Shown here: positions 1 to 64,000 of the stretch, one piece after another
Position numbering within the stretch: position 1 is the first letter of the stretch
How the letters are laid out: each line of letters starts with the position of its first letter
Assembly (NCBI GenBank): GCA_020723345.1
Contig: DYJA01000007.1
Coordinates: 1-64,000 of the forward strand
Length of the DNA: 64,000 nucleotides
Direction: 5' to 3'
DNA from: Candidatus Aquidulcis sp.
GTDB taxonomy: Bacteria > Chloroflexota > Anaerolineae > UBA4142
Program-made: the position numbers and the translations under genes
Notes under the pieces: generated by a model
The model's input: the letters and a program-made list of their open reading frames with translations, nothing else
Told to the model about the DNA's origin: nothing
Database searches by the model: none

Positions 1-123
1 TTTTTGGAGCGTTTTAAACGATCACACGCTCCGTTGCACAAAACCTACGCTAGAACACCACAATGAACAAGATTTGCATCAGCGCGCGCGTGGATTGCCC
101 GGTGTCGTAGAGGGAACCTCAAG

Positions 124-1710
124 ATGGAATTGCGACAGTATCTTACGCTCCTACTCAAATGGGCTTGGCTGATCATTTTGATCATGGGCATTGCCATCGG
201 CTCAACCTATTTCTTTAGCCGCACCATTCCGCCAACCTACCAGGCGACGACGACCCTGCTGGTTGGACGAGTGCTCGAGAATCCTAATCCAAGTACCGCG
301 GAAGTTCAAACGTCGGGCAACTTGGCGCAGGCATACGCGCTCCTGGCAACCCAACCGCCGATCCTCCAATCCACGGCGGACGCAATCAATTGGCCCGAAC
401 CGTGGCAATCACTCTACTTTAAGGTTTCGGCAAATACGGTCGGCAATCAATTGCTCCGTATCAACGTGATGGATGGCGATGCGCAGCGCGCCAAACTGAT
501 CGCCGACACGTTGGCAAATCAACTCATTTCGCAAGGACCGATCAGTTCGCAACAGAAACAGGCAGAAGAGCAGCGCGCCTTTCTGACCTCCCAGTTGACG
601 CAACTCCGGCAGCAAATTGAAAGAGACCAAAAGACACTGACCGCCTTGACCGCTCAGGCGACTGTTGAGAGCGACCGACTCAGCGCGGGATTGGAGACCA
701 ACCCCGGCAAACTCAACGATCTCAATGCGCGGATCGCTACGTTGCAGACGCGCGTGGATAACGCGCAACAAAACTATACCAATATGTCTGCCCTGCTCAA
801 CAACGTCTCCAATCTGTTCTTGACTGTCTTGGCGCCCGCGCAACTCCCCACCGCCCCGAGTAGCCCCAACATCCCGCAAAACATACTCCTTGCCGCGTTC
901 GCCAGTCTCATCCTGTCAGGCGGGTCAATCTTTCTTCTAGAATACCTCGACGACACAGTGAAAGACGCCGACGGCACTCGGCAAGTGTTGAACCAGCCGA
1001 CCCTCGGCACCGTCTGGCGGATCCCAGGCATCCAACAGCCACTCGATCATCTCATCGTTCTCAAGCATCCGCGCTCTCCACTCGCGGAATCATTCCGGGT
1101 GTTGCGGACCAACTTGCGCTTTGCCGGGATCGAAAACCCTTCGGGCGTCGTCCTGGTGACCAGCGCCAACCCGAGCGAAGGCAAAACGTTGATCGCCGCC
1201 AACCTGGCGATCACGAGCGCGCAGGCGGGCAAACGCGTGATGCTCTTGGATGCGGACTTGCGCCGGGCAACCATGCACCACTTGTTTGGCTTGTCGAACA
1301 AAGTCGGGTTGAGCAATTTATTTCTGGATCACCCGCCGGCGCTTCAAGACGTCGTCCAATCCACCTCTGTCGAAGGGCTACGCATTGTCACCAGTGGACC
1401 GCAACCCCCCAATCCAGCCGAAATACTTGATTCCGATTACATGGACGAAATTCTGACCAATCTACGCAGTCAGGTCGATCTGCTCATTCTCGATTCGCCG
1501 CCGGTGTTAGCCGTGGCGGATTCCGGCATCCTGGGATCCCGTTGTTCGGGCGCGATCTTGATTATCAAAGCCGGGAAGACGCGCAGCGACGCGTGCCGGC
1601 ACGCGCTCGCCCGGCTCGCTCAAGCCAATGTCAAAGTCCTGGGTGTCGTGCTGAATGGACTCTCGCGCGGGCGCGCGCCAGGTTACACCTCGTATTATTA
1701 TTCTTCGTGA
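124..1710 (+). CDS. Polysaccharide co-polymerase / BY-kinase (Wzz-CpsD fusion)
   Basis: Inner-membrane chain-length regulator fused to a cytoplasmic tyrosine autokinase, used in capsule or exopolysaccharide export. A first membrane segment lies at about residues 14-33, followed by a Wzz-type extracytoplasmic region with a Gln-rich coiled coil (about 140-195), and a second membrane segment at about 255-275. The kinase domain has the Walker A variant NPSEGKT (about 347-353), Walker A' VMLLDADLRR (about 380) and Walker B LLILDSPP (about 455). The C-terminus ends in a tyrosine cluster (YTSYYYSS), the usual autophosphorylation tail. The 528-residue length fits the fused Gram-positive/Chloroflexota form. 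The next genes (ACP, AMP ligase) follow on the same strand, so it probably heads or belongs to the surface-polymer operon; the assembly genes proper would lie before the window. Confident on family; polymer unknown. Confidence 0.93.
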   Translation: MELRQYLTLLLKWAWLIILIMGIAIGSTYFFSRTIPPTYQATTTLLVGRVLENPNPSTAEVQTSGNLAQAYALLATQPPILQSTADAINWPEPWQSLYFKVSANTVGNQLLRINVMDGDAQRAKLIADTLANQLISQGPISSQQKQAEEQRAFLTSQLTQLRQQIERDQKTLTALTAQATVESDRLSAGLETNPGKLNDLNARIATLQTRVDNAQQNYTNMSALLNNVSNLFLTVLAPAQLPTAPSSPNIPQNILLAAFASLILSGGSIFLLEYLDDTVKDADGTRQVLNQPTLGTVWRIPGIQQPLDHLIVLKHPRSPLAESFRVLRTNLRFAGIENPSGVVLVTSANPSEGKTLIAANLAITSAQAGKRVMLLDADLRRATMHHLFGLSNKVGLSNLFLDHPPALQDVVQSTSVEGLRIVTSGPQPPNPAEILDSDYMDEILTNLRSQVDLLILDSPPVLAVADSGILGSRCSGAILIIKAGKTRSDACRHALARLAQANVKVLGVVLNGLSRGRAPGYTSYYYSS

Positions 1711-1768
1711 GGTCGCCCAACCAATCGGCGCACCAGGCGACGGCTACCTAGAACCGAGAAAACGCGAC

Positions 1769-2026
1769 ATGAAAACCGTTGAAGAACTGATCCGCAAATA
1801 TATTGCCGAAAACTTTCTCTTTAGCAATAATGGCTTTCCGTACGCCGACGATGTCTCATTTCTCAACGAAGGCATCATCGACTCGATGAACGTGCTGGAA
1901 TTGGTGATGTTTGTCGAGCAGACTTTTCGGATCGACGTCGCCGATCAAGAAATCGTGCCCGATAACTTCGATTCGGTGAGTGGATTGGCGCAATACATTC
2001 GCCGCAAGTCGCCAACCGTTGGATGA
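1769..2026 (+). CDS. Acyl carrier protein
   Basis: An 85-residue stand-alone carrier protein. The phosphopantetheine attachment serine is in GIIDSMNVLEL (about residues 35-45), the standard DS(M/L) motif at the start of helix II. A longer reading from 1655 would overlap the kinase gene and has no homologous sequence, so the ATG at 1769 is chosen. The AMP-forming ligase starts 4 bases after the stop, which indicates translational coupling and that this ligase loads an acyl or amino-acyl group on the carrier. Comparable ACP plus AMP-ligase pairs occur in exosortase-associated exopolysaccharide loci of Proteobacteria; here no exosortase is visible. It is not the fatty-acid-synthesis ACP by context (inference). 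Confidence 0.9.
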   Translation: MKTVEELIRKYIAENFLFSNNGFPYADDVSFLNEGIIDSMNVLELVMFVEQTFRIDVADQEIVPDNFDSVSGLAQYIRRKSPTVG

Positions 2027-2030
2027 GCGG

Positions 2031-3551
2031 ATGCTGGTCCAGCAATTCCTCGAACAGAGCGCGGACCGCACCCCCAACCAAATCGGCTTGATCTGCGATG
2101 GACAACGCTTGACCTACGCGCAGATCGACGCTCAGGCAAACCGTCTGGCAAACGCGCTCAAGGCGCGCGATATTCAGCGCGGCGAGCGCGTTGTGATTTT
2201 TCTGCCCAACCGCGTCGAACTCGTCGTCGGAATCTTTGCCGCGCTCAAAGCCGGGGCGGTCTTCGTCGTCGTCAATCACACGACCAAGCCCGACAAACTG
2301 GCGTACATTCTCAACAACTGCCAAGCCAGCGCGCTGATCGCCGCCGGGCACCCAATCGAAACCGCGCAGTTGCTGGTGCGCCTGGTTCCATCGCTCAAGA
2401 CAATCATCCTCACCTCCGCCGGTCAGAACGCTTCACCCGATTTCCTTTCGTACGCGGACATCCAAGCCAACGCGTCAGCGCAACGTCCCCCGCACGTCAA
2501 CATCGATCTCGATTTGGCTTGTCTGATTTATACTTCCGGCAGCACCGGTGATCCCAAGGGTGTGATGTCCGATCACAGCAACGTGGATTTTGCGACCTCT
2601 TCGATCATCTCCTATCTGGAGAACCGGGCAGACGACATTGTGATCAACGTGCTCCCACTTTCCTTTGACTATGGACTGTATCAACTCTTGATGGTTTTCA
2701 AGTTTGGCGGAACGCTGGTCTTGGAAAAAAGTTTTGCTTTCCCAGCCGCCACCTTGAAACGCATCGAAGAAGAACGCGTGACCGGTTTTCCCGGCGTGCC
2801 GACAATTTTCGCCGTGCTGCTGCAAATGGATCTCCGCCCGTACGATTTATCGCGCTTGCGCTATCTGACGAACACCGCCGCCGCGCTGCCGCCCACGCAC
2901 ATCACCCAGTTGCGCGCCAAGTTTCCGTGGACAAAACTCTATTCGATGTACGGTTTGACCGAAACCAAGCGCACGCTCTACTTGCCGCCGGAACAATTGG
3001 ACAAACGACCTGGGTCGGTCGGCATCGCGATTCCCGGCACGGAGGTTTGGCTGGAAGACGAGCGAGGCAATCGGCTGGGCACGGACCAAGTCGGCGAGTT
3101 AGTGGTGCGCGGTCGCCACGTGATGCGCGGGTACTGGGGCGATCCAGTCGCGACGGCGGCGCGCTTTCGTCCCGGCGCGCTGCCGGGGGAACGCGTGTGT
3201 TACACCGGCGATCTTTTCCGCATGGACGCGGAAGGATACTTGTACTTTGTCGCGCGCAAAGACGACATCATCAAAAGCCGCGGCGAAAAGGTCGCGCCGA
3301 AAGAAGTGGAAAACGTTTTGTACGGGTTAAAAGGCGTGGTCGAGGCGGCGGTCGTCGGCGTGCCCGATCCGGTTTTGGGCGAAGCGATCAAAGCGTTCGT
3401 CGTCGTCGACGACGCGGCTTTGACGCAAGCCGATGTATTGCGACATTGCCGCGCCCACCTGGAAGATTTGATGGTGCCCAAGTCCGTCGAATTTTGCCGC
3501 GAGTTGCCCAAGACTTCATCGGGCAAGATCAAAAAGACTGATCTAAAATAG
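2031..3551 (+). CDS. AMP-forming acyl-CoA / acyl-ACP ligase
   Basis: ANL-superfamily adenylating enzyme of 506 residues that activates a carboxylate with ATP and transfers it to a thiol, probably that of the adjoining ACP. Visible core motifs: the P-loop LIYTSGSTGDPKGVM (A3), YSMYGLTET (A5), the hinge YFVARKDDIIKSRGEKV (A8) and the C-terminal catalytic lysine in PKTSSGKIKKTDL (A10). A start at 1980 is possible but overlaps the ACP gene by 47 bases; the ATG at 2031, just after the ACP stop, is preferred. Its position before PqqD/HprK-like genes resembles the exosortase-A-associated AMP ligases. Substrate cannot be read from the sequence. Confidence 0.92.
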   Translation: MLVQQFLEQSADRTPNQIGLICDGQRLTYAQIDAQANRLANALKARDIQRGERVVIFLPNRVELVVGIFAALKAGAVFVVVNHTTKPDKLAYILNNCQASALIAAGHPIETAQLLVRLVPSLKTIILTSAGQNASPDFLSYADIQANASAQRPPHVNIDLDLACLIYTSGSTGDPKGVMSDHSNVDFATSSIISYLENRADDIVINVLPLSFDYGLYQLLMVFKFGGTLVLEKSFAFPAATLKRIEEERVTGFPGVPTIFAVLLQMDLRPYDLSRLRYLTNTAAALPPTHITQLRAKFPWTKLYSMYGLTETKRTLYLPPEQLDKRPGSVGIAIPGTEVWLEDERGNRLGTDQVGELVVRGRHVMRGYWGDPVATAARFRPGALPGERVCYTGDLFRMDAEGYLYFVARKDDIIKSRGEKVAPKEVENVLYGLKGVVEAAVVGVPDPVLGEAIKAFVVVDDAALTQADVLRHCRAHLEDLMVPKSVEFCRELPKTSSGKIKKTDLK

Positions 3552-3570
3552 GAGGGCTGTTTCCAACCCC

Positions 3571-3843
3571 ATGAACGAATCAAAACCGATCCGCAAACCA
3601 GGGATCCTTTCCAAAGATATTGGCAACGAGAGATTGTTGTACAGCGTCGAGGGAAAAGAGATTCATACACTCAATTCGACCGCGAAACTGATCTGGGAAC
3701 TATGCGACGGCGAACATTCCAGCGCGGAGATGGAACAAGCGATCAGGGCGAGGTTCGCCGTGAATGAACAGCAAGATGTGATCGGGGATGTTAGGAGAAC
3801 GCTGGAGACGCTGTGGAGCAAAGGATTGCTGGAGCCATTCTAG
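3571..3843 (+). CDS. PqqD-like peptide-binding protein (RRE)
   Basis: A 90-residue protein with the PqqD fold signature: KPIRKPGILSKDIGNERLLY, then HTLNSTAKLIWELCDG and a C-terminal helix with a heptad-like pattern. PqqD proteins and RiPP recognition elements bind the leader part of a short peptide and present it to modifying enzymes. SD AGGAGG lies 10-15 bases upstream, and the gene starts 20 bases after the AMP-ligase stop. Directly downstream are a well-translated 37-codon peptide gene and an HPr-kinase-like gene, the order expected if this protein escorts that peptide. In TIGRFAM-style nomenclature it resembles the PqqD family chaperone of the HPr-rel-A system; that is an assignment by pattern, not by search. 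Confidence 0.88.
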   Translation: MNESKPIRKPGILSKDIGNERLLYSVEGKEIHTLNSTAKLIWELCDGEHSSAEMEQAIRARFAVNEQQDVIGDVRRTLETLWSKGLLEPF

Positions 3844-3905
3844 CGTTGGCACGCTCCTATCCTCGCTCGGATCGTATTCTGGTTCCTGAAAGGAGGTGAA
3901 AAAAC

Positions 3906-4019
3906 ATGGAGGAGGTCAGATTGCCCGAGTACGAGACTCCTGAAATCAAGACCTATAGCGATCAGGAAATTCTCGAAGAACTTGGGCAAGCCCGCACCCA
4001 AAGTGGTCCCCCGCAGTAG
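3906..4019 (+). CDS. 37-residue candidate modified-peptide (RiPP-like) precursor
   Basis: A short gene between the PqqD-like and HprK-like genes. A near-perfect Shine-Dalgarno (AAAGGAGGTGA, 3889-3899) sits at ideal distance from ATG 3906, the strongest in this operon, which argues that this is a real and highly translated product. The peptide is acidic, has no Cys and no signal peptide. Its N-terminal part contains YETPEI (residues 9-14), which fits the YxxP-type motif that PqqD-like proteins recognise in lasso-type leaders, followed by TYSDQEILEELG (16-27). After Gly27 come about ten residues with Thr31, Ser33 and a GPPQ end, a plausible core. A perfect hairpin follows the stop. Function as a substrate is inference; the coding call itself rests on the SD, spacing and context. 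Confidence 0.7.
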   Translation: MEEVRLPEYETPEIKTYSDQEILEELGQARTQSGPPQ

Positions 4020-4026
4020 GTAGTCG

Positions 4027-4060
4027 TGGAGGAGCCAAGCAAAGCCGCATGGCTCCTCCA
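4027..4060 (+). promoter_or_regulatory. Perfect 11-bp hairpin between peptide gene and kinase gene
   Basis: TGGAGGAGCCA at 4027-4037 pairs perfectly with TGGCTCCTCCA at 4050-4060 around a 12-base loop. No T-run follows, so it is not a classical terminator. The left arm holds the only good SD (GGAGGAG) for an ATG at 4049 in the loop/right arm, so that start would be hidden in the folded mRNA. Such a hairpin after a precursor gene commonly stabilises the short transcript or lowers expression of the downstream enzymes. Confidence 0.65.
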
Positions 4061-5230
4061 TCTAAAAAACACACCCAGGAAAAATTCGTCGTGGATACTT
4101 TGCTCGATAAACTTGCGCCGCACCATTTGGGGATGCGGTTTTTCGATCAGGTAGCAGACATTCGTTCTGACTCGCAGGCGTACATCGATCGCTTCGCCCA
4201 GATCTATCATCGATTTCGGAGCGATGGCGCGTCGTCGCCGCTCGTGTTTACCGTACTGACCCAAGCCGATAATCCCTGGGGCAAACCGCTCCTCGCCTTC
4301 GATGGGAAAATCCGTTCCCTGGATCGTCCCGGTTTGCTGCACGGTTACGCGTACGAAGTTATTCTCCACGCGATCCTTTCCCGAGTCCGCAGTCACCTTC
4401 TGATCCATGCGGCAGTGGTTACGCGCGGCAGCCAAGGCATCGTCGTGGCTGCCGATTCGCACTACGGCAAAACGACCCTGGCGCTGGAACTCGTGCGACG
4501 CGGGTGCAACTTTTTATCCGACGAACTCGCGGCAATCGGACGCGCGGATCGACTGGCGCATCCATTCCCGCGCGGGCTTCGCATTCGATCAAACACACTC
4601 GATCTGATTGGCTTGCCCGACGCGGCAAACCGCGCCGAGAAATGGTGGGGCAAGTTGTTGATGGACGTCGAAGCGATCCGACCCGGGAGCGTTGACGGAG
4701 CCGCGCCGATTAACCACATCGTTATTTTGCGCGACCCGACCGAAGAAAGCGAAACGCCCGGTGCGACCGAACGCGCAATCGCGATCATCGTCGATCGCGC
4801 GGACGCGCCAACACTCGCGGCGATTCGACAGATCGAAGGCGTGACCCAGGTCGGCCTAGATCGAAAATCCGACTACGATGTCATTCGCGTCACCGCGCTC
4901 CGCACGACTTTGGTAATTCCCCAGATCGACGCGGTGTGCCAGGAACGCGGCGTCTTGGTTCTGGATGTGATCAAATTGCCGGAACGATACCCAACTTTTG
5001 ATCGCGAGCCGCGCATCGAGAAAATTTCCAAGAGCCAAGCGGTGATGGAATTGCTACGGCGATTTCAGGGCGGGCATCACTCGGCGCTCTTGCGCGAAGA
5101 ATTCGGCGGCAGTTCGACACGCTTGTTCATGGAACTGGGGGACATCATCCAATCTGCGAATTGTTATCAACTCAACATTGGCTCACTGAATAAGATGGCG
5201 GATTTGGTACTCGATTTGGCGGCGGCGTGA
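4049..5230 (+). CDS. HPr kinase-like protein (HprK-related kinase)
   Basis: A 393-residue relative of the C-terminal kinase domain of HPr kinase/phosphorylase. The central part has HLLIHAAVVTRGSQG, a P-loop with GKTTLALEL (Lys141 counted from 4049) and the LSDELAAIG motif that follows it in this family. No HPr gene is nearby. HprK homologues of this kind accompany PqqD, nucleotidyltransferase and asparagine-synthase-like genes in peptide or exopolysaccharide loci; in paeninodin lasso clusters one phosphorylates the precursor on a C-terminal Ser. The P-loop is preceded by ADSHY rather than the usual GxSGxG. The ATG at 4049 lies inside a hairpin; a GTG at 4091 with AGGA about ten bases upstream is an equally good start and matches the probable start of the conserved domain. 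It overlaps the next gene by one base (stop 5228-5230, ATG 5230). Confidence 0.85.
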   Translation: MAPPSKKHTQEKFVVDTLLDKLAPHHLGMRFFDQVADIRSDSQAYIDRFAQIYHRFRSDGASSPLVFTVLTQADNPWGKPLLAFDGKIRSLDRPGLLHGYAYEVILHAILSRVRSHLLIHAAVVTRGSQGIVVAADSHYGKTTLALELVRRGCNFLSDELAAIGRADRLAHPFPRGLRIRSNTLDLIGLPDAANRAEKWWGKLLMDVEAIRPGSVDGAAPINHIVILRDPTEESETPGATERAIAIIVDRADAPTLAAIRQIEGVTQVGLDRKSDYDVIRVTALRTTLVIPQIDAVCQERGVLVLDVIKLPERYPTFDREPRIEKISKSQAVMELLRRFQGGHHSALLREEFGGSSTRLFMELGDIIQSANCYQLNIGSLNKMADLVLDLAAA

Positions 5231-5820
5231 TGGATCCTAATCGCACAGAGATCGCGGATTCAAATATTACATTGCCGCGTTCTGTTCTTGAGGGAACGCT
5301 GGATTTGTGGAGCCAGGCAAGCGAACGCCATTTCTTTCCAATCGTCGGCGGCAGTATGTTTCCGCTGCTGCAAGAAGGCGACCAAGTTCTAGTCGCGCAC
5401 GGCGCGGCAAACGCGCGACGCGGCGACATTATTTTGTTCCGGCAAGCGGAAACGACTATCGCGCACCGGCTGCTCCACATCCGCAAAAGCGCTGACGCGA
5501 TCCTCTTCATCGCGAAAGGCGACAACGTTCCGCACGCCGATCCGCCGGTAAGCGCGAGCGCGGTCATCGGGCGCGTGGTGGCGATCAGACGCGCAAACCG
5601 GCTGATGTCGTTGGAGACTCCGCGACAGCGAATTTTCGGCGCGGTGATCGCCAACCTCGCGATCATTTCAGAGCAAGTCGACAACAAGAGCCATCGCCTC
5701 AAACAAAGATGCCTGGGTTCCCAGCCCAATCGCGCCACCGCATTTTTGCGCCGGAGCGCGCAAGCATTGCTCGCGCGCGTTCTACGCATCGCGCGAACAC
5801 TTGCCAGCAGAGATGCTTGA
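5230..5820 (+). CDS. S26B (SipW/ER-type) signal-peptidase-like serine protease
   Basis: A 196-residue protein of the S24/S26 fold. The nucleophile is Ser42 in GGSMFPLL, then GDQVLV, and the ER/SipW-type catalytic His79 (TIAHRLLH) in place of the bacterial Lys, and Asp98 in KGDNVPHAD. This is the Ser-His-Asp pattern of archaeal and sporulating-bacterial signal peptidases. No strong N-terminal membrane anchor is visible; a weakly hydrophobic segment (IFGAVIANLAIIS, about 137-149) may be the only one, so it may act in the cytoplasm or at the membrane face. The ATG overlaps the kinase stop by one base; a GTG one codon earlier is possible. Its place in the operon suggests that it cuts the short peptide or another cluster product (inference); no transglutaminase-type leader protease is present. 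Confidence 0.85.
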   Translation: MDPNRTEIADSNITLPRSVLEGTLDLWSQASERHFFPIVGGSMFPLLQEGDQVLVAHGAANARRGDIILFRQAETTIAHRLLHIRKSADAILFIAKGDNVPHADPPVSASAVIGRVVAIRRANRLMSLETPRQRIFGAVIANLAIISEQVDNKSHRLKQRCLGSQPNRATAFLRRSAQALLARVLRIARTLASRDA

Positions 5821-5822
5821 TC

Positions 5823-7103
5823 GTGGACAAGCCATTCGCGTTTGAAAACCACAACAGCCAGACGCGCGAATTTGTTTCCGACGCGACGCGCGTGTTGTTG
5901 TGCGATTTTGCCGCAGGCGATCTGAAACGCTCGCTACATCACGTCGATGCCGATTGGGATGAGGTGTTCGACGCAGTCTGCCGAAACGGTTTGCTCGGTT
6001 TGACGCACCGCTATCTTTCGAACGACGCCGCGCGCGATTATCCGCCCCGCGCGTTTCGGCAGCGAATCGATGAAACATTTCGCGCTGGGGCGTTGCGGCT
6101 CGCGCTGATGTATCGCAATGTCGGACTAGTACTCGCGCGGCTGACGAACGCGCGACTGAATTTTATCGTCGTCAAAGGTCCCGCGCTCGCGTACCGCGTC
6201 TATCCCGATCCGGTCTTGCGTCCGTTCAACGATGTGGATCTGATCGCGCGCGAACGCGATTGGGAGAACGTACACCAATGTCTTGTCGGAATGGGATTCG
6301 AGCCGGAGCGCGATCTGCCGCAGCCGCCGCCGAAACTCGCGCCGCACATCGCGCCGTTCGTGCCATACGAAATGGCGTACTGGCAGCCCGCGCTCAAGTT
6401 GATGGTCGAGGTTCAGTACGACGACTTGCTCGTGGCGGGGCTATTCTCGCGCGACGTCGAAGGTTTCTGGCAGCGCGCGGAATGGATCGCTATCGAAGGC
6501 ACGCGCGTTCGCACTTTGGCGCTGGACGATCATTTGATTTATCTGTGCGCGCACCTTCATCGCCACGGCTTTGCGCGCTTGAACTGGTTCTCCGATCTCG
6601 CGTTCATCGTGCGCGATCACGCGACGGAAATCGATTGGGCGCGCTTGATCAAGACAGCGAAAACGGAGCAAGCGCAAGTGCCGGTGTACTATTCGCTCTA
6701 CTTCCTCGATCACCTGCTCGGCGTGCGCTGTCCGCCGGACGGACTGACCGCGCTCGAGCCCGACTATTTGCGCCGCCGCTTGCACGAGCATTTCGTACCG
6801 GCGCAAGCCGTTCTTTCTTTACAACCGATGCCGTATCCTCATTTCGGTTTTTATTTTGTTCCTCTCCTCAAACGCGTGCTTCCCGATTTTCTCGTGATGG
6901 GACGACGTTGGGAGAAAATTCTGTCGCTCGTTCGCGCGTTGTGTCCGCCCGAGCCGTGGCTGCGCCACGAGTACACTCTCGACGGAAAAACGCGGATCGC
7001 AAAATATTATTGGCGGCATCTAAAAAAAATATTGCGCCAATATTTGAACGATATTCGCTACGCGCTCTGCGCGTCGCGACGACACGCAACCGGACAATCT
7101 TAA
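5823..7103 (+). CDS. Nucleotidyltransferase family protein (NTP_transf_5-like)
   Basis: A 426-residue protein with the hallmark FIVVKGPALAYRVYPDPVLRPFNDVDLIA, where the DVD carries the metal-binding acids of the minimal nucleotidyltransferase fold. The family (PF14907) occurs next to HprK-like, PqqD and asparagine-synthase genes in lasso-peptide and exopolysaccharide clusters, with unknown substrate. A start at 5709 would overlap the peptidase gene by 112 bases, so the GTG at 5823, two bases after the preceding stop, is chosen; there is little SD and the gene is probably coupled. It ends one base before the asparagine synthase ATG. The carboxy-terminal 150 residues are rich in aromatic residues and have no recognised motif. 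Confidence 0.86.
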   Translation: MDKPFAFENHNSQTREFVSDATRVLLCDFAAGDLKRSLHHVDADWDEVFDAVCRNGLLGLTHRYLSNDAARDYPPRAFRQRIDETFRAGALRLALMYRNVGLVLARLTNARLNFIVVKGPALAYRVYPDPVLRPFNDVDLIARERDWENVHQCLVGMGFEPERDLPQPPPKLAPHIAPFVPYEMAYWQPALKLMVEVQYDDLLVAGLFSRDVEGFWQRAEWIAIEGTRVRTLALDDHLIYLCAHLHRHGFARLNWFSDLAFIVRDHATEIDWARLIKTAKTEQAQVPVYYSLYFLDHLLGVRCPPDGLTALEPDYLRRRLHEHFVPAQAVLSLQPMPYPHFGFYFVPLLKRVLPDFLVMGRRWEKILSLVRALCPPEPWLRHEYTLDGKTRIAKYYWRHLKKILRQYLNDIRYALCASRRHATGQS

Positions 7104-7104
7104 A

Positions 7105-9054
7105 ATGTGTGGAATTGTCGGCGTCCTAAATCTGAATGATCGTCCGCCAACTGAAACGACGATGCTGCTCCAAATGCTGGAGATGCTCCGCCATCGCGGA
7201 CCCGATGGCTTTGGCATTTATCGCGATCAGCACGTCGGCTTGGGCAACGCGCGCTTGAGCATCATCGATCTCAGTAGCGGCGATCAGCCCATCGGCAATG
7301 AAGATGGAACGGTGTGGATCGTTTTCAACGGCGAGATTTTCAACTACGTCGAATTGCGTCCGCAGTTGCAAGCGCGCGGGCATCGCTTTGCGACGCAATC
7401 CGACACCGAAGTGATCGTGCATTTGTACGAGGATTTCGGACCCGACTGCTTGCAGTACCTGAATGGGCAATTCGCGATCGCGCTGTGGGACGCGCGGCAG
7501 CGTCAACTCTTTCTCGCGCGCGACCGGCTCGGCGTGCGTCCGCTCTTTTTCACCGTGAACGACGGTCGCTTGATTTTTGGATCGGAGATCAAGTCGCTTT
7601 TCGCGCACCCCGGCATCGCCGCTGAAATCGATCCAAACGCGCTCGCGCAGATTTTTACGTTTTGGAGCACGCTCTCGCCGCGCACGATTTTCCAAAACAT
7701 CCGCGACGTTCCGCCGGGACATTATTTGCTGGCGCGCGACGGCGAGTTCGACATCCATCCGTACTGGTCGCACGATTTTTCGCCGACGGCAGACGCGGCG
7801 CGCCCGCCGCAAGAATATCTCGACGCGCTGGAAAGTTTGCTGATCGACGCGACGCGCATCCGCCTGCGCGCCGATGTGCCGGTCGGCGCGTACCTTTCCG
7901 GCGGCTTGGACTCGTCGACGACGACCGCGATCATTCGCCAGTACACCAACGCGCGGCTCGATACTTTTTCGATTGCGTTTGCCGACAATCCCGAATTCGA
8001 CGAGAGCCAGTTCCAACGGCAGATGGCGAATTACTTGGGAACGAATCATCAAGTCGTGCATTGCGCGCACGCCGACATCGCGCGCGTTTTCCCCGACGTG
8101 ATCTGGCACACCGAAACGCCAATTCTCCGCACCGCGCCCGCGCCCATGTTTCTGTTGTCCAAACTCGTCCACGCCAATCGTTTCAAAGTTGTGGTGACCG
8201 GCGAAGGCGCGGACGAATTTCTCGCCGGGTATGATATTTTCAAAGAGATGCAAGTGCGGCGATTCTGGTCCAAGCGCGCCGATTCGCAAATGCGCCCGCT
8301 GCTGTTGCGGCGGCTTTACCCCGACATCAAAGGTTTGGGCGATAGCAACTCGGCGTACCTCACGGCATTTTTCAAAAAGAATCTGACCGACACCGCGTCG
8401 CCGTACTACTCACACGCGATTCGTTGGAACAACACCGCGCGCCTGCGTCGATTTCTCGCGTTCCCTTCGCCGGTCGACTTTGATCAAATCGCGCTGCCGC
8501 CAGATTTCGCGCGCTGGTCGCACCTCGCGCAAGCGCAGTATCTGGAGATCTCGATTTTTCTCTCGCAGTATCTTCTTTCATCGCAAGGCGACCGCGTCGC
8601 GATGGCGCACTCGGTCGAAGGGCGTTTTCCGTTTCTCGATTATCGCGTCGTCGAATTTTGCAATCGCCTGCCGCCGGATCTCAAATTGCGCGGGCTGACG
8701 GAAAAGTGGCTGCTGAAACAGTTGGGGCGCAAGTTGCTCCCCGCCGCGATCTGGCAGCGTCCCAAACGTCCGTACCGCGCGCCGATTCATCGCAGTTTCT
8801 TTGGCGCGCACACGCCGGATTACGTGCGCGAATTATTTTCGGAAGGCGCGTTGAAAGCAAGCAACTTGTTCGACGCGACGGCGGTAACGCAACTCGCGCG
8901 CAAAGCCATGTCCGGCGCGCGCTTGGGCGAAACGGACGATATGGCGCTCGCGGGAATTCTGTCCGCTCAATTGGTGTACCAACAGTTCGTCAAGGATTTT
9001 CGCAAGCCGACAATTTCTCAAAACGGATATTTGCGAGTGATTGATCGATTGTAG
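7105..9054 (+). CDS. asnB: Asparagine synthase (glutamine-hydrolysing) family amidotransferase
   Basis: A 649-residue class II amidotransferase. It begins MCGIVGVLN, so the glutaminase nucleophile Cys2 is intact. The ATP-pyrophosphatase loop SGGLDSST is at about residues 265-272, and GEGADEFLAGY is the family motif near 370. It would use Gln as ammonia donor to amidate an activated carboxylate. Because Cys2 is kept and the glutaminase domain is complete, it is more like AsnB or the exopolysaccharide-associated amidotransferases than a lasso cyclase, which usually has a degenerate glutaminase. It begins one base after the nucleotidyltransferase stop, so it is part of the peptide-cluster operon. 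Whether the target is Asp, a peptide or a sugar acid cannot be told. Confidence 0.9.
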   Translation: MCGIVGVLNLNDRPPTETTMLLQMLEMLRHRGPDGFGIYRDQHVGLGNARLSIIDLSSGDQPIGNEDGTVWIVFNGEIFNYVELRPQLQARGHRFATQSDTEVIVHLYEDFGPDCLQYLNGQFAIALWDARQRQLFLARDRLGVRPLFFTVNDGRLIFGSEIKSLFAHPGIAAEIDPNALAQIFTFWSTLSPRTIFQNIRDVPPGHYLLARDGEFDIHPYWSHDFSPTADAARPPQEYLDALESLLIDATRIRLRADVPVGAYLSGGLDSSTTTAIIRQYTNARLDTFSIAFADNPEFDESQFQRQMANYLGTNHQVVHCAHADIARVFPDVIWHTETPILRTAPAPMFLLSKLVHANRFKVVVTGEGADEFLAGYDIFKEMQVRRFWSKRADSQMRPLLLRRLYPDIKGLGDSNSAYLTAFFKKNLTDTASPYYSHAIRWNNTARLRRFLAFPSPVDFDQIALPPDFARWSHLAQAQYLEISIFLSQYLLSSQGDRVAMAHSVEGRFPFLDYRVVEFCNRLPPDLKLRGLTEKWLLKQLGRKLLPAAIWQRPKRPYRAPIHRSFFGAHTPDYVRELFSEGALKASNLFDATAVTQLARKAMSGARLGETDDMALAGILSAQLVYQQFVKDFRKPTISQNGYLRVIDRL

Positions 9055-9090
9055 TTTGTACCAAACCGCTGGAAGCGGTTACTACAAACT
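9053..9090. repeat. REP-like imperfect palindrome
   Basis: Nested inverted repeat: AGTTTGTA (9053-9060) with TACAAACT (9083-9090) outside, and AACCGCT (9064-9070) with AGCGGTT (9074-9080) inside around GGA. It starts at the stop codon of the asparagine synthase gene and fills the gap before nadE. This looks like an intergenic REP-type element; no other exact copy was noticed in the window. Confidence 0.7.
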
Positions 9091-9109
9091 TTAGAGGTGC
9101 AAGCCATTG

Positions 9110-10108
9110 ATGGACTCTGCTAGTCATCCTTTCTCCAAACACGCGCTCGATCTCAACGCGGCGGAAGAAGCCGCGCGCATCATCGCCAGTTTGCGCCGGA
9201 ACGTTCACGAAAAATTGCATCGGCAAGGCGCGGTGCTGGGCATCAGCGGCGGAATCGATTCATCCACCGTGCTCGCGTTGTGCGCGCAAGCGTTTGGCGC
9301 GCCGCGCGTTTGTGCGCTTTTATTGCCGGAGAGGGAATCTGATCCGGAGAGCGCGTCGCTGGCGCAGATGGTCGCGGATCATTACGGCGTGCCAACAATC
9401 ACCGAAGACATCACCGCGGCGCTCGAGGGGGCGGGGTGCTATCGCCGCCGGAACGACGCGATCGCGCGCGTGTTCCCGGAATACGGCGCGGGCTGGAAAG
9501 CCAAGATCGTACTGCCGGGGAATCTGCTCGAACAGGAAACGCTCAACGTTTTTTCGCTCGTCGTCACAGCGCCGGACGGAAAAGAACTCAGCCGGCGTCT
9601 GCCGCTGCGCGAGTATTATCAAATCGTCGCCGCGTCCAATTTCAAACAGCGCACGCGCATGGCAATGCTCTATTACCACGCCGAGTCGCGCAACTATGCC
9701 GTGATCGGCACGGCGAACAAAAACGAACACGACCAGGGATTTTTCGTCAAGCACGGCGACGGCGGCGTGGATGTCAGTCCCATCGTCCATCTCTTCAAAA
9801 CCCAGGTTTATCAACTCGCGCGCTATTTGGATGTGCCGGAGGAGATTCAAAAACGTACGCCAACCAGCGACACGTACAGCGGCGGCAGCACGCAGGAGGA
9901 ATTCTTTTTCCGCGTTCCTTTTGAAATCTTGGACGTGATCTGGTTCGGCTACGAGCACGGCGTTCCCAACGCGGAAATCGCCGGCGCGCTCGATCTTCAG
10001 GTCGAGCAGGTCGAGCGCGTGGTCAAAGACATCGTACGTAAACGGCGGACGACGGAATATTTGCGAACCGCGCCGCTCGGCGTCGACAGAGATCCTGCGA
10101 GTCCCTGA
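9110..10108 (+). CDS. nadE: NAD(+) synthetase, ammonia-dependent type
   Basis: A 332-residue NadE-like enzyme that amidates deamido-NAD with ATP. The PP-loop GISGGIDSSTVLALC is at about residues 46-60; further family segments are NYAVIGTANKNEHDQGFFVKHGDGGVDVSPI and TPTSDTYSGGSTQEEFFF. There is no N-terminal nitrilase domain, so it relies on free ammonia or on another glutaminase; the glutaminase-bearing asparagine synthase is the adjacent gene. SD AGAGGTG (9093-9099) supports the ATG at 9110 rather than a TTG three bases earlier. It is about 60 residues longer than the E. coli enzyme, and the extra is at the C-terminus. It may be housekeeping or a cluster-specific adenylating amidotransferase; the long hairpin terminator follows it. 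Confidence 0.85.
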   Translation: MDSASHPFSKHALDLNAAEEAARIIASLRRNVHEKLHRQGAVLGISGGIDSSTVLALCAQAFGAPRVCALLLPERESDPESASLAQMVADHYGVPTITEDITAALEGAGCYRRRNDAIARVFPEYGAGWKAKIVLPGNLLEQETLNVFSLVVTAPDGKELSRRLPLREYYQIVAASNFKQRTRMAMLYYHAESRNYAVIGTANKNEHDQGFFVKHGDGGVDVSPIVHLFKTQVYQLARYLDVPEEIQKRTPTSDTYSGGSTQEEFFFRVPFEILDVIWFGYEHGVPNAEIAGALDLQVEQVERVVKDIVRKRRTTEYLRTAPLGVDRDPASP

Positions 10109-10132
10109 AAATCCAAAGGGTCTGGGCGGCAC

Positions 10133-10183
10133 ATCGCGCCCACGGCTGGATCAACAAGTTGATCCAGCCGTGGGCGCGATTTT
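10133..10183 (+). terminator. Long perfect hairpin terminator after nadE
   Basis: A perfectly paired 23-base stem, arms 10133-10155 and 10158-10180, with only AA between them, followed by TTT. It starts about 25 bases after the nadE stop and closes the 0.1-10.1 kb gene run. A stem this long with a minimal loop would extrude as a cruciform and is unusual for an ordinary intrinsic terminator. Confidence 0.7.
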
Positions 10184-10240
10184 CAACGCTTGTGGTATAC
10201 TGAACGCCGAAGATTTCCTTTGCGCTGAGGATTTTCGATC

Positions 10241-11311
10241 ATGCAAAATATCGCGATGCAACGACTTGACAGCCAGCAGATCGCGCAGACCAAGTTCAAG
10301 ACGCCGCGCGAAATCGTGACCTGGCTCGGCGCGCTCCAAGCCCAGGACTACGCCGGAGCAAAATGGTCCGTCGGGCTGCGCTTGCCCGGCAGCGCTGAGT
10401 CCGAAATCGAACAAGCCCTCGCCGACGAAATCATCGTCCGAACCTGGGTCGTGCGCGGTACGTTGCATTTCGTCGCGGCACCGGACGCGCGCTGGATGCT
10501 CGCGCTCGTCGCGCCGCGTCTCAGCGCCGGCAGCGCGCGGCGATACAAAGAACTCGAACTCGACGCGCGCACGCTGGCGCGCAGCAACGCGATCCTCGCT
10601 CAAGCATTGCAAGGCGGCAAGCAACTCGCGCGCACCGCGCTGCTCGCGATCCTTGAACAACACGGCATCTCGACTCAAGGACAGCGCGGCGTGTACATGT
10701 TGCAACGCGCGTCGTTGGACGGATTGATTTGTCAGGGCGTCATGCAAGGTCGCGATTCTACATTCTTGTCGCTCGACTCGTTTCCGAAAAGCAAAACGTT
10801 CGAACGCGATGAAGCGCTGGCGCAATTAGCGCAGCGATATTTCACGAGCCGCAGTCCGGCGACGCTGCAAGATTTCGTGTGGTGGTCGGGATTGTCGACG
10901 GCAGAAGCGCAAGCCGGTTTGGCGGCGGTGCAATCGAAATTCGTTCAGGAAACGCTCGACGGCAAAACGTATTGGCGCGCATCTTCCAAACCGACAGCGA
11001 AAAGCAAATCCCCGACCGCGTACCTGCTGCCGGGGTTCGACGAATATTTGCTCGGTTACAAAGATCGAACTGCATCGCTCGACGAGCCGCGCTACAAAAG
11101 GTTGACTCCACCAAACGGTATGCTGCCGCCGACGATCGTGATCGATGGTCACGTTCGCGGAACCTGGAAACGCACATTTGAAAAAAGCGCGGTGGTCATC
11201 GCCGCCAGTCCTTTTACGAAATTTGCCGCCGCCGAACGTCGCGCGCTTGAAACTGCCGCGCGGCGTTACGGCGAATTTCTGGGAATGTCTTGCCGCATCA
11301 CCGGCGTTTGA
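10241..11311 (+). CDS. Winged-helix HTH_42 protein, AlkZ/YcaQ-like DNA glycosylase
   Basis: A 356-residue protein of the winged-helix DNA-binding family that includes the interstrand-crosslink glycosylases AlkZ and YcaQ. Near the N-terminus REIVTWLGALQAQDYAGAKWSVGLRL carries the family's catalytic QxQ element (QAQ). The middle contains VRTWVVRGTLHFV, also conserved in the family. Possible role: removing bulky or crosslinked alkylated bases. A second ATG five codons in (10256) is possible; GAGGA at 10225-10229 fits the first. A -10-like TATACT is at 10196-10201, just after the terminator. It is a single-gene unit convergent with glk. Confidence 0.83.
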   Translation: MQNIAMQRLDSQQIAQTKFKTPREIVTWLGALQAQDYAGAKWSVGLRLPGSAESEIEQALADEIIVRTWVVRGTLHFVAAPDARWMLALVAPRLSAGSARRYKELELDARTLARSNAILAQALQGGKQLARTALLAILEQHGISTQGQRGVYMLQRASLDGLICQGVMQGRDSTFLSLDSFPKSKTFERDEALAQLAQRYFTSRSPATLQDFVWWSGLSTAEAQAGLAAVQSKFVQETLDGKTYWRASSKPTAKSKSPTAYLLPGFDEYLLGYKDRTASLDEPRYKRLTPPNGMLPPTIVIDGHVRGTWKRTFEKSAVVIAASPFTKFAAAERRALETAARRYGEFLGMSCRITGV

Positions 11312-11329
11312 CCGAGTCCGTTCGATGCC

Positions 11330-12331
11330 TCATTCGCGATTTTCCAATCCATAACACGCCGCGCCGATCAGCGCGGCGTCGGGATTGAGAATGACGCGCA
11401 CCGGAACCGAACGCAGCAATTCGGTAAATCGTCCTTTGCGCGTAAATCGCCGCAAAAATGTTTCTGCGCGCAAGTATTCCAGAATGCGCGGCGGAATTCC
11501 GCCGCCCAGGTACACCCCGCCCGTCGCCATAATCTTCAGCGTCAGATTCCCCGCTTCGCTTCCCAGGATCGCAACGAAGAGTTTCAGCGTCGCCACGCAA
11601 ATTTCGACTTGATTTTCGAGCGCGTGTTGAATGATGATCCGCGTCGGGTCGTTCGTCGCGGCGAGCGATTCGCGCAGCCAATCCGGTTCGTGCATTCCCT
11701 GGCGATCTTTGAGAAACGCGTACACGTTCGGCAAGCCGATCCCTGCTGCGATGCGCTCGTAACTGACGTGATCCATCTGTTCCCACAGGTATCGCAGCAG
11801 ATCGATTTCCTGCGCGGTCGTCGGCGCAAAATCGACGTGACCGCCTTCGGATGCGTGCGCGCGGTAGCGTCCGCCGCCCCAAGTCAGAAACGCCTCGCCC
11901 AAGCCGGTGCCCGGCGCGATCACCGCGAGCGCGCCGCGTTCGACCGGCTTGCCCGCGTTCAACGTTTCCCAGTCCGCCGGTTCGAGAAATGGAATCGCGT
12001 TCGCGATCGCTTCGAGATCGTTCAGCAAAAACACCGGCGCGTTGCCGAGCGTTTCACTGAGCGCGCGCGCGTCCACCTCCCACGGCAAATTGGTCACCTG
12101 CGTGCGCTGAGCGACGACGGGGCCCGCCACATCAACACACGCGCGCGCGACGCGCCAATTCTTGTCCGTCAGAAATTCGCGGACAATCGCTTCCATCGAC
12201 GCGTACTCTTTGCTGGAAAATGTTTGCTGCGCCACCGGCGCGCGCGGACCGCGTTCGCGCGTATAGATCGCGAGCGCGGTTTTTGTCCCGCCGATATCGC
12301 CAGCCAGCAACAATTCATTCGCGCGATTCAT
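11330..12331 (-). CDS. glk: Glucokinase
   Basis: A 333-residue member of the bacterial Glk family (not ROK). The N-terminal phosphate-binding segment is LLAGDIGGTKTALAIY; GTGLGEAFL and SEGGHVDFAP follow, where the Glu/His-Gly-Gly part binds glucose; VYLGGGIPPRIL is the adenosine-binding region. It phosphorylates glucose to glucose-6-phosphate in the cytoplasm. As the last gene of the minus-strand operon it would trap the glucose released by the GH3 enzyme. It ends 18 bases from the convergent AlkZ-like gene and lies 15 bases after the MFS gene stop. Confidence 0.94.
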   Translation of the reverse strand: MNRANELLLAGDIGGTKTALAIYTRERGPRAPVAQQTFSSKEYASMEAIVREFLTDKNWRVARACVDVAGPVVAQRTQVTNLPWEVDARALSETLGNAPVFLLNDLEAIANAIPFLEPADWETLNAGKPVERGALAVIAPGTGLGEAFLTWGGGRYRAHASEGGHVDFAPTTAQEIDLLRYLWEQMDHVSYERIAAGIGLPNVYAFLKDRQGMHEPDWLRESLAATNDPTRIIIQHALENQVEICVATLKLFVAILGSEAGNLTLKIMATGGVYLGGGIPPRILEYLRAETFLRRFTRKGRFTELLRSVPVRVILNPDAALIGAACYGLENRE

Positions 12332-12346
12332 TTTTCCTCTCGCACC

Positions 12347-13567
12347 TTATCCGGTCACCAACACGCTTTCGGCATTGCGTTCTTGGAACGCGTACAAACC
12401 CAGGAACCCGACAACTGCCAGCATCGCCCACGCGACAAACGGCACCCCCGGCGCGATGCTCGCCAGCGAGTTACCCAACGGCGGCGCAAGCAGATTACCG
12501 AGCGCGCTCATGCTCATCACCATCCCCGTCGCCGTACCGGCATACGTCGCGCCGATCCCTTCCGTTTCGAGAATCAACGTGATAAAGACGCCCATGAATC
12601 CATCGCGCACCATCCCGACCAGCACCACCGCCAGCCAGACCGCGATGCCATCGACCATCGAGAGCGAACCGACGCCGACGATCATCGCGATCACGGCTGC
12701 CAGCAAAACCTTGCGACGCGAACCCAGCCGATCCGACCACACGGCAATCGGCACGACGAAAAGCATACTCGCGAAATGAAACGCAGACGCCGCGCTGTCC
12801 GCGCTGCTCGCGAGCCAACCTTGCCCGCGCAGATACAAGGGCAGATAACCCAGCGTGCCTTGAATGCAACCGCCGACGCTCAACATGATCAAACCCAGCC
12901 ACCAGACTCGTCGGATGCGCGCAACTTGACGCAGCGCTTGCGGAATTGGAACCGCGCCGGTTTGCCGGATCGGCATCGCGCCGCCGGGCGCGGATTTGGC
13001 AAACAGCCACGGAACGCTCAACGCGATCGCAATCGCGCCGTAGAAAAACAAAACGTTGCGCCAGCCGCCCAACCACGGCGACAAGATCGTCGCGCTGATC
13101 ATCGAACCGATCATAAATCCGAACGCAAAGCCCATCGCCAAAACGCCGTTCGCCAAACCGAGTTGCCGGCGCGGGAACCACATCCCGACCGCCTTGATCG
13201 TGTTCATCGCGACGAGCGGCGACGCGCAGCCGAACAAAAGGACCGCGGCGAGCAGCGACGGAAAATCGTACGCCAAGCCGCGCAGCGCGCCGAACGCGCC
13301 AATCAACACCGCGCCCGCCGCGAGAATGCGCGTGGGCCCGAGCCGGTCGCCGAGCGCGCCCCACGCCAAAAGCATCACGACGGCTGGCAAAGAACTGATG
13401 CCCCAAGTCAAACCGATCTGCACCAGATCCAAACCCAGGGCGGTAGAAATTTCTTTGAACAAAACAGTTATGCAAATCAATGGCGCTGCCGCGACGCAAG
13501 CATTCGTCGCCATCGCCAGAGTCAGCATGTACCATTTGTAATTTGCGTTGATGTGTTCACTGCTCAC
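12347..13567 (-). CDS. MFS transporter
   Basis: A 406-residue membrane carrier with about twelve hydrophobic helices. The cytoplasmic loop 2-3 motif appears as GALGDRLGPTRIL (about 70-82), and its half-repeat as VWSDRLGSRRKVL (about 260). Overall form resembles nitrate/cyanate or oxalate-formate antiporter-type MFS proteins, but the substrate cannot be deduced. It lies between the GH3 gene and glk, so a sugar or organic acid from the same pathway is plausible. A 150-base repeat-filled gap separates it from GH3. Confidence 0.9.
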   Translation of the reverse strand: MSSEHINANYKWYMLTLAMATNACVAAAPLICITVLFKEISTALGLDLVQIGLTWGISSLPAVVMLLAWGALGDRLGPTRILAAGAVLIGAFGALRGLAYDFPSLLAAVLLFGCASPLVAMNTIKAVGMWFPRRQLGLANGVLAMGFAFGFMIGSMISATILSPWLGGWRNVLFFYGAIAIALSVPWLFAKSAPGGAMPIRQTGAVPIPQALRQVARIRRVWWLGLIMLSVGGCIQGTLGYLPLYLRGQGWLASSADSAASAFHFASMLFVVPIAVWSDRLGSRRKVLLAAVIAMIVGVGSLSMVDGIAVWLAVVLVGMVRDGFMGVFITLILETEGIGATYAGTATGMVMSMSALGNLLAPPLGNSLASIAPGVPFVAWAMLAVVGFLGLYAFQERNAESVLVTG

Positions 13568-13594
13568 GGACTAGATCCATCTCCAATGTCTTCG

Positions 13595-13701
13595 GCGTCA
13601 ACGAATAAGCAACGAACCCTGGCACTTGCGTTCCCGCCAGGGCAAGTGTAAACGAATCTCAATCACGCGGATTCGTTTATTCGTTGCTTATTCGTTGACG
13701 C
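13595..13701. repeat. Dispersed palindrome, family A (TTCGTTG type), copy 1
   Basis: Perfect 22-base arms at 13595-13616 and 13680-13701, built from CAACGAATAA and its complement. A second smaller stem (CACTTGC...GCAAGTG, 13622-13648) is inside. Related copies are at 22264-22336 and 54418-54534. It fills the gap between the GH3 and MFS genes. Confidence 0.85.
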
Positions 13702-13717
13702 TGCGCCCCGTCGCGTT

Positions 13718-16384
13718 CTACTCGATGGCTGACAGATTCTCGTTGATGATCTTCATCGCCTGTGGCGCCAACACCTTGGGCATGTGCGTCGCCATTTGTT
13801 CCAGCGTCATCCCGCCGACCGTATCCAGTTGCATCAGCGCCAACTGCGCGGCGAAATATTTTTCCAACACCGCACGGCTGCGAACATCTTCCACCAACGT
13901 TCGCAGCGGCAAGCCGGTGTGGAAACGCGCGCGCGTCGCAGATTTCGCTTCGCCTTTGAATGTGAACTTGCCCGTCAAGTGAATGTCGCGCGCCGAACTG
14001 CCGACCAACACCTCGAACTCGCCCGCTTCGGCGATCCAGCGCTTCACCGCCGGATCATAGTACGCCAGCGACTCTTCGTCCAACATCAGCGTCACCGTTT
14101 TTGTTTCACCGGGTTCGAGCGCGACTTTGGCGAACGCTTTCAACTCTTTTTCCGGGCGCACGAGCCGCGATTCAACATCGCGCACGTACACCTGAACGAT
14201 TTCGCTGCCCGCGCGCGCACCGGTGTTCTGAACGTCGACGCTCACCGCGAGTTGTTCGCCCGCGCCCAGTTCGGTTTTGCTCAAACGCAGATTGCGATAC
14301 GCGAACGTCGTGTACGACAAACCAAAGCCAAACGGGAAAAGCGGCGCGATTTCTTTCTTGTCGTAGTAGCGATAGCCGACAAAAATTCCTTCGCCGTACC
14401 GCACTCGACCGTTCTCGCCCGGGTAATTGATGTACGCCGGATTGTCCTGCAACCGTTTCGGAAAAGTCGCCGGCAGTTTGCCGGACGGATTCACGTCGCC
14501 GAACAACACATCGGCAATCGCGTTGCCGGTTTCCTGACCCAGGTACCACGCTTCGACGACGCCCGCGACCCGGTCGAGCCAGTTCATCGTGATCGGCGAA
14601 CCGGCGGTGATGACGACAATCGTTTGCGCGTTCGCGGCGGCGACTTGCTCGATCAATTTGTTTTGCTCGCCGGGCAAGTCCATGTCGACGCGATCAAAGC
14701 CCTCGCTCTCCCATTCGTCTGTCAAGCCGACGAACACCAGCGCGACGTCGCATTGCGCGGCGAGCGCGGCGGCTTGCGCGATGGAATCGGCTGGCAGTTT
14801 CTGCGCGCACCCGATTCGCAAATTGCGCCAATGCGGACCGATCTCCGGCACGTACTCGACGGTCAATTGATGCGATTTGCCGGACTCGAGTGCAATGTCG
14901 CCTTTCTCAGGTTTGCCGTAGCGCGAATCCCACACACTCGGGCTGTCCCAGAGATTGACAACCTGGGCGCCGTCCACCGACAACCGGCTCCTGCCCACAC
15001 TCGCGAGACTAAATTCGTACGTCCCGGTTTCGGGCACGTTGAACGCGCCGGTCAGGCGCACGGAAAAGTTTGTGCCTTTGACGAATTTCAGGTTGTCGTC
15101 CATCCAAACGAACTCGGCGTTGCGCGTCGTTTCGGTGTGCGCGGGCGCGCCCGCGAATTCTCGATTGGAAAAGTACTGCATCGTCAAGCCATGCGCGTCG
15201 CTCAGCCAACCCATATCGAACAGCGGTGTGTTCTTGCGTGTGCTGCACCCAATCGCGTACTCGACGCGAATGGAATCGCCCGCGCGCTGCTGAATGCTAT
15301 CGAGCGGCGCCGCGGCGTAATGCGGGATGACGCGCACGCTCCCGCCGCCGCGCACGACCGCCCATTTCGCGCCCTCGCCGATCACCGCGATGGATTTGAC
15401 GCGATTCGGATCGAGCGGCAGCACCGCGCGCTCGTTTTTGAGCAGCACGATCGCTTGGCTCGCGGCTTGGCGCGCGATGGCGCGATGTTCCGCTTTGTCG
15501 ATCGCGCGCTCCGGTTGCAATTCAGGATGTTCGAACACGCCGGCGCGTTCGATAGTATACAACAGTCGGCGGATTTTGTCATTGATGAACTCTTCGCTGA
15601 CATTGCCCTGCTTGACCTGCGCCAGCGCTTTTTCGCCCATCCAGCGCGCAGGACCCGGCATTTCCAAATCCATTCCGCCTTTGACGGTGTTCGCGTTGTA
15701 CGACCCGAACCAGTCGGATATGACGATGCCGTCGAAACCCCATTCGCCTTTCAAAATGTCGAGCAAGGTGTACGGGTTTTCGCTGGCGTAAACACCGTTG
15801 ACGCGATTGTACGACGACATGACTGACCAGGGTTTCGCTTCGCGAATTGCGATCTCAAACGGTCGCAAATAAATTTCGCGGAACGTGCGCTCGTCGACTT
15901 CGGAACTCATCGACATTCGTTCGAATTCCTGATCGTTGCAAACAAAATGCTTGATGCACGCGCCGACGCCCTGGCTCTGCAAGCTGGTGATATATGCAAT
16001 CGCCATGCGCGCGGTGAGGTACGGGTCTTCGGAGTAACATTCAAAGTTGCGTCCGGCGAGCGGCGCGCGCTGAATGTTGACCGTCGGCGCGAGCAGAATG
16101 GATGCGCCTTTCGCCTTGGTTTCCTCGCCAAGCGCCGCGCCAACGCGCTGGACGATCTCCGGATCCCAGGTCGCTGCAAGCGCGGTGCCGCACGGAAAAC
16201 ACGCGGAGGTGACGCCGGACTGCATACTCGTGCCGCGCGCGCCGATAGGTCCATCGGTGACGCGGATTGATGGAATGCCCAAGCGTTTGATCGGCACGGT
16301 GTGCCAAAAGTCCGCCCCGGCTAACATCGAAACTTTTTCTTCCAAGGTCATTTGCGCGATGAGTGCTTCGATTTTTTCGTTCAC
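13718..16384 (-). CDS. GH3 beta-glucosidase with PA14 insert
   Basis: An 888-residue glycoside hydrolase family 3 enzyme. The catalytic nucleophile is Asp224 in GIVISDWFGSYNA; substrate-site motifs include KHFVCNDQEFERM and RVTDGPIGARG. A PA14 domain (about 390-520) interrupts the second sugar-binding domain, the arrangement of KdgF/BglX-like oligosaccharide-active enzymes, and a fibronectin-III-like domain ends the protein. No signal peptide is visible, so it acts in the cytoplasm on imported oligosaccharides. The TTG at 16411 lies inside a palindrome; the GTG at 16384 follows AAGGAGAAG at good distance and is chosen. Likely specificity: beta-glucosides or cello/manno-oligosaccharides (inference). 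Confidence 0.92.
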   Translation of the reverse strand: MNEKIEALIAQMTLEEKVSMLAGADFWHTVPIKRLGIPSIRVTDGPIGARGTSMQSGVTSACFPCGTALAATWDPEIVQRVGAALGEETKAKGASILLAPTVNIQRAPLAGRNFECYSEDPYLTARMAIAYITSLQSQGVGACIKHFVCNDQEFERMSMSSEVDERTFREIYLRPFEIAIREAKPWSVMSSYNRVNGVYASENPYTLLDILKGEWGFDGIVISDWFGSYNANTVKGGMDLEMPGPARWMGEKALAQVKQGNVSEEFINDKIRRLLYTIERAGVFEHPELQPERAIDKAEHRAIARQAASQAIVLLKNERAVLPLDPNRVKSIAVIGEGAKWAVVRGGGSVRVIPHYAAAPLDSIQQRAGDSIRVEYAIGCSTRKNTPLFDMGWLSDAHGLTMQYFSNREFAGAPAHTETTRNAEFVWMDDNLKFVKGTNFSVRLTGAFNVPETGTYEFSLASVGRSRLSVDGAQVVNLWDSPSVWDSRYGKPEKGDIALESGKSHQLTVEYVPEIGPHWRNLRIGCAQKLPADSIAQAAALAAQCDVALVFVGLTDEWESEGFDRVDMDLPGEQNKLIEQVAAANAQTIVVITAGSPITMNWLDRVAGVVEAWYLGQETGNAIADVLFGDVNPSGKLPATFPKRLQDNPAYINYPGENGRVRYGEGIFVGYRYYDKKEIAPLFPFGFGLSYTTFAYRNLRLSKTELGAGEQLAVSVDVQNTGARAGSEIVQVYVRDVESRLVRPEKELKAFAKVALEPGETKTVTLMLDEESLAYYDPAVKRWIAEAGEFEVLVGSSARDIHLTGKFTFKGEAKSATRARFHTGLPLRTLVEDVRSRAVLEKYFAAQLALMQLDTVGGMTLEQMATHMPKVLAPQAMKIINENLSAIE

Positions 16385-16402
16385 GATTCTTCTCCTTGAA
16401 GT

Positions 16403-16430
16403 GTAGGACAAATTTGCAAATTTGTCCTAC
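16403..16430. repeat. Perfect 28-bp palindrome, family E, copy 1
   Basis: A fully self-complementary sequence with half-site GTAGGACAAATTTG. It contains the TAG stop of the upstream ABC ATPase gene (16427-16429) and ends 18 bases before the GH3 start. A similar imperfect copy overlaps the stop codon of the uridine-kinase-like gene at 55727-55754. Confidence 0.85.
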
Positions 16431-17227
16431 GCGCCGCGCAACCGCGGCACATCCGCCAGCAAGCGCTGGGTGTATTCGTGCTTTGGCATCGCGAAAACTT
16501 TTTCCACGGGTCCCTGTTCGACCAGTTCGCCCTGATACATCACTAGAATCCGGTCGCTTACATAGTACGCCTGACCCAGGTCGTGCGTGATGAAAATGAT
16601 TCCCATGTTGTGCTGCTTGCGGAGCGCGAGCAGCAAGTTGAGTACCGTCACGCGCAGCGACGCATCAAGCATACTCGTCGGCTCGTCCGCGATGAGCAAC
16701 TCGGGTCCGATCACCAACGCGCGCGCGATCATCACGCGCTGCACCTGCCCGCCCGAAAGTTGATGGGGCCATTTGTCCAGCGTGTCTGCCGGGTCGAGTC
16801 CAACTTCGCGCAGCGCCGCCTCAATACGCTGTGTGTGCTCTTGGCGCGGCAAGCCGTGATTCAATAATTTGAGCGCGTTCTCCAGGACGCGGCGGTTGGT
16901 GTAAAACTGATTGAACGCCGCGAAGGGATCCTGAAAGACGCCTTGCACTTTGCGCCAGTACGCTTTGAGATCGTTACTGCGCCGGAGATCTGTCACATCC
17001 TCGCCGCGCAGCAAGATGCGCCCGCCGGTCGAATCCAACAATCGCAGCAAAAGCCGCGCGAGCGTCGTCTTGCCGCTGCCGCTCTCGCCGACAATCGCGA
17101 CGATTTCGCCGGGCTGGATGCTGAACGACACGCGCTCGACGGCGCGTACGGCATGGTCGCCGTGACCGAATGCGCGCTGGAGATCGCGCGTTTCCAACAG
17201 AGGAACCTGGGATGAATGCGCGCTCAT
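16427..17227 (-). CDS. Oligopeptide/oligosaccharide ABC transporter ATPase (DppF/OppF-like)
   Basis: A 266-residue ABC ATPase: Walker A GESGSGKTT, the Q-loop FQDPFAAFN, signature LSGGQVQR and Walker B LLIADEPTS. It energises import through the two permeases upstream in the same operon. It has no strong C-terminal OppF extension. Its start overlaps the stop of the partner ATPase by four bases (ATGA type). In Chloroflexota and Thermotogae such Dpp-type systems commonly import beta-glucans or manno-oligosaccharides, and the GH2/GH3 neighbours fit that. Confidence 0.92.
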   Translation of the reverse strand: MSAHSSQVPLLETRDLQRAFGHGDHAVRAVERVSFSIQPGEIVAIVGESGSGKTTLARLLLRLLDSTGGRILLRGEDVTDLRRSNDLKAYWRKVQGVFQDPFAAFNQFYTNRRVLENALKLLNHGLPRQEHTQRIEAALREVGLDPADTLDKWPHQLSGGQVQRVMIARALVIGPELLIADEPTSMLDASLRVTVLNLLLALRKQHNMGIIFITHDLGQAYYVSDRILVMYQGELVEQGPVEKVFAMPKHEYTQRLLADVPRLRGA

Positions 17228-18234
17228 GACTGCGCCTCCTTGCCGCCTGCCGTTTTGGATTGCTCAAACACCCACCAGCACGCCGCATAACGTTCTTCCT
17301 CGCCGACAATCGGCGGCTCCTCGCGCGAACAAATCTCCATCACGCGCGGACAGCGCGGATGAAAACGACAGCCGGTTGGCGGATAACGTAAATCCGGCGG
17401 CGCGCCGCGAATTCCTTCGAGTTGATGTTCGCGCACGCGCAAGTCCGGATCCAAGGTCGAAGTGATCAAAGCGTGCGTGTACGGATGGCGCGGCTCGTTG
17501 ACAATTTGCTGGGTCGTCCCGATCTCTGCGACTTTGCCTGCGTACATCACGATGATGAAATTCGCAATGTTGCTCAGCATCGGCAAATCGTGCGTGATAT
17601 AGACGATGCGCGTGATAAAGCGACATTCCAAAAGTAATTTCAGCAGCAACACGAGTTGCTTTTGCGACGACACGTCGAGCGCGGAGGTCGGCTCGTCCGC
17701 AATCAGTACTTGTGGATTGAGCAGCGTCGAGATCACCGCGACGACGCGCTGGCGCATCCCGCCGCTGAGTTGATGCGGATAACTTTCCAGCACGCGCGCC
17801 GGCAGCGAAAGTTGTTCCAGTCGTTCGCGCGCCTGCTCGATTGCCGCGCGCGGACGCACCGTCGAATCGTGCGCGCGTACCACGTCCACGACGAAATCGC
17901 GTACGCGCGCGGTCGGGTTTAGCGAATTCATCGCGCGTTGCGGCAGCAACGCGACCATTTTGCCGTGCCAATCGCGGGGAAATTTGGCTTGTTCGACCAA
18001 CGAAAAAGTTTTGCCATTCAAAGACATTTCGCCGCCCTTGACGTTGAGCGGCGGACGCGCGGTCAACGACATCACCGCCGCGAGCGTGGACTTGCCGCAG
18101 CCCGATTCTCCGGCAATGCCCAGCACGTCGCCTTCGCGAATCGCCAACGATACGCCGTCCACCGCTTTGACTTCCGGTCCCGAGCCAGCCGCGTAATAGG
18201 CGCGGACGTTTTTGATAATCATCTTTTCCCTCAT
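17224..18234 (-). CDS. Oligopeptide/oligosaccharide ABC transporter ATPase (DppD/OppD-like)
   Basis: A 336-residue ABC ATPase: Walker A GESGCGKSTL, signature LSGGMRQR, Walker B VLIADEPTSALD, and the C-terminal OppD-type extension with PPTGCRFHPRCPRVMEIC, whose cysteines are typical of this subfamily and may bind an Fe-S cluster. A longer reading to 18627 only extends antisense into the permease gene. The ATG at 18234 overlaps the permease stop (ATGA); a second ATG four codons later is possible. Confidence 0.92.
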   Translation of the reverse strand: MREKMIIKNVRAYYAAGSGPEVKAVDGVSLAIREGDVLGIAGESGCGKSTLAAVMSLTARPPLNVKGGEMSLNGKTFSLVEQAKFPRDWHGKMVALLPQRAMNSLNPTARVRDFVVDVVRAHDSTVRPRAAIEQARERLEQLSLPARVLESYPHQLSGGMRQRVVAVISTLLNPQVLIADEPTSALDVSSQKQLVLLLKLLLECRFITRIVYITHDLPMLSNIANFIIVMYAGKVAEIGTTQQIVNEPRHPYTHALITSTLDPDLRVREHQLEGIRGAPPDLRYPPTGCRFHPRCPRVMEICSREEPPIVGEEERYAACWWVFEQSKTAGGKEAQS

Positions 18235-19136
18235 CGCTTTCGCAAGCGCGGATTTAGAATTTCGTCCACGCTCGCCTGCAACAGCAAAAGCGAGAACGCG
18301 ATCAGCGTGAGGAACAATGCCGGCGGCACGAATCCCCACCACGCGCCCGTGCGTACCGATTCCCAGAGTAGCGCCCAGTGCAACATTTGCCCCAGCGAAA
18401 TCGTGTTGCTCGGTCCGAGTCCCAACATGCTCAACGCGGCTTCCTGCAAAATGCCGGTGTTGAGTTGCAGCACGAACGCCATGACGACGTACGAAAGCAT
18501 GTACGGCAAAATCTCCCAAATGATCAGGGATAGCGTTCCCGCGCCGGAAAGACGCGCGATGTCGACGTGCTCGCGCGTGCGCAGACTGCTCGTCTGCGCG
18601 CGTACCGCGCGCGCCGTCCAGGGCCACGACGTGAGTCCGATGATCAGCCCCATCGCAAAGATCGAGCGCGTGCTGATCGCGATGGAGAGCAGAATCAAAA
18701 TGACGATGGACGGGATCGTGATCACGACGTTGGTGAATGCCATCAACACTTCTTCGACGATGCCGCCCAGGTAGCCCGCCATCGTGCCGATCAGCAATCC
18801 GATCAGGATCGCTTCCAATCCCGCAATCACGCCGATGATGAGCGAAGTGCGCGTGCCGTGCATCAATTGCGTGAACACATCACGACCAAAGTTATCGCTC
18901 CCCAACCACAGCGTCGCCGAGGGTGGATCGTACAAACCGCCGACCGTCTTCATCGGATTGTCGCGACCCAGGATGATGGGACCCAGGACGCCAAAACCGA
19001 CGACCAGCACCAACATGCACCCGCTAAAGAGCAACCGCCGATTGATCATGCCAAAGATTCCGAAAAATTTTCTCAGCCCGGTCAGGAAAACCGAACCCGA
19101 GTCGAACGACGCGTGTTCTGATGTTGCGACTGTCAT
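18231..19136 (-). CDS. ABC transporter permease (DppC/OppC-like)
   Basis: A 301-residue inner-membrane permease. After an N-terminal cytoplasmic and membrane segment (LLFSGCMLVLVVGFGVLGP) comes the OppC_N type region with GTDNFGRDVFT-like text (LGSDNFGRDVFTQL), then the binding-protein-dependent transport domain with five or six helices and the EAA-like loop EHVDIARLSGAGTLSLIIWEILP. It pairs with the next upstream permease. Eight bases separate them. Confidence 0.92.
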   Translation of the reverse strand: MTVATSEHASFDSGSVFLTGLRKFFGIFGMINRRLLFSGCMLVLVVGFGVLGPIILGRDNPMKTVGGLYDPPSATLWLGSDNFGRDVFTQLMHGTRTSLIIGVIAGLEAILIGLLIGTMAGYLGGIVEEVLMAFTNVVITIPSIVILILLSIAISTRSIFAMGLIIGLTSWPWTARAVRAQTSSLRTREHVDIARLSGAGTLSLIIWEILPYMLSYVVMAFVLQLNTGILQEAALSMLGLGPSNTISLGQMLHWALLWESVRTGAWWGFVPPALFLTLIAFSLLLLQASVDEILNPRLRKR

Positions 19137-19144
19137 ACGACCTC

Positions 19145-20158
19145 CTAGCGTTCCCCGATGGTCCGGGCGCGAATGCGCGGGTCAATAAAACCATACGCGA
19201 TGTCTACCAAGAAATTCGCGATGAGCACGCCGATCATAATCAAGAGCGTGATGCCCTGAATGACCGGATAATCGTTCTGGCGAATGGAACCGAAAAGCAA
19301 ACTGCCGATCCCAGGATACGAAAAGACGATTTCGGTGATGAGCGCGCCACTGACCATCGACCCGATGGCGAGCGCGAGCCCGGTAATCTGCGGCAACATC
19401 GCGTTGCGAAAAATGTAGGCGATGATCCGATTATCGGCGACGCCCAGACTGCGCGAATAGCGCACGTAATCCGCGTCTAACTCGTAGATCGACATCGCGC
19501 GCATGCCGACGGACTGCCCGCCGATAAAAATCAGAACGAGCGACGAGAACGGCAAAACGTAATGCTCCGCCGCGCTGCGAAAAAATTCCCAGGTCGGCGC
19601 GGGTGTCATCGCGAAACTGTAGCCGCCTGCGACCGGAAAAATCGTAAAATGCACGGCAAATAAATAGAGCAGGATGATGGCGAGGCAGTAATAGGGCATA
19701 CTGGAAATGAACATGAAAATCGGAAAGACGCCGCGATCCAACACGCCTTTCCGGTACGCGGTCAGCACTCCCAGCAAATTACCGAGTGTCCAGCCGGTCA
19801 AGATCGCCGGTAATTGGAGCGCGATCGTCCACGGCAGCGCCTGCGCGATCAAAGTCTGCACGCGCGCGGGCGAACGCGCGAACGAAATTCCCAGATCGCC
19901 GCGCGCCAGATTGCCCATGTAGCGCAGAAATTGTTCGTGCATCGGCTTGTCCAAACCAAATTCGGCGATGTAAGCGGTGTAAACACCTTTTGCCGCTTCG
20001 CTGCTGAGCGCGCCTCCCGTTGTCATCTCGCTGACGATCACATCGACCGGGTTGCCGGGGATCAATCGAGGCAACAGGAAATTGAGCGTCAGCGCGATGC
20101 AGAACGCGAGCGCGAACCATAGAATTTTGTTCATCAAGTAACTGTGAAATCGAGTCAT
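19145..20158 (-). CDS. ABC transporter permease (DppB/OppB-like)
   Basis: A 337-residue permease with six predicted helices: the N-terminal ILWFALAFCIALTLNFLLPRLIPGNPVD is typical of DppB, and the EAA-like loop LDADYVRYSRSLGVADNRIIAYIFRNAMLP precedes the last helices. A longer reading (to 20206) runs into a repeat. The ATG at 20158 has AAGGAGG at good distance. It is the second gene of the transporter after the binding protein. Confidence 0.92.
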   Translation of the reverse strand: MTRFHSYLMNKILWFALAFCIALTLNFLLPRLIPGNPVDVIVSEMTTGGALSSEAAKGVYTAYIAEFGLDKPMHEQFLRYMGNLARGDLGISFARSPARVQTLIAQALPWTIALQLPAILTGWTLGNLLGVLTAYRKGVLDRGVFPIFMFISSMPYYCLAIILLYLFAVHFTIFPVAGGYSFAMTPAPTWEFFRSAAEHYVLPFSSLVLIFIGGQSVGMRAMSIYELDADYVRYSRSLGVADNRIIAYIFRNAMLPQITGLALAIGSMVSGALITEIVFSYPGIGSLLFGSIRQNDYPVIQGITLLIMIGVLIANFLVDIAYGFIDPRIRARTIGER

Positions 20159-20165
20159 CGTGCCT

Positions 20166-20226
20166 CCTTGGAGATTGGAGATTAGAGATAAATCTCCAAT
20201 CTCCAATCCCTAATCTCTGTTCTCTA
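20166..20226. repeat. Dispersed palindrome, family C (GGAGATTGGAGATT type)
   Basis: Purine-rich TTGGAGATTGGAGATTAGAG with its complement on the other side of the centre. It fills the gap between the permease start and the binding-protein stop codon, which lies at the repeat edge. Related copies: 28429-28485, 48944-48972, and inside the BTAD regulator gene at 57823-57868. Confidence 0.8.
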
Positions 20227-22095
20227 CCGCGCGATCGATTTGATCTTGTAGAGGATCTTGATCCCCGCTTGCTGGTGCATGGGCGGCGCCCACGGGTTCT
20301 CCGAAGTCGGGAAACCGGTCCACACCGATTCGTTGAATTCGTAGAACTCGAGCGGTCGGTACATCAGCCCGATGCCCGGAATGTTCTCGATGAAGATCTT
20401 GTCGAGTTGGGCGAAGAGTTGCTTCTGGGTCGCTTCGTCGGTCGCCGCGGCGGCTTTGTCAAGCAGTTCGTACGTGCCCGCCGGAGGTTTGAATCGTCCA
20501 TAGTTCCAGAACGCCTGCGTGCCGCGATCCGGCACATCGCGATCGTCGAGCATGTCGCGCAAGCGCTGCCAGGGCGCCGCCGGCGTCGAGGCGGTGATCG
20601 CAAAGAGCGCAAGTTCAAAGTCGCCGTTGCGGACGCGGCTGGTCACGACCGGTTGCTCTGGAAATTCGGTATTGATGTCGATACCGTTCTCCTTCGCGCT
20701 TTGCGACACCAACGCGAGCGCGGTCATCCAGTCGGTCCAGCCGTACGGCGTGATGACTTTCCACGGACCGAGGCGCGTGCCATCGGGCAAGACGTAGATG
20801 CCGTCCGCGCCCTTCTTCGCCCCGAGATCTTTCTCCAGGATTTCCTTGCCTTTGGCGGGGCTATACTCCCATCCCAGGTTCTTCACTTGATCGGCATTGA
20901 AGAACTTGGCTTCGCCGCCGGTCGGCAGAATCAAACTCGATTGCGCAGGAGTCGAGTAGCGGGACATGGCGGTCTGCGCGATCAACGGATAGTTGATCGA
21001 GTAGGCAATCGCGCGGCGCACTTTGACGTTGTCCAAGCCCTTCTTGCTCGTGTTGATGTGCATCATCGGAATACCACCGGGAACATGATACGGCTCTTGC
21101 TTGAACCAGGTGCCCACCGGTAGTTTCTTTTGTTCCCACATCAGCCAGATCTGCGGCGTGAACTGTTGCATAAAGTCCAACTCGCCGCGCTGGAACGCGA
21201 GGTTGCCATCGTCGTTGCTCTTGAAGATCGGATGGACGATGTACTTGGGCGCGGGAAGACCGTAAACTGTTTTGCCCCAATAATCATCGTTGCGCACCAA
21301 CGCGACGCGCTCCGCCGAAGCGGTCTGGATTTTGAACGGACCAGAGCCAACGGGATTCATGTCGACGATCTGCGACAGCGCGGTGCCGGATTTCTCGCGT
21401 TCGGTCCAAATGTGCTTGGGGAGAACGCGGGTCGCGGCAAGACGTTGCCTGACGATGCCGGGATTGACGACCTTGGTATCGAGTTTCAGTTGGATCGTGC
21501 GATCGCCGGTGGCAGTCATCTCAGCAACGTATCGCCAAAAATCGCTGTAGACGAGATCTTTGTAGGTTTTGGCGAGACTAAAAGTGTAGACGACGTCTTC
21601 GCTGGTCAATGGTTTGCCATCCTGCCACTTGGTGCCGTCCTGCAAGGTAATGACGATCGTGGTCGCGTCCGTGAACTTGTACTCTTTGGCGAGAAGTGGA
21701 TCAAGGTTGCCGGTGATCTGGTTGAACGCGAAGAGCGTTTCGTAAACCTGCTCGTGGATGTTGTTGCAGGGCCACCCAGGTACTCCAGCCAAGGGATTGA
21801 AAGTGGCTGGCGGTCCCCATTGGAAACCACCCACGTAGAGCGTTTCGTTGCGCGGCAGTTGTCCGGGCGCTGCCGGTGCAGAGGTTGGCGCGGTCGTTGG
21901 AGCCGGCGCGGCGGTTGGCGCGGCGGCGGCTTTGGTTGGTTCAGACGCTTTCGTTGGAGCGGCAGGAACTGCCGTCGGGGCGGCTGGGGGCTGGGTCGGC
22001 GCAGGCGCGGGCGCGGCTGTCGGCGCACCACAAGCCGTCACGACCAAAGCCAGAACCGCGATGATGAGGCAGCATTGCAGAATTCGCATTTTCAT
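20224..22095 (-). CDS. ABC transporter substrate-binding lipoprotein (family 5)
   Basis: A 623-residue extracellular binding protein. The N-terminal signal has a lipobox ending VVTAC, so it is anchored by a lipid-modified Cys, followed by a 45-residue Ala/Pro/Thr linker common in Chloroflexota lipoproteins. The body is SBP_bac_5 type: LAKEYKFTDATTIVITLQDGTKWQDGKPLTSEDVVYTF. It delivers the substrate to the Dpp-type permeases. The ATG at 22095 directly follows GGAGGAG; an upstream TTG at 22107 would place the SD inside the gene. The sequence favours an oligosaccharide role only by context. Confidence 0.92.
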   Translation of the reverse strand: MKMRILQCCLIIAVLALVVTACGAPTAAPAPAPTQPPAAPTAVPAAPTKASEPTKAAAAPTAAPAPTTAPTSAPAAPGQLPRNETLYVGGFQWGPPATFNPLAGVPGWPCNNIHEQVYETLFAFNQITGNLDPLLAKEYKFTDATTIVITLQDGTKWQDGKPLTSEDVVYTFSLAKTYKDLVYSDFWRYVAEMTATGDRTIQLKLDTKVVNPGIVRQRLAATRVLPKHIWTEREKSGTALSQIVDMNPVGSGPFKIQTASAERVALVRNDDYWGKTVYGLPAPKYIVHPIFKSNDDGNLAFQRGELDFMQQFTPQIWLMWEQKKLPVGTWFKQEPYHVPGGIPMMHINTSKKGLDNVKVRRAIAYSINYPLIAQTAMSRYSTPAQSSLILPTGGEAKFFNADQVKNLGWEYSPAKGKEILEKDLGAKKGADGIYVLPDGTRLGPWKVITPYGWTDWMTALALVSQSAKENGIDINTEFPEQPVVTSRVRNGDFELALFAITASTPAAPWQRLRDMLDDRDVPDRGTQAFWNYGRFKPPAGTYELLDKAAAATDEATQKQLFAQLDKIFIENIPGIGLMYRPLEFYEFNESVWTGFPTSENPWAPPMHQQAGIKILYKIKSIAR

Positions 22096-22263
22096 TTTCT
22101 CCTCCAAATAGAGTTGAGAATGGGTTTGGGCTAACCGATCAAGAACGAGAAACTGGGTCGCGTTTGCCTCCTTTCGACCGAATGGTCACTCGCGTTTTGC
22201 TTTGGAACTGTCAGATTTCCCACTGATAGAATTTTGTTTGATTGCGCGACAAACAAAAAGCAC

Positions 22264-22336
22264 CGACGAATAATCAACGAATAAGCGAATGTACACAGGC
22301 ACGCGTGATTCGTTTATTCGTTGGCTATTCGTTGAC
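22264..22336. repeat. Family A palindrome, copy 2
   Basis: Arms of about 24 bases centred near 22300 pair with three mismatches; the half-site is ATTCGTTTATTCGTTG. It encodes the last residues and the TAA stop of the GH2 gene (RQRIANE, then stop). Otherwise the 218-base gap to the binding-protein gene holds only that gene's leader. Confidence 0.8.
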
Positions 22337-24797
22337 GCGTGTACGAATCGTAGACCGAGCGAATCTTCAGCGCCGCGCGCGCTCGATCCAGCGTCCACCC
22401 CTCCGGCAGAGGACAGGAAATCGTGACTGTCCGAGTCGCGGGCAAATCGAAATAGTTGTCGCTGAAGATCACGTCCGCGCCCTCCAGCGACAATTCGACC
22501 AAGCGCGCGAGCGCGCGCGCTGACAATTCCGCGATCAATTGGTTTTTATCAACGCGCAAATTTGCAGATATGCCGGGGTCAGTCAGCGATAAATGCTTGG
22601 TGGGCGCAAACAGCGCGACCTGGATCGCGACGCGCTCACTCCCCTGCCATAATTCCGTGACGAAGATCGCCTCGCGGCGATTCTCGTCGGTGACGCGATC
22701 CGCGAAATCGAATGTCCGCACGTGCGTCGCCGCCAACGGCGCGGCGTTCACCTGCTCTTCGCCCGAAAGCAAAACTTCGCCGCGCAAAGTTTCCAGCGAC
22801 CAACGGACCAAACCATCCCAGGGATCGCGCCGATCGCTCGTCACAAAAATTCCTTGGTTCGGCGGCGCGTCCTCGATGGAAAGCAGCAGCGGCGCGTAGA
22901 ACCGGCGCGCGGCGTAGTGCAGCGCTTTCCAGCGACCAAAATAATCGAGACTCGACCACGACGCGACTTGCCAACAATCATTCAGTTGCCAGTACAGCGT
23001 ACCCGCGACACGATCGGGGTGCCGCCGCCAATGTTCGACGCCGTAGCGAATCCCTTCGGCTTGTATGACCATGCTCAAGTACACGAGCGATTCAAAATCC
23101 TTGGGTAATCGAAACGAATCGAGCATTTGCCCGACCATCGCCGCGTTGCCGCCCGCGTTCTTCTGATGATGCTCCATGATGTACGACGTCATGTTCCATT
23201 CGGCTTCGTCCGCGTAGGTGCGAATCGTCGCGAGCGGCGGCAGCGCCTGGAATCCGAACTCGCTCATAAAGCGCGGGTACTGATCGCGATACGCGGTAAA
23301 CGGTTTGCGTCCGTGCCAAACTTCCCAGTAATGCGCGTCGCCCTGACGCGAACCATTGGGATCCTGAAACGGCGTATCCGACGACGGCGAACTGGGCCAG
23401 TACGCATGATCGGGGTCTTCGGTAGTACACCATTCGCGCAGCGTGTGGTGGAAGAATTTTTCGTACGCGATTTCCGGGTCGCGCCATTTTGGATCGTGCC
23501 AGCCCCAACGCTCCCACAACCATTCGATCTCGTTGTTGCCACACCAGAGCGCAAGGCACGCGCGATGGCGCAACCGCCGGATATTTTCGATGGCTTCGAC
23601 GCGAACGTTTTCGACGAACGCGGGAGCGTCGAGCGGATACATGTTGCACGCGAAGATGAACTCTTGCCAGACGAGGATGCCGTACCGATCACACAAATCG
23701 TAGAAACGTTCTTCTTCGTACAAGCCGCCGCCCCACACGCGCAGCATATTTTGATGCGTCGCCGCCGTGGAGCGAATCAATCCTTCCAAATGTTCGTCGG
23801 AAATTCGCGTGGGGAAAGAATCGGCGGGAATCCAGTTCGCGCCTTTGGCGAAAATCGGTACGCCGTTGACGACGAACGCGAACGAGCGTCCCCATCGATC
23901 TTCTTCCTGGCGCAATTCGATGGTGCGTAATCCGATTTTGTATGCGCGCGCGTCCAGCGGCGCGTCGTCGTGACGCAAAACGATTTCGACTTGGTACAGC
24001 GGTTGCGCGCCATAACCATTGACCCACCACAATTCCGGTTTGGCGATCAGCACCCGCGCGGTCGCCTCGCCGTTCGCCGCGACGGGCGCGCGCGCGTCGA
24101 GCACTTGGCCGTCCGGCGCGGTGACGCGCATCGTCGCGACAAGCGGCGCGTCGTTCCAGCGTTGAACGAAAACGCGCGCCTCGACCGTCACCCTGCCGTC
24201 GGCGTGATGCTGACGCAGATGAACCTCATCGAGACGCGCGCGCGTGTATCCTTCCAGCCGAATATCTTTCCAAATGCCGATGGGCGGAAGTTGCGGTCCC
24301 CAATCCCAACCAAACTGGCACGGCGCTTTGCGGAGATGCGGTCCGCCGGGAATCGCATGGGAACTGCCGGGGAGGAATCGAATCTTTTGCTGTTCGGCGA
24401 TGAAACGTACCGGGGAATCGAATTTTATTTTCAGTTCGTTACCGGTCGGGCGCAGCAATGATTTCACATTCCAGCGGGACTGTCGGAACATATTGTCCGT
24501 GCGACCCAGTTCCGTACCGTTGAGCGTGATCGTCGCCAGCGTATCCAGTCCATCGCAGACGAGAAAGACTTGATCTTCGGCAAGCGTCTCGGGCGCGCAA
24601 GGAAAATCGCGCCGGTATTCCCAATCGGATTCGGCGACCCACTGGACGCGCTTTTCGTTATCCGCGACGAACGGATCCGGAATGCGCCGCGCCGCCAGCA
24701 AATCGGTGTGGACGCCGCCGGGAACCTGCGCGGGGAGCCATTCTTCCGTTCCCGCTTGGCAAAATTCCCAATCACCGGTTAGTGCTTGAGTCTGCAA
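22314..24797 (-). CDS. GH2 beta-mannosidase
   Basis: An 827-residue cytoplasmic exo-hydrolase that releases mannose from the non-reducing end of beta-manno-oligosaccharides. The acid/base is Glu423 in CGNNEIEW and the nucleophile is Glu513 in FMSEFGFQALPP; the N-terminal sugar-binding domain opens with LTGDWEF, usual for this GH2 branch. The start is TTG at 24797, supported by AGGAGGAAA about nine bases upstream; no ATG is nearby. It is the first gene of the minus-strand operon, divergent from the MalT-like activator. The last eight residues come from a family A repeat. Confidence 0.92.
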   Translation of the reverse strand: MQTQALTGDWEFCQAGTEEWLPAQVPGGVHTDLLAARRIPDPFVADNEKRVQWVAESDWEYRRDFPCAPETLAEDQVFLVCDGLDTLATITLNGTELGRTDNMFRQSRWNVKSLLRPTGNELKIKFDSPVRFIAEQQKIRFLPGSSHAIPGGPHLRKAPCQFGWDWGPQLPPIGIWKDIRLEGYTRARLDEVHLRQHHADGRVTVEARVFVQRWNDAPLVATMRVTAPDGQVLDARAPVAANGEATARVLIAKPELWWVNGYGAQPLYQVEIVLRHDDAPLDARAYKIGLRTIELRQEEDRWGRSFAFVVNGVPIFAKGANWIPADSFPTRISDEHLEGLIRSTAATHQNMLRVWGGGLYEEERFYDLCDRYGILVWQEFIFACNMYPLDAPAFVENVRVEAIENIRRLRHRACLALWCGNNEIEWLWERWGWHDPKWRDPEIAYEKFFHHTLREWCTTEDPDHAYWPSSPSSDTPFQDPNGSRQGDAHYWEVWHGRKPFTAYRDQYPRFMSEFGFQALPPLATIRTYADEAEWNMTSYIMEHHQKNAGGNAAMVGQMLDSFRLPKDFESLVYLSMVIQAEGIRYGVEHWRRHPDRVAGTLYWQLNDCWQVASWSSLDYFGRWKALHYAARRFYAPLLLSIEDAPPNQGIFVTSDRRDPWDGLVRWSLETLRGEVLLSGEEQVNAAPLAATHVRTFDFADRVTDENRREAIFVTELWQGSERVAIQVALFAPTKHLSLTDPGISANLRVDKNQLIAELSARALARLVELSLEGADVIFSDNYFDLPATRTVTISCPLPEGWTLDRARAALKIRSVYDSYTRQRIANE

Positions 24798-24839
24798 TGC
24801 CGAGTTTCCTCCTGGCTATAAAAATACTCCAAAAACGCT

Positions 24840-24856
24840 TTGGCGTGAATCGCCAA
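24840..24856. promoter_or_regulatory. Small inverted repeat upstream of the GH2 operon
   Basis: TTGGCG and CGCCAA around a five-base centre (TTGGCGTGAATCGCCAA), about 45 bases before the GH2 start, next to an A/T-rich stretch that could hold its promoter. It is a reasonable operator candidate for the operon; no factor can be assigned. Confidence 0.4.
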
Positions 24857-24926
24857 TTTGACGGATTTTTTCGGTGAGTCAAATCACAATAGCCACGCGG
24901 CAAGCCGTTTTGGCGGATGGGTTAGT

Positions 24927-24973
24927 TTGACAAGTTGCCCAACACGGGGTACACTGGCATTTGTTGGGCAACT
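24927..24973 (+). promoter_or_regulatory. Promoter of the MalT-like gene with flanking inverted repeat
   Basis: A sigma-70 type promoter, TTGACA (24927-24932), 17-base spacer, TACACT (24950-24955). A perfect 11-base inverted repeat, AGTTGCCCAAC (24933-24943) and GTTGGGCAACT (24963-24973), begins directly after the -35 and encloses the -10 box. It may be an operator that controls the regulator gene, or form a hairpin in the leader. Confidence 0.6.
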
Positions 24974-24994
24974 CAACAAAGTCGAGGAGGATGG

Positions 24995-27900
24995 ATGCGC
25001 CGACCAAATAAGGCGGTCGTGCGAAACGATCTGCTGTTCGCCGCCGCCGAGCGCGACGAGTCCCATACGATTCGGGTTGGATCGTCGTCGTGGTACGCGT
25101 GGCTCGCCAGTCATCACGGATTCATCTTTGAAGGCGGCGCGGGGCACTTTACCGCGCGGCGCGAAATGCGGCGCGGCATCGCGTACTGGTACGCCTATCG
25201 GCGGCGCGCAGGGAAATTCTCCAAGACGTACCTGGGCAAATCGGAAGAATTGACCCAGGAACGCCTCGAGCAGGCGAGCGCGCTCTTGGCAGGGCAACCG
25301 CCGGTCGCGCGTTTGGCGGCGCATGGCAATTCCGTTGATTTGATCGACGCGCTGAATCAAACCACCGCGAGTATTCCGAGCGACGAAACCTCATTCTTAC
25401 CCCTGACCAAAATCAAGCCCCCCGCGCTGCCGCAAAAACTGATCGAGCGTCCGCGTCTCACGCAACGCATCAGCGCGCCGGTTACGCTCATTCTCGCGCC
25501 GAGTGGATTCGGCAAAAGCACGCTGCTGAACGAATGGCGGCAATCCTGCGAAATGCCGGTCGCGTGGGTCGCGTTGGACGCGGACGATAACCATCCGCTG
25601 CGGTTTTGGGCGACGGTCGTGACCGCATTGCAGACCGTCAATCCCAACCTGGGTCGCGAGTTGCTGCCCCAACTCAACGCCTCCTCGCCGTGCGCGATCT
25701 CCAAAATCGTCGTAAATCTCACGAATGAAATCGTCCGCGTGATGGACGGCGCGGACGCGTCGCCACGCATCGGTTTGATCCTGGACGACTATCATCATAT
25801 CGAACATCCGGAGATTCACGCTTCGGTTCAATGTTTGTTGGACTATTTGCCGCCGACCTTGCAACTGATCATTTCGAGTCGCACCAAGCCCGCGCTCGCG
25901 CTCGGACATTTGCGCGCCAAGGGCATCGTGACCGAGTTGCGAACGGACGATTTGCGTTTTACGCTGGAAGAGGGAATTGATTTTTTGTGGCAGCACATTC
26001 CCGGACACCGTTTGGCGTACGGCGATATGCAGACGCTCGTCAAGCGCACCGAAGGATGGGTGGCGGGGCTGATGCTGGCGACGTGCGCGCTCACTCAACA
26101 CGATGATCGCCGCAAATTCATGGAGTCGTTCACCGGCGCGCACACTTTTCTGCGCGAATATTTCATGGAAAGCGTGCTACACCGGCAACCGCCGGAGGTG
26201 CGCGCGTTTCTGCTCAAGACGGCGATCCTGAAAAATCTGACGGGGCATTTGTGCGACGCGGTGACCGGACAAAACGATGGAGCGGAAATGCTGGCGCGCC
26301 TGTGGCAGGAAAATCTTTTCCTCGTCCGGCTGGAAGAAGAAGATTGGTACCGCTATCACGATTTGTTCGCCGAAATGTTGTGCTGCCAATTGCAAGCGCA
26401 ATACCCCGCCGAAATTCCGGACTTGCGCCGACGCGCCGCGGAATGGTATCGCGCGCAGAACGCGCCCGCCGATGCGGTGTACCATTTGTTGGCAATCGAA
26501 GCGTGGGAAGAAGCCGCGGCATTGATCGAAAGCATGGCGCTGCGCGAACTGGAACAGTTCGGCGAGGACTCGCGTTTGCTGCGCTGGCTGCAACAACTGC
26601 CTGAGACAGTCGTACAACAACACAAGACGCTTTTATCCGTCTATGTGCGTTTGGCGAAGGTGGGACTACCTCCGGATCGGATAGAAAATTGCTTGGCAAG
26701 AATCGAGACAAACATCACGCGCAAACCGGCGGCGGAACAAACCGGCGACGAAAAAGATGTGCTGACCGAAATTCAACGGCTCCGCCGCCAGTGGTCGACC
26801 GGCGACGCGGCGACATCGGAGTTGCTCGCGGGCGGGGAACACGCCGATGTATGGCAAATGTTGAACGGGATCGCGCACTATCAAATCTTGGCGCGGCAAT
26901 ACATCGCTCAAGCGGAAGCGCTGGCGCGCGAGGTCTATCAGACCGCGCAGGCGCGCCCTCATCTTTTTGCCATGTTGATGGCGGGAGGAAATTACGCGAA
27001 ATTCGCCGCGCTCCGAGGACAGTTGCGGCGCGGCGAAAAGATCGCCCACCAAGTACTGCAAGAGGCAGTGGCGTTGCGCGGCAAATTGCCGGAACCGGCA
27101 AGCATCACGCTTGAAGTACTCAGCCGAATTTGCTATGACCGCAATCAACTCGCGCAAGCGCATCAACTTTGGGTGCGCGCGACCGAGGTGGATCCGAACC
27201 CGACCAGTTCGAACATGAAAATTCGGCTGGCGGTGACGCGCGCGCTGATTCAATTAGCGGAAGGAAATTGCGAGGCGGCTCTAGTCACATTGCAAGCCGC
27301 ACTTGAACTCAACACCCGGCATCGTTCCCGTTGGTGGCTCAATCAAGACCTGAGCGCCTATCAGGCATTGTGTTGGCTGCGGCAAGGTGACTGCGCGAAA
27401 GCAGAGCGTTTGGTGAGCGAGCCAGCGGATGTCGGTCCTCACCCACTCTCGCTGCTTGTCCACGCAGAAATTCTGCTGACGCAAAAACAACCCGCGGCAG
27501 CCGAGGAAATCCTGACCGGGCTGGTCAGCCGGTATCCGCATGGTTTCTATCCGGAACCGATCATGGGGGCTCGCGTGATGCTCGCGATCGCGTTGTTCGA
27601 GCAGCACAAAGTGAACCAAGCGCGTCAGGTGATGGCGGAAGCAGTTCGACTTGCCGGGCCGGAATCCTTCCTCCGTCCATTTTTGGATCATGGTCCGCAA
27701 ACCGCGCCCTTGCTTACGCTAGTGTCGCACACCGAGAATCTTTCCGCCGAGACCCAGTCCTTTGTCAAAGAAGTTCTCCGCATCGTGGGACACGCGAACG
27801 GCGGACTCAAACCGCTGCCCAGGGACGAACTCACCGCCTTGTCCGTCGCCGCGTCGATCAGCGCGCGCGAACAACAAGTGCTGCGTCTGTTGAGCGCGGG

Positions 27901-28051
27901 ATTATCCAATCGGGAAATCGCCGACCGGTTTTCGGTCTCGGACAGCACGATCAAGACGCACCTGGAAAACATCTATCGTAAACTCGGCGTCAAGAGCCGG
28001 ACGCAAGCCGTCGCGCAAGCGCAAACGTTAAAGTTGGTGGAGACGCCGTAA
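24995..28051 (+). CDS. MalT-like LuxR-family ATP-dependent transcriptional activator
   Basis: A 1018-residue STAND regulator. An N-terminal extension (about 1-110) contains YWYAYRRRAGKFSKTYLGK, a motif like those of arm-type DNA-binding segments and common in Chloroflexota regulators. The nucleotide-binding domain has LILAPSGFGKSTLLNEW (about 165-181) and LILDDYHHIEHPEI (Walker B). TPR-like helical repeats follow, and the C-terminus is a LuxR helix-turn-helix, LSAGLSNREIADRFSVSDST (about 965-990). The ATG at 24995 with GAGGAGG upstream is chosen. As for E. coli MalT, an inducer sugar and ATP probably trigger oligomerisation; the divergent GH2/ABC/GH3 operon is the obvious target (inference). 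Confidence 0.9.
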   Translation: MRRPNKAVVRNDLLFAAAERDESHTIRVGSSSWYAWLASHHGFIFEGGAGHFTARREMRRGIAYWYAYRRRAGKFSKTYLGKSEELTQERLEQASALLAGQPPVARLAAHGNSVDLIDALNQTTASIPSDETSFLPLTKIKPPALPQKLIERPRLTQRISAPVTLILAPSGFGKSTLLNEWRQSCEMPVAWVALDADDNHPLRFWATVVTALQTVNPNLGRELLPQLNASSPCAISKIVVNLTNEIVRVMDGADASPRIGLILDDYHHIEHPEIHASVQCLLDYLPPTLQLIISSRTKPALALGHLRAKGIVTELRTDDLRFTLEEGIDFLWQHIPGHRLAYGDMQTLVKRTEGWVAGLMLATCALTQHDDRRKFMESFTGAHTFLREYFMESVLHRQPPEVRAFLLKTAILKNLTGHLCDAVTGQNDGAEMLARLWQENLFLVRLEEEDWYRYHDLFAEMLCCQLQAQYPAEIPDLRRRAAEWYRAQNAPADAVYHLLAIEAWEEAAALIESMALRELEQFGEDSRLLRWLQQLPETVVQQHKTLLSVYVRLAKVGLPPDRIENCLARIETNITRKPAAEQTGDEKDVLTEIQRLRRQWSTGDAATSELLAGGEHADVWQMLNGIAHYQILARQYIAQAEALAREVYQTAQARPHLFAMLMAGGNYAKFAALRGQLRRGEKIAHQVLQEAVALRGKLPEPASITLEVLSRICYDRNQLAQAHQLWVRATEVDPNPTSSNMKIRLAVTRALIQLAEGNCEAALVTLQAALELNTRHRSRWWLNQDLSAYQALCWLRQGDCAKAERLVSEPADVGPHPLSLLVHAEILLTQKQPAAAEEILTGLVSRYPHGFYPEPIMGARVMLAIALFEQHKVNQARQVMAEAVRLAGPESFLRPFLDHGPQTAPLLTLVSHTENLSAETQSFVKEVLRIVGHANGGLKPLPRDELTALSVAASISAREQQVLRLLSAGLSNREIADRFSVSDSTIKTHLENIYRKLGVKSRTQAVAQAQTLKLVETP

Positions 28052-28055
28052 CAAC

Positions 28056-28424
28056 ATGAACCAAGTCGACTTGAACGACGTGATTGATCAAACCATCGCC
28101 GAATTGCCGACGCACATTCGCCATCAGATCGCAAACGTCGCGATCGTCGTGGAAGAATTGGCGGACGAAGAAACGCTCGCGTTGGCGGACGTGGACGATC
28201 CGTACGCTCTGTTCGGTTTTTACGAAGGCGTGCCGCTCACCGAACGGACGAGCGCGTACAGTTTGGTGCCGCCGGACAAAATTTCGATCTATCGCCAGCC
28301 AATCCTCGCCGCGTGCCGGAACACGGAGCAAGTTCGCGCGATGGTCGCGCGGACGGTGCGCCACGAAATCGCGCATTACTTTGGCATTGACGACGACCGG
28401 CTGGAGGCGTTGGGGGCGTACTGA
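28056..28424 (+). CDS. Metallopeptidase-like zincin family protein
   Basis: A 122-residue protein of the small minimal-zincin family (PF06262 type). It carries HEIAHYFGIDDDRLEALG near the C-terminus, with the HExxH zinc site and a downstream acid/aromatic segment as in minimal gluzincins. The N-terminal half (LADVDDPYALFGFYEGVPLTERT) is also characteristic. The biological substrate of the family is not known. It begins five bases after the MalT-like gene, so it is probably co-transcribed. Confidence 0.85.
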   Translation: MNQVDLNDVIDQTIAELPTHIRHQIANVAIVVEELADEETLALADVDDPYALFGFYEGVPLTERTSAYSLVPPDKISIYRQPILAACRNTEQVRAMVARTVRHEIAHYFGIDDDRLEALGAY

Positions 28425-28428
28425 TTTG

Positions 28429-28485
28429 CAAGTTGGAAGTTGGAACGTGCCCTCAAGTTCTAATCTCCAATCTCTACTCTCAAGG
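28429..28485. repeat. Family C repeat, copy 2
   Basis: Purine-rich AAGTTGGAAGTTGGAA followed by TCTAATCTCCAATCTCTA, the same units as at 20166-20226. It separates the zincin gene from the D-aminoacylase gene and ends just at the SD of the latter. Confidence 0.7.
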
Positions 28486-28492
28486 ACTTGAT

Positions 28493-30100
28493 ATGCAACC
28501 ACACTTTGATCTGATCATTCGTAACGGAATGATTTTCGACGGAACCGGATCGCCCGCGCGCCGCGCCGATCTCGGCATTGTCGGCGACCAGATCGCGGCG
28601 CTGGACGATTTGACGAACGCGTCCGCCGCGCGCGTGCTCGACGCGGCGAATCGGTACGTCGCGCCGGGTTTCATCGACATGCACACGCACAGCGACGAAA
28701 CGGTTTTGGTCAATCCAAAGATGGAGAGCGCAATCCATCAAGGCGTGACAACCCAAGTGACCGGCAATTGCGGCGGCTCCGCCGCACCGCTGTACGGCGC
28801 GGCGCGCGACGATTTGCTGCACGACATCGCGCAGTACAAAGACTTGACGCTCGATTGGCAGACGATGGGCGAGTACCTGGCTCGCGTCGAGCGCGCGCGT
28901 CTTTCGACGAATTACGTGACGCACGTTGGACAAGGCACGCTGCGCGCGTGTGTGATGGGACACGCGATGCGCGTGCCGACGCCCGATGAATTGAAGCAGA
29001 TGCAAAATCTGCTCGCGCGTTCGATGGAGGAAGGCGCGTGGGGTGTTTCGACCGGGCTGATCTATCCGCCGTCGTCGTACGCGGACGTTGACGAACTGGT
29101 CGCGCTGAGCCGCATCGCGGCGGAGCGCGGCGGTTTGTATTCAAGTCACATTCGCAACGAAGGGGAGCGTCTGCTCGAAGCGGTGGACGAGGCGCTGACG
29201 ATTGGCGCGCGCGCGCAGATTCGCGTGCAGTTGGCGCACCACAAAGCGGCGGGCAAACGCAACTGGGGCAAAGTCAATCAGAGCATCGCGAAAATCGAAC
29301 AGGCGCGCGCGCGCGGGATCAACGCGGGCGCGGATCAATATCCGTACATCGCGTCGTCGACCGGACTCAGCACCGTGATTCCCGATTGGGCGCACGAAGG
29401 CGGCTGGGGCAAAATGGTCGCGCGGCTGCGCGACGCGGCAACGCGCCAGCGGATCGCGGAGGAGGTGCGCGTCGCGCGACCGGGCTGGGAAAATCCCGCG
29501 GTCGATTCCGGTTGGCACAATATTTTGATCGTCGGCTGCAAAAGCGATCGGTCGCGGCAAGGCAAAACGGTGTGGCAGATTGCGGAGATGCACGGCAAGG
29601 ATCCGGTCGAAACGTCGTGCGATTTGCTGATCGCGAACGAAGGCGCGGTGCAGGTCGTCATCTTCAGCATGGCGGAGGACGATGTCAAAACGGTGATGCG
29701 CGTCCCCTGGGTCTCCGTCGGCTCCGATTCGGGCGCACGCGCGCCGACAGGACCACTCGCCGAAGCGCAATGTCACCCGCGCACGTACGGCACGTTCCCG
29801 CGCGTGCTGGCAAAGTACGTGCGCGACGAACAAGTCTTAGCGTGGGAACTGGCTATCGCGAAGATGACCGCGCGCCCGGCGCAAATGCTGGGCTTGGATC
29901 GGCGCGGCGAAATTCGCGCGGGCTATTTCGCCGACATTGTCGTTTTCGATCCGGCGACGATTGCGGACACCGCGACGTTTACCGAGCCGCACCAATTTCC
30001 TGTCGGCATTGATTACGTCATCGTGAACGGCACGCTCACGATTGAAAATGGGAAACACACCGACGCGCGCGCGGGGCGCGTGCTGCGGAAGAATGGCTGA
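28493..30100 (+). CDS. N-acyl-D-amino-acid deacylase (D-aminoacylase)
   Basis: A 535-residue amidohydrolase that hydrolyses N-acyl-D-amino acids. It opens with FDLIIRNGMIFDGTGSPARRADLGIVGD, then the metal-binding HxH in GFIDMHTHSDE, GVTTQVTGNCGGSAAP (with the Cys-containing metal-site segment of D-aminoacylases) and GSDSGARAPTGPL. A longer start at 28433 lies in a repeat; AAGGA before ATG 28493 supports the chosen start. Cytoplasmic by lack of a signal peptide. It may recycle D-amino-acid-containing wall fragments. Confidence 0.92.
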   Translation: MQPHFDLIIRNGMIFDGTGSPARRADLGIVGDQIAALDDLTNASAARVLDAANRYVAPGFIDMHTHSDETVLVNPKMESAIHQGVTTQVTGNCGGSAAPLYGAARDDLLHDIAQYKDLTLDWQTMGEYLARVERARLSTNYVTHVGQGTLRACVMGHAMRVPTPDELKQMQNLLARSMEEGAWGVSTGLIYPPSSYADVDELVALSRIAAERGGLYSSHIRNEGERLLEAVDEALTIGARAQIRVQLAHHKAAGKRNWGKVNQSIAKIEQARARGINAGADQYPYIASSTGLSTVIPDWAHEGGWGKMVARLRDAATRQRIAEEVRVARPGWENPAVDSGWHNILIVGCKSDRSRQGKTVWQIAEMHGKDPVETSCDLLIANEGAVQVVIFSMAEDDVKTVMRVPWVSVGSDSGARAPTGPLAEAQCHPRTYGTFPRVLAKYVRDEQVLAWELAIAKMTARPAQMLGLDRRGEIRAGYFADIVVFDPATIADTATFTEPHQFPVGIDYVIVNGTLTIENGKHTDARAGRVLRKNG

Positions 30101-30290
30101 AGGCGGAAGGATGAAGGCAGATCAGGCGGCGAATCCAAACGTCGCGCAAGTGCGGTCTGTGAACGCGCACGATATATTGTCTCGACGAGGATGCAGTGAA
30201 AAAATCGAGACGATTGGCGCGACGGGAGTGAGGCGGGCGCGCGATTGGGAGATTATTGGATCAGTGGGTAGAAGGGCGATCCCGGCGGGA

Positions 30291-30587
30291 TTAGTGCGTC
30301 TGCGCATTCTCATAGAGAGTTTCTGGCGCAATGTCTGCTCCGTTGTGCCAGGCAATCGTGTCGCCGTCCAGGTACATTTGTGCGAAGAGCGCCGGGTCAT
30401 TCCGCAGCGGCTCAAAAATGGGATCGTCCAGATAGGGTTCTAGATCGATTTCCTTCTCCATCCCGTCCCAAAAAGTGAAATGCACCCGAAAACCCCGAAC
30501 GAGATGAAACGCGGTCACGCGGGGAACCTCGGGGTGTTCTGGGTTGGAGACGGTTTCCGTTACATCTGAAAGAACTGTCTCGATCAT
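30291..30587 (-). CDS. DUF2442 domain protein
   Basis: A 98-residue protein of the DUF2442 family: HLVRGFRVHFTFWDGMEKEIDLEPYL followed by PIFEPLRNDPALFAQMYLDGDTIAWHNGADIAPETLYE. These proteins are usually encoded next to a DUF4160 gene and the pair has been suggested to act as a toxin-antitoxin-like module, without biochemical proof I know of. AGAGAGG sits just before the ATG. The upstream DUF4160 partner here is only a remnant. The 190 bases between this gene and the D-aminoacylase stop show no gene; the first part contains short GAAGGCGGAAGG-type repeats. Confidence 0.85.
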   Translation of the reverse strand: MIETVLSDVTETVSNPEHPEVPRVTAFHLVRGFRVHFTFWDGMEKEIDLEPYLDDPIFEPLRNDPALFAQMYLDGDTIAWHNGADIAPETLYENAQTH

Positions 30588-30598
30588 CCTCTCTTCTC

Positions 30599-30793
30599 CT
30601 AGCGCAAGGACGCGATGTCTTGGACTGGTTCACCGCGCCGGGCGCGCTCCCAATTCTCCGAAAGTTCAACGCGATGGAGGGCGAGCCATTCTAGGACAAG
30701 GTGGTATGCACGCGCCGGCAGGCGACCACCCAAGATGGAACCATCCGCTCGGCGCGGAGTAAATTGGAAGAAGGGTCTCGTGCTTGGCAACAA
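30599..30793 (-). pseudogene. DUF4160 C-terminal remnant
   Basis: The reading frame RADGSILGGRLPARAYHLVLEWLALHRVELSENWERA matches the C-terminal half of DUF4160 proteins, which are about 80-90 residues long. The conserved N-terminal part (with the HFH region) is absent in any frame immediately upstream, and only a TTG could start the 64-codon frame, without an SD. It ends 11 bases before the DUF2442 ATG, so this was once a DUF4160-DUF2442 operon. It could still be a translated fragment, but I read it as decayed. Confidence 0.65.
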
Positions 30794-30901
30794 AAAAAGA
30801 ACGCGGATCTACCACCTGCGATCAGTGATGTTCGACCCGCGTTTTGACGAATGGGCGCGTCAATATGATTTTGTGATGCCGAAGGCGATCCGCGATTTAG
30901 C

Positions 30902-31744
30902 CTATGGATGCGAGACCACTGGAGTGCCGACCTCCGCCCAATCATAAAACCATTTCGCGTCGTCAATCGTGAGATTGACGCAGCCATGACTCATCGGTGT
31001 GCCAAAGTTGTGATGCCAGTACGTGCCGTGAATCGCGTACGCGCCAGTAAAGTACATCACCCACGGCACGCCGGGCAAATAGTATCCCGGACCGCTCATC
31101 GCTTGCGAGCGAATCTTGGTGTACACTGCATAGCGTCCGATGGGCGTGGGTGTCCAGGCAACGCCGGTCGATACGCGGACGGACTTGAGCGGCGTCGCGT
31201 CTTGATATGCAGTGATGCGCTGATCGCTAATGTCGAGGTCGATCCACTTGCCGGTCGTGGGCGCGGGACGCGCGGGGTTGGGTGCAGGTAGTGGGGCAGG
31301 CGCGCGCGGGGCTTGCAGCGCGGGCTGAACACTGCGTCCGGGAATATTCAAGCGCTGACCGATGTAAACGAAATTCGGATTGTACAGTCCATTGGCGCGC
31401 ATCACTTCGTTCGCGGTCGTGCCGAATTTTGCGGCGATGGTTGCCAGCGTATCACCCGCGCTCACTGTGTAAACACTGCCGAGGTATGGAAGACTGATCG
31501 GCGCGGCGCCGGACGCCGGCACGATCAGTCGCTGACCGGCGTAAATGAAATTGGCATTCGGCAAACTATTGGCGCGCACGAGGGCTTGGATGGTCGTACC
31601 GTTACGCGCGGCAATCGTCGCGAGCGTATCACCCCAACGGACGACGACAAACCCAGGACTTGCCGCCGCCGCCGATGGAACGAGTGACATGCCGGTCACG
31701 ACGAGCACGAGCAATATGACGAACACATGAAGAGGGGTTTTCAT
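30902..31744 (-). CDS. LysM-containing L,D-transpeptidase
   Basis: A 280-residue secreted wall enzyme. After a Sec signal peptide (about 1-27, ending PSAAAA) come two LysM domains (WGDTLATIAARNGT..., about 36-80, and AGDTLATIAAKFGT..., about 94-136), a Pro/Ala linker and a YkuD domain (about 168-280). The catalytic motif is HGTYWHHNFGTPMSHGCVNLT with the essential Cys in SHGC. It forms 3-3 crosslinks or attaches proteins to peptidoglycan; it is anchored to glycan by LysM. A good promoter lies upstream. Confidence 0.94.
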   Translation of the reverse strand: MKTPLHVFVILLVLVVTGMSLVPSAAAASPGFVVVRWGDTLATIAARNGTTIQALVRANSLPNANFIYAGQRLIVPASGAAPISLPYLGSVYTVSAGDTLATIAAKFGTTANEVMRANGLYNPNFVYIGQRLNIPGRSVQPALQAPRAPAPLPAPNPARPAPTTGKWIDLDISDQRITAYQDATPLKSVRVSTGVAWTPTPIGRYAVYTKIRSQAMSGPGYYLPGVPWVMYFTGAYAIHGTYWHHNFGTPMSHGCVNLTIDDAKWFYDWAEVGTPVVSHP

Positions 31745-31780
31745 GGAACGCTCCTTGCGCTTTCTGTCTTATGTGACTTT

Positions 31781-31809
31781 ATCATACCACATTTTTCGGA
31801 AATATTCAA
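31781..31809 (-). promoter_or_regulatory. Promoter of the L,D-transpeptidase gene
   Basis: On the minus strand: TTGAAT (-35, complement of 31804-31809), 17-base spacer, TATGAT (-10, complement of 31781-31786), about 36 bases before the ATG. AAGGAG provides the SD. Confidence 0.65.
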
Positions 31810-31836
31810 GCGCGCGCGAATCACTTTGATCGTAAT

Positions 31837-31933
31837 TTGTTGGCGCGTCGAGAATGTGCTAGAGTGGCAGTGAACAGCGAAACAGTTGAATAGTAATGCA
31901 GTGCGGAGCGATGAACGTATCGCTCCTTTTTTG
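31837..31933 (+). ncRNA. Candidate small RNA or leader ending in an orphan terminator
   Basis: A promoter-like pair TTGTTG (31837-31842), 17 bases, TAGAGT (31860-31865) is followed after about 40 bases by a clean intrinsic terminator: GGAGCGAT (31905-31912), loop GAACGT, ATCGCTCC (31919-31926), then TTTTTT. No plus-strand gene lies upstream for this terminator to serve. It might be a short RNA of about 60 bases or a leader for the DUF5655 gene, whose own -10-like TATAAT follows at 31961-31966. Confidence 0.35.
31905..31933 (+). terminator. Intrinsic terminator without upstream plus-strand gene
   Basis: Perfect 8-base stem with a six-base loop followed by six T residues. It points rightward into the DUF5655 leader; the nearest gene on its left is on the other strand. 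Confidence 0.7.
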
Positions 31934-31998
31934 CGAGTAGTAATTTTGTTTGGAATGGGATATAATAGACGCGGTGATCTCAACGAGGAGGTAAAACG

Positions 31999-32910
31999 AT
32001 GCCACTCTTCCAAATTGCCAAAGGTCGCGTCCAACAAATCAAAAAGACCGCGTTTCCGAGTGAGAAGGCGTTGCAAGAATTGTTCGAGAGTAATCTAGAA
32101 ATTTTGCTGGGTGTGCGATTCCTTGCCACGGAGTTCGACACAGGCGAGAAGCACGGAGGGCGCATCGATACTCTGGGAATTGATCAAACCAATTGCCCTA
32201 CAGTCATCGAATACAAATGGCGTGAAAACGAGAATATCATTACTCAAGGTCTGTTCTACTTGGATTGGTTATCTGACCACGAGGGTGATTTCAGGACTGT
32301 CGCTCAGAAGAAGCTGGGCAACAATGTCGAAATCAACTGGGACAATCCGCGTCTGATTTTGATTGCTCAATCTTTCAACAAATACGATGCCTACGCGGTC
32401 AATCAAATCGACAGGAATATCGAGTTGAAAGTTTATCGACTGTACGAAGATGGATTGTTGGTTCTTGAGGATTTCCGCACAGTCGCGCAGGTAGAAACAG
32501 AATCGGCGGTGGCATCATCCCGCAGAGGCAAATTGCCGAAAGCCGAACGCGCTAAGGCATACAGCGTAGAGAAATTGCTGGAAGGCAAGAGTTCCTCCAT
32601 GGTTGAGTTGTTCCAGCAACTGAGTCAAGCCATCAAAGGATTGGGAGACAGTGTTGAAGAAGCACCGACGAAACTCTACATTGCCTACAAGACCACAAGG
32701 AATTTCTGCGAAGTGGAAGTCCAGTCCAAGCAACTCAAAATGTGGCTGGACATTCCTCACAAAGAACTGAACGATCTCAAGAAAATGGCACAGGATTGGT
32801 CAGGAAAGAGCCATTGGGGAACAGGGGAAACCCAAATCGTCTTGAATTCTTTGGATGATGTGGAGTACGCCACATCGCTGATTCGCCAATCCTACGAGCG
32901 AACACTGTAA
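31999..32910 (+). CDS. DUF5655 / NucS-like endonuclease-fold protein
   Basis: A 303-residue protein. The N-terminal half (about 1-160) looks like a PD-(D/E)xK nuclease-related domain: FESNLEILLGVRFLATEF, then GGRIDTLGID and PTVIEYKW, where the Asp and ExK could form the metal site. The C-terminal 110 residues resemble DUF5655 (KLYIAYKTTRNFCEVEVQSKQLKMWLDIP). Function is unproven; such proteins are scattered among bacteria and often sit in mobile or defence regions. Base composition is visibly more A+T-rich than gyrA next door, suggesting transfer. A TATAAT at 31961 and an SD-like GAGGAGG directly before the ATG support expression. It ends 21 bases before gyrA. Confidence 0.8.
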   Translation: MPLFQIAKGRVQQIKKTAFPSEKALQELFESNLEILLGVRFLATEFDTGEKHGGRIDTLGIDQTNCPTVIEYKWRENENIITQGLFYLDWLSDHEGDFRTVAQKKLGNNVEINWDNPRLILIAQSFNKYDAYAVNQIDRNIELKVYRLYEDGLLVLEDFRTVAQVETESAVASSRRGKLPKAERAKAYSVEKLLEGKSSSMVELFQQLSQAIKGLGDSVEEAPTKLYIAYKTTRNFCEVEVQSKQLKMWLDIPHKELNDLKKMAQDWSGKSHWGTGETQIVLNSLDDVEYATSLIRQSYERTL

Positions 32911-32931
32911 TAATTCGGAGAATATTTCCAA

Positions 32932-35424
32932 ATGGCAGAAGAGAAACCACAGATCGGCACCGTCAAACCAATTGAAATCGCCGTCGAAATGCGGAACGCG
33001 TACCTCGATTACGCGATGTCCGTCATCACCGCGCGCGCGCTCCCCGACGTGCGCGATGGACTCAAGCCCGTACAGCGCCGCATCCTGTACGCGATGGGCG
33101 AGATGGGCTTGCGCCATAACACCCCGTACAAAAAATGCGCGCGCATCGTCGGCGATGTGCTGGGGCGGTACCATCCGCACGGCGATCAAGCGGTGTACGA
33201 CGCGCTCGTCCGCATGGCGCAAGATTTTACGATGCGCTATCCGCTGATTGATGGACAGGGAAATTTTGGAAGTATAGATGACGACCCCGCTGCCGCGATG
33301 CGTTACACTGAAGCGCGCCTCACCGAAATCGCGGAAGAGTTGCTGCTCGACATCGATCGCAATACGGTTGACTTTGGCGAGAATTTCGACGGCACGATGA
33401 AAGAGCCGCGCGTCCTGCCCGCCAAAGTACCGAACCTTTTGTTGAACGGTACCGCGGGCATCGCGGTCGGCATGGCGACGAATATTCCGCCGCACAACTT
33501 GAACGAACTGATCGACGCGATCAACTATTTGATTGCGCACTGGGATAAAGCGGACGACGTCGAAGTGGACGACTTGATGAAATTCGTCCAGGGTCCTGAT
33601 TTTCCGACGGCGGGCATCATTCTCGGCGGCGAGGGAATCAAGCAAGCGTACGCGACCGGCAACGGGCGCATCGTCGTGCGCGGCAAGATTCACACCGAAG
33701 AAGCGGGCGGCGGCAAATCGCGCATCGTCATCACCGAACTGCCGTATCAAGTCAACAAGGCGTCGCTCATCGAACGCATCGCCGATCTCGTGCGCGATCG
33801 CAAAATCGAAGACATCGCGGATTTGCGTGACGAGTCCGACCGCCAAGGCATGAGCATCATCGTCGAGTTGAAACGCGGCGCGGAGCCACAGCCCGTCATC
33901 AATCAGTTGCTCAAGTACACCGCGCTGCAATCGGGATTCAGCATCAACATGCTCGCGCTCGTCGACGGCGAGCCGAAAGTGCTGTCACTGAAAAAGATGC
34001 TGCAATTGTACGTGCAGCATCGGCAGGAAGTGATCACGCGGCGCACCAAGTTCGATTTGGAAAAGGCGAAGGCGCGCGCGCATATTCTCGAAGGATTGAA
34101 GATCGCGCTCGATCATCTCGACGAGGTGATCAAGACGATTCGTCAATCGCCGGACGCGGAGACCGCGAAAGAGCGATTGATCAAACGATTCAAACTAACC
34201 GAGATTCAGGCGCAAGCGATTCTCGACATGCAACTGCGCCGCCTCGCCGCGTTGGAGCGCAAAAAAATCGAGGACGAACTTGCCGAGGTCAAAAAGCAAA
34301 TCAAATACCTCGAAGATTTGCTCAAGCATCCCAAAAAGATTCTCAGTGTTATTTCGGATGAACTCACCGATTTGAAGAAACGCTTTGGCGATGTTCGGCG
34401 CACGCACATTTCGACGGACGGCGGCGAAGAGCAGACGACTGAATTCAAGGCGGAAGATTTGGTGCAAGCGCAACCCGTCCTCGTTTCGATCACGCAGCGC
34501 GGCTACATTTCGCGCGTGCCGCTCACTTCGGTGCGCCGCACCGCGACCGGATCGAAAAGCGTGCAGACACGCGAGGAAGACGCGGTGCAGTATCTCTTCC
34601 CCGCGAACACGCGCGACACGCTGCTCATTTTCACGAACAAGGGCAAAGCGTACCCGCTGCGCGCGCATCAAGCGCCCGATGTCGAACGCCAGCCGAAAGG
34701 GTTGCCGCTCAACAACTTTTTGTCTTTCGAGCAGAACGAGCGCGTCACCTCCGCGGTCGCCGTCTCTGATTTTTCGCAAGCGGAATTTTTGACGATGGCG
34801 ACGAACCTGGGTCGCGCGAAACGAACGCCACTCGCGGAGTTCGACGGCATTCGTTCGGCGGGCGTCGCGGCGATCAACCTGGGCGAAGGCGACGAACTGG
34901 GTTGGGCGCGGCTCACACACGGCGACGGCGAATTCATGTTCGTCACCGAGCAAGGTCAAGCGATGCGCTGCAAAGAAGAAGATGTGCCCGTGCAAGGTCG
35001 CGCGGCGGGCGGCGTCTATGGCATCAAGTTGAACGAGGGCGACAAGGTCGCGTCGATGGATGTCGTGCAACCCGACGGCTTTTTGCTCATCGTCACGCAA
35101 AAGGGGTACGGCAAGCGCACGCCGATCAAAGAATACTCGCTCCAGAATCGCTACACCAAAGGCGTCTCGACGCTCGGGCGCGATCCCGCGCGCGCGGGCG
35201 TCATCGCGGCGGCGCGCGTCGCGAACGAAGACGACGATGTGACGATCATCGCGACGAGCGGACACGTCCTGCGCGCGCGCGTCGCGAATTTGCCCAAGAG
35301 CAAACGCACGTCGAAAGAAAGCGAAGTGATGAAGCTGAAAGAAGGCGACGCGGTCGCGAGTATCGCGCGATTGGAGTCGCAGAAGGCGGAAAGCAGGAAG
35401 CAGAAGGCAGAGAGCGAAAAGTGA
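32932..35424 (+). CDS. gyrA: DNA gyrase/topoisomerase IV subunit A
   Basis: An 830-residue type IIA topoisomerase A subunit. The catalytic Tyr is residue 125 in [28 protein letters not shown] and [21 protein letters not shown] (QRDR) are classic. A coiled-coil and a six-bladed C-terminal beta-pinwheel follow. The GyrA box (QRRGGKG type), expected between GYISRVPL and TREED, is replaced by [10 protein letters not shown], so negative supercoiling activity is uncertain and a topoisomerase-IV-like role is possible. The C-terminal tail is a Glu/Lys/Gln-rich repeat-encoded stretch after [10 protein letters not shown]. Part of the 3' end is duplicated at about 36004-36064. Confidence 0.92.
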
Positions 35425-35448
35425 GTTTGCCCTCAAAGGAGGGTTCGG

Positions 35449-35733
35449 ATGCGCATTGACGACTTTGTCTGGTTGCCCGATGTTCTGGACAAGATAGAAT
35501 CCAAACATTCTGCCGCGCAAGATGAAATTGAAGCCGTATTCTTCAACGATCCGAGATTCCGCTTCGTCGAAAAAGGAGAACGACCAGGGGAAGATGTATA
35601 TTCCGCAAGTGGCAGAACCGACGAGGGCAGGTATCTGATCGTGTTCTTCATCCATAAAAAGGAAAACGCGGCTTTGATCTTGAGCGCACGCGATATGGAT
35701 GAAAAGGAACGGAGACGCTATGAGCAAAAGTAA
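35449..35733 (+). CDS. BrnT-family toxin
   Basis: A 94-residue BrnT-like RNase toxin: FVWLPDVLDKIESKHSAAQDEIEAVFFNDPRFRFVEKGER followed by GRYLIVFFIHKKENAALILSARDMDEKERRRYE, the family's beta-strand region and C-terminal helix with the conserved ARDM/ER motif. It starts 24 bases after gyrA with an SD (AAAGGAGGG), and overlaps its antitoxin gene by 14 bases. BrnT cleaves RNA and is neutralised by an autoregulating antitoxin. The pair lies between two copies of the gyrA 3' end. Confidence 0.85.
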   Translation: MRIDDFVWLPDVLDKIESKHSAAQDEIEAVFFNDPRFRFVEKGERPGEDVYSASGRTDEGRYLIVFFIHKKENAALILSARDMDEKERRRYEQK

Positions 35734-35983
35734 GGTTACAACTATCTCCAAAGCCCGCACACTAAAAGAGATCGGCGATTTTTGGGATACGCACAGTCTC
35801 GCCGACTACTGGGACCAGACCCATGAAGTCGAGTTTCAAGTTCGAGCGAAACGCCGAAGACGTGTCACGCTGGATCCTGAAGTGTACGAGCGCGTTGTCA
35901 CCCAGGCAAGCGTGCGCGGCTTGTCGCCTGAGACGCTCGTCAACCTCTGGCTGACTGAACGTCTAGCGAGCGCGAAATCATAG
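35720..35983 (+). CDS. BrnA/CopG-type antitoxin
   Basis: An 87-residue partner of the BrnT toxin. The N-terminal part, KEIGDFWDTHSLADYWDQTHEVEFQV, is the CopG-antitoxin (PF12441-like) toxin-binding segment; the C-terminal part, RRVTLDPEVYERVVTQASVRGLSPETLVNLWL, is a ribbon-helix-helix DNA-binding domain. The ATG at 35720 lies within the toxin gene. It probably represses its own operon. Confidence 0.85.
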   Translation: MSKSKVTTISKARTLKEIGDFWDTHSLADYWDQTHEVEFQVRAKRRRRVTLDPEVYERVVTQASVRGLSPETLVNLWLTERLASAKS

Positions 35984-36003
35984 CATGCGTCGTGAACGAA
36001 GAC

Positions 36004-36064
36004 GAGCGATCGCGAGTATCGCGCGGCTGGAAAGTCAAAAGGAAAAAGGCAAAAGCGAAAAGTA
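36004..36064 (+). pseudogene. Second copy of the gyrA 3' end
   Basis: Read in frame, these bases encode [12 protein letters not shown] followed by a Glu/Lys/Gly/Ser tail and a TAA stop, nearly the same as the real GyrA end ([12 protein letters not shown] plus a similar tail, 35358-35424). DNA identity is obvious over GTCGCGAGTATCGCGCG, then the purine-rich tails diverge. It has no start and no function of its own. It marks the far side of the BrnT/antitoxin segment. Confidence 0.7.
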
Positions 36065-36078
36065 AATGGAGCGCGAGA

Positions 36079-36936
36079 ATGAGTCAGGTCTTTGAGCGCG
36101 ACGATCACAAGATTTATTGGGGCGACGCAATCGAGGTATTGTCTAAAGAAATAGAGGATGCTTCGATAGATCTGATTTTTGCCGATCCCCCATACAATAT
36201 CGGCAAGGATTTCAATGGCAGAAAAGACAAATGGAATTCTGATGCTGAATATATAGAGTGGTGTTATCAATGGCTTGACCTGGGCGTGAGAAAACTCAAG
36301 CCGACAGGTAGCATGTACGTCATGACTGCCACTCAGAATATGCCGTATTTTGATCTCTACCTTCGCAGCAAATTGCACGTGCTATCCAGAATTGTCTGGT
36401 ACTACGATAGTTCTGGCGTTCAAGCAAAACGCTACTATGGATCTCTTTACGAACCAATTCTCTTCTGTGTGAAAGACAAGGAACGATACACTTTCAATGC
36501 GGACGACATTCTAGTTGAGGCGAAGACTGGCTCACAACGCAAACTTATCGACTATCGAAAACCAGTCCCCGCGATGTATAGCACGAATAAAGTTCCTGGC
36601 AATGTGTGGGAGATACCTAGAGTGCGCTACAGGATGAATGAGTATGAAGAACATCCCACGCAAAAACCGCTTGCGCTTTTGGAGCGGATCATTCATGCTA
36701 GTTCAAACGCGGGCGATATGATCCTCGATCCGTTTGCGGGAACATTTACGACATCCTTCGCTGCTAAAAAACTGGGACGTCGTTCGATAGGCATCGAGAT
36801 TGATGAAGAGTACGTGAAGATCGGCTTGCGGCGACTCGCGATTTTGACCCACTACAAGGGCAAGGAACTCAAGCGGGCACCTCGAATCTATGAAATCGCT
36901 CCTCAAGGGCAACGGGTTTTATTCGAGAAAAAATGA
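36079..36936 (+). CDS. Type II DNA methyltransferase, beta class
   Basis: A 285-residue site-specific DNA methyltransferase. Catalytic motif IV is DPPY (residues 36-39, FADPPYNIG) near the N-terminus, and the SAM-binding motif I is DPFAGT (217-222) near the C-terminus with LGRRSIGIEIDEEYV after it. This order (IV, recognition region, I) is the beta class, and DPPY favours N6-adenine. A longer start at 35992 would translate the gyrA remnant in another frame; ATG 36079 with GGAG upstream is chosen. A+T-rich compared with its neighbours. It overlaps the nuclease gene by four bases (ATGATGA context). Target sequence is not predictable. Confidence 0.9.
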   Translation: MSQVFERDDHKIYWGDAIEVLSKEIEDASIDLIFADPPYNIGKDFNGRKDKWNSDAEYIEWCYQWLDLGVRKLKPTGSMYVMTATQNMPYFDLYLRSKLHVLSRIVWYYDSSGVQAKRYYGSLYEPILFCVKDKERYTFNADDILVEAKTGSQRKLIDYRKPVPAMYSTNKVPGNVWEIPRVRYRMNEYEEHPTQKPLALLERIIHASSNAGDMILDPFAGTFTTSFAAKKLGRRSIGIEIDEEYVKIGLRRLAILTHYKGKELKRAPRIYEIAPQGQRVLFEKK

Positions 36937-38060
36937 TGGAACACGAATTCACCGCCCAGATCGTAGAGACACTTGCCGCGCAGTTCGGCAGGCACGCCGA
37001 AGAGATCTTCGAAAAGAGTCCGTTGCTTCAATATTTGAACATCAAGACAAGGTCGGCGACGCGCGGCTCGAAGGCGCGGGCAAGTTTCGCGAACCTCTAT
37101 GCCGTCTACGTTTTGGTCGAAGATTATTTGAAGCATGATTTTGACAGAAGGAAACGATACTCCGATTACGAGGGCGCGAAGTTCACAGACCTTTTCCAAC
37201 GGTAAAGAGAATTGCCCTTTGGAAGTAAATTACAGAATCACGCGCTCAACAGTCGGATGAACGAGGAGTTCAAAAAATACTTTCCTCAAGTGGAATACGT
37301 TCCCATCCTCAGGAACTTGGAAACCAACCGTTATTGGAGGAACGAGAATCTACTGAAGGTTGCTCTCGGGAAGAAGCAACACAACATTGCGCGGGCAGTC
37401 ATGGGTATCATTGACAAATACATTCAGGCGAAACGCGATGCCTTTGTACGATTCATCGAGACATGCGAACGCCTCAAAGCCGTGGTAGCCAAAGACGATC
37501 AAGAAGTCGAAGCGTTCATTTTGAGTCTGCTTGCTCCAAGCGTCGACGCGCGAATTTTCGAGATTGTCAGTTACGCGATTCTGAAATCCTTTTACCACGA
37601 TCAGGTTGTTTACTTCGGTTTTGATTTGGATAGTATCCAAGAAGAGCGACTGAAACTTTACAAGACAGGGCGTACCAACGCCAACGATGGCGGCATTGAT
37701 TTTGTCATGCGTCCGCTTGGAAGATTCTTCCAAGTTACCGAAACACTGGACGTGCGCAAGTATATGTTGGACATTGACAAACTCGAACACTATCCTGTCT
37801 CTTTCGTCATCAAGTCTGCCGACAGCACTGATGCCCTTCGCCAGAAACTGCGGGATGGCGCAGAACGGCGCTATGCTGTCAAGGCAATCGTCGAAAGATT
37901 CATGGGTTGCGTCGAGGAGATAATCAACCTCGCAGTTTTGCAGGAGCGATTCAAGCAAGCAACCGCGCAAGGGTACTTGCGAAATATTCTTGATGAAGTA
38001 ATCGTCCAAAGCAAAGTCGAATTCAATTACGAAGAGGACGGAACGTTAAGCGAGAGTTGA
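36933..38060 (+). pseudogene. Restriction endonuclease gene interrupted by an in-frame TAA
   Basis: Two reading frames, 36933-37205 (90 codons) and 37206-38060, lie in the same phase and are separated only by TAA at 37203-37205. Around the stop the sequence reads FTDLFQR, stop, RELPFGSKLQNHALN, so a single C-to-T change of a CAA codon would explain it. Uninterrupted, the protein would be about 375 residues, normal for a type II enzyme. The second part has NDGGIDFVMRPLGRFFQVTE, which could be a PD-(D/E)xK-like site (Asp near 256, Gln/Glu near 268). I do not recognise the specific enzyme family; the role is inferred from the overlapping methyltransferase. A TTG at 37212 could start the second part, but there is no SD. 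Confidence 0.75.
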
Positions 38061-38080
38061 TCAATCTCACTGGAGGAACA

Positions 38081-38707
38081 ATGTCCCACGTCCACGTCTC
38101 CAACCATCCACTCATGCTCCACAAACTCGCGATGCTGCGCGAGGCGAAAACGAACCCCAAAAAGTTTCGCGAACTGATCCGCGAGATTTCGATTCTGCTC
38201 GCATACGAATCGACCTCCGACTTGGCGTTGCAAGAAATCGCCGTGACGACGCCGCTGACCGAGACGAAAGGGTACGAATTGAAAGAAGGCATCGGCTTGG
38301 TGCCGGTGCTGCGCGCGGGGCTCGGCATGGTCGAAGGGTTCTGGGAAATGATGCCCGCCGCCGAAGTGTGGCACATCGGTTTGTACCGCGATCACAAAAC
38401 GTTCGAGCCGATTCGGTATTACAGCAAACTGCCCGTGTCGCCGACCGTCCAGGTTTGCGTCATTCTCGATCCGATGCTCGCGACCGGCGGCACGGCAGTC
38501 GAAGCGGTGCAGATGTTGAAGAACTGGGGCGCGCAGAAAATAAAGTACGTCGGACTGATCGGCGCGCCGGAGGGCATCAAGCGATTGCAGGACGCGCATC
38601 CCGACGTAGAGATTTATCTCGCCGCCGTGGACGATCACCTCAACCAGCACGCGTACATCGTGCCGGGCTTGGGCGACGCGGGAGATCGGCAGTTTGGAAC
38701 TGGCTAA
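38081..38707 (+). CDS. upp: Uracil phosphoribosyltransferase
   Basis: A 208-residue salvage enzyme that makes UMP from uracil and PRPP. The PRPP-binding motif is VCVILDPMLATGGTAVEAV (about 126-144), and the uracil site is in the C-terminal YIVPGLGDAGDR segment. ATG 38081 is preceded by TGGAGGAACA; a start eight codons earlier is less likely. It begins the run of housekeeping genes downstream of the R-M island. Confidence 0.95.
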   Translation: MSHVHVSNHPLMLHKLAMLREAKTNPKKFRELIREISILLAYESTSDLALQEIAVTTPLTETKGYELKEGIGLVPVLRAGLGMVEGFWEMMPAAEVWHIGLYRDHKTFEPIRYYSKLPVSPTVQVCVILDPMLATGGTAVEAVQMLKNWGAQKIKYVGLIGAPEGIKRLQDAHPDVEIYLAAVDDHLNQHAYIVPGLGDAGDRQFGTG

Positions 38708-38708
38708 C

Positions 38709-38783
38709 CCAGTATTCAGTGTTCAGTGAGCAGTATTCAGTAAACTGGCAACTGAACACTGAATACTGAACACTGGATACTGA
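38709..38783. repeat. Dispersed palindrome, family B (CAGTATTCAGT type), copy 1
   Basis: Units of CAGTATTCAGTGTTCAGT on the left and ACTGAACACTGAATACTG on the right form an imperfect long hairpin. It fills the entire gap between upp and the dCMP deaminase ATG, leaving that gene without a normal SD. Other copies: 53574-53679, 59107-59169 (inside a gene), 62051-62154. Confidence 0.85.
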
Positions 38784-39221
38784 ATGACTAGACCAACCTG
38801 GGACGAATATTTCATCGAAATCACGCTGGACGTGGCGAAACGCTCGACGTGCAACCGCGCGCAAGTCGGCGCGATCATCGTCAAGGACAAGCGCATCTTG
38901 ACAACGGGGTACAACGGCGCGCCGCGCGGCTTGCCGCATTGTTTAGACGCGGGTTGCGAGATCGTGGACGGGCATTGCGTCCGCACGCTGCACGCGGAAC
39001 AAAACGCGATCATCCAAGCCGCGCTCCACGGCGTCTCCGTCGAAGGCGGCACGATTTACTCGACGCATCAGCCGTGCCACATTTGCGCGAAAATGATCAT
39101 CAACGCGGGCTTGACGCGCGTCGTCTACGTCGGAGAATATCAGGACGAAATCGCGATGCAGTACTTGCAACTCGCGGGCGTCAAGATCGATCATTTCGAT
39201 TTACGTCAAAATTCAAGATAG
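38784..39221 (+). CDS. dCMP deaminase family protein
   Basis: A 145-residue zinc deaminase of the ComEB/Dcd type, converting dCMP to dUMP for dTTP synthesis. The zinc and proton-shuttle sites are HAEQNAII and QPCHICAKMI (HAE plus PCxxC). N-terminal RPTWDEYFIEITLDVAKRSTCNRAQVGAIIV is standard. The gene starts directly at the end of a family B repeat. It sits with upp in a pyrimidine-related pair. Confidence 0.92.
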   Translation: MTRPTWDEYFIEITLDVAKRSTCNRAQVGAIIVKDKRILTTGYNGAPRGLPHCLDAGCEIVDGHCVRTLHAEQNAIIQAALHGVSVEGGTIYSTHQPCHICAKMIINAGLTRVVYVGEYQDEIAMQYLQLAGVKIDHFDLRQNSR

Positions 39222-39240
39222 AAAGTAGAAACACTCTCTC

Positions 39241-40035
39241 ATGTCCCAACGCTTTTTCATCGCCCAACGCGCCGCACGCGCCGCGGGCAAAGTGCTCACC
39301 GCAAAATGGCACGACGCGCGCAACATTCGCTACAAAGGCAAACGCGATATCGTCACCGACGCGGATTACGCGGCGGATCGCGTCATCAAGCAAACCATCC
39401 TGGCGCGTTTTCCCAACGACAAATTCGTTTCAGAAGAAGGCGACGCCGTCGAACACAAACGCTTGTGGGCGCAAGCAAACACGTCGGATGAGGTCGCGCT
39501 GTGGATCGTCGATCCACTCGACGGCACGACGAACTACGCGCGCATGATCTATCCCTTTTGTACGTCCATCGCGCTGTACCGCGCGGGCGCAGTCCAAATC
39601 GGCGCGATCTACGATCCGATTCTTGACGAACTCTTCTCGGCGGAACGCGGACGCGGCGCGTTCTTGAATGGCAAGCCGATTCACGTCAGCGCGATTCGTT
39701 CGCTCGAACAAGCCGTGTTCGGCGTGGAATGGGGGCGTGCGTTGTCAATTCGAAAACGTTCCGCGACCATATTCCTGCCCATTCTTCAGCGCGTCATGGC
39801 GGGGCGAACATTTGGCAGCGCGGCATTGTCGTTCTGCCATGTCGCCGCGGGACGCGTGGAGGGACACGCGCATCTATCTTTGTCGCCCTGGGATGTGGCT
39901 GCCGCCGCGCTGATCATCGAAGAAGCGGGCGGCAAAATCACAACGCCATCAGGCGCGGCGTGGACGGTTCATTCCAGAGAGTACGTCGCGAGCAACGGAC
40001 ATTTGCACGCAACCCTTTTGAAATTTTTCCGATGA
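39241..40035 (+). CDS. Inositol monophosphatase family protein
   Basis: A 264-residue Mg-dependent phosphatase (SuhB/IMPase fold). Metal-site motifs: SEEGD (about 62-66), WIVDPLDGTTNYARMIYPF (about 88-106) and SPWDVAAAALIIEEAGG near the C-terminus. It could act on inositol-1-phosphate, fructose-1,6-bisphosphate or PAP. It overlaps the UroD-like gene by four bases (ATGA). Mid protein, IRKRSATIFLPILQRVMAG is less typical. Specificity not determinable. Confidence 0.92.
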   Translation: MSQRFFIAQRAARAAGKVLTAKWHDARNIRYKGKRDIVTDADYAADRVIKQTILARFPNDKFVSEEGDAVEHKRLWAQANTSDEVALWIVDPLDGTTNYARMIYPFCTSIALYRAGAVQIGAIYDPILDELFSAERGRGAFLNGKPIHVSAIRSLEQAVFGVEWGRALSIRKRSATIFLPILQRVMAGRTFGSAALSFCHVAAGRVEGHAHLSLSPWDVAAAALIIEEAGGKITTPSGAAWTVHSREYVASNGHLHATLLKFFR

Positions 40036-40928
40036 TCCACCGCGAACGCATCCTCAAAACTTTGCGCGGCGAACCAACCGACCGCCTCGCGCGCGGCGAA
40101 CTCTTCATCGCCGATGAATTTGCCCGCGCGTTTTCTGGCGGCGCGGAAGGCGACGCGGTCGAGCGAGTCATCGAACAACTCGATCTCGATCTCGTTTCGA
40201 TTCCTTTCAGCGCGGGCTGGGGCACGCGGAGCCAACCCGACGAAGACCGCGCGTTGCAAGCCGTCGTGCGCTGGCGCGAACGCGATCAATTTGTGTTCGC
40301 GCTGATCGACGGGCCATTCAGCGCGGCGGTCAAGGCGCTGGGGTTCGACACGCTGATGCGGTACGCGCGCGACTTGCCGCGCACCGCGCGCGGCGCGTTC
40401 CGCGAAGGCGCGCACGATATTGGAGTACTCGCGCGCGCCTTGCGCGACGCGGGCGCGGACGGGGTGATTCTGGGCGACGACATCGCGTATAATCGCGCGA
40501 CGTTCTTTGCCTCCGAAGTGCTCGGCGCGCACTATTTCCATACGCTGAACGACGCGGCGCATGAAATTCACGCGCTCGGACTCGTCGTCTTTTTCCATTC
40601 CGACGGCAACTTGAGCGCAGTGCTGGGCGATCTCGCCGGGTGCGAATTGGACGGCATCCAGGGACTCGAACCCGAAGCCGGCATGTCCATCGCGCGCGTG
40701 CGCGAGCGCGTCGGCAATCGGCTGACGTTGTGGGGCAACGTCGGTTTCGATTTCTTGAGCGCGGAACGCACCGACGCAGAAATCGAACGAATGGTGGATG
40801 CGATCGCGCTGGGCACCGGCAAGTTGATTTTCGGATCGTGCGGCGGGCTGGTCAGCGGAATGAACATCGAAACAGTCCGCCGAACGCATCGGTGGGCAGA
40901 CACCGCGCGCTGGGTGCGTTTTTCGTAA
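40032..40928 (+). CDS. Uroporphyrinogen decarboxylase-like protein
   Basis: A 298-residue TIM-barrel protein of the UroD/MtaA superfamily. It starts MIHRERILKTLRGEPTDRLARGELFI, the superfamily opening, and has VVFFHSDGNLSAVLGDLAGCELDGIQGLEPEAGMSIARVRERVG and LIFGSCGGLVSG. It is shorter than true UroD (about 340-350) and lacks its Arg/Asp pattern at the N-terminus, so a methyltransferase-like or unknown role is more likely than haem synthesis. A longer frame to 39729 overlaps the phosphatase gene in another phase and is not used. Confidence 0.85.
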   Translation: MIHRERILKTLRGEPTDRLARGELFIADEFARAFSGGAEGDAVERVIEQLDLDLVSIPFSAGWGTRSQPDEDRALQAVVRWRERDQFVFALIDGPFSAAVKALGFDTLMRYARDLPRTARGAFREGAHDIGVLARALRDAGADGVILGDDIAYNRATFFASEVLGAHYFHTLNDAAHEIHALGLVVFFHSDGNLSAVLGDLAGCELDGIQGLEPEAGMSIARVRERVGNRLTLWGNVGFDFLSAERTDAEIERMVDAIALGTGKLIFGSCGGLVSGMNIETVRRTHRWADTARWVRFS

Positions 40929-40992
40929 GCGGAGTATGGGGATTGACTAGCGCATCTATCCGGCATACAATTTCGCGGCACAAGGAGGAACA

Positions 40993-41376
40993 ATGAAATC
41001 TCTGCTGGTCGAAATAATCACGTACGCGCCGACGCAATATTTTCACTGCCAACACTGCGAACTCGTCTGGAATAAAGCCGAAATGGATAGCGTGCAAAAA
41101 TTCCACGCCGACGCGCAAGAAACTTCCATTCCGCCTGAACTGATGCAAGAATATCGCGCGCTGTCCGATTGGATCATTCGAACGGTCAAGCACCACAACG
41201 GGCGCGTGACATTTCGCATCGTGGACGCGGCGTCGCTCGAAGGCGTGTGGAAATCCCTGCGCTATGGCGTGCATCGCTATCCCGCGTTCGTCATCGCGGG
41301 AAAAGAAAAGATGACGGGGAACAATTTCACGCAAGTGGAAACGCGTATCAACCAGCGGCTTGCGCAGCCCGCTTGA
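40993..41376 (+). CDS. Thioredoxin-like small protein with CxxC
   Basis: A 127-residue protein: FHCQHCELVW near residue 19 carries a CxxC, and the second half, GVHRYPAFVIAGKEKMTG, resembles the cis-Pro side of the thioredoxin fold. The CxxC is separated from the N-terminal strand as in thioredoxins, but the helix region between is atypical. It may be a redox or metal-binding protein. AAGGAGG precedes the ATG. A strong terminator starts at its stop codon. Confidence 0.6.
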   Translation: MKSLLVEIITYAPTQYFHCQHCELVWNKAEMDSVQKFHADAQETSIPPELMQEYRALSDWIIRTVKHHNGRVTFRIVDAASLEGVWKSLRYGVHRYPAFVIAGKEKMTGNNFTQVETRINQRLAQPA

Positions 41377-41421
41377 ATCAGAACCCCGGTTTCTCGAAGA
41401 AACCGGGGTTCTGATTTTTCT
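41376..41421 (+). terminator. Intrinsic terminator after the CxxC protein gene
   Basis: Perfect 19-base stem, 41376-41394 with 41398-41416, loop CGA, then TTTCT. Because the left flank is also A-rich on the other strand, it may serve the convergent minus-strand gene as well. Confidence 0.9.
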
Positions 41422-41720
41422 TACGCCAACAGATCCAAGCCGTCGGCATCCAGAATATCGCGTTCGCGCAAGACACGGCGTTTCCATGACGAAACTTGCG
41501 GAACGATGTACGGCAACAAACGCAGCGAATAGTACGGCGGCAGAATCGGCACGCCGATCAGATCGCCGAGCGTAACGAGGATGAAAAGATTTTCCATGTC
41601 CGAACGCAAGCGGACGGTGTACAAGACGATTTCGTGCGCGCCCGCGCCGTACAAAATTCCACGAACCGCGTCGAGCACGCGCGAAATTCGGTTGCGAACG
41701 AGTGCGATGCCGAGTTGCAT
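41421..41720 (-). CDS. Conserved hypothetical protein downstream of cstA
   Basis: A 99-residue protein of unknown function: RNRISRVLDAVRGILYGAGAHEIVLYTVRLRSDMENLFILVTLGDLIGVPILPPYYSLRLLPYIVP. It has a moderately hydrophobic middle but no clear membrane helix. A start at 41768 lies inside the cstA terminator hairpin, so ATG 41720 is preferred. In this position after a CstA gene it could be a small partner or regulator; that is inference only. It may be read through past the cstA terminator. Confidence 0.65.
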   Translation of the reverse strand: MQLGIALVRNRISRVLDAVRGILYGAGAHEIVLYTVRLRSDMENLFILVTLGDLIGVPILPPYYSLRLLPYIVPQVSSWKRRVLRERDILDADGLDLLA

Positions 41721-41726
41721 GGGCGT

Positions 41727-41765
41727 AAACAAAGGGGCATCCTCCCCAATGGGCAAGGATGCCCC
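41727..41765 (-). terminator. Hairpin terminator after cstA
   Basis: GGGGCATCCT (41734-41743) pairs with AGGATGCCCC (41756-41765); on the minus strand it is followed by TTTGTTT. It lies 24 bases after the cstA stop and upstream of the small hypothetical gene, so it may act as a partial terminator between the two. Confidence 0.6.
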
Positions 41766-41788
41766 CAAGACTCACAACACGAGACGAA

Positions 41789-43549
41789 CTATTCGGCGGG
41801 TGCCGCGGCGGCTTTGCCGGACTTCATCCGGTTGTACGCGCCCCACGCATCCCAGCCGATGTACAGCGCCGCCGCGATCAGGAAGAGCGAAATCAGAATC
41901 ATCGCGACTGCGCCGGCGACGGCAAACCACAGTTCCGGTTTGCTCGATTGTTTGAGCACCACCGTCGCCCACAAATTGTAGGCGGAGACGATGTTCGCGG
42001 CGATGGTCGTCACGTACATAAACGCCATGGGCCAGAACGCGAACATCGGATTCTTCTTTTGCTCGACCAGCCACAACGTCACCAACATCAACGCGAGCGA
42101 AGCCATCAGTTGATTCGCGGCGCCGAAGATTTGCCACAGATATGTGAACGTGCCGCTCAACACGATGATGATCATCAAAATCGCGGAGACGATCGTGCCG
42201 ATGTGAATGTTCTTGGCGGCGGGCCACATCTCGCCAAACGCTTCGGCAAAGACGACGCGCATAAAGCGCAGCGCGAGTTGCGTCACGGTGATGACGATGA
42301 TGACGAAGGCGGCAAAGCCCAGCGCCGTGCCGTACGTTGGATCCAAACCGAAGACGTTCAAGAACTGACCGACGCCCGCGGCAAACGCCGCCGCGCCCGC
42401 GCCCTTGCCCGCGACCGAAATTGCCATCAACGCGAGGAGCGCGAGGAGCGTTTCGCTGAACATCGAGCCCGCGCCGACCGGCAGCGCGTCCGTCTCATAT
42501 TCCAACTGTCGACCGGTCCCGACACTGGAGACGAGCGCGTGCCAACCCGAGATCGCGCCACAGGCAATCGTCACAAAGAGCATGGGCCACAAGGGTTGGA
42601 GCGCGCCACCTGTCCCCGCATCGAAAACCTTGAACGCCGGGACGACAAAGTTCGCGACGGCTGGTTTGATAAACACGGCAAGCGCCGCGCCAAGCAAACC
42701 GCCGACGATGGTCAACGCCATCACCCAAAAGCCGATATAGTTCACGGGTTGGGCATAGCGCCAGATCGGCAGCGTGGCGCCCAGGTAGGAGAACGCGACG
42801 ACAAAGAGCAGCCAGAACATGTAACTGGTCGTAAAGGGCAGGACTGCGCCCGTCGTCTCAACATAGTAGATTGTCAAGCCCAGTCCGTTCACCGCCTTAT
42901 TAAAGTCGGCAACGGAACCTTGGACGAGAGGACCGATCAGGATAGCGAGTAGAGTCAGCCCCACCACGACGATCGTCGTGACGATCAGATCCATCTTCCA
43001 CTTGTAGAGCATCTGACCTGCCAGCATACCCGCGGCTGCCAGGACAATGATGCCAAGCGGGACACTCGGATTGCCATTCAGAGCGCCGGCGAGGAGATTG
43101 CCGAATGCGCCCAGGATCATGAGGATGTAAACGAAAATAAAGAGGAGCAGAATGGTGCGCGTCCTGGGCGAGATGAGTTTGTGGGCAATCGCGGTGAGAC
43201 TGTCGCCATCCTTGCGAACCGCCATCATCATCGCGCCATAGTCTTGCACCCACCCGATGAGCGACACGCCGAGGAGCAACCACAAAAGCGCGGGCAACCA
43301 GCCCCACAAATTGGCGGCTGTGATCGCGCCAACGATGGGACCTGCGGCAGCGATGGATTTGAATTGATACCCATACAGCACGTTGCGATCTGTCGGAGAA
43401 AAGTCAACGCCGTCCATATACATTTTTGCCGGCGTGGCTTTCTTGGGGTCGGCTTTGATGATCGTAGCATCCACGCGTTTGGCGTAGAACAAATAGGCGA
43501 GATAGATAACGACGACCCCGATGACGAGCGCAATCAAGGTGTTCATCAT
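41789..43549 (-). CDS. cstA: Carbon starvation protein CstA family transporter
   Basis: A 586-residue membrane protein with about 15 hydrophobic helices, of the CstA/BtsT family of peptide or pyruvate transporters. Family segments: MYMDGVDFSPTDRNVLYGYQFKSIAAAGPIVGAITA near the N-terminus, GWVQDYGAMMMAVRKDGDSLTAIA, and LVSSVGTGRQLEYETDALPVGAGSMF. It is shorter than E. coli CstA (701) and closer to the pyruvate-type Gram-positive forms. AATGGAGGTCA precedes the ATG. Transcription control is not evident. Confidence 0.93.
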   Translation of the reverse strand: MMNTLIALVIGVVVIYLAYLFYAKRVDATIIKADPKKATPAKMYMDGVDFSPTDRNVLYGYQFKSIAAAGPIVGAITAANLWGWLPALLWLLLGVSLIGWVQDYGAMMMAVRKDGDSLTAIAHKLISPRTRTILLLFIFVYILMILGAFGNLLAGALNGNPSVPLGIIVLAAAGMLAGQMLYKWKMDLIVTTIVVVGLTLLAILIGPLVQGSVADFNKAVNGLGLTIYYVETTGAVLPFTTSYMFWLLFVVAFSYLGATLPIWRYAQPVNYIGFWVMALTIVGGLLGAALAVFIKPAVANFVVPAFKVFDAGTGGALQPLWPMLFVTIACGAISGWHALVSSVGTGRQLEYETDALPVGAGSMFSETLLALLALMAISVAGKGAGAAAFAAGVGQFLNVFGLDPTYGTALGFAAFVIIVITVTQLALRFMRVVFAEAFGEMWPAAKNIHIGTIVSAILMIIIVLSGTFTYLWQIFGAANQLMASLALMLVTLWLVEQKKNPMFAFWPMAFMYVTTIAANIVSAYNLWATVVLKQSSKPELWFAVAGAVAMILISLFLIAAALYIGWDAWGAYNRMKSGKAAAAPAE

Positions 43550-43947
43550 TGACCTCCATTAAATGCACTCACAAAGATTTTTCGTACGTTGGGTTCCTAG
43601 CGGATGAAATATCTTTTGCTGTGACTCACCTCCTCGCTTTCATTTGAGAATGACTAACGCGCTTGCCTATTGAAACACCCCACCGATGTCCAAGTTACGC
43701 CGATACGATAGTAGCTAGTCATCTCATAATTCAATCATACTCCGAAATGGATGGCAAGTCAAGGGCGAATATCGCAACATTCGGGCTTTATCATCGCCGT
43801 TGCGAGGAGCGTGAAGCGGTTGCGGTCGCGCGGAACGAAGCGAAGCAATCTCCGCCGCCGAATCGGGGATTGCTTCGGCAAAACATGTCCTGCGCGAAGT
43901 CGGCGGCGACTTTGTCGAAAACCCTAGAGTTCCCAAGGTCGTGCCTG
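43550..43947. other. Intergenic region between cstA and pfkB-like gene
   Basis: About 400 bases without a convincing gene. The right half contains an inverted repeat with arms CGAAGCAATC (43841-43850) and GATTGCTTCG (43868-43877), flanked by GCGAGGAGCGTGAAGCG-type sequence, which resembles a widespread dispersed intergenic element. The left half is the cstA leader and is more A+T-rich. A 259-codon plus-strand frame here runs antisense into the PfkB gene and is not supported. Confidence 0.5.
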
Positions 43948-44796
43948 TCAGTACTCTTTCGGTACCTCACCTTTGAACGGTCCCGGCGCTTCCAGTTTCG
44001 CGCCGGTGAGCGCGGCAGTAAAACGCGCGGCTTCTTCCGGACTCGCGTTCAAGCGTTTGCACAAGTACGCCGCTGTACACGTATCGCCGCGCCCGGTGCG
44101 CCCTGTGATCTCGCGCACGCGCCAGGGATACTCGTACACTTTGCCTTCGGCGTACACGGTGACGCCGGCATTCTGCGTGAGGACGATTTCCTGCGGACCA
44201 TACGCCGCGAAAAAGCGCACCGCGTCGCGCATATCTTTGGTGTTCGCGAGAAATTCCGCTTCGGTGCTGTCCACTTTGAGCACGTTGATCAGGTGCAGCG
44301 CGGCGGACATTTCGGGCCACTTGGCGTACCGGAGCGTGCCGTTGTCGTTCACGCGGATGAACCCTTGGATGTCGAGCGAGACGCGCGCCTTTTTTGCGGC
44401 GAGCGCGGCGATCACGTTCAGCGGCACTTCGCCGCGGATTGACGCGCCGATGTGAAAGGTCTTGGCTTCGATCGGCGCGACTTCGCCAGGCGTGAACGCT
44501 CCGGCGAAACCGGTCGCGTAGATCACGCGCTCGTCGAGATTGGCGGTCGGGTAGACGATCCGCAGGCAAGTTGATTCCGGCGTTTCTTTAGCGTACATCG
44601 TCACGTCCATCGCGCGCAATTCTTCGATCGCACCCCAATCTGCTTGCGCGAGCCGCGTCACGACGGCAGCTTGCAAGCCCATCCGCGTCGCGACGTGCGC
44701 GCCGTAATAGTACGCGCCGCCGCGATTCACGGTGCTGCCCTGCGAATTTTCAATCGTGTCTTTGGTAAAGTGACCGACGAATGCGATGTCAAACAT
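43948..44796 (-). CDS. PfkB-family carbohydrate kinase
   Basis: A 282-residue ribokinase-like sugar kinase. It opens MFDIAFVGHFTKDT, has the sugar-site NRGGAYYYGAHVATRMG (about 25-41) and the C-terminal anion-hole motif as GRTGRGDTCTAAYL, with Asp of GRGD as catalytic base (GAGD in most members). Lacks a lid domain typical of larger ribokinases. ATG 44796 with AGAGGAG is chosen over a start nine codons earlier. It is divergent from the RpiR regulator and shares its control region; it probably phosphorylates the sugar handled by the 45-57 kb locus (inference). Confidence 0.9.
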   Translation of the reverse strand: MFDIAFVGHFTKDTIENSQGSTVNRGGAYYYGAHVATRMGLQAAVVTRLAQADWGAIEELRAMDVTMYAKETPESTCLRIVYPTANLDERVIYATGFAGAFTPGEVAPIEAKTFHIGASIRGEVPLNVIAALAAKKARVSLDIQGFIRVNDNGTLRYAKWPEMSAALHLINVLKVDSTEAEFLANTKDMRDAVRFFAAYGPQEIVLTQNAGVTVYAEGKVYEYPWRVREITGRTGRGDTCTAAYLCKRLNASPEEAARFTAALTGAKLEAPGPFKGEVPKEY

Positions 44797-44823
44797 TTTC
44801 TCCTCTGATGGTTTGCGAATCAC

Positions 44824-44882
44824 GCGAAGGGTTCGCGAAAGAACACGAAAGATTCGCGAAGATTCGCGGAGATTCGCGGATA
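44824..44882. repeat. Tandem GATTCGCG(A/G) repeats
   Basis: Repeated GATTCGCGAA/GATTCGCGGA units (at least four) in the PfkB leader, just upstream of its ATG. It may be a dispersed element or a regulatory array. Confidence 0.6.
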
Positions 44883-44925
44883 GATTACGGTCGCATCATA
44901 GCACAAAAAGCGCGTTTCGCCAATC

Positions 44926-44973
44926 TTGCAAGAATACTTGCAAAATAAATAAAAATGTTGTATAATCTTGCAA
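44926..44973 (+). promoter_or_regulatory. RpiR-gene promoter with three TTGCAA boxes
   Basis: A near-consensus promoter: TTGCAA (44938-44943), 17-base spacer, TATAAT (44961-44966). TTGCAA also occurs at 44926-44931 and 44968-44973, so copies lie upstream of, at and just downstream of the core promoter, partly within CTTGCAAG palindromes. This is the layout of autorepression by the RpiR-type regulator encoded 12 bases after the last box. Confidence 0.7.
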
Positions 44974-44984
44974 AGAGGTGCTCA

Positions 44985-45866
44985 ATGGAAGAGCTCAACG
45001 ATTTTCGCCGCCGAATCGAAAAACATTTTCCTCAACTGACCAAGAGCGAACAAAAAATCGCCGCGTTCCTCTTGTCCAGTTACGATCAAGCCGTTTTTCT
45101 GAACGCGGCTGATCTCGCGCGTGAGTTAGGCGTCAGCGAGGCGACGATTGTCCGCTTTGCGCGCACGGTCGGCTACGAAAGTTTTCCGCAATTGCGCCGC
45201 GCGCTCCAACACATCTATCGCGTCAAGACGACTCCCGCGACGCGCCTCCAGCGCAAACTCGCCGATTTGAAATCCGGCGAAGGTCACATCTTGACCAAAG
45301 TCGCGGAGATGGAGTTGCAATTCCTCTCCGAAGTGCCGCGCGAAATCGCTCCGGCGGATTTCGATCGCGCGGTGAAACTTTTGCTCAAAGGGCGGCGCGT
45401 GTTCGTCTTCGGTTCGGGCCCCTCGCGCATTCTCGCCGATCTCGTCAATATCCGGTTTACGCGGTTTGGTTTGTCCGTCGTCTGCATGACCGAGTCGGGA
45501 CGCGATCTGCTCGACAAGTTGGCTTTGCTCACGCGCGACGACGCGGTGTTGGCGATGGGATTCCATCGCGTCACCGGCGAATTGGTCGCGACGATTGATT
45601 ACGCGCACCGCGTCGGCTGCAAAACGGTTTTGCTCACCGATACGCTGCGCGCGCATTTTCAAGACAAGGTCGCGGTGGTGCTCGCCGCGCGCCGCGGTCC
45701 CGTGTCGACCTTTCATTCGTTGACCGTGCCGATGGTGATCTTGAACGCGATGATTCTCGCCGTCGCGATGGAACGGTCGGACGAAAGTTTGAGTTCGCTC
45801 AAGCGGATGGAAGAACTGCGCGCGGAATATGGTTTGGATGTGATTGGAAAAGTGAATTCGCAGTAA
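44985..45866 (+). CDS. RpiR/MurR-family transcriptional regulator
   Basis: A 293-residue sugar-phosphate sensor. The N-terminal helix-turn-helix includes LTKSEQKIAAFLLSSYDQAVFLNAADLARELGVSEATIVRFARTVGYESFPQLRR; the SIS domain (about 125-260) has VFVFGSGPSRILADLVNIRFTRFG and the phosphate-binding Ser/Thr region. AGAGGTG supports ATG 44985. It senses a phosphorylated sugar or inositol and probably controls the downstream transporter/HAD genes and the divergent kinase. Confidence 0.93.
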   Translation: MEELNDFRRRIEKHFPQLTKSEQKIAAFLLSSYDQAVFLNAADLARELGVSEATIVRFARTVGYESFPQLRRALQHIYRVKTTPATRLQRKLADLKSGEGHILTKVAEMELQFLSEVPREIAPADFDRAVKLLLKGRRVFVFGSGPSRILADLVNIRFTRFGLSVVCMTESGRDLLDKLALLTRDDAVLAMGFHRVTGELVATIDYAHRVGCKTVLLTDTLRAHFQDKVAVVLAARRGPVSTFHSLTVPMVILNAMILAVAMERSDESLSSLKRMEELRAEYGLDVIGKVNSQ

Positions 45867-45885
45867 CGATCACAGGAGATCGGCT

Positions 45886-47721
45886 ATGGCATTTCCAACA
45901 ACCTATCAACCGTCATTTTCGCTTCAACTGCTCGCCGCGTGGCGCAGGTTCATGCATTGGCTGACGAGCGCACACGTCATCTTGGCGTTGCTGATGCTCG
46001 CCTTGATGGTGTACTTGATCCTGGTGCCGCTCTACCGCATGATCGAAACGACGCTGACGTATCAAGAAAAAGATATACACTATGTGCCCGAAGCGGTGAC
46101 GGGCGAGTTCACCTGGTTTCATTGGACGCGGATGTTGACCGACGAAATCGCGCAGGTGATGACCTACGCGCCCCTGCAACATTCGCTCGTGATCTCGATT
46201 GGCGCGACCTTGCTCGCGCTCCTGATCGGCTCGGCATTGGCGTGGATGGCGGTTCGCACCGATATGGCAGGGCGCAACGTGATCAACACACTGGCGACTG
46301 TTCCGTACATTATGCCGTCATGGACGATTGCGATGGCGTGGACGGTCTTGTTCAAGAATCGTACGTCAGGCGGATCGCCGGGGATTTACGAATTTCTGAT
46401 TGGCGCGAGTCCGCCGGATTGGTTGGCGTACGGTCCCGTGCCGATCATCATCAGCAGCGCGCTCCACTATTACACTTTTTTCTTCCTCTTCGTTTCCGCC
46501 GCGCTAATGTCGATTGATTCCAATTTGGAAGAGGCGGGCGAGTTGATGGGCGCGAGTCGCTGGCGCATTCTGCGAAAAATCACGTTCCCGTTGATCGTTC
46601 CCGCGTTGCTCTCCGGCTTTATCATGACTTTTTCCAAAGTGATGGGCACGTTTGGCGGACCGAACGTGCTGGGCATTCCGGTCGGCTATTACACGATCTC
46701 GACGATGATTCGCGCGGATATGGGCTTGGGCAACTATGCCGATGGTTTTGTCCTGGCAATCGTTCTGATTCTCTTTGCGATGACGACGGTGTACGCCAAT
46801 CAAAAAGTCGTCGGCACGCGCAAGAGTTACGAAACGATTGGCGGGCGCGGCTTTGTCGCGCAGCGCACGCGCCTGCGAAAATGGAAAACCGTCTTGACGG
46901 CGGGCGTGATCGTTTTTCAATTGATCGTCGCGATCCTGCCGCTCGCGATTTTGGCGTTCAGCACGTTCATGTTGATTGACGGCGAATACACGCCCAGCAA
47001 TTTCACTTTGCATTATTGGATTGGCGAAAGCACGCCGACGATTTCGAACGGCGTGCCGGGCGTGCTCCGCAACCCCGATGTGTACAAGGGCGCGTGGAAT
47101 TCGATCGCACTGTCGTTGTGGACGGCGTTCTTCGCCGCGCTGCTCGGCGTCTTGCTCGGCTACGCCATCGCGAAAGGGCGCGGCACGCGCTTGTCGAAAC
47201 TGGTCGAGCAACTCGCGTTCATTCCGTACGTGATCCCCGGCATCGCGTTCGGCGCGGTCTACATTTCGATGTTCGCCAAATCGGTGGGGCCGATTCCGGC
47301 GTTGTACGGGACGTTCGCGCTGCTCGTCGTGGTCTCGGTCGCGAAGCATTTGCCGTACTCGGCGCGTACCGGCGTTTCCGCGATGCTCCAGGTCGGGCGC
47401 GAGTTGGAAGAAGCCGGGCAAGTCGCGGGCGCGAACGCGTGGGAACGTTTTCGGCGCATCATTTTTCCGCTCACCAGTCCCGGTTTTATCTCCGGCTTTT
47501 TGATGACGTTCATCACGACGATGCGCGAACTTTCGTTGATCATTTTGTTGGTGACGCCGTCCACCCAAGTGCTTGCCAGTATGACGATCCGGTACCTCGA
47601 AAACGACGATACGCAAATGGCGAACGCAGTCATCATCATCCTGGTCACGTTGGTTCTGATCGGCAATTGGCTGATCAGTTTGTTCCGCGGCGGCAGTCTC
47701 AAAAAAGGTCTGGGAATGTAG
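45886..47721 (+). CDS. Fbp/Afu-type ABC transporter permease (fused halves)
   Basis: A 611-residue permease with about 12 helices in two homologous halves, each with an EAA loop: EEAGELMGASRWRILRKITFPLIVPALLSGF (first) and EEAGQVAGANAWERFRRIIFPLTSPGFISGF (second). This fused form is usual for FbpB/ThiP-type importers of iron, thiamine, phosphonates or sugar phosphates. It starts 20 bases after the RpiR gene. Its partners are the ATPase and binding protein downstream. Confidence 0.92.
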   Translation: MAFPTTYQPSFSLQLLAAWRRFMHWLTSAHVILALLMLALMVYLILVPLYRMIETTLTYQEKDIHYVPEAVTGEFTWFHWTRMLTDEIAQVMTYAPLQHSLVISIGATLLALLIGSALAWMAVRTDMAGRNVINTLATVPYIMPSWTIAMAWTVLFKNRTSGGSPGIYEFLIGASPPDWLAYGPVPIIISSALHYYTFFFLFVSAALMSIDSNLEEAGELMGASRWRILRKITFPLIVPALLSGFIMTFSKVMGTFGGPNVLGIPVGYYTISTMIRADMGLGNYADGFVLAIVLILFAMTTVYANQKVVGTRKSYETIGGRGFVAQRTRLRKWKTVLTAGVIVFQLIVAILPLAILAFSTFMLIDGEYTPSNFTLHYWIGESTPTISNGVPGVLRNPDVYKGAWNSIALSLWTAFFAALLGVLLGYAIAKGRGTRLSKLVEQLAFIPYVIPGIAFGAVYISMFAKSVGPIPALYGTFALLVVVSVAKHLPYSARTGVSAMLQVGRELEEAGQVAGANAWERFRRIIFPLTSPGFISGFLMTFITTMRELSLIILLVTPSTQVLASMTIRYLENDDTQMANAVIIILVTLVLIGNWLISLFRGGSLKKGLGM

Positions 47722-47859
47722 CAATACCTTCGCCAAGATTAACCCACGGATAGAAAAGAATACGGATGATCAAAAAATTGTCTGTGTTCCCTTCGGTCAG
47801 TGGGGAGAAATCGCGTCTCAACAGATTAGCGCGGGTGTTGCGTGTACAGAAAGGAATCT

Positions 47860-48945
47860 ATGGGCACCTCCATCCTCATCAAGAATCTCACCAAACGTTT
47901 TGGCAACGTCGTCGCGGTCAACCAGGTCAGTCTGACGATCCAACCCGGAACTTTTCTCACGCTGTTGGGTCCGTCCGGCTGCGGCAAGACGACGCTGCTC
48001 CGCTGCATCGCCGGACTGGAAGATCCGGATGCGGGCGAAATTTACATCGGCGACAAGTTGGTCTTTTCGAGCGCGCAAGGGATCAACCTTCCGGCGGGTC
48101 AGCGCAACCTGGGACTCGTCTTTCAAAATTACGCGTTGTGGCCCCACATGACGGTTTTCAAAAATATGACCTTCGCGCTCGAAATCCAAAAGATGCCCAA
48201 GCCGCAAATGGCGCAGCGCGTTCAGGAATCGCTTGCCGAAGTGCAAATGGCGGGCTACGACGAACGCTATCCGCGCGAGATGAGCGGCGGACAACAGCAG
48301 CGCATCGCGCTCGCGCGGATGCTGGCGTATCGCCCCAAAGTTTTCTTGATGGACGAACCCCTTTCGAATCTGGACGCGCGGCTGCGCATTGATATGCGCG
48401 CGGAACTCAAACGCCTGCATCACGTCTCCGGCGCGACGACCGTTTACGTGACGCACGATCAAATCGAAGCGCTGACGATGTCGTCCGATATTGCCGTGAT
48501 GAAAGAGGGCGTCATTCAACAGATGGATACTCCCGACCGCATCTATCGCTGTCCCGCCAATCTCTTCGTCGCGGATTTCATCGGCAGTCCCAAAGTGAAT
48601 TTGCTGGAAGGCAGGGCGGACGGCGCGAATTCGATCGATCTCGGCAAATTCAAACTCGCGGCGAACACGCGCGGCGCGACCGGGCACATTGTCGTCGCGG
48701 TGCGCCCTGAGGACATCGCGGTCTCGCCCACCGCCGCGCCAAACGCAATCGAGTTCAAAGCGTACTCGGTGCTTCCCTCCGGCGCCGATTCAACCATCGT
48801 CGCGCAACGCGAAGGATTAGAAGTCACGGTCAGAGTGATGGGCAACAGCAAAATCAAAATGGACGATTCGATCTGGCTGACCTTCAACGCGGATTTGCTG
48901 AATCTGTACGACAAGGCGAGCGGGAATTTGATCGTGTCGAGTTAG
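47860..48945 (+). CDS. ABC transporter ATPase with TOBE domain (FbpC/PotA-like)
   Basis: A 361-residue ATPase: Walker A LLGPSGCGKTTLLRCIAG, Q-loop VFQNYALWPHMT, signature MSGGQQQRIALARML, Walker B FLMDEPLSNLDARLR, H-loop VTHDQIEA, and a C-terminal TOBE domain with AVRPEDIAV. AGAAAGGA before ATG 47860 is better placed than the GTG at 47842. The 138 bases before it hold no gene, only leader sequence. Confidence 0.93.
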   Translation: MGTSILIKNLTKRFGNVVAVNQVSLTIQPGTFLTLLGPSGCGKTTLLRCIAGLEDPDAGEIYIGDKLVFSSAQGINLPAGQRNLGLVFQNYALWPHMTVFKNMTFALEIQKMPKPQMAQRVQESLAEVQMAGYDERYPREMSGGQQQRIALARMLAYRPKVFLMDEPLSNLDARLRIDMRAELKRLHHVSGATTVYVTHDQIEALTMSSDIAVMKEGVIQQMDTPDRIYRCPANLFVADFIGSPKVNLLEGRADGANSIDLGKFKLAANTRGATGHIVVAVRPEDIAVSPTAAPNAIEFKAYSVLPSGADSTIVAQREGLEVTVRVMGNSKIKMDDSIWLTFNADLLNLYDKASGNLIVSS

Positions 48946-48972
48946 AAGTTGGAGGTTGGAGATTGGAGGAGG
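48944..48972. repeat. Family C repeat, copy 3
   Basis: AAGTTGGAGGTTGGAGATTGG starting inside the stop codon of the ATPase gene (TTAGAAG). Same units as in the copies at 20166 and 28429. Confidence 0.65.
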
Positions 48973-49037
48973 TGTACGAAAATTCAAAAGTTGAAATCAT
49001 GTTCAATTCGATCCACTTAACTCTCAAGGAGGAGAAA

Positions 49038-50240
49038 ATGAAAACGCTTATCAAGTTCCTGATCGTTTGCGCAATGTTCGGTTTGGTCGTCGCGTGCGCG
49101 CCGCAACCGCCCGCACCGCCAGCCGCGACCGCCGCGCCAACCGCCAACCCCGCTATCGACGCGTGGCTCAAGTCGGCGGAACTGGGCAAGTACGCGCCCG
49201 CGAAGCAAGATTGGGCCGCCATCGAAGCGGCGGCGAAGAAGGAAGGCAAGGTACTCGTCTACGCCAACTCGTCGCGCATCGCCGACGCGAAAAAAGCGTT
49301 CGAGAAAAAATATCCCGGCATCACGCTGGAAGGATTCGATCTGGGCAGCGAGGACTCGGTCCTCAAAATCAAAGAGGAGCAAAAAGCCGGAGCGTTTACC
49401 GGCGATGTGCTCTTCAGCAGCAGCGCCGCCGGTGACGTCGTCGCCGAAATGCTGCCCAAGCAGATGATTTGGAACTTTGTGCCGGACACGGTGGACGCGG
49501 TCTACCCCAAGGAATTCAAAGACCCGCTGCTGGTTTCGCGCATGGGCGTGCGCGTGCTCGCGTACAACTCGGAATTGAACAAGGCGTGCCCGGTCAGCAA
49601 CTGGTGGGAACTGACCGAACCGACGTGGAAAGGCAAAATCTTTATCGAAGATCCGTTGGCGGACGCCAGCACGATGGGAATCTTTGCCAACATCATCGCG
49701 CATCCGAAAGAACTCGCCGCCGCGTACAAGGACAAATACGGCAAAGACCCGACGCTGGACGCGGATACACCGGATGCCGGATGGCTGTGGCTCAAGATGT
49801 TCGCCAAGAACAAACCGATGCCGCAACCCGGCGGCGATGAAGTCACGACCGCGATCGGATCCAAGGGCATGAAAGAAGCCGGAGTCGGCTTCATCTCCTA
49901 CTCCAAATACCGGAACGTCGTCTCGGGCAAAATCGTTCTTGAGCCATGCAAGGGACTCAAGCCAGTGATGGGTCTCCAAACCCAGACCTATCTCGCGATT
50001 GCCAATCGCGCGCCGCATCCCAACGCGGCGAAACTCTTCATCAACTTTATCACCAGCCAAGAAGGGTTCGCGCCGTGGAATGTGATCGGCGATTACAACC
50101 CGCGCACCGATCTCGATTCGCCCAAAGGCGCGATTCCGTACGCGGAATTGGGCAAGGTCGTGTGGACGGTGGATGAAGTCGTCGCCTCCAAGACACTCGG
50201 CAAAGTGCGCGACTTTTACGCGATCAACGTGCTCAAGTAA
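49038..50240 (+). CDS. Substrate-binding lipoprotein of an Fbp/Afu-type transporter
   Basis: A 400-residue binding protein. A signal peptide ends in a lipobox VVAC (Cys at about residue 19), then an Ala/Pro/Thr linker. The body resembles iron-family binding proteins: KEGKVLVYANSSRIADAKKAFEKKYPGITLEGFDLGSEDSVLKIKEEQKAG. The Tyr pair that binds Fe(III) in FbpA is not evident, and the setting among sugar-phosphate-related genes makes a phosphorylated-carbohydrate ligand (as for AfuA) more probable. SD AAGGAGGAG lies before ATG 49038. Confidence 0.9.
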   Translation: MKTLIKFLIVCAMFGLVVACAPQPPAPPAATAAPTANPAIDAWLKSAELGKYAPAKQDWAAIEAAAKKEGKVLVYANSSRIADAKKAFEKKYPGITLEGFDLGSEDSVLKIKEEQKAGAFTGDVLFSSSAAGDVVAEMLPKQMIWNFVPDTVDAVYPKEFKDPLLVSRMGVRVLAYNSELNKACPVSNWWELTEPTWKGKIFIEDPLADASTMGIFANIIAHPKELAAAYKDKYGKDPTLDADTPDAGWLWLKMFAKNKPMPQPGGDEVTTAIGSKGMKEAGVGFISYSKYRNVVSGKIVLEPCKGLKPVMGLQTQTYLAIANRAPHPNAAKLFINFITSQEGFAPWNVIGDYNPRTDLDSPKGAIPYAELGKVVWTVDEVVASKTLGKVRDFYAINVLK

Positions 50241-50245
50241 ATTCT

Positions 50246-50310
50246 GGAAACCTTGCGAAGGTTCGTCCTGAGCGGAGCGCCGCGGAGTCGAAGGAAACCT
50301 TCGCAAGGTG
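50246..50310. repeat. Intergenic palindrome with GTCCTGAGCGGAG core
   Basis: ACCTTGCGAAGGTT on the left and AACCTTCGCAAGGT on the right flank a core with GTCCTGAGCGGAG and GGAGTCGAAGGA, a combination widely repeated in Chloroflexota genomes. The right end also provides the SD (AAGGTG) of the next gene. Confidence 0.75.
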
Positions 50311-50316
50311 AATGCG

Positions 50317-51234
50317 ATGACCACACTCGCGCTCTCGACGTTTTGGGCGAGCGGACGCGACTGGCGTCTGCGCGATTTCTTCGCCGCCGGGGCGGATCTC
50401 GGATTCGATTGCTTTGAACTCAGTGGAATTCAGCGTGACACCTTTTACGGTGAGATCCGCCCCGGAGTTTTTCGATTTGTCAGTCTGCACGATTCTGCGC
50501 CGCCCGCGCGCGCGCAAACGCGGCTCGGCTCCGGCGAGTTGCGCCGCGCCGACATCGTTTACACGTCGCTCGATGAAGAACGGAGACGACGCGCGATCGC
50601 GCTGACCAAAAATTCGATTGACGTGGCGGCGGAGTACGGCGCGCGCGTTGTCGTGTTGCATCCCGGACAGACGAGCGCGAGTCCGGCGATTGAGGAACGA
50701 CTCAAGCAATTATTCGCGCAAGAAAAAATCGATAGCCCAGAAGCCGACGCGCTGCGCGCGCAACTCGCCGTCGAACGCGCGGATCGCCGTCGCGAACGCA
50801 TGGACGCGCTGCATCGCGCGCTCGACGAACTTGCCGCATACGCGTTGCCGCGTAAAATTCAACTCGGTTTGGAGAATCGCCCGGCGCACGAAATCACAAA
50901 TTTCGTCGAGATGGGTGAGATTCTGGCGTGGTACTCAGGCGATGTGATCGGATACTGTCACGACACCGGACACGCGCAAGTGCAAGCAAACTTGGGATTC
51001 ACGCCGCACGCGGATTGGTTGTGCGCGTACGCGCCGCGCCTGATCGGCATGCACTTGCACGACGCGCGCGGCGTCACGAATCATCACGCGCCGGGGATCG
51101 GCAACGTCGATTGGCGCGCGCTCGCGCCGCTCGCGCCCAAGAATGTCGTCCGCGTGCTGGAAGTTGATCGAACAGTTTCGTCGGATGCAGTACGCGCAGG
51201 CATCGCGCATTTGCGCGCAACGGGGTGGCTGTGA
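50317..51234 (+). CDS. Sugar phosphate isomerase/epimerase (xylose-isomerase-like TIM barrel), copy 1
   Basis: A 305-residue AP_endonuc_2-fold protein. Metal-binding residues are in VVVLHPGQT (His), LGLENRPAHE (Glu), IGYCHDTGHAQ (Asp-x-x-His) and GMHLHDARGV (His). It would isomerise or epimerise a sugar or sugar phosphate. AAGGTG at good distance supports ATG 50317. It is paralogous to the next gene (similar first 40 residues and same motif spacing), so both likely act on related substrates. Confidence 0.86.
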   Translation: MTTLALSTFWASGRDWRLRDFFAAGADLGFDCFELSGIQRDTFYGEIRPGVFRFVSLHDSAPPARAQTRLGSGELRRADIVYTSLDEERRRRAIALTKNSIDVAAEYGARVVVLHPGQTSASPAIEERLKQLFAQEKIDSPEADALRAQLAVERADRRRERMDALHRALDELAAYALPRKIQLGLENRPAHEITNFVEMGEILAWYSGDVIGYCHDTGHAQVQANLGFTPHADWLCAYAPRLIGMHLHDARGVTNHHAPGIGNVDWRALAPLAPKNVVRVLEVDRTVSSDAVRAGIAHLRATGWL

Positions 51235-51263
51235 ATAATGAAGATTGAAGCAAGGAGTAATTC

Positions 51264-52166
51264 GTGACACAAGTTGCATTGTCCACAATGTGGGGCGTCA
51301 AAAGATTCGATACGCTAAAACATTTTTTCGAGGAGGGCAGCGCGCTCGGTTTTGCGCGGTTCGAATTGAACCACGCGATCAATTCGGAAATGCTCCAGCA
51401 TGTGAACGGCTACCGCATCGTCAGCATCCACGAACCTTGTCCCGCCGATGTATCGGCAGGCGAACTGAAGAAACGCAACTGGCTCATTTCCGCGCCGAAT
51501 GAACATGATCGGCGCGAAGGAGTCAACGCGGTCAAACGGAGCATCGCCCTCGCGCAAAGATTTGGCGCGCCCGCGGTGATCGTGCATCCGGGCAAAGTGG
51601 ACATTGACACGGCGATTGACAACAAACTGCGCGAGTTGTATCGGCAAGGCAAGCGGGACACGCCGGAATATGCGCGTCTCAAAGAGCAATTCATCGCGGC
51701 GCGCGCGGCACAAGCCCGCGTGAATTTCAGCGCGGTGCGTCACAGCGTCATCGAACTCGCGGAATACGCCGGGGAGCGCGGCATCCAACTTGGCTTGGAG
51801 AATCGCTACCACTATTTCGAAATTCCTACGCCCGACGAATTGTGCGATCTGTTAGAACTCGGTTTCGGCAACGTCGGCTTTTGGTACGACGTGGGGCACG
51901 CCGAAACCTGGGATCAACTTGGCTTTGTCCAGCACGAAGAATGGCTGCGCCGATTTTCGATGCGAATTATCGGCGTGCATCTGCACGACGTCGTCGGCAT
52001 CGACGATCATCGCGCGGCAGGCGAAGGGCAGATCGATTGGGAAATGGTTCGGCGCTATTTGCCCGCCGACGCAATGCGAACGTGCGAATTTCAGAACGAC
52101 AATTCACCGGAGCAAGTTTCCGCCGGAGTGAAATGGCTTGTCGAGAAAGGTTGTGTGCAACCTTGA
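51264..52166 (+). CDS. Sugar phosphate isomerase/epimerase, copy 2
   Basis: A 300-residue paralogue of the preceding gene: VALSTMWGVKRFDTLKHFFEEGSALGFARFELN opens the barrel; metal-site segments are VIVHPGKVD, LGLENRYHYFE, FWYDVGHAE and GVHLHDVVGIDDH. The last motifs give a complete metal site. GTG start with AAGGAG seven bases upstream. Overlaps the first HAD gene by 34 bases if the latter starts at 52133. Confidence 0.87.
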   Translation: MTQVALSTMWGVKRFDTLKHFFEEGSALGFARFELNHAINSEMLQHVNGYRIVSIHEPCPADVSAGELKKRNWLISAPNEHDRREGVNAVKRSIALAQRFGAPAVIVHPGKVDIDTAIDNKLRELYRQGKRDTPEYARLKEQFIAARAAQARVNFSAVRHSVIELAEYAGERGIQLGLENRYHYFEIPTPDELCDLLELGFGNVGFWYDVGHAETWDQLGFVQHEEWLRRFSMRIIGVHLHDVVGIDDHRAAGEGQIDWEMVRRYLPADAMRTCEFQNDNSPEQVSAGVKWLVEKGCVQP

Positions 52167-52918
52167 CCACTCGAATTCCACTCCGCGCCGCGATCTTCGA
52201 TATGGGCGGCACGCTCGAAGAAGTTGATTACGACGACGAGATGCGCTTGAAGGCAGCGTCCGGTTTCCGCGACATCCTTGCCAAGCACGATCTCGATCCT
52301 GGGTTGGATATTCCGGACTTGTATGCGATCGTCAAGACAGGGATGAAGAAATACCAGTCCTGGCGTCTCGCAAGTCAGCAGGAACTCGCGCCGGAACGTT
52401 TTTGGAACGAATTCGTTTTTGCCGCTCAGCATTTGCCGAAAGACAAAGTCGCGGCGATTGCCGAAGAGCTTGCTTTTTACTGGGACACGCGTTTTTTTCG
52501 ACGCGCGCTCCGTCCCGAAGTACCCGCGATGCTCGCCGCGCTGCGCGCGCGCGGATTGCGGCTCGGCGTGATTTCGAACATCACGAGTCGCGGCGCGGTG
52601 CCGCACAGTTTATCGGCGTACGGGCTGACGCATTATTTCGACGTCGTCGTCACGAGCGTCGCGTTCGGCTGGCGCAAGCCGAATCCGCGCATCTTTCTCG
52701 AAGCGACGCGTTTGATGGGGTTGCCGCCTGCCGCGTGCGCGTACACCGGCGATACCGTTTCGCGCGATGTCATCGGCGCGCGGCGCGCGGGCTATGGTTT
52801 GGTCATCCAGATCAAATCATTCTTGACGACCGTCTCGGATGGCGAGAAAGATGTCGAGTCGCCGGATGCGGTCGTCCAGAATTTGATGCAGGTGGTTGAT
52901 TTGGTTTGCGGAGCCTAG
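52133..52918 (+). CDS. HAD-family hydrolase 1 (DxGxT type)
   Basis: A 261-residue HAD protein with a C1-type cap. Motif I is FDMGGTLEE, so the nucleophile Asp is present but the usual Asp two residues later is Gly. Motif II is ISNITS, and motifs III/IV are GWRKPNPRIF and YTGDTVSRDVIGARRAG. It probably dephosphorylates a sugar phosphate. ATG 52133 has a GGAG; a TTG at 52163 that overlaps the preceding stop would give a more typical N-terminus. Confidence 0.85.
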   Translation: MACRERLCATLTTRIPLRAAIFDMGGTLEEVDYDDEMRLKAASGFRDILAKHDLDPGLDIPDLYAIVKTGMKKYQSWRLASQQELAPERFWNEFVFAAQHLPKDKVAAIAEELAFYWDTRFFRRALRPEVPAMLAALRARGLRLGVISNITSRGAVPHSLSAYGLTHYFDVVVTSVAFGWRKPNPRIFLEATRLMGLPPAACAYTGDTVSRDVIGARRAGYGLVIQIKSFLTTVSDGEKDVESPDAVVQNLMQVVDLVCGA

Positions 52919-52920
52919 CG

Positions 52921-53586
52921 ATGATCACAGGGATCTTCTTCGACGCGGCGGATATTTTTTACGAACGGTCTGAGTCTACATCGGGGTTGGCGACGCGTCT
53001 GCTCGAGCAATTGGGATTTTCGACGCGCGGGTCTGTGCAAGACTTGGTGCGTCAAAAAGAATTGCATACCCGGGCGACGGAAGGTCGTATCAGTCATGTG
53101 GCGTATTGGGACGAATACTTGCGAATGCGCGGCGTGAGCGATCCCGCCCAACGCGAAATGCTGGGCAAACGAATCGCGAATCACTCGAACGATATTGTCG
53201 CGATTCCCGGCGGACGCGAAGCGATGGCGGGGCTAAAGCAGCGCGGTTTTGTTCTCGGCATCGTCACGGACACGATCTACCCGCTCGAATGGAAAATGAA
53301 CTGGCTCGCCAGGGTTGGCGTCGCCGAGTTTATTGATTTTGCCGCCTGCTCGACGGTTGTCGGCGCGCACAAACCGAATCCGGAAATCTACCTGGACGCG
53401 CTGCGACAAGCGAAAATTTTGCCGCGTCAAGCCGCGTTCGTCGGACACGACGCACACGAATTGGAGGGCGCGCAGCGCGTCGGAATGCAGACGGTCGCGG
53501 TGAATCATGCGCCCGACGTTCGGGCGGATTTTTACGCGCGCTCGTTGATCGATCTGCTCACCGTGCCGATCTTCAGTAAACAGTGA
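52921..53586 (+). CDS. HAD-family protein 2 (altered motif I)
   Basis: A 221-residue HAD-like protein. Motif I reads FFDAADIFY: the first Asp is kept, but the second catalytic Asp is Ala. Motif II VTDTIY, Lys/acid motifs AHKPNPEIYLDAL and FVGHDAHELEGAQRVG are present. It follows the preceding gene by two bases. The last residues (FSKQ) and the stop lie in a family B repeat. May be a phosphatase of reduced or altered activity, or a regulatory HAD. Confidence 0.83.
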   Translation: MITGIFFDAADIFYERSESTSGLATRLLEQLGFSTRGSVQDLVRQKELHTRATEGRISHVAYWDEYLRMRGVSDPAQREMLGKRIANHSNDIVAIPGGREAMAGLKQRGFVLGIVTDTIYPLEWKMNWLARVGVAEFIDFAACSTVVGAHKPNPEIYLDALRQAKILPRQAAFVGHDAHELEGAQRVGMQTVAVNHAPDVRADFYARSLIDLLTVPIFSKQ

Positions 53587-53679
53587 ACAGTCAACAGTGA
53601 ACAGTGTTCAGTATTCAGTATTCGGTCGCGTTCAAATCGTCTGCATACTGCATACTGCATACTGAATACTGAATACCGT
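53574..53679. repeat. Family B palindrome, copy 2
   Basis: Runs of CAGTGAACAGT, CAGTATTCAGTATTC and GCATACTGCATACTGAATACTG around a centre near 53632. It begins inside the HAD 2 stop region and ends before the HAD 3 SD. Confidence 0.85.
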
Positions 53680-53696
53680 TTGAGGAAGCCGACCCA

Positions 53697-54443
53697 ATGA
53701 ATCTCGACATTAAAGCCATTTTTCTTGATGTGGGCAATACCTTGCGAGTCGTTATCGAAGATGCGCCGTTCCAAGCGCAAGCCAGACAACAACTCGTAAC
53801 CCTGGTCGGCGCACAAGAACCCGTCGCGATTTTTTTCGAGCGACTGAATGTGCGATGGAAGGAATATCGCAAGTGGTCGTTCGAGAACCTGACCGAAGCG
53901 TCCGAACGCGAATTGTGGACGCGCTTTTTGTTGCCCGATCTTCCCGCCGAGAAGATCGCGCCACTCTCAGGAAAATTGACGCGCTTGTGGCGCGATAAAG
54001 ATGGTCGCCGCGTGCCGCACCACGATGTCAAAGCGACCGTTCTCGAACTTCACCGGCGCGGCTATACGCTCGGCATCATCGCCAACACGATCACGGAAAC
54101 GGAAATTCCGGATTGGCTCGCCGCCGACGGTCTCACCGAATATTTCAAAGCCGTTGTGCTTTCTTCCAAAGTACGTCATCGCAAACCGGGTCCGGAGATT
54201 TACTGGGAAGCCGCACGCCGGATCGGGATCGAGCCGAAATATTGCGCGTACGTCGGCGACAATCCAATTCGCGATGTGGAGGGCGCGCGCAAGGCGGGCT
54301 TTGCGATGACGATCATCTTGCCCGAGCCGGGCAAATCGGAAAAAGATTTGCCGACGAGCGAGAACAAACCGGATTTGTTCATCCAAGAATTTGGCGATCT
54401 CTTGAGTATTTTCCCGCCGCGTCAACGAATATTTCGCGAATAA
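53697..54443 (+). CDS. HAD-family hydrolase 3 (DxGxT type)
   Basis: A 248-residue HAD protein. Motif I FLDVGNTLRV (nucleophile Asp, second Asp replaced by Gly), motif II IANTIT, motif III RHRKPGPEIY, motif IV YVGDNPIRDVEGARKAG. GAGGA before ATG 53697. C-terminal tail RQRIFRE and TAA stop come from a family A repeat. Third tandem HAD; all three share the altered motif I. Confidence 0.88.
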   Translation: MNLDIKAIFLDVGNTLRVVIEDAPFQAQARQQLVTLVGAQEPVAIFFERLNVRWKEYRKWSFENLTEASERELWTRFLLPDLPAEKIAPLSGKLTRLWRDKDGRRVPHHDVKATVLELHRRGYTLGIIANTITETEIPDWLAADGLTEYFKAVVLSSKVRHRKPGPEIYWEAARRIGIEPKYCAYVGDNPIRDVEGARKAGFAMTIILPEPGKSEKDLPTSENKPDLFIQEFGDLLSIFPPRQRIFRE

Positions 54444-54534
54444 ACGAATGACGCGGGATGCGAGTCTATTCGTTTATTCGCTCGAGATTCGTTGGCGCCG
54501 CCGCGTCAACGAATCTGAAACGAATCACGCTAAA
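54418..54534. repeat. Family A palindrome, copy 3
   Basis: CAACGAATATTTCGCGAATAAACGAAT on the left (read in pieces: CAACGAATA, CGAATAAACGAAT) and TATTCGTTTATTCG with CAACGAATCTGAAACG on the right; less symmetric than copy 1. It includes the HAD 3 stop and reaches the leader of the kinase gene. Confidence 0.7.
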
Positions 54535-54542
54535 GGATACGT

Positions 54543-55730
54543 ATGTCTACATCGAACGCTCGCGGTTCGGATGTTTTTTCGGCAATCTTGTTCGAGAGAA
54601 TGAAGCGGATCAATCCCGCGATTGAAGATTTGGAGCTGTACGAATTTCGCTACGCGTTGCGCGATCTGATTCCCGCCGACGGCTGGGACGCGGTCGAACT
54701 CGACGCGCCGGAGGAGATCGAACGGCGCGTCAATTCACGCGAGTTCTATGCCGGGATCAAGATCAAGCCGCGTGCAGATAATCGGATTGTGCTGGATGAA
54801 AATATCGTGCGCCTGACCAATACGCTCTTGGTCGGTCTGGTCACGGACGCATATTGTGAGGAATGGATTCGCACGCATTTCTATTTTGACATTCGCGGTT
54901 TCTACTTTTTGCACCGGACGATCTATTTCACCGATGCAGCGTTGGCGCACTTGGGCGGCAAGCCCTTTCGGCAGTTCGAGCAGAAACAAAACCGGTTTGA
55001 ACGATACCAAAGCGTCGGTTACAAAGAATTCCAAGCCGCGAATGCGGAAATCGATCAGTTCTTTATTGAGTGCGCGCAGAAACTTGTCGCGATCAAAGGT
55101 ACGCCGATTCTCTTCGCCATCGCCGGAGGAACGGCGGCGGGCAAAACCGAAATCGTCGAGCGGTTACGTGGCGCGTTTGCGCAGAGTGGCATGAAGACCA
55201 CTTCGATTGAACTGGACAACTTTTTCACCGACCGCGAATATCGCGAAGCAAAAGGGATCGATTCACTGGGCAAAGAGGCGTATCACTTTGCGCTTTTTCA
55301 GCAGGCGCTCGAAGATATTTTGCGGGGAAAGCAAATCGCCATCCCGCGCTACGACACGATCTATGCCACGTCGAGTCACGATCTCGATGGCAAATTGAAA
55401 CCGACGGGTGTTCCAATTGTGGTCGAGCCAGCCGATATTATTTTTATCGAAGGTAATTTTCCATTTCTGTTTCCGGAGGTTGCGCGCTTGATCGGAATCA
55501 AAGCAGTCTATCTAACCGATGACGCGGTGCGCTTGAAACGAAAATGGAAACGCGATATTGATTATCGCAAAAAATACGAACCGACCTATTTTCGCAATCG
55601 CTTTTTCAAGGATCAATTTTTGATGGCGCAAAAATGCTACATCCCACAGTTGCAAATGTGCGACATCGCGGTGGACACGACCGGCGCGGCGATCTGGGTC
55701 ACGCCGGAAATTGCGGAAATGCTCAGGTAG
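54543..55730 (+). CDS. Uridine kinase-like / phosphoribulokinase-family P-loop kinase
   Basis: A 395-residue protein. A 185-residue N-terminal region of unknown type precedes a P-loop kinase domain with ILFAIAGGTAAGKTEIVERL (about 197-216), a Udk-like SIELDNFFTDREYREAKGIDS, RYDTIYATSSHDLDG and IIFIEGNFPF. It resembles uridine kinase/PRK enzymes which phosphorylate ribose-type hydroxyls. In this locus a sugar or nucleoside substrate is likely. AAAGGA precedes the ATG. Its TAG stop is in a family E palindrome. Confidence 0.83.
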   Translation: MSTSNARGSDVFSAILFERMKRINPAIEDLELYEFRYALRDLIPADGWDAVELDAPEEIERRVNSREFYAGIKIKPRADNRIVLDENIVRLTNTLLVGLVTDAYCEEWIRTHFYFDIRGFYFLHRTIYFTDAALAHLGGKPFRQFEQKQNRFERYQSVGYKEFQAANAEIDQFFIECAQKLVAIKGTPILFAIAGGTAAGKTEIVERLRGAFAQSGMKTTSIELDNFFTDREYREAKGIDSLGKEAYHFALFQQALEDILRGKQIAIPRYDTIYATSSHDLDGKLKPTGVPIVVEPADIIFIEGNFPFLFPEVARLIGIKAVYLTDDAVRLKRKWKRDIDYRKKYEPTYFRNRFFKDQFLMAQKCYIPQLQMCDIAVDTTGAAIWVTPEIAEMLR

Positions 55731-55754
55731 GACAAGTTTCCAAAACTTGTCCAA
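55727..55754. repeat. Family E palindrome, copy 2
   Basis: TAGGACAAGTTT and AAACTTGTCC around CCA. The first three bases are the TAG stop codon of the kinase gene. Similar to the perfect palindrome at 16403-16430, which also holds a stop codon. Confidence 0.75.
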
Positions 55755-55764
55755 CGGGAGTCCA

Positions 55765-57351
55765 ATGGCTAGCCAACATCTTTCACGCGGCGGCATCGCG
55801 CTTGCCGATGCGGTACGCGAATTGTATGCTGAGGGTCAAACCGATTACTCGCTCGAACCGATTGTCTTGGTCGACGCGCAGGGCAAGCCGGTTGGTCGCA
55901 TCGACAATGGCGACGCGGTGATCTTTTGCTGTCGGCGCGGCGAACGCGAAATTCAGTTGACGGAAGCGTTCACCGAACCGGGGTTTGATCGTTTTGCGCG
56001 CCCCGAGTTCAAAAACCTCACATTCGTCGTCCTGACGCTGTACCACGAAAAATTCTGGAATCTACCGGTCGCGTTTGCGCCGGAGAAAATTCAAGACACG
56101 CTCGGCGAAATCGTCAGCCGCGCGAATTTGCGTCAATTGCGCGTCGCCGAATCCGAAAAATTCACGCACGTTACTTTCTTTTTCAACGGCGGCAACAATC
56201 AACCGTTCGCGAATGAAGACGACGTGCGCGTGCCGTCGCCCCAAGGCATTCCCTTTGATCAAGTGCCGGAGTTGAGTCTGGCGCAGGTCACCGAACAAGT
56301 TTTGCGCGGCTTCGACGCGCGGTACGATTTAATCGTCACCAACTTTGCGAACGGTGACGTGATCGGTCACACGTCGAATCGCGATGCCAAGATCAAATGC
56401 GCGGAGGCGGTGGACGCGCGATTGGGGCAAGTCGTCCGCGCGGCAATTGCCGCCGATTACGTCGTGTTCGTCACCGCCGATCACGGCAATCTCGAATTGA
56501 TGACGAACCCGGACGGCACGCCACACGTCGCGCACACGACGAACCCGGTTCCATTTGCGCTGATCGATCCGCGTGCAACCGCGCGCGTCGATGTGCGCGA
56601 CGGTAAACTAGCGGACGTCGCGCCGACGATCTTGAGCGCGTTGGGTGTCGCGCAGCCGAACGCGATGGAAGGCGCGCCGCTCGCGCGCGTGTACGATTGG
56701 GGCGGCAAGCGGCGCGTGTTGCTCGTCATTCTCGACGGCTGGGGCATCGGCAAGCGCGACGACACGAACCCGATCTTTCTCGCGCCAACGCCGGTGTGGG
56801 ACGATTTGCTCCGGCAGTATCCGCACGCGCAATTGAGGGCGGCAGGCGACGCCGTCGGTTTGCAACCGGGCAAAGCGGGAAACTCGGAAGCGGGGCATCT
56901 CAACATCGGCGCGGGGCGCGTCGTGTTGCAAGACGATGTGCGGCTCGATCTCGCGATGCAAGACGGATCGTTTTACACGAACGAAGTTTTTCTTCGCGCA
57001 ATCGAGCAGACCAAACAACGCGACGCAAGTTTACACTTGATTGGCTTGCTCACGGAGAAAAGTTCGCACGGCTCGATTGATTATCCGCTGGCGCTGATGA
57101 AGATGGCGCAAGCCAGCGGCTTGCGCGACGTTTACCTGCACGTCATCTTCGATGGACGCAGCACTGAGCCGGGCAGCGCGCCCGCGTTGCTGGAAAAGTT
57201 GGAGCGCCAAGTGGACGAGATTGGCGTTGGGCAAATCGTGTCCGGGGTTGGGCGCGGCATCGCGCTAGATCGCGACGGCAATTATGCCAAGACGAAACGC
57301 GCGTACGACGCGTTGGTGTTGGGCGTTGGAGAGAAATGCCTGGCGCGATAG
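55765..57351 (+). CDS. gpmI: Phosphoglycerate mutase (cofactor-independent), circularly permuted
   Basis: A 528-residue iPGM that interconverts 3- and 2-phosphoglycerate with a phosphoserine intermediate, but its parts are in rotated order. The segment normally C-terminal comes first: Arg58/Arg61 (RRGER), Lys132 (ESEKFTHVTFF), Asp198/His202 (NGDVIGH), Asp239/His240 (TADHGN) and His257 (VAHTTNPVP). After a short linker the normal N-terminal half follows: Asp324 (LVILDGWGIG), nucleophile Ser374 (GNSEAGHLNIGAGR), His435, DGR at 463-465 and Arg497/Arg503 (GRGIALDRDG). Nearly all metal and substrate residues are there; the Asp after DGR in most members is Ser466. ATG 55765 follows GGGAG. Length is normal, so this is one enzyme, not a fusion of two. 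Confidence 0.85.
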   Translation: MASQHLSRGGIALADAVRELYAEGQTDYSLEPIVLVDAQGKPVGRIDNGDAVIFCCRRGEREIQLTEAFTEPGFDRFARPEFKNLTFVVLTLYHEKFWNLPVAFAPEKIQDTLGEIVSRANLRQLRVAESEKFTHVTFFFNGGNNQPFANEDDVRVPSPQGIPFDQVPELSLAQVTEQVLRGFDARYDLIVTNFANGDVIGHTSNRDAKIKCAEAVDARLGQVVRAAIAADYVVFVTADHGNLELMTNPDGTPHVAHTTNPVPFALIDPRATARVDVRDGKLADVAPTILSALGVAQPNAMEGAPLARVYDWGGKRRVLLVILDGWGIGKRDDTNPIFLAPTPVWDDLLRQYPHAQLRAAGDAVGLQPGKAGNSEAGHLNIGAGRVVLQDDVRLDLAMQDGSFYTNEVFLRAIEQTKQRDASLHLIGLLTEKSSHGSIDYPLALMKMAQASGLRDVYLHVIFDGRSTEPGSAPALLEKLERQVDEIGVGQIVSGVGRGIALDRDGNYAKTKRAYDALVLGVGEKCLAR

Positions 57352-57378
57352 CGACAGTCGAGACGTACAAACGAACAA

Positions 57379-57406
57379 GGGTGTGCTGATCCAGCATACC
57401 CTTTTT
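57379..57406 (+). terminator. Intrinsic terminator after gpmI
   Basis: GGGTGTGCTG and CAGCATACCC (one G-T pair) around ATC, followed by TTTTT, 27 bases after the gpmI stop. Confidence 0.85.
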
Positions 57407-57420
57407 AATTGCTCATCCCG

Positions 57421-57449
57421 TTGACATACCTAATCACTTGTCGTACAAT
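57421..57449 (+). promoter_or_regulatory. Promoter of the BTAD regulator gene
   Basis: TTGACA (57421-57426), 17-base spacer, TACAAT (57444-57449), right after the gpmI terminator and 56 bases before the ATG at 57506. Confidence 0.8.
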
Positions 57450-57505
57450 CTAGCCAGCTAATGTACGATGTGCTGCTGTCTTTGTGTTGCTGGAAGGAAG
57501 CCGCG

Positions 57506-60436
57506 ATGGCTCAGTTGCCGCTCCATTTGTATCTGCTCGGCTCTTTTCGGATTGAGCGCGGGGCGCGCCCAATCCATCTTTCCACGCGCAAAGTCGAATC
57601 GCTCCTCGCTTTCCTCGCGCTCCATCCCGAAGAACATCCCCGCGAGAAACTCGCCGCGCTCTTCTGGGGTGACTCCACCGACGAGCAAGCGCGCGGCTCG
57701 CTTCGCACTGCGCTCAATCTGCTCCGCGCCGAACTCGACGAGCGACTCCTCCGCGCAAGTCGGGAGACCGTGCAATTCAATCCCGATTTTGCTCTGGTGA
57801 CCGATGCGCGCGAGTTTGAAAAGATTGGAGATTCTGCAATCTCCAATCTCCAATCTCTACTCTCTCTTTACCACGGCGATTTACTGCCCGATTTCTACGA
57901 CGACTGGGTGCTCCCCGAACGCGAACGGCTCCGCGCGCTCTACCTCGCTGCGCTGCTGCGCTTGATCCAGCATTTTCGTTCGGAAAGCAAATACGAGCGC
58001 GCGATTGAATGGGCGCGCAAGTTGCTGGCAACTGATCCCGCAAACGAAAAAGCGTATCAGCATCTGATGTTCTGCTACGCGGCAATGGGCGACCGCAGTA
58101 CGGCGCTGAAACAGTATGACGAATGTGCGCGCCGGTTGCGCGACGAGTTGGGCGTTGAACCGGCGCGCGAGACGATTACGTTGCGCGATCAGATCCAAGA
58201 GGAATTGTCTGCCCAATCGCGCGAAGCATTATTCACGAACTTGCCCAACCCCCTGACGAGTTTCATTGGACGCGAAAATGAATTGGCGGAGATCCACCAA
58301 CGGTTGGAGACCTCGCGCTTGGTCACGCTGGTCGGCGCGGGTGGCTGCGGCAAAACGCGACTCGCGATTCAAGTCGCCTCTGGTCTGGCTGCCGCGCCGC
58401 GCTTCAAGCAGGGCGCGTGGTGGGTTGATCTCGCGCCGCTGAACGATTCCGCGCTCGTTGCAACGGCGGTTGCCGCGACGTTTCATCTTCGCGAATCTCC
58501 TCCCACTCCCCTGACTTTCATTCTCATCGAGCATCTGCGCGCAAAAGAAATCCTCCTCGTGCTCGACAATTGCGAGCATCTTTTCGATTCGTGCGCGCGC
58601 CTGGCGCAGACCTTGTTGACCGCGTGTCCGCGCTTGAGCATTCTCGCGACCAGTCGCTCGCCGTTGGGGCTCGCCGGCGAGGTCGCGTGGAGAGTGCCCT
58701 CGATGTCAATGCCCGACCCAGACGACGCGCCATCGTTGGATCAGCTGACCCAGTTCGATGCTGCGCGCCTTTTCGACGAACGCGCGACCGCCGTCGTGAC
58801 GAATTGGAAACTTGCCGATCATGCTTCTACCGTCGCCCGTATTTGCGCGCGACTGGATGGCATTCCCCTCGCCATCGAACTTGCGGCGGCGCGGCTCAAA
58901 GTTTTGTCGGCGGAACAGATTGCCGCGCGGCTCGACGATTGCTTCGATTTGCTTACCGCCGGAAGTCGCACGGCTCTGCCACGCCATCAAACCTTGCGCG
59001 CCGCGATGGATTGGAGTTTCGATCTGCTGTCGGAGGAAGAACGCGAATTGTTCCGCCGTCTCGCGGTATTCGCGGGCGGGTTTTCATTGGAGGCAGTCGA
59101 AGCAGTTTCCAGTATTCAGTATTCAGTAAACAGTTCACCGCACACTGAATACTGGACACTGAATACTGTGGATTTGCTGACGTCACTCATTGACAAGTCC
59201 CTCGTCGGCGTCGAGCAAAAGGGCAATGCGATGCGCTATCGCTTGTTGGAAACTGTGCGGCAGTACGCGCGCGAGAAATTGGTGGAGGCAAACGAATTCG
59301 AAGCATCTTGTGCGCGGCATCGCGATTGGTTTCTCCAGTTGGCGGAACAAGCCGACCCGAAACTGCGTAGCGGTGAACAAATGGAGTGGTTCGCGCGACT
59401 CGAACTGGAGATGGAAAACTTGCGCGCCGCGCTGGCGTGGTCGCTTGGGCAAACGGATGACGCGAGCGCCGCGCGCGCGCTGCGTCTTGCGGGCGCGCTG
59501 GTATGGTTCTGGATCATGCGCGGCTATATCGCCGAAGGGCGGACCTGGCTGGAACGATCGCTGGAGAATTGCGCGATCACGCCAGCGCGGGCAAAGGCGC
59601 TCGTGGGATTAGCCGCAGTCGAATATTTCGTAGGCACGCGGGCGAAATGTCGCGCCTTATGCGATGAGGCACTGGTGCTATATCGGCAACAGGGGGACAA
59701 ATGGGGTATCGCTCTCTCGGCGATTATAGGTGGAGCGGCGGAGAGTGACAGATCAAGGTCGAGCATGTTGTTCGAGGAAGCGCGATTGCTCGAGCAGGAA
59801 TTGAAAGATGAATGGCTTGCAGCGGGAACAGACGTCTTGCAGGGAGGTCATGCGCGCCGTCGAGGCGATCTCTCACGCGCCGGCGCGCTCTTTGAATCCG
59901 CGCTGGATCATGCGCGGCGGTCAGGCGACCGTTGGATGATTGGTAATGCGCTGGTAAATGCGGGGCATCTTGCACTCGACCAGGGAGAGGATGATCGGTC
60001 AACCGTGCTTTACACTGAGGCTCTAAAGTTCCATCGAGAAATGGGCGACAAGCACCAAATTGCGAATATTCTCTACGGCTTGGGAATAGTCGCGTGGCAT
60101 CGCGATGATTGTCAACAGGCGGATGCGCTCTTGAAGCAATCACTCACGCTCCGCCGTGAGATTGGCGATACGCGCGATGTCGTTGGAACTATCTGGGCAT
60201 TGGGCAGAGTCGCGACAACGCAACAGCGATACGAACGCGCCGCACGGCTCTTGGGCTCCGCTGATGTTCAGCGTGAGATAGTGTTCGAAAAAGAGCGCCG
60301 CGCGATTGACGACGACGTCAGGACACTGCGCGCACAAGTAGGCGAAGCAATGTTCGATAAAGTGTGGGCAGAAGGACGCGCTATGTCGCTACATCAAGCC
60401 ACGGAGTACGCGCTGGAGAATGTGAAAACCGTGTAG
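57506..60436 (+). CDS. BTAD/AAA STAND-type transcriptional regulator
   Basis: A 976-residue regulator. N-terminal OmpR-like winged helix plus BTAD domain (about 1-240: LHLYLLGSFRIERGARPIHL... and QYDECARRLRDELGVEPARE), an AAA/NB-ARC-like ATPase with VGAGGCGKTRLAIQVASG (about 275-292) and VLDNCEHLFDSC, then TPR-like repeats. SARP-like activators of this form control secondary metabolism or stress. GAAGGAAG supports ATG 57506. Two repeat-derived in-frame inserts are seen: a family C piece encoding GDSAISNLQSLLSL (57823-57868) and a family B piece encoding SSIQYSVN...TEYWTLNT (59107-59169). The second lies just before DLLTSLIDKSLV, where related proteins have a short linker. Confidence 0.88.
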   Translation: MAQLPLHLYLLGSFRIERGARPIHLSTRKVESLLAFLALHPEEHPREKLAALFWGDSTDEQARGSLRTALNLLRAELDERLLRASRETVQFNPDFALVTDAREFEKIGDSAISNLQSLLSLYHGDLLPDFYDDWVLPERERLRALYLAALLRLIQHFRSESKYERAIEWARKLLATDPANEKAYQHLMFCYAAMGDRSTALKQYDECARRLRDELGVEPARETITLRDQIQEELSAQSREALFTNLPNPLTSFIGRENELAEIHQRLETSRLVTLVGAGGCGKTRLAIQVASGLAAAPRFKQGAWWVDLAPLNDSALVATAVAATFHLRESPPTPLTFILIEHLRAKEILLVLDNCEHLFDSCARLAQTLLTACPRLSILATSRSPLGLAGEVAWRVPSMSMPDPDDAPSLDQLTQFDAARLFDERATAVVTNWKLADHASTVARICARLDGIPLAIELAAARLKVLSAEQIAARLDDCFDLLTAGSRTALPRHQTLRAAMDWSFDLLSEEERELFRRLAVFAGGFSLEAVEAVSSIQYSVNSSPHTEYWTLNTVDLLTSLIDKSLVGVEQKGNAMRYRLLETVRQYAREKLVEANEFEASCARHRDWFLQLAEQADPKLRSGEQMEWFARLELEMENLRAALAWSLGQTDDASAARALRLAGALVWFWIMRGYIAEGRTWLERSLENCAITPARAKALVGLAAVEYFVGTRAKCRALCDEALVLYRQQGDKWGIALSAIIGGAAESDRSRSSMLFEEARLLEQELKDEWLAAGTDVLQGGHARRRGDLSRAGALFESALDHARRSGDRWMIGNALVNAGHLALDQGEDDRSTVLYTEALKFHREMGDKHQIANILYGLGIVAWHRDDCQQADALLKQSLTLRREIGDTRDVVGTIWALGRVATTQQRYERAARLLGSADVQREIVFEKERRAIDDDVRTLRAQVGEAMFDKVWAEGRAMSLHQATEYALENVKTV
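57823..57868. repeat. Family C repeat inside a coding sequence
   Basis: GATTGGAGATTCTGCAATCTCCAATCTCC and further CAATCTCTACT units (quoted in pieces) lie in frame within the BTAD domain of the regulator. Same element as the intergenic copies at 20166 and 28429. Confidence 0.65.
59107..59169. repeat. Family B palindrome inside a coding sequence
   Basis: CAGTATTCAGTATTCAGTAA on the left and CACTGAATACTGGACACTG on the right, in frame in the BTAD/AAA regulator, with no stop codon created. It is the same element as the intergenic copies at 38709, 53574 and 62051. Confidence 0.8.
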
Positions 60437-60630
60437 GGGCGAGCGATGTGGTCGTCCAGACCTTCCAGGTTGCCTTCGGTGGCGATCTGGAAGGTCTTTA
60501 TATTTCCAAAGCATTTTCGATTTGACGATGCGGCTGGAAAATTTGATGGTAATTTGATGCTCGCCTGTTATACTTTACGCAACGAGTACGATAAAAACAG
60601 GATTCGGGCAAACGCTCTAAAGGAGGCAAA

Positions 60631-60870
60631 ATGCAAAACACCACCACCCTGAAACGATTCCCGTACACCTTGCTGGTGCTTGCGCTGGTCATCGCCATCG
60701 TTGTGGGAATCATCGTCGTGACCAGCGTGTTGAACGTCGGCGCGCCCTCGTCGTCAGCGCGTGACGGGTCAGCACAGCCAAGCACTTCATCCAACGCGAT
60801 CAATTCCACCGCCGGACTGATCGGGACGGACACGGTTGACGTTACCGTGAACGGAAATCGCGAGCGGTAG
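60631..60870 (+). CDS. Small single-pass membrane protein
   Basis: A 79-residue protein: short basic N-terminus, one membrane helix (YTLLVLALVIAIVVGIIVVTSVL, about 12-34) and a Ser/Thr/Asn-rich outer tail. No known family recognised. AAAGGAGGC before the ATG and a strong terminator after the stop make it a convincing gene. Weak -10-like TATACT is at 60569-60574. The 194 bases before it hold no gene. It could be a surface-exposed small protein or a membrane-anchored stress peptide. Confidence 0.7.
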   Translation: MQNTTTLKRFPYTLLVLALVIAIVVGIIVVTSVLNVGAPSSSARDGSAQPSTSSNAINSTAGLIGTDTVDVTVNGNRER

Positions 60871-60905
60871 TTTCCAGACATTCCGCATCTTACATCTACT
60901 TGCCA

Positions 60906-60945
60906 AAAGCAAAGTCGGAGGAGCACGTTCCTCCGACTTTGCTTT
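60906..60945. terminator. Bidirectional hairpin terminator
   Basis: Perfect 17-base stem (60906-60922 with 60929-60945) and loop GCACGT, starting AAAGC and ending GCTTT. It lies between the small membrane protein and the convergent leuB gene and could end both transcripts. Confidence 0.85.
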
Positions 60946-60972
60946 CTGCCAAAGAACATTTTCGCGGTTTCA

Positions 60973-62037
60973 TCAAATCCGCGCGATAATCTCCTCCGCC
61001 ATCGCGCGCGTGCTCAACGCGCGCTCGCCGTCTCGCGCGATGTCAGCGGTGCGACAGCCCGCGCTCAACGTCTGATCCACCGCGCGCTCGATGGCTTGCG
61101 CTTCGCGCGGCAACGCGAGCGAATGACGCAGCAACATCGCCGCGCTGAGAATCGTCCCGACCGGATTCGCGATGCTCTTGCCCGCAATGTCCGGCGCGGA
61201 GCCGTGAATCGGTTCGTAGACGCCGACCTTGGAATCGCCGAGCGACGCGGATGGTAGCAGCCCCATCGAACCGACCAGCACCGCGGCTTCGTCTGTGAGA
61301 ATATCGCCAAACATATTTTCGGTGACGATCACGTCGAACGACGCGGGCGCGGCGACGAGCCGCATCGCGCACGTATCTACAAGCAAGTGATCGAGTTGGA
61401 CTTGCGGATGAGCGCGCGCGATTTGCGTCGCGATCTCGCGCCACAATTTCGAGGTTGCCAGCACGTTCGCTTTGTCAACCGACGTGACGCGCGCGCGCCG
61501 CGTCGCCGCCAAGCGACAGGCGAGATCGACGACGCGTGTGATTTCGACATCCGAATATTCCAGTGTGTCCACCGCGCGTGCGTGACTGTTTTCGTCGAAG
61601 CGACCTTGCGGCTTGCCGAAATACAAACCGCCGGTCAATTCGCGGACGACGAGCACATCCACGCCCGCGAGTTTTTCCGGCTTGAGCAGGGACGCGTGCG
61701 TGAGCGCGGGATGCGGTTTGACCGGACGCAGATTCGCGAACAGTCCCAAATCTTTCCGCAGTTTCAGCAGCCCTTGTTCGGGACGCACGTCGCCGCGATC
61801 CCACTTGGGTCCGCCGACCGCGCCGAGCAGCACCGCGTCGGATTGGCGGCACGCGTTGATCGTCTCATCGCTCAGCGGCGCGCCAGTCGCGTCAATCGCG
61901 CACCCGCCGATCAGATGCTCTTCAAATTCGAATTGGTGATTGAATTTTTTCGCGATGACTTGCAGAACGCGGATCGCTTCCGCGATTATTTCAGGTCCGA
62001 TCCCGTCGCCGGGCAGCGTGATGATGTGTGCGCGCAT
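60973..62037 (-). CDS. leuB: 3-isopropylmalate dehydrogenase
   Basis: A 354-residue NAD-dependent beta-decarboxylating dehydrogenase of leucine synthesis; may also act on 3-methylmalate in the citramalate route to isoleucine. Motifs: ITLPGDGIGPEIIAEAIRVL at the N-terminus, the substrate loop LLKLRKDLGLFANLRPVK, and the NAD/metal region MFGDILTDEAAVLVGSMGLLPSASLG with GSAPDIAGKSIANPVGTILSAAMLL. Downstream of cimA and leuD in the same orientation. Confidence 0.96.
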   Translation of the reverse strand: MRAHIITLPGDGIGPEIIAEAIRVLQVIAKKFNHQFEFEEHLIGGCAIDATGAPLSDETINACRQSDAVLLGAVGGPKWDRGDVRPEQGLLKLRKDLGLFANLRPVKPHPALTHASLLKPEKLAGVDVLVVRELTGGLYFGKPQGRFDENSHARAVDTLEYSDVEITRVVDLACRLAATRRARVTSVDKANVLATSKLWREIATQIARAHPQVQLDHLLVDTCAMRLVAAPASFDVIVTENMFGDILTDEAAVLVGSMGLLPSASLGDSKVGVYEPIHGSAPDIAGKSIANPVGTILSAAMLLRHSLALPREAQAIERAVDQTLSAGCRTADIARDGERALSTRAMAEEIIARI

Positions 62038-62050
62038 AGTCTCCTTCGCA

Positions 62051-62135
62051 AGTATTCAGTTTCCAGTGTTCAGTATTCAGTTGCATATTCGTGGGACTGA
62101 ATACTGAATACTGCATACTGTTCACTGTTCACCGT

Positions 62136-62154
<19 letters not shown>
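62051..62154. repeat. Family B palindrome, copy 4
   Basis: CAGTATTCAGTTTCCAGTGTT type units left and ACTGAATACTGAATACTG plus several GTTCACT units right, filling the leuB-cimA gap. The cimA stop codon and last residues (ASEQ) are inside it. Confidence 0.85.
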
Positions 62155-63698
<1,544 letters not shown>

Positions 63699-63707
63699 TT
63701 TCTATCT

Positions 63708-63763
63708 CACGCAACACGCAACCCGCAACACGCATCACGCTACTCGTGTTTCGTGTTGCGGGT
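63708..63763. repeat. Dispersed palindrome, family F (CGCAACACGCAAC type)
   Basis: Left: CACGCAACACGCAACCCGC; right: CGTGTTTCGTGTTGCGGGTT, around CATCACGCTACT. It encodes the last nine residues and the TGA stop of leuD and extends into the cimA leader. Confidence 0.8.
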
Positions 63764-64000
63764 TCCGTTCGTACGTTTCAATCGCGTCATCCCGCGCCAT
63801 CAGATACCCCAACTCGTCCACGCCTTCGAGCAGACACGTTTTCGAAAACGCGTCGAGCGCGAACGGGACGGCGCGTCCATCCGGCAGCGTCAACGTTTGC
63901 GCCGCAACGTCGATTTTCAATTCGACTTGTGGAATTTCCGCGACGAGATCGAACAGATCGCGATGCGTCGCTTTGTCGACGACGATGGGCAGCAAGCCGT
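63735..64000 (-). CDS. leuD: 3-isopropylmalate dehydratase small subunit (partial)
   Basis: The C-terminal about 88 residues of LeuD, cut by the window end. GLLPIVV at the right edge, DGRAVPFALDAFSKTCLLEGVDELGYLMARDDAIETYE is the family's closing region. With LeuC it isomerises isopropylmalate and citraconate/methylmalate intermediates. The end NPQHETRVA is repeat-derived. Confidence 0.9.
   Translation of the reverse strand, partial: GLLPIVVDKATHRDLFDLVAEIPQVELKIDVAAQTLTLPDGRAVPFALDAFSKTCLLEGVDELGYLMARDDAIETYERNPQHETRVA

Follow-up and report, generated by a model that had tools for sequence, protein, structure and literature searches.

In bacterial iPGM (GpmI; TIGR01307), represented by the B. 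stearothermophilus structures 1EJJ and 1O98, the chain runs colinearly from a phosphatase strand through an inserted transferase domain into the rest of the phosphatase domain. The B. stearothermophilus enzyme contacts phosphoglycerate through nine residues, namely Ser62, His123, Arg153, Asp154, Arg185, Arg191, Arg261, Arg264 and Lys336 (PMC3886921). Two further mutases of the Metalloenzyme superfamily bear on the present case: aPGM (TIGR00306), which has the canonical order with a different insert domain, and phosphopentomutase (DeoB), which acts on a substrate other than phosphoglycerate, has another cap domain and is not permuted. Among importers, AfuABC of Actinobacillus takes up hexose and heptose phosphates (PMC4546632). 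The first-pass annotation of the locus described here was aware of no described natural permutation in the iPGM family; in agreement with this, we found no prior description in openly licensed papers, an absence that is not proof, and a 2010 survey of bacterial PGMs makes no mention of permutation.

In the 64,000-nucleotide stretch of DNA that was analysed (the window), a forward-strand gene at 55765-57351, with an RBS-like GGGAG upstream of its ATG, encodes a 528-residue protein (P0001) that shares with GpmI the sequence blocks, the metal ligands, the serine nucleophile, eight of the nine substrate contacts and the chain length. P0001 and its permuted homologues differ from GpmI in their circular chain order, in the replacement of Asp154 by Ser or Gly, in the motifs SSHG[SC] and RGER, in their co-occurrence with another PGM and in forming a separate clade. 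P0001 reaches 37 bits against TIGR00306 (cut-off 320), over the metal-binding part only, and its similarity to DeoB is weak (37 bits against NF003766, cut-off 256). Genes for aPGM are found in the same genomes and adjoin some of the permuted genes.

A rotated iPGM chain

Both halves of P0001 match one single-copy protein in swapped order. Against 1EJJ/1O98, residues 16-306 (55810-56682, forward strand) align with 219-508, the native C-terminal part (i-Evalue 1e-64), and residues 315-522 (56707-57330, forward strand) with 3-210, the native N-terminal part (i-Evalue 5e-49). Between them, residues 307-314 (56683-56706, forward strand) form a linker of about eight amino acids from the native C-terminus to the native N-terminus; among the permuted proteins this linker is short and variable, and its position is conserved. 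The first block holds Arg58, Arg61 and Lys132, the equivalents of Arg261, Arg264 and Lys336 in 1EJJ, together with the metal ligands Asp198, His202, Asp239, His240 and His257 (Asp403, His407, Asp444, His445 and His462). The second holds Asp324, Ser374, His435, Arg465, Arg497 and Arg503 (Asp12, Ser62, His123, Arg153, Arg185 and Arg191), and the codon at 57160-57162 (forward strand) specifies Ser466, the counterpart of Asp154. The colinear GpmI order is absent, being rotated so that the new chain ends fall in the transferase domain, at the loop 211-218 of 1EJJ. Pfam Metalloenzyme and iPGM_N each match P0001 in two stretches, as does TIGR01307 (504 positions), the best of whose stretches places residues 14-306 on model positions 214-503.

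Because the length is that of one iPGM and nothing is duplicated, the protein is a rotation; a tandem fusion is ruled out by this length and by the single set of motifs. The earlier reading of the chain, with the iPGM blocks in the order second half then first half, the native C-terminal end running through a short linker into the native N-terminus, the new ends within the transferase domain and no tandem fusion, was borne out by these alignments, in which the first half matches the native C-terminal and not the N-terminal part. All the residues it had named (Lys132, Asp198/His202, Asp239/His240, His257, Ser374 and Ser466) were verified.

The permuted chain also yields a confident model. Full-length P0001, predicted by AlphaFold2 with 21 permuted homologues, folds as a single chain with a pLDDT of 89.7 and a pTM of 0.82. 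Foldseek aligns it to 1O98/1EJJ over only about 296 columns, at 41% identity, because a sequential alignment cannot take both halves of a permutation together. Modelled alone, the C-terminal half was poor (pLDDT 58.8), which is unsurprising for a cut that passes through both domains; the result fits the idea that neither half is a domain, but is no proof of it.

The genome to which the window belongs is fragmented (132 contigs), and two normal gpmI fragments might have been wrongly joined by an assembly or frame error. However, the same order is present in 28 of the 396 genomes of the window's class (27 full-length single matches and one split over two contigs), in dozens of independent assemblies from other phyla, in the single-contig chromosome CP070811.1 and in the isolate Butyricicoccus pullicaecorum ET57 (L069), and the linker position is conserved and the residues are clade-specific. 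Because the order recurs in independent genomes, an artefact is excluded for practical purposes, with a probability that we regard as negligible. P0001 is the bacterial iPGM chain in a naturally occurring, circularly permuted form, with the native termini joined by a short linker, the length kept and the same arrangement found again in independent genomes.

Distribution and ancestry of the permuted proteins

About 67 of the 396 class genomes have the canonical order, recognized by two BLAST pieces whose order is reversed. The class survey, together with a named-genome scan based on 21 aligned permuted proteins, placed permuted genes in at least eight phyla, the genomes surveyed being mostly MAGs. 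Among the matches listed are Chloroflexota, Bacillota (many gut and rumen Clostridia), Thermotogota (Kosmotogaceae), Bipolaricaulota, Aminicenantes, Deltaproteobacteria/Thermodesulfobacteriota, Acidobacteriota, WOR-3 and Zixibacteria. The locus on CP070811.1 (L064), from an Anaerolineales bacterium of the Chloroflexota, has the same coordinates as that of G257 in the class survey, which puts the window and this bacterium in one class.

In an IQ-TREE phylogeny of 96 rows, comprising 63 permuted proteins rotated in silico to canonical order and 33 canonical ones, one branch (support 100/99, recovered in 100% of 200 bootstrap trees) sets off all 63 permuted rows, which lie outside the canonical iPGM clade. 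They split into two well-supported sub-clades, A (31 rows, including the window) and B (32 rows). The root was not inferred, and the permuted set is a sister or derived clade relative to canonical iPGM. As the permuted set makes up one side of one branch of this unrooted tree, the phylogeny points to one ancient permutation event with two descendant clades. Most likely, an iPGM gene would have been duplicated in tandem and fused, after which the outer halves were lost; the linker between the native ends, being short and variable, would then be a remnant of the fusion point. No intermediate of this route was seen among the sequences surveyed.

Pairs of canonical iPGM genes in tandem were observed in Patescibacteria/Falkowbacteria (L131, 4376-7642; L132, 1886-5067; L133, 7962-11243). 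The upstream copy of L132 is apparently broken into two frames, and those of L131 and L133 have a diverged His123 loop (SGSSPHTN and SNGSAHSE, respectively) and retain DGRD. We weighed these pairs as possible leftovers of the duplication step and rejected this reading; because they are positioned elsewhere in the tree, they show only that tandem copies occur.

Active site and accompanying phosphoglycerate mutases

The active-site positions were compared in 1EJJ numbering across 86 permuted (38 of clade A and 48 of clade B) and 33 canonical sequences. Asp12, Ser62, His123, Arg153, Arg261, Arg264 and Lys336 are invariant throughout, as are the metal ligands Asp403, His407, Asp444, His445 and His462, and the nucleophile and ligands of the two-metal site (Asp12, Ser62, Asp403, His407, Asp444, His445 and His462) are present in 86/86 permuted proteins. 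Arg185 and Arg191 are nearly invariant, the exceptions being one substitution and a few gaps in clade B. Position 154 is Asp in 33/33 canonical sequences, Gly in 48/48 of clade B and Ser in 38/38 of clade A, the clade of the window, for which the first-pass annotation had correctly pointed to Ser466 in place of the Asp that follows DGR. Eight of the nine phosphoglycerate contacts are kept, and Asp154 alone is lost, always and only in the permuted proteins. Asp154 has a part in positioning or activating the hydroxyl of the glycerate; its exact chemical role was not found in the openly licensed literature. Between canonical and permuted sequences, the loop GVHSH is replaced by SSHG[SC] and NFRxDR by RGER.

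The carriers surveyed were 67 distinct genomes (68 handles, one duplicate), chosen by the presence of the permuted gene and not at random. A conventional PGM is additionally present in 63 of them: aPGM above the curated cut-off in 49, a split aPGM (286 bits) in one, canonical iPGM without aPGM in 10 and dPGM only in three. Of the four exceptions, G359, G412 and G416 had no other PGM found and G257 had only an aPGM fragment, several of these genomes being incomplete. In the genome of the window, an aPGM (377 bits) is encoded at C70:242632-243756. As a rule, then, the carriers have the permuted enzyme as an additional paralogue. An aPGM gene directly adjoins the permuted gene in G020, G089, G397 (L065) and G398 (L066) and lies at most 1.5 kb away in G004; the loci with an aPGM beside or near the permuted gene are L009, L044, L065, L066 and G004 C308, and G004, G020 and G089 have a second aPGM elsewhere. 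Across the 396 class genomes, no genome was found to combine a permuted with a canonical iPGM. This separation could also mean replacement. In Clostridia, the two do co-occur.

The suggestion that the permuted protein may be the glycolytic enzyme of the cell appears unlikely from gene content, since a complete PGM is also present in the window's genome and another PGM in 62 of the 66 other carriers; the accompanying suggestion, a mutase specialized for its locus, is favoured. The strongest candidate for use of the permuted enzyme as the PGM of the cell is G412 (Bipolaricaulota, the genome of L089), in which no aPGM, dPGM or canonical iPGM was found. Two permuted copies, on C19 and C28, were observed in this small genome.

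A redundant mutase of 2- and 3-phosphoglycerate, in which the permutation and the change of Asp154 to Ser or Gly are neutral, would serve as a second PGM isozyme, for example in gluconeogenesis or for the flux of the window's operon. It would fit the TIGR01307 (pgm_bpd_ind) score of P0001, 500.7 bits against a cut-off of 330.65 (391-486 bits for other permutants), the eight retained contacts, the four carriers with no other PGM or only a fragment and the lack of co-occurrence with canonical iPGM in the class. Against it, Asp154 is found in 33/33 canonical and 0/86 permuted proteins, nearby motifs change in concert with it, and another PGM occurs in 63 of 67 carriers, with an aPGM gene beside or near the permuted gene in five. 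We consider this reading a minority one, with a real chance that is well short of even. Of the first-pass name, a naturally permuted iPGM, the permutation stands and "phosphoglycerate mutase" is not established, given the separate clade and the loss of Asp154 in 86/86.

The explanation that we consider probable, from the conserved residues and the gene content of the carriers, is an iPGM-like two-metal phosphomutase with changed substrate specificity, distinct from the glycolytic enzyme. In an enzyme of this kind, with a site of the Mn2+ type, Ser374 would take the phosphoryl group from a phosphorylated substrate, forming a phosphoserine intermediate, and return it to a different hydroxyl, while the transferase domain would grip a small phosphorylated acid through the invariant arginines, Lys132 and His435. 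The substrate of the altered Asp154 pocket would not, or not mainly, be 2- or 3-phosphoglycerate but another small phosphorylated acid or sugar, because Asp154 is replaced in all permuted proteins and carriers almost always have a conventional PGM as well. Against this explanation, phosphoglycerate could still be a substrate with eight of the nine contacts kept, the four exceptional carriers named above have no other complete PGM found, clade B loci lack the HAD/ABC setting described below, and the separation of permuted and canonical iPGM in the class could reflect replacement.

Gene neighbourhood and a proposed family

The permuted gene is the last of a same-strand run that starts at an RpiR-type regulator with a SIS (phosphosugar-binding) domain (44955-45866, forward strand, as are all genes of the run). 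An ABC double permease (45886-47721), an ABC transporter ATPase (47842-48945) and an AfuA/FbpA-like solute-binding protein (48963-50240) are followed by two xylose-isomerase-like TIM barrels (50308-51234 and 51264-52166), an ORF with a third HAD domain (51842-52918, the HAD part from about 52184), the HAD hydrolases HAD1 (52906-53586; Pfam) and HAD2 (53697-54443; Pfam and solved-structure search) and a kinase of the PRK/uridine-kinase family (54543-55730). The importer resembles AfuABC-type systems in its double permease and its FbpA/AfuA-like binding protein near a clade A gene, but the similarity of the binding protein to iron/AfuA-type proteins is only weak (4r72, AfuA; E 6e-5). Solved structures offer only remote relatives of the binding protein, the TIM barrels, the HADs and the kinase. 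From this content, it is a reasonable inference that the operon serves the utilization of a phosphorylated sugar or sugar acid.

Parts of this setting recur. L008 and L064 have a homologue of the kinase next to the permuted gene, and L065, L066, L101 and L119 have one of the regulator near it. Among the named loci listed, a homologue of HAD2, the nearest HAD, is found at 25/32 of clade A, 0/37 of clade B and 0/10 canonical loci, and one of the double permease at 9/32, 0/37 and 0/10, respectively. Clostridial loci also have LacI regulators, PfkB-family kinases and an IolG-like dehydrogenase. Clade B surroundings are unrelated, with M23 peptidase, PCMT and macro-domain genes in Deltaproteobacteria and ABC exporter genes in Aminicenantes. 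As clade B loci do not have the HAD/ABC context, the two clades may have different roles.

The kinase and the permuted gene are separated by a 34-nt gap that contains, at 55730-55752, the perfect palindrome GGACAAGTTTCCAAAACTTGTCC, of which the genome has 22 copies (at most two mismatches), compared with 0 of a reversed control pattern; some are clustered at C128:60591-61617, and the element is an interspersed REP-like repeat. Upstream of the operon, an ORF of the inositol-monophosphatase family (39241-40032) overlaps one of the URO-D family (39729-40925).

The abundance of HAD-family proteins at the locus, together with an intact alkaline-phosphatase-type metal site and serine and the lost Asp154, would also suit a phosphatase or one-way phosphotransferase that passes the phosphoserine group to water or another acceptor, for want of the residue that keeps the glycerate hydroxyl in place. 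Yet the substrate-holding arginine cluster, the lysine and His123 are conserved in both clades, and the several HAD genes already provide candidate phosphatases; we judge this alternative improbable. For the window's clade, the phosphomutase reading may be extended, as a weaker suggestion, to a pathway in which the ABC transporter would import a sugar or sugar acid, possibly phosphorylated, that would then be processed by the HAD phosphatases, the kinase and the TIM-barrel isomerases under the RpiR/SIS regulator.

On balance, we favour the view that the permuted clade is a new family: an ancient iPGM permutation that would act as a phosphomutase or phosphotransferase on an undescribed substrate and is filed as gpmI. 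It would have two sub-families of different specificity, a Ser type in sugar-uptake operons and a Gly type elsewhere. Permuted proteins pass TIGR01307 well above its cut-off because a whole-protein score adds stretches irrespective of their order. The database label gpmI is probably a misnomer for an enzyme with a different job, as one key substrate-binding residue is lost and a normal PGM is usually also present.

Beyond what was first noted at this locus, the permutation is old, appears to have a single origin and extends over many phyla. An enzyme of central metabolism that was circularly permuted in nature, fixed once and spread so widely is rare, and the family offers a naturally occurring experiment on how the two hinged iPGM domains put up with relocated chain ends. 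Because the equivalog model is blind to chain order, proteins that lack the Asp and accompany another PGM are called glycolytic mutases, and this would affect the metabolism reconstructed for Chloroflexota, gut Clostridia, Aminicenantes and syntrophic Thermodesulfobacteriota.
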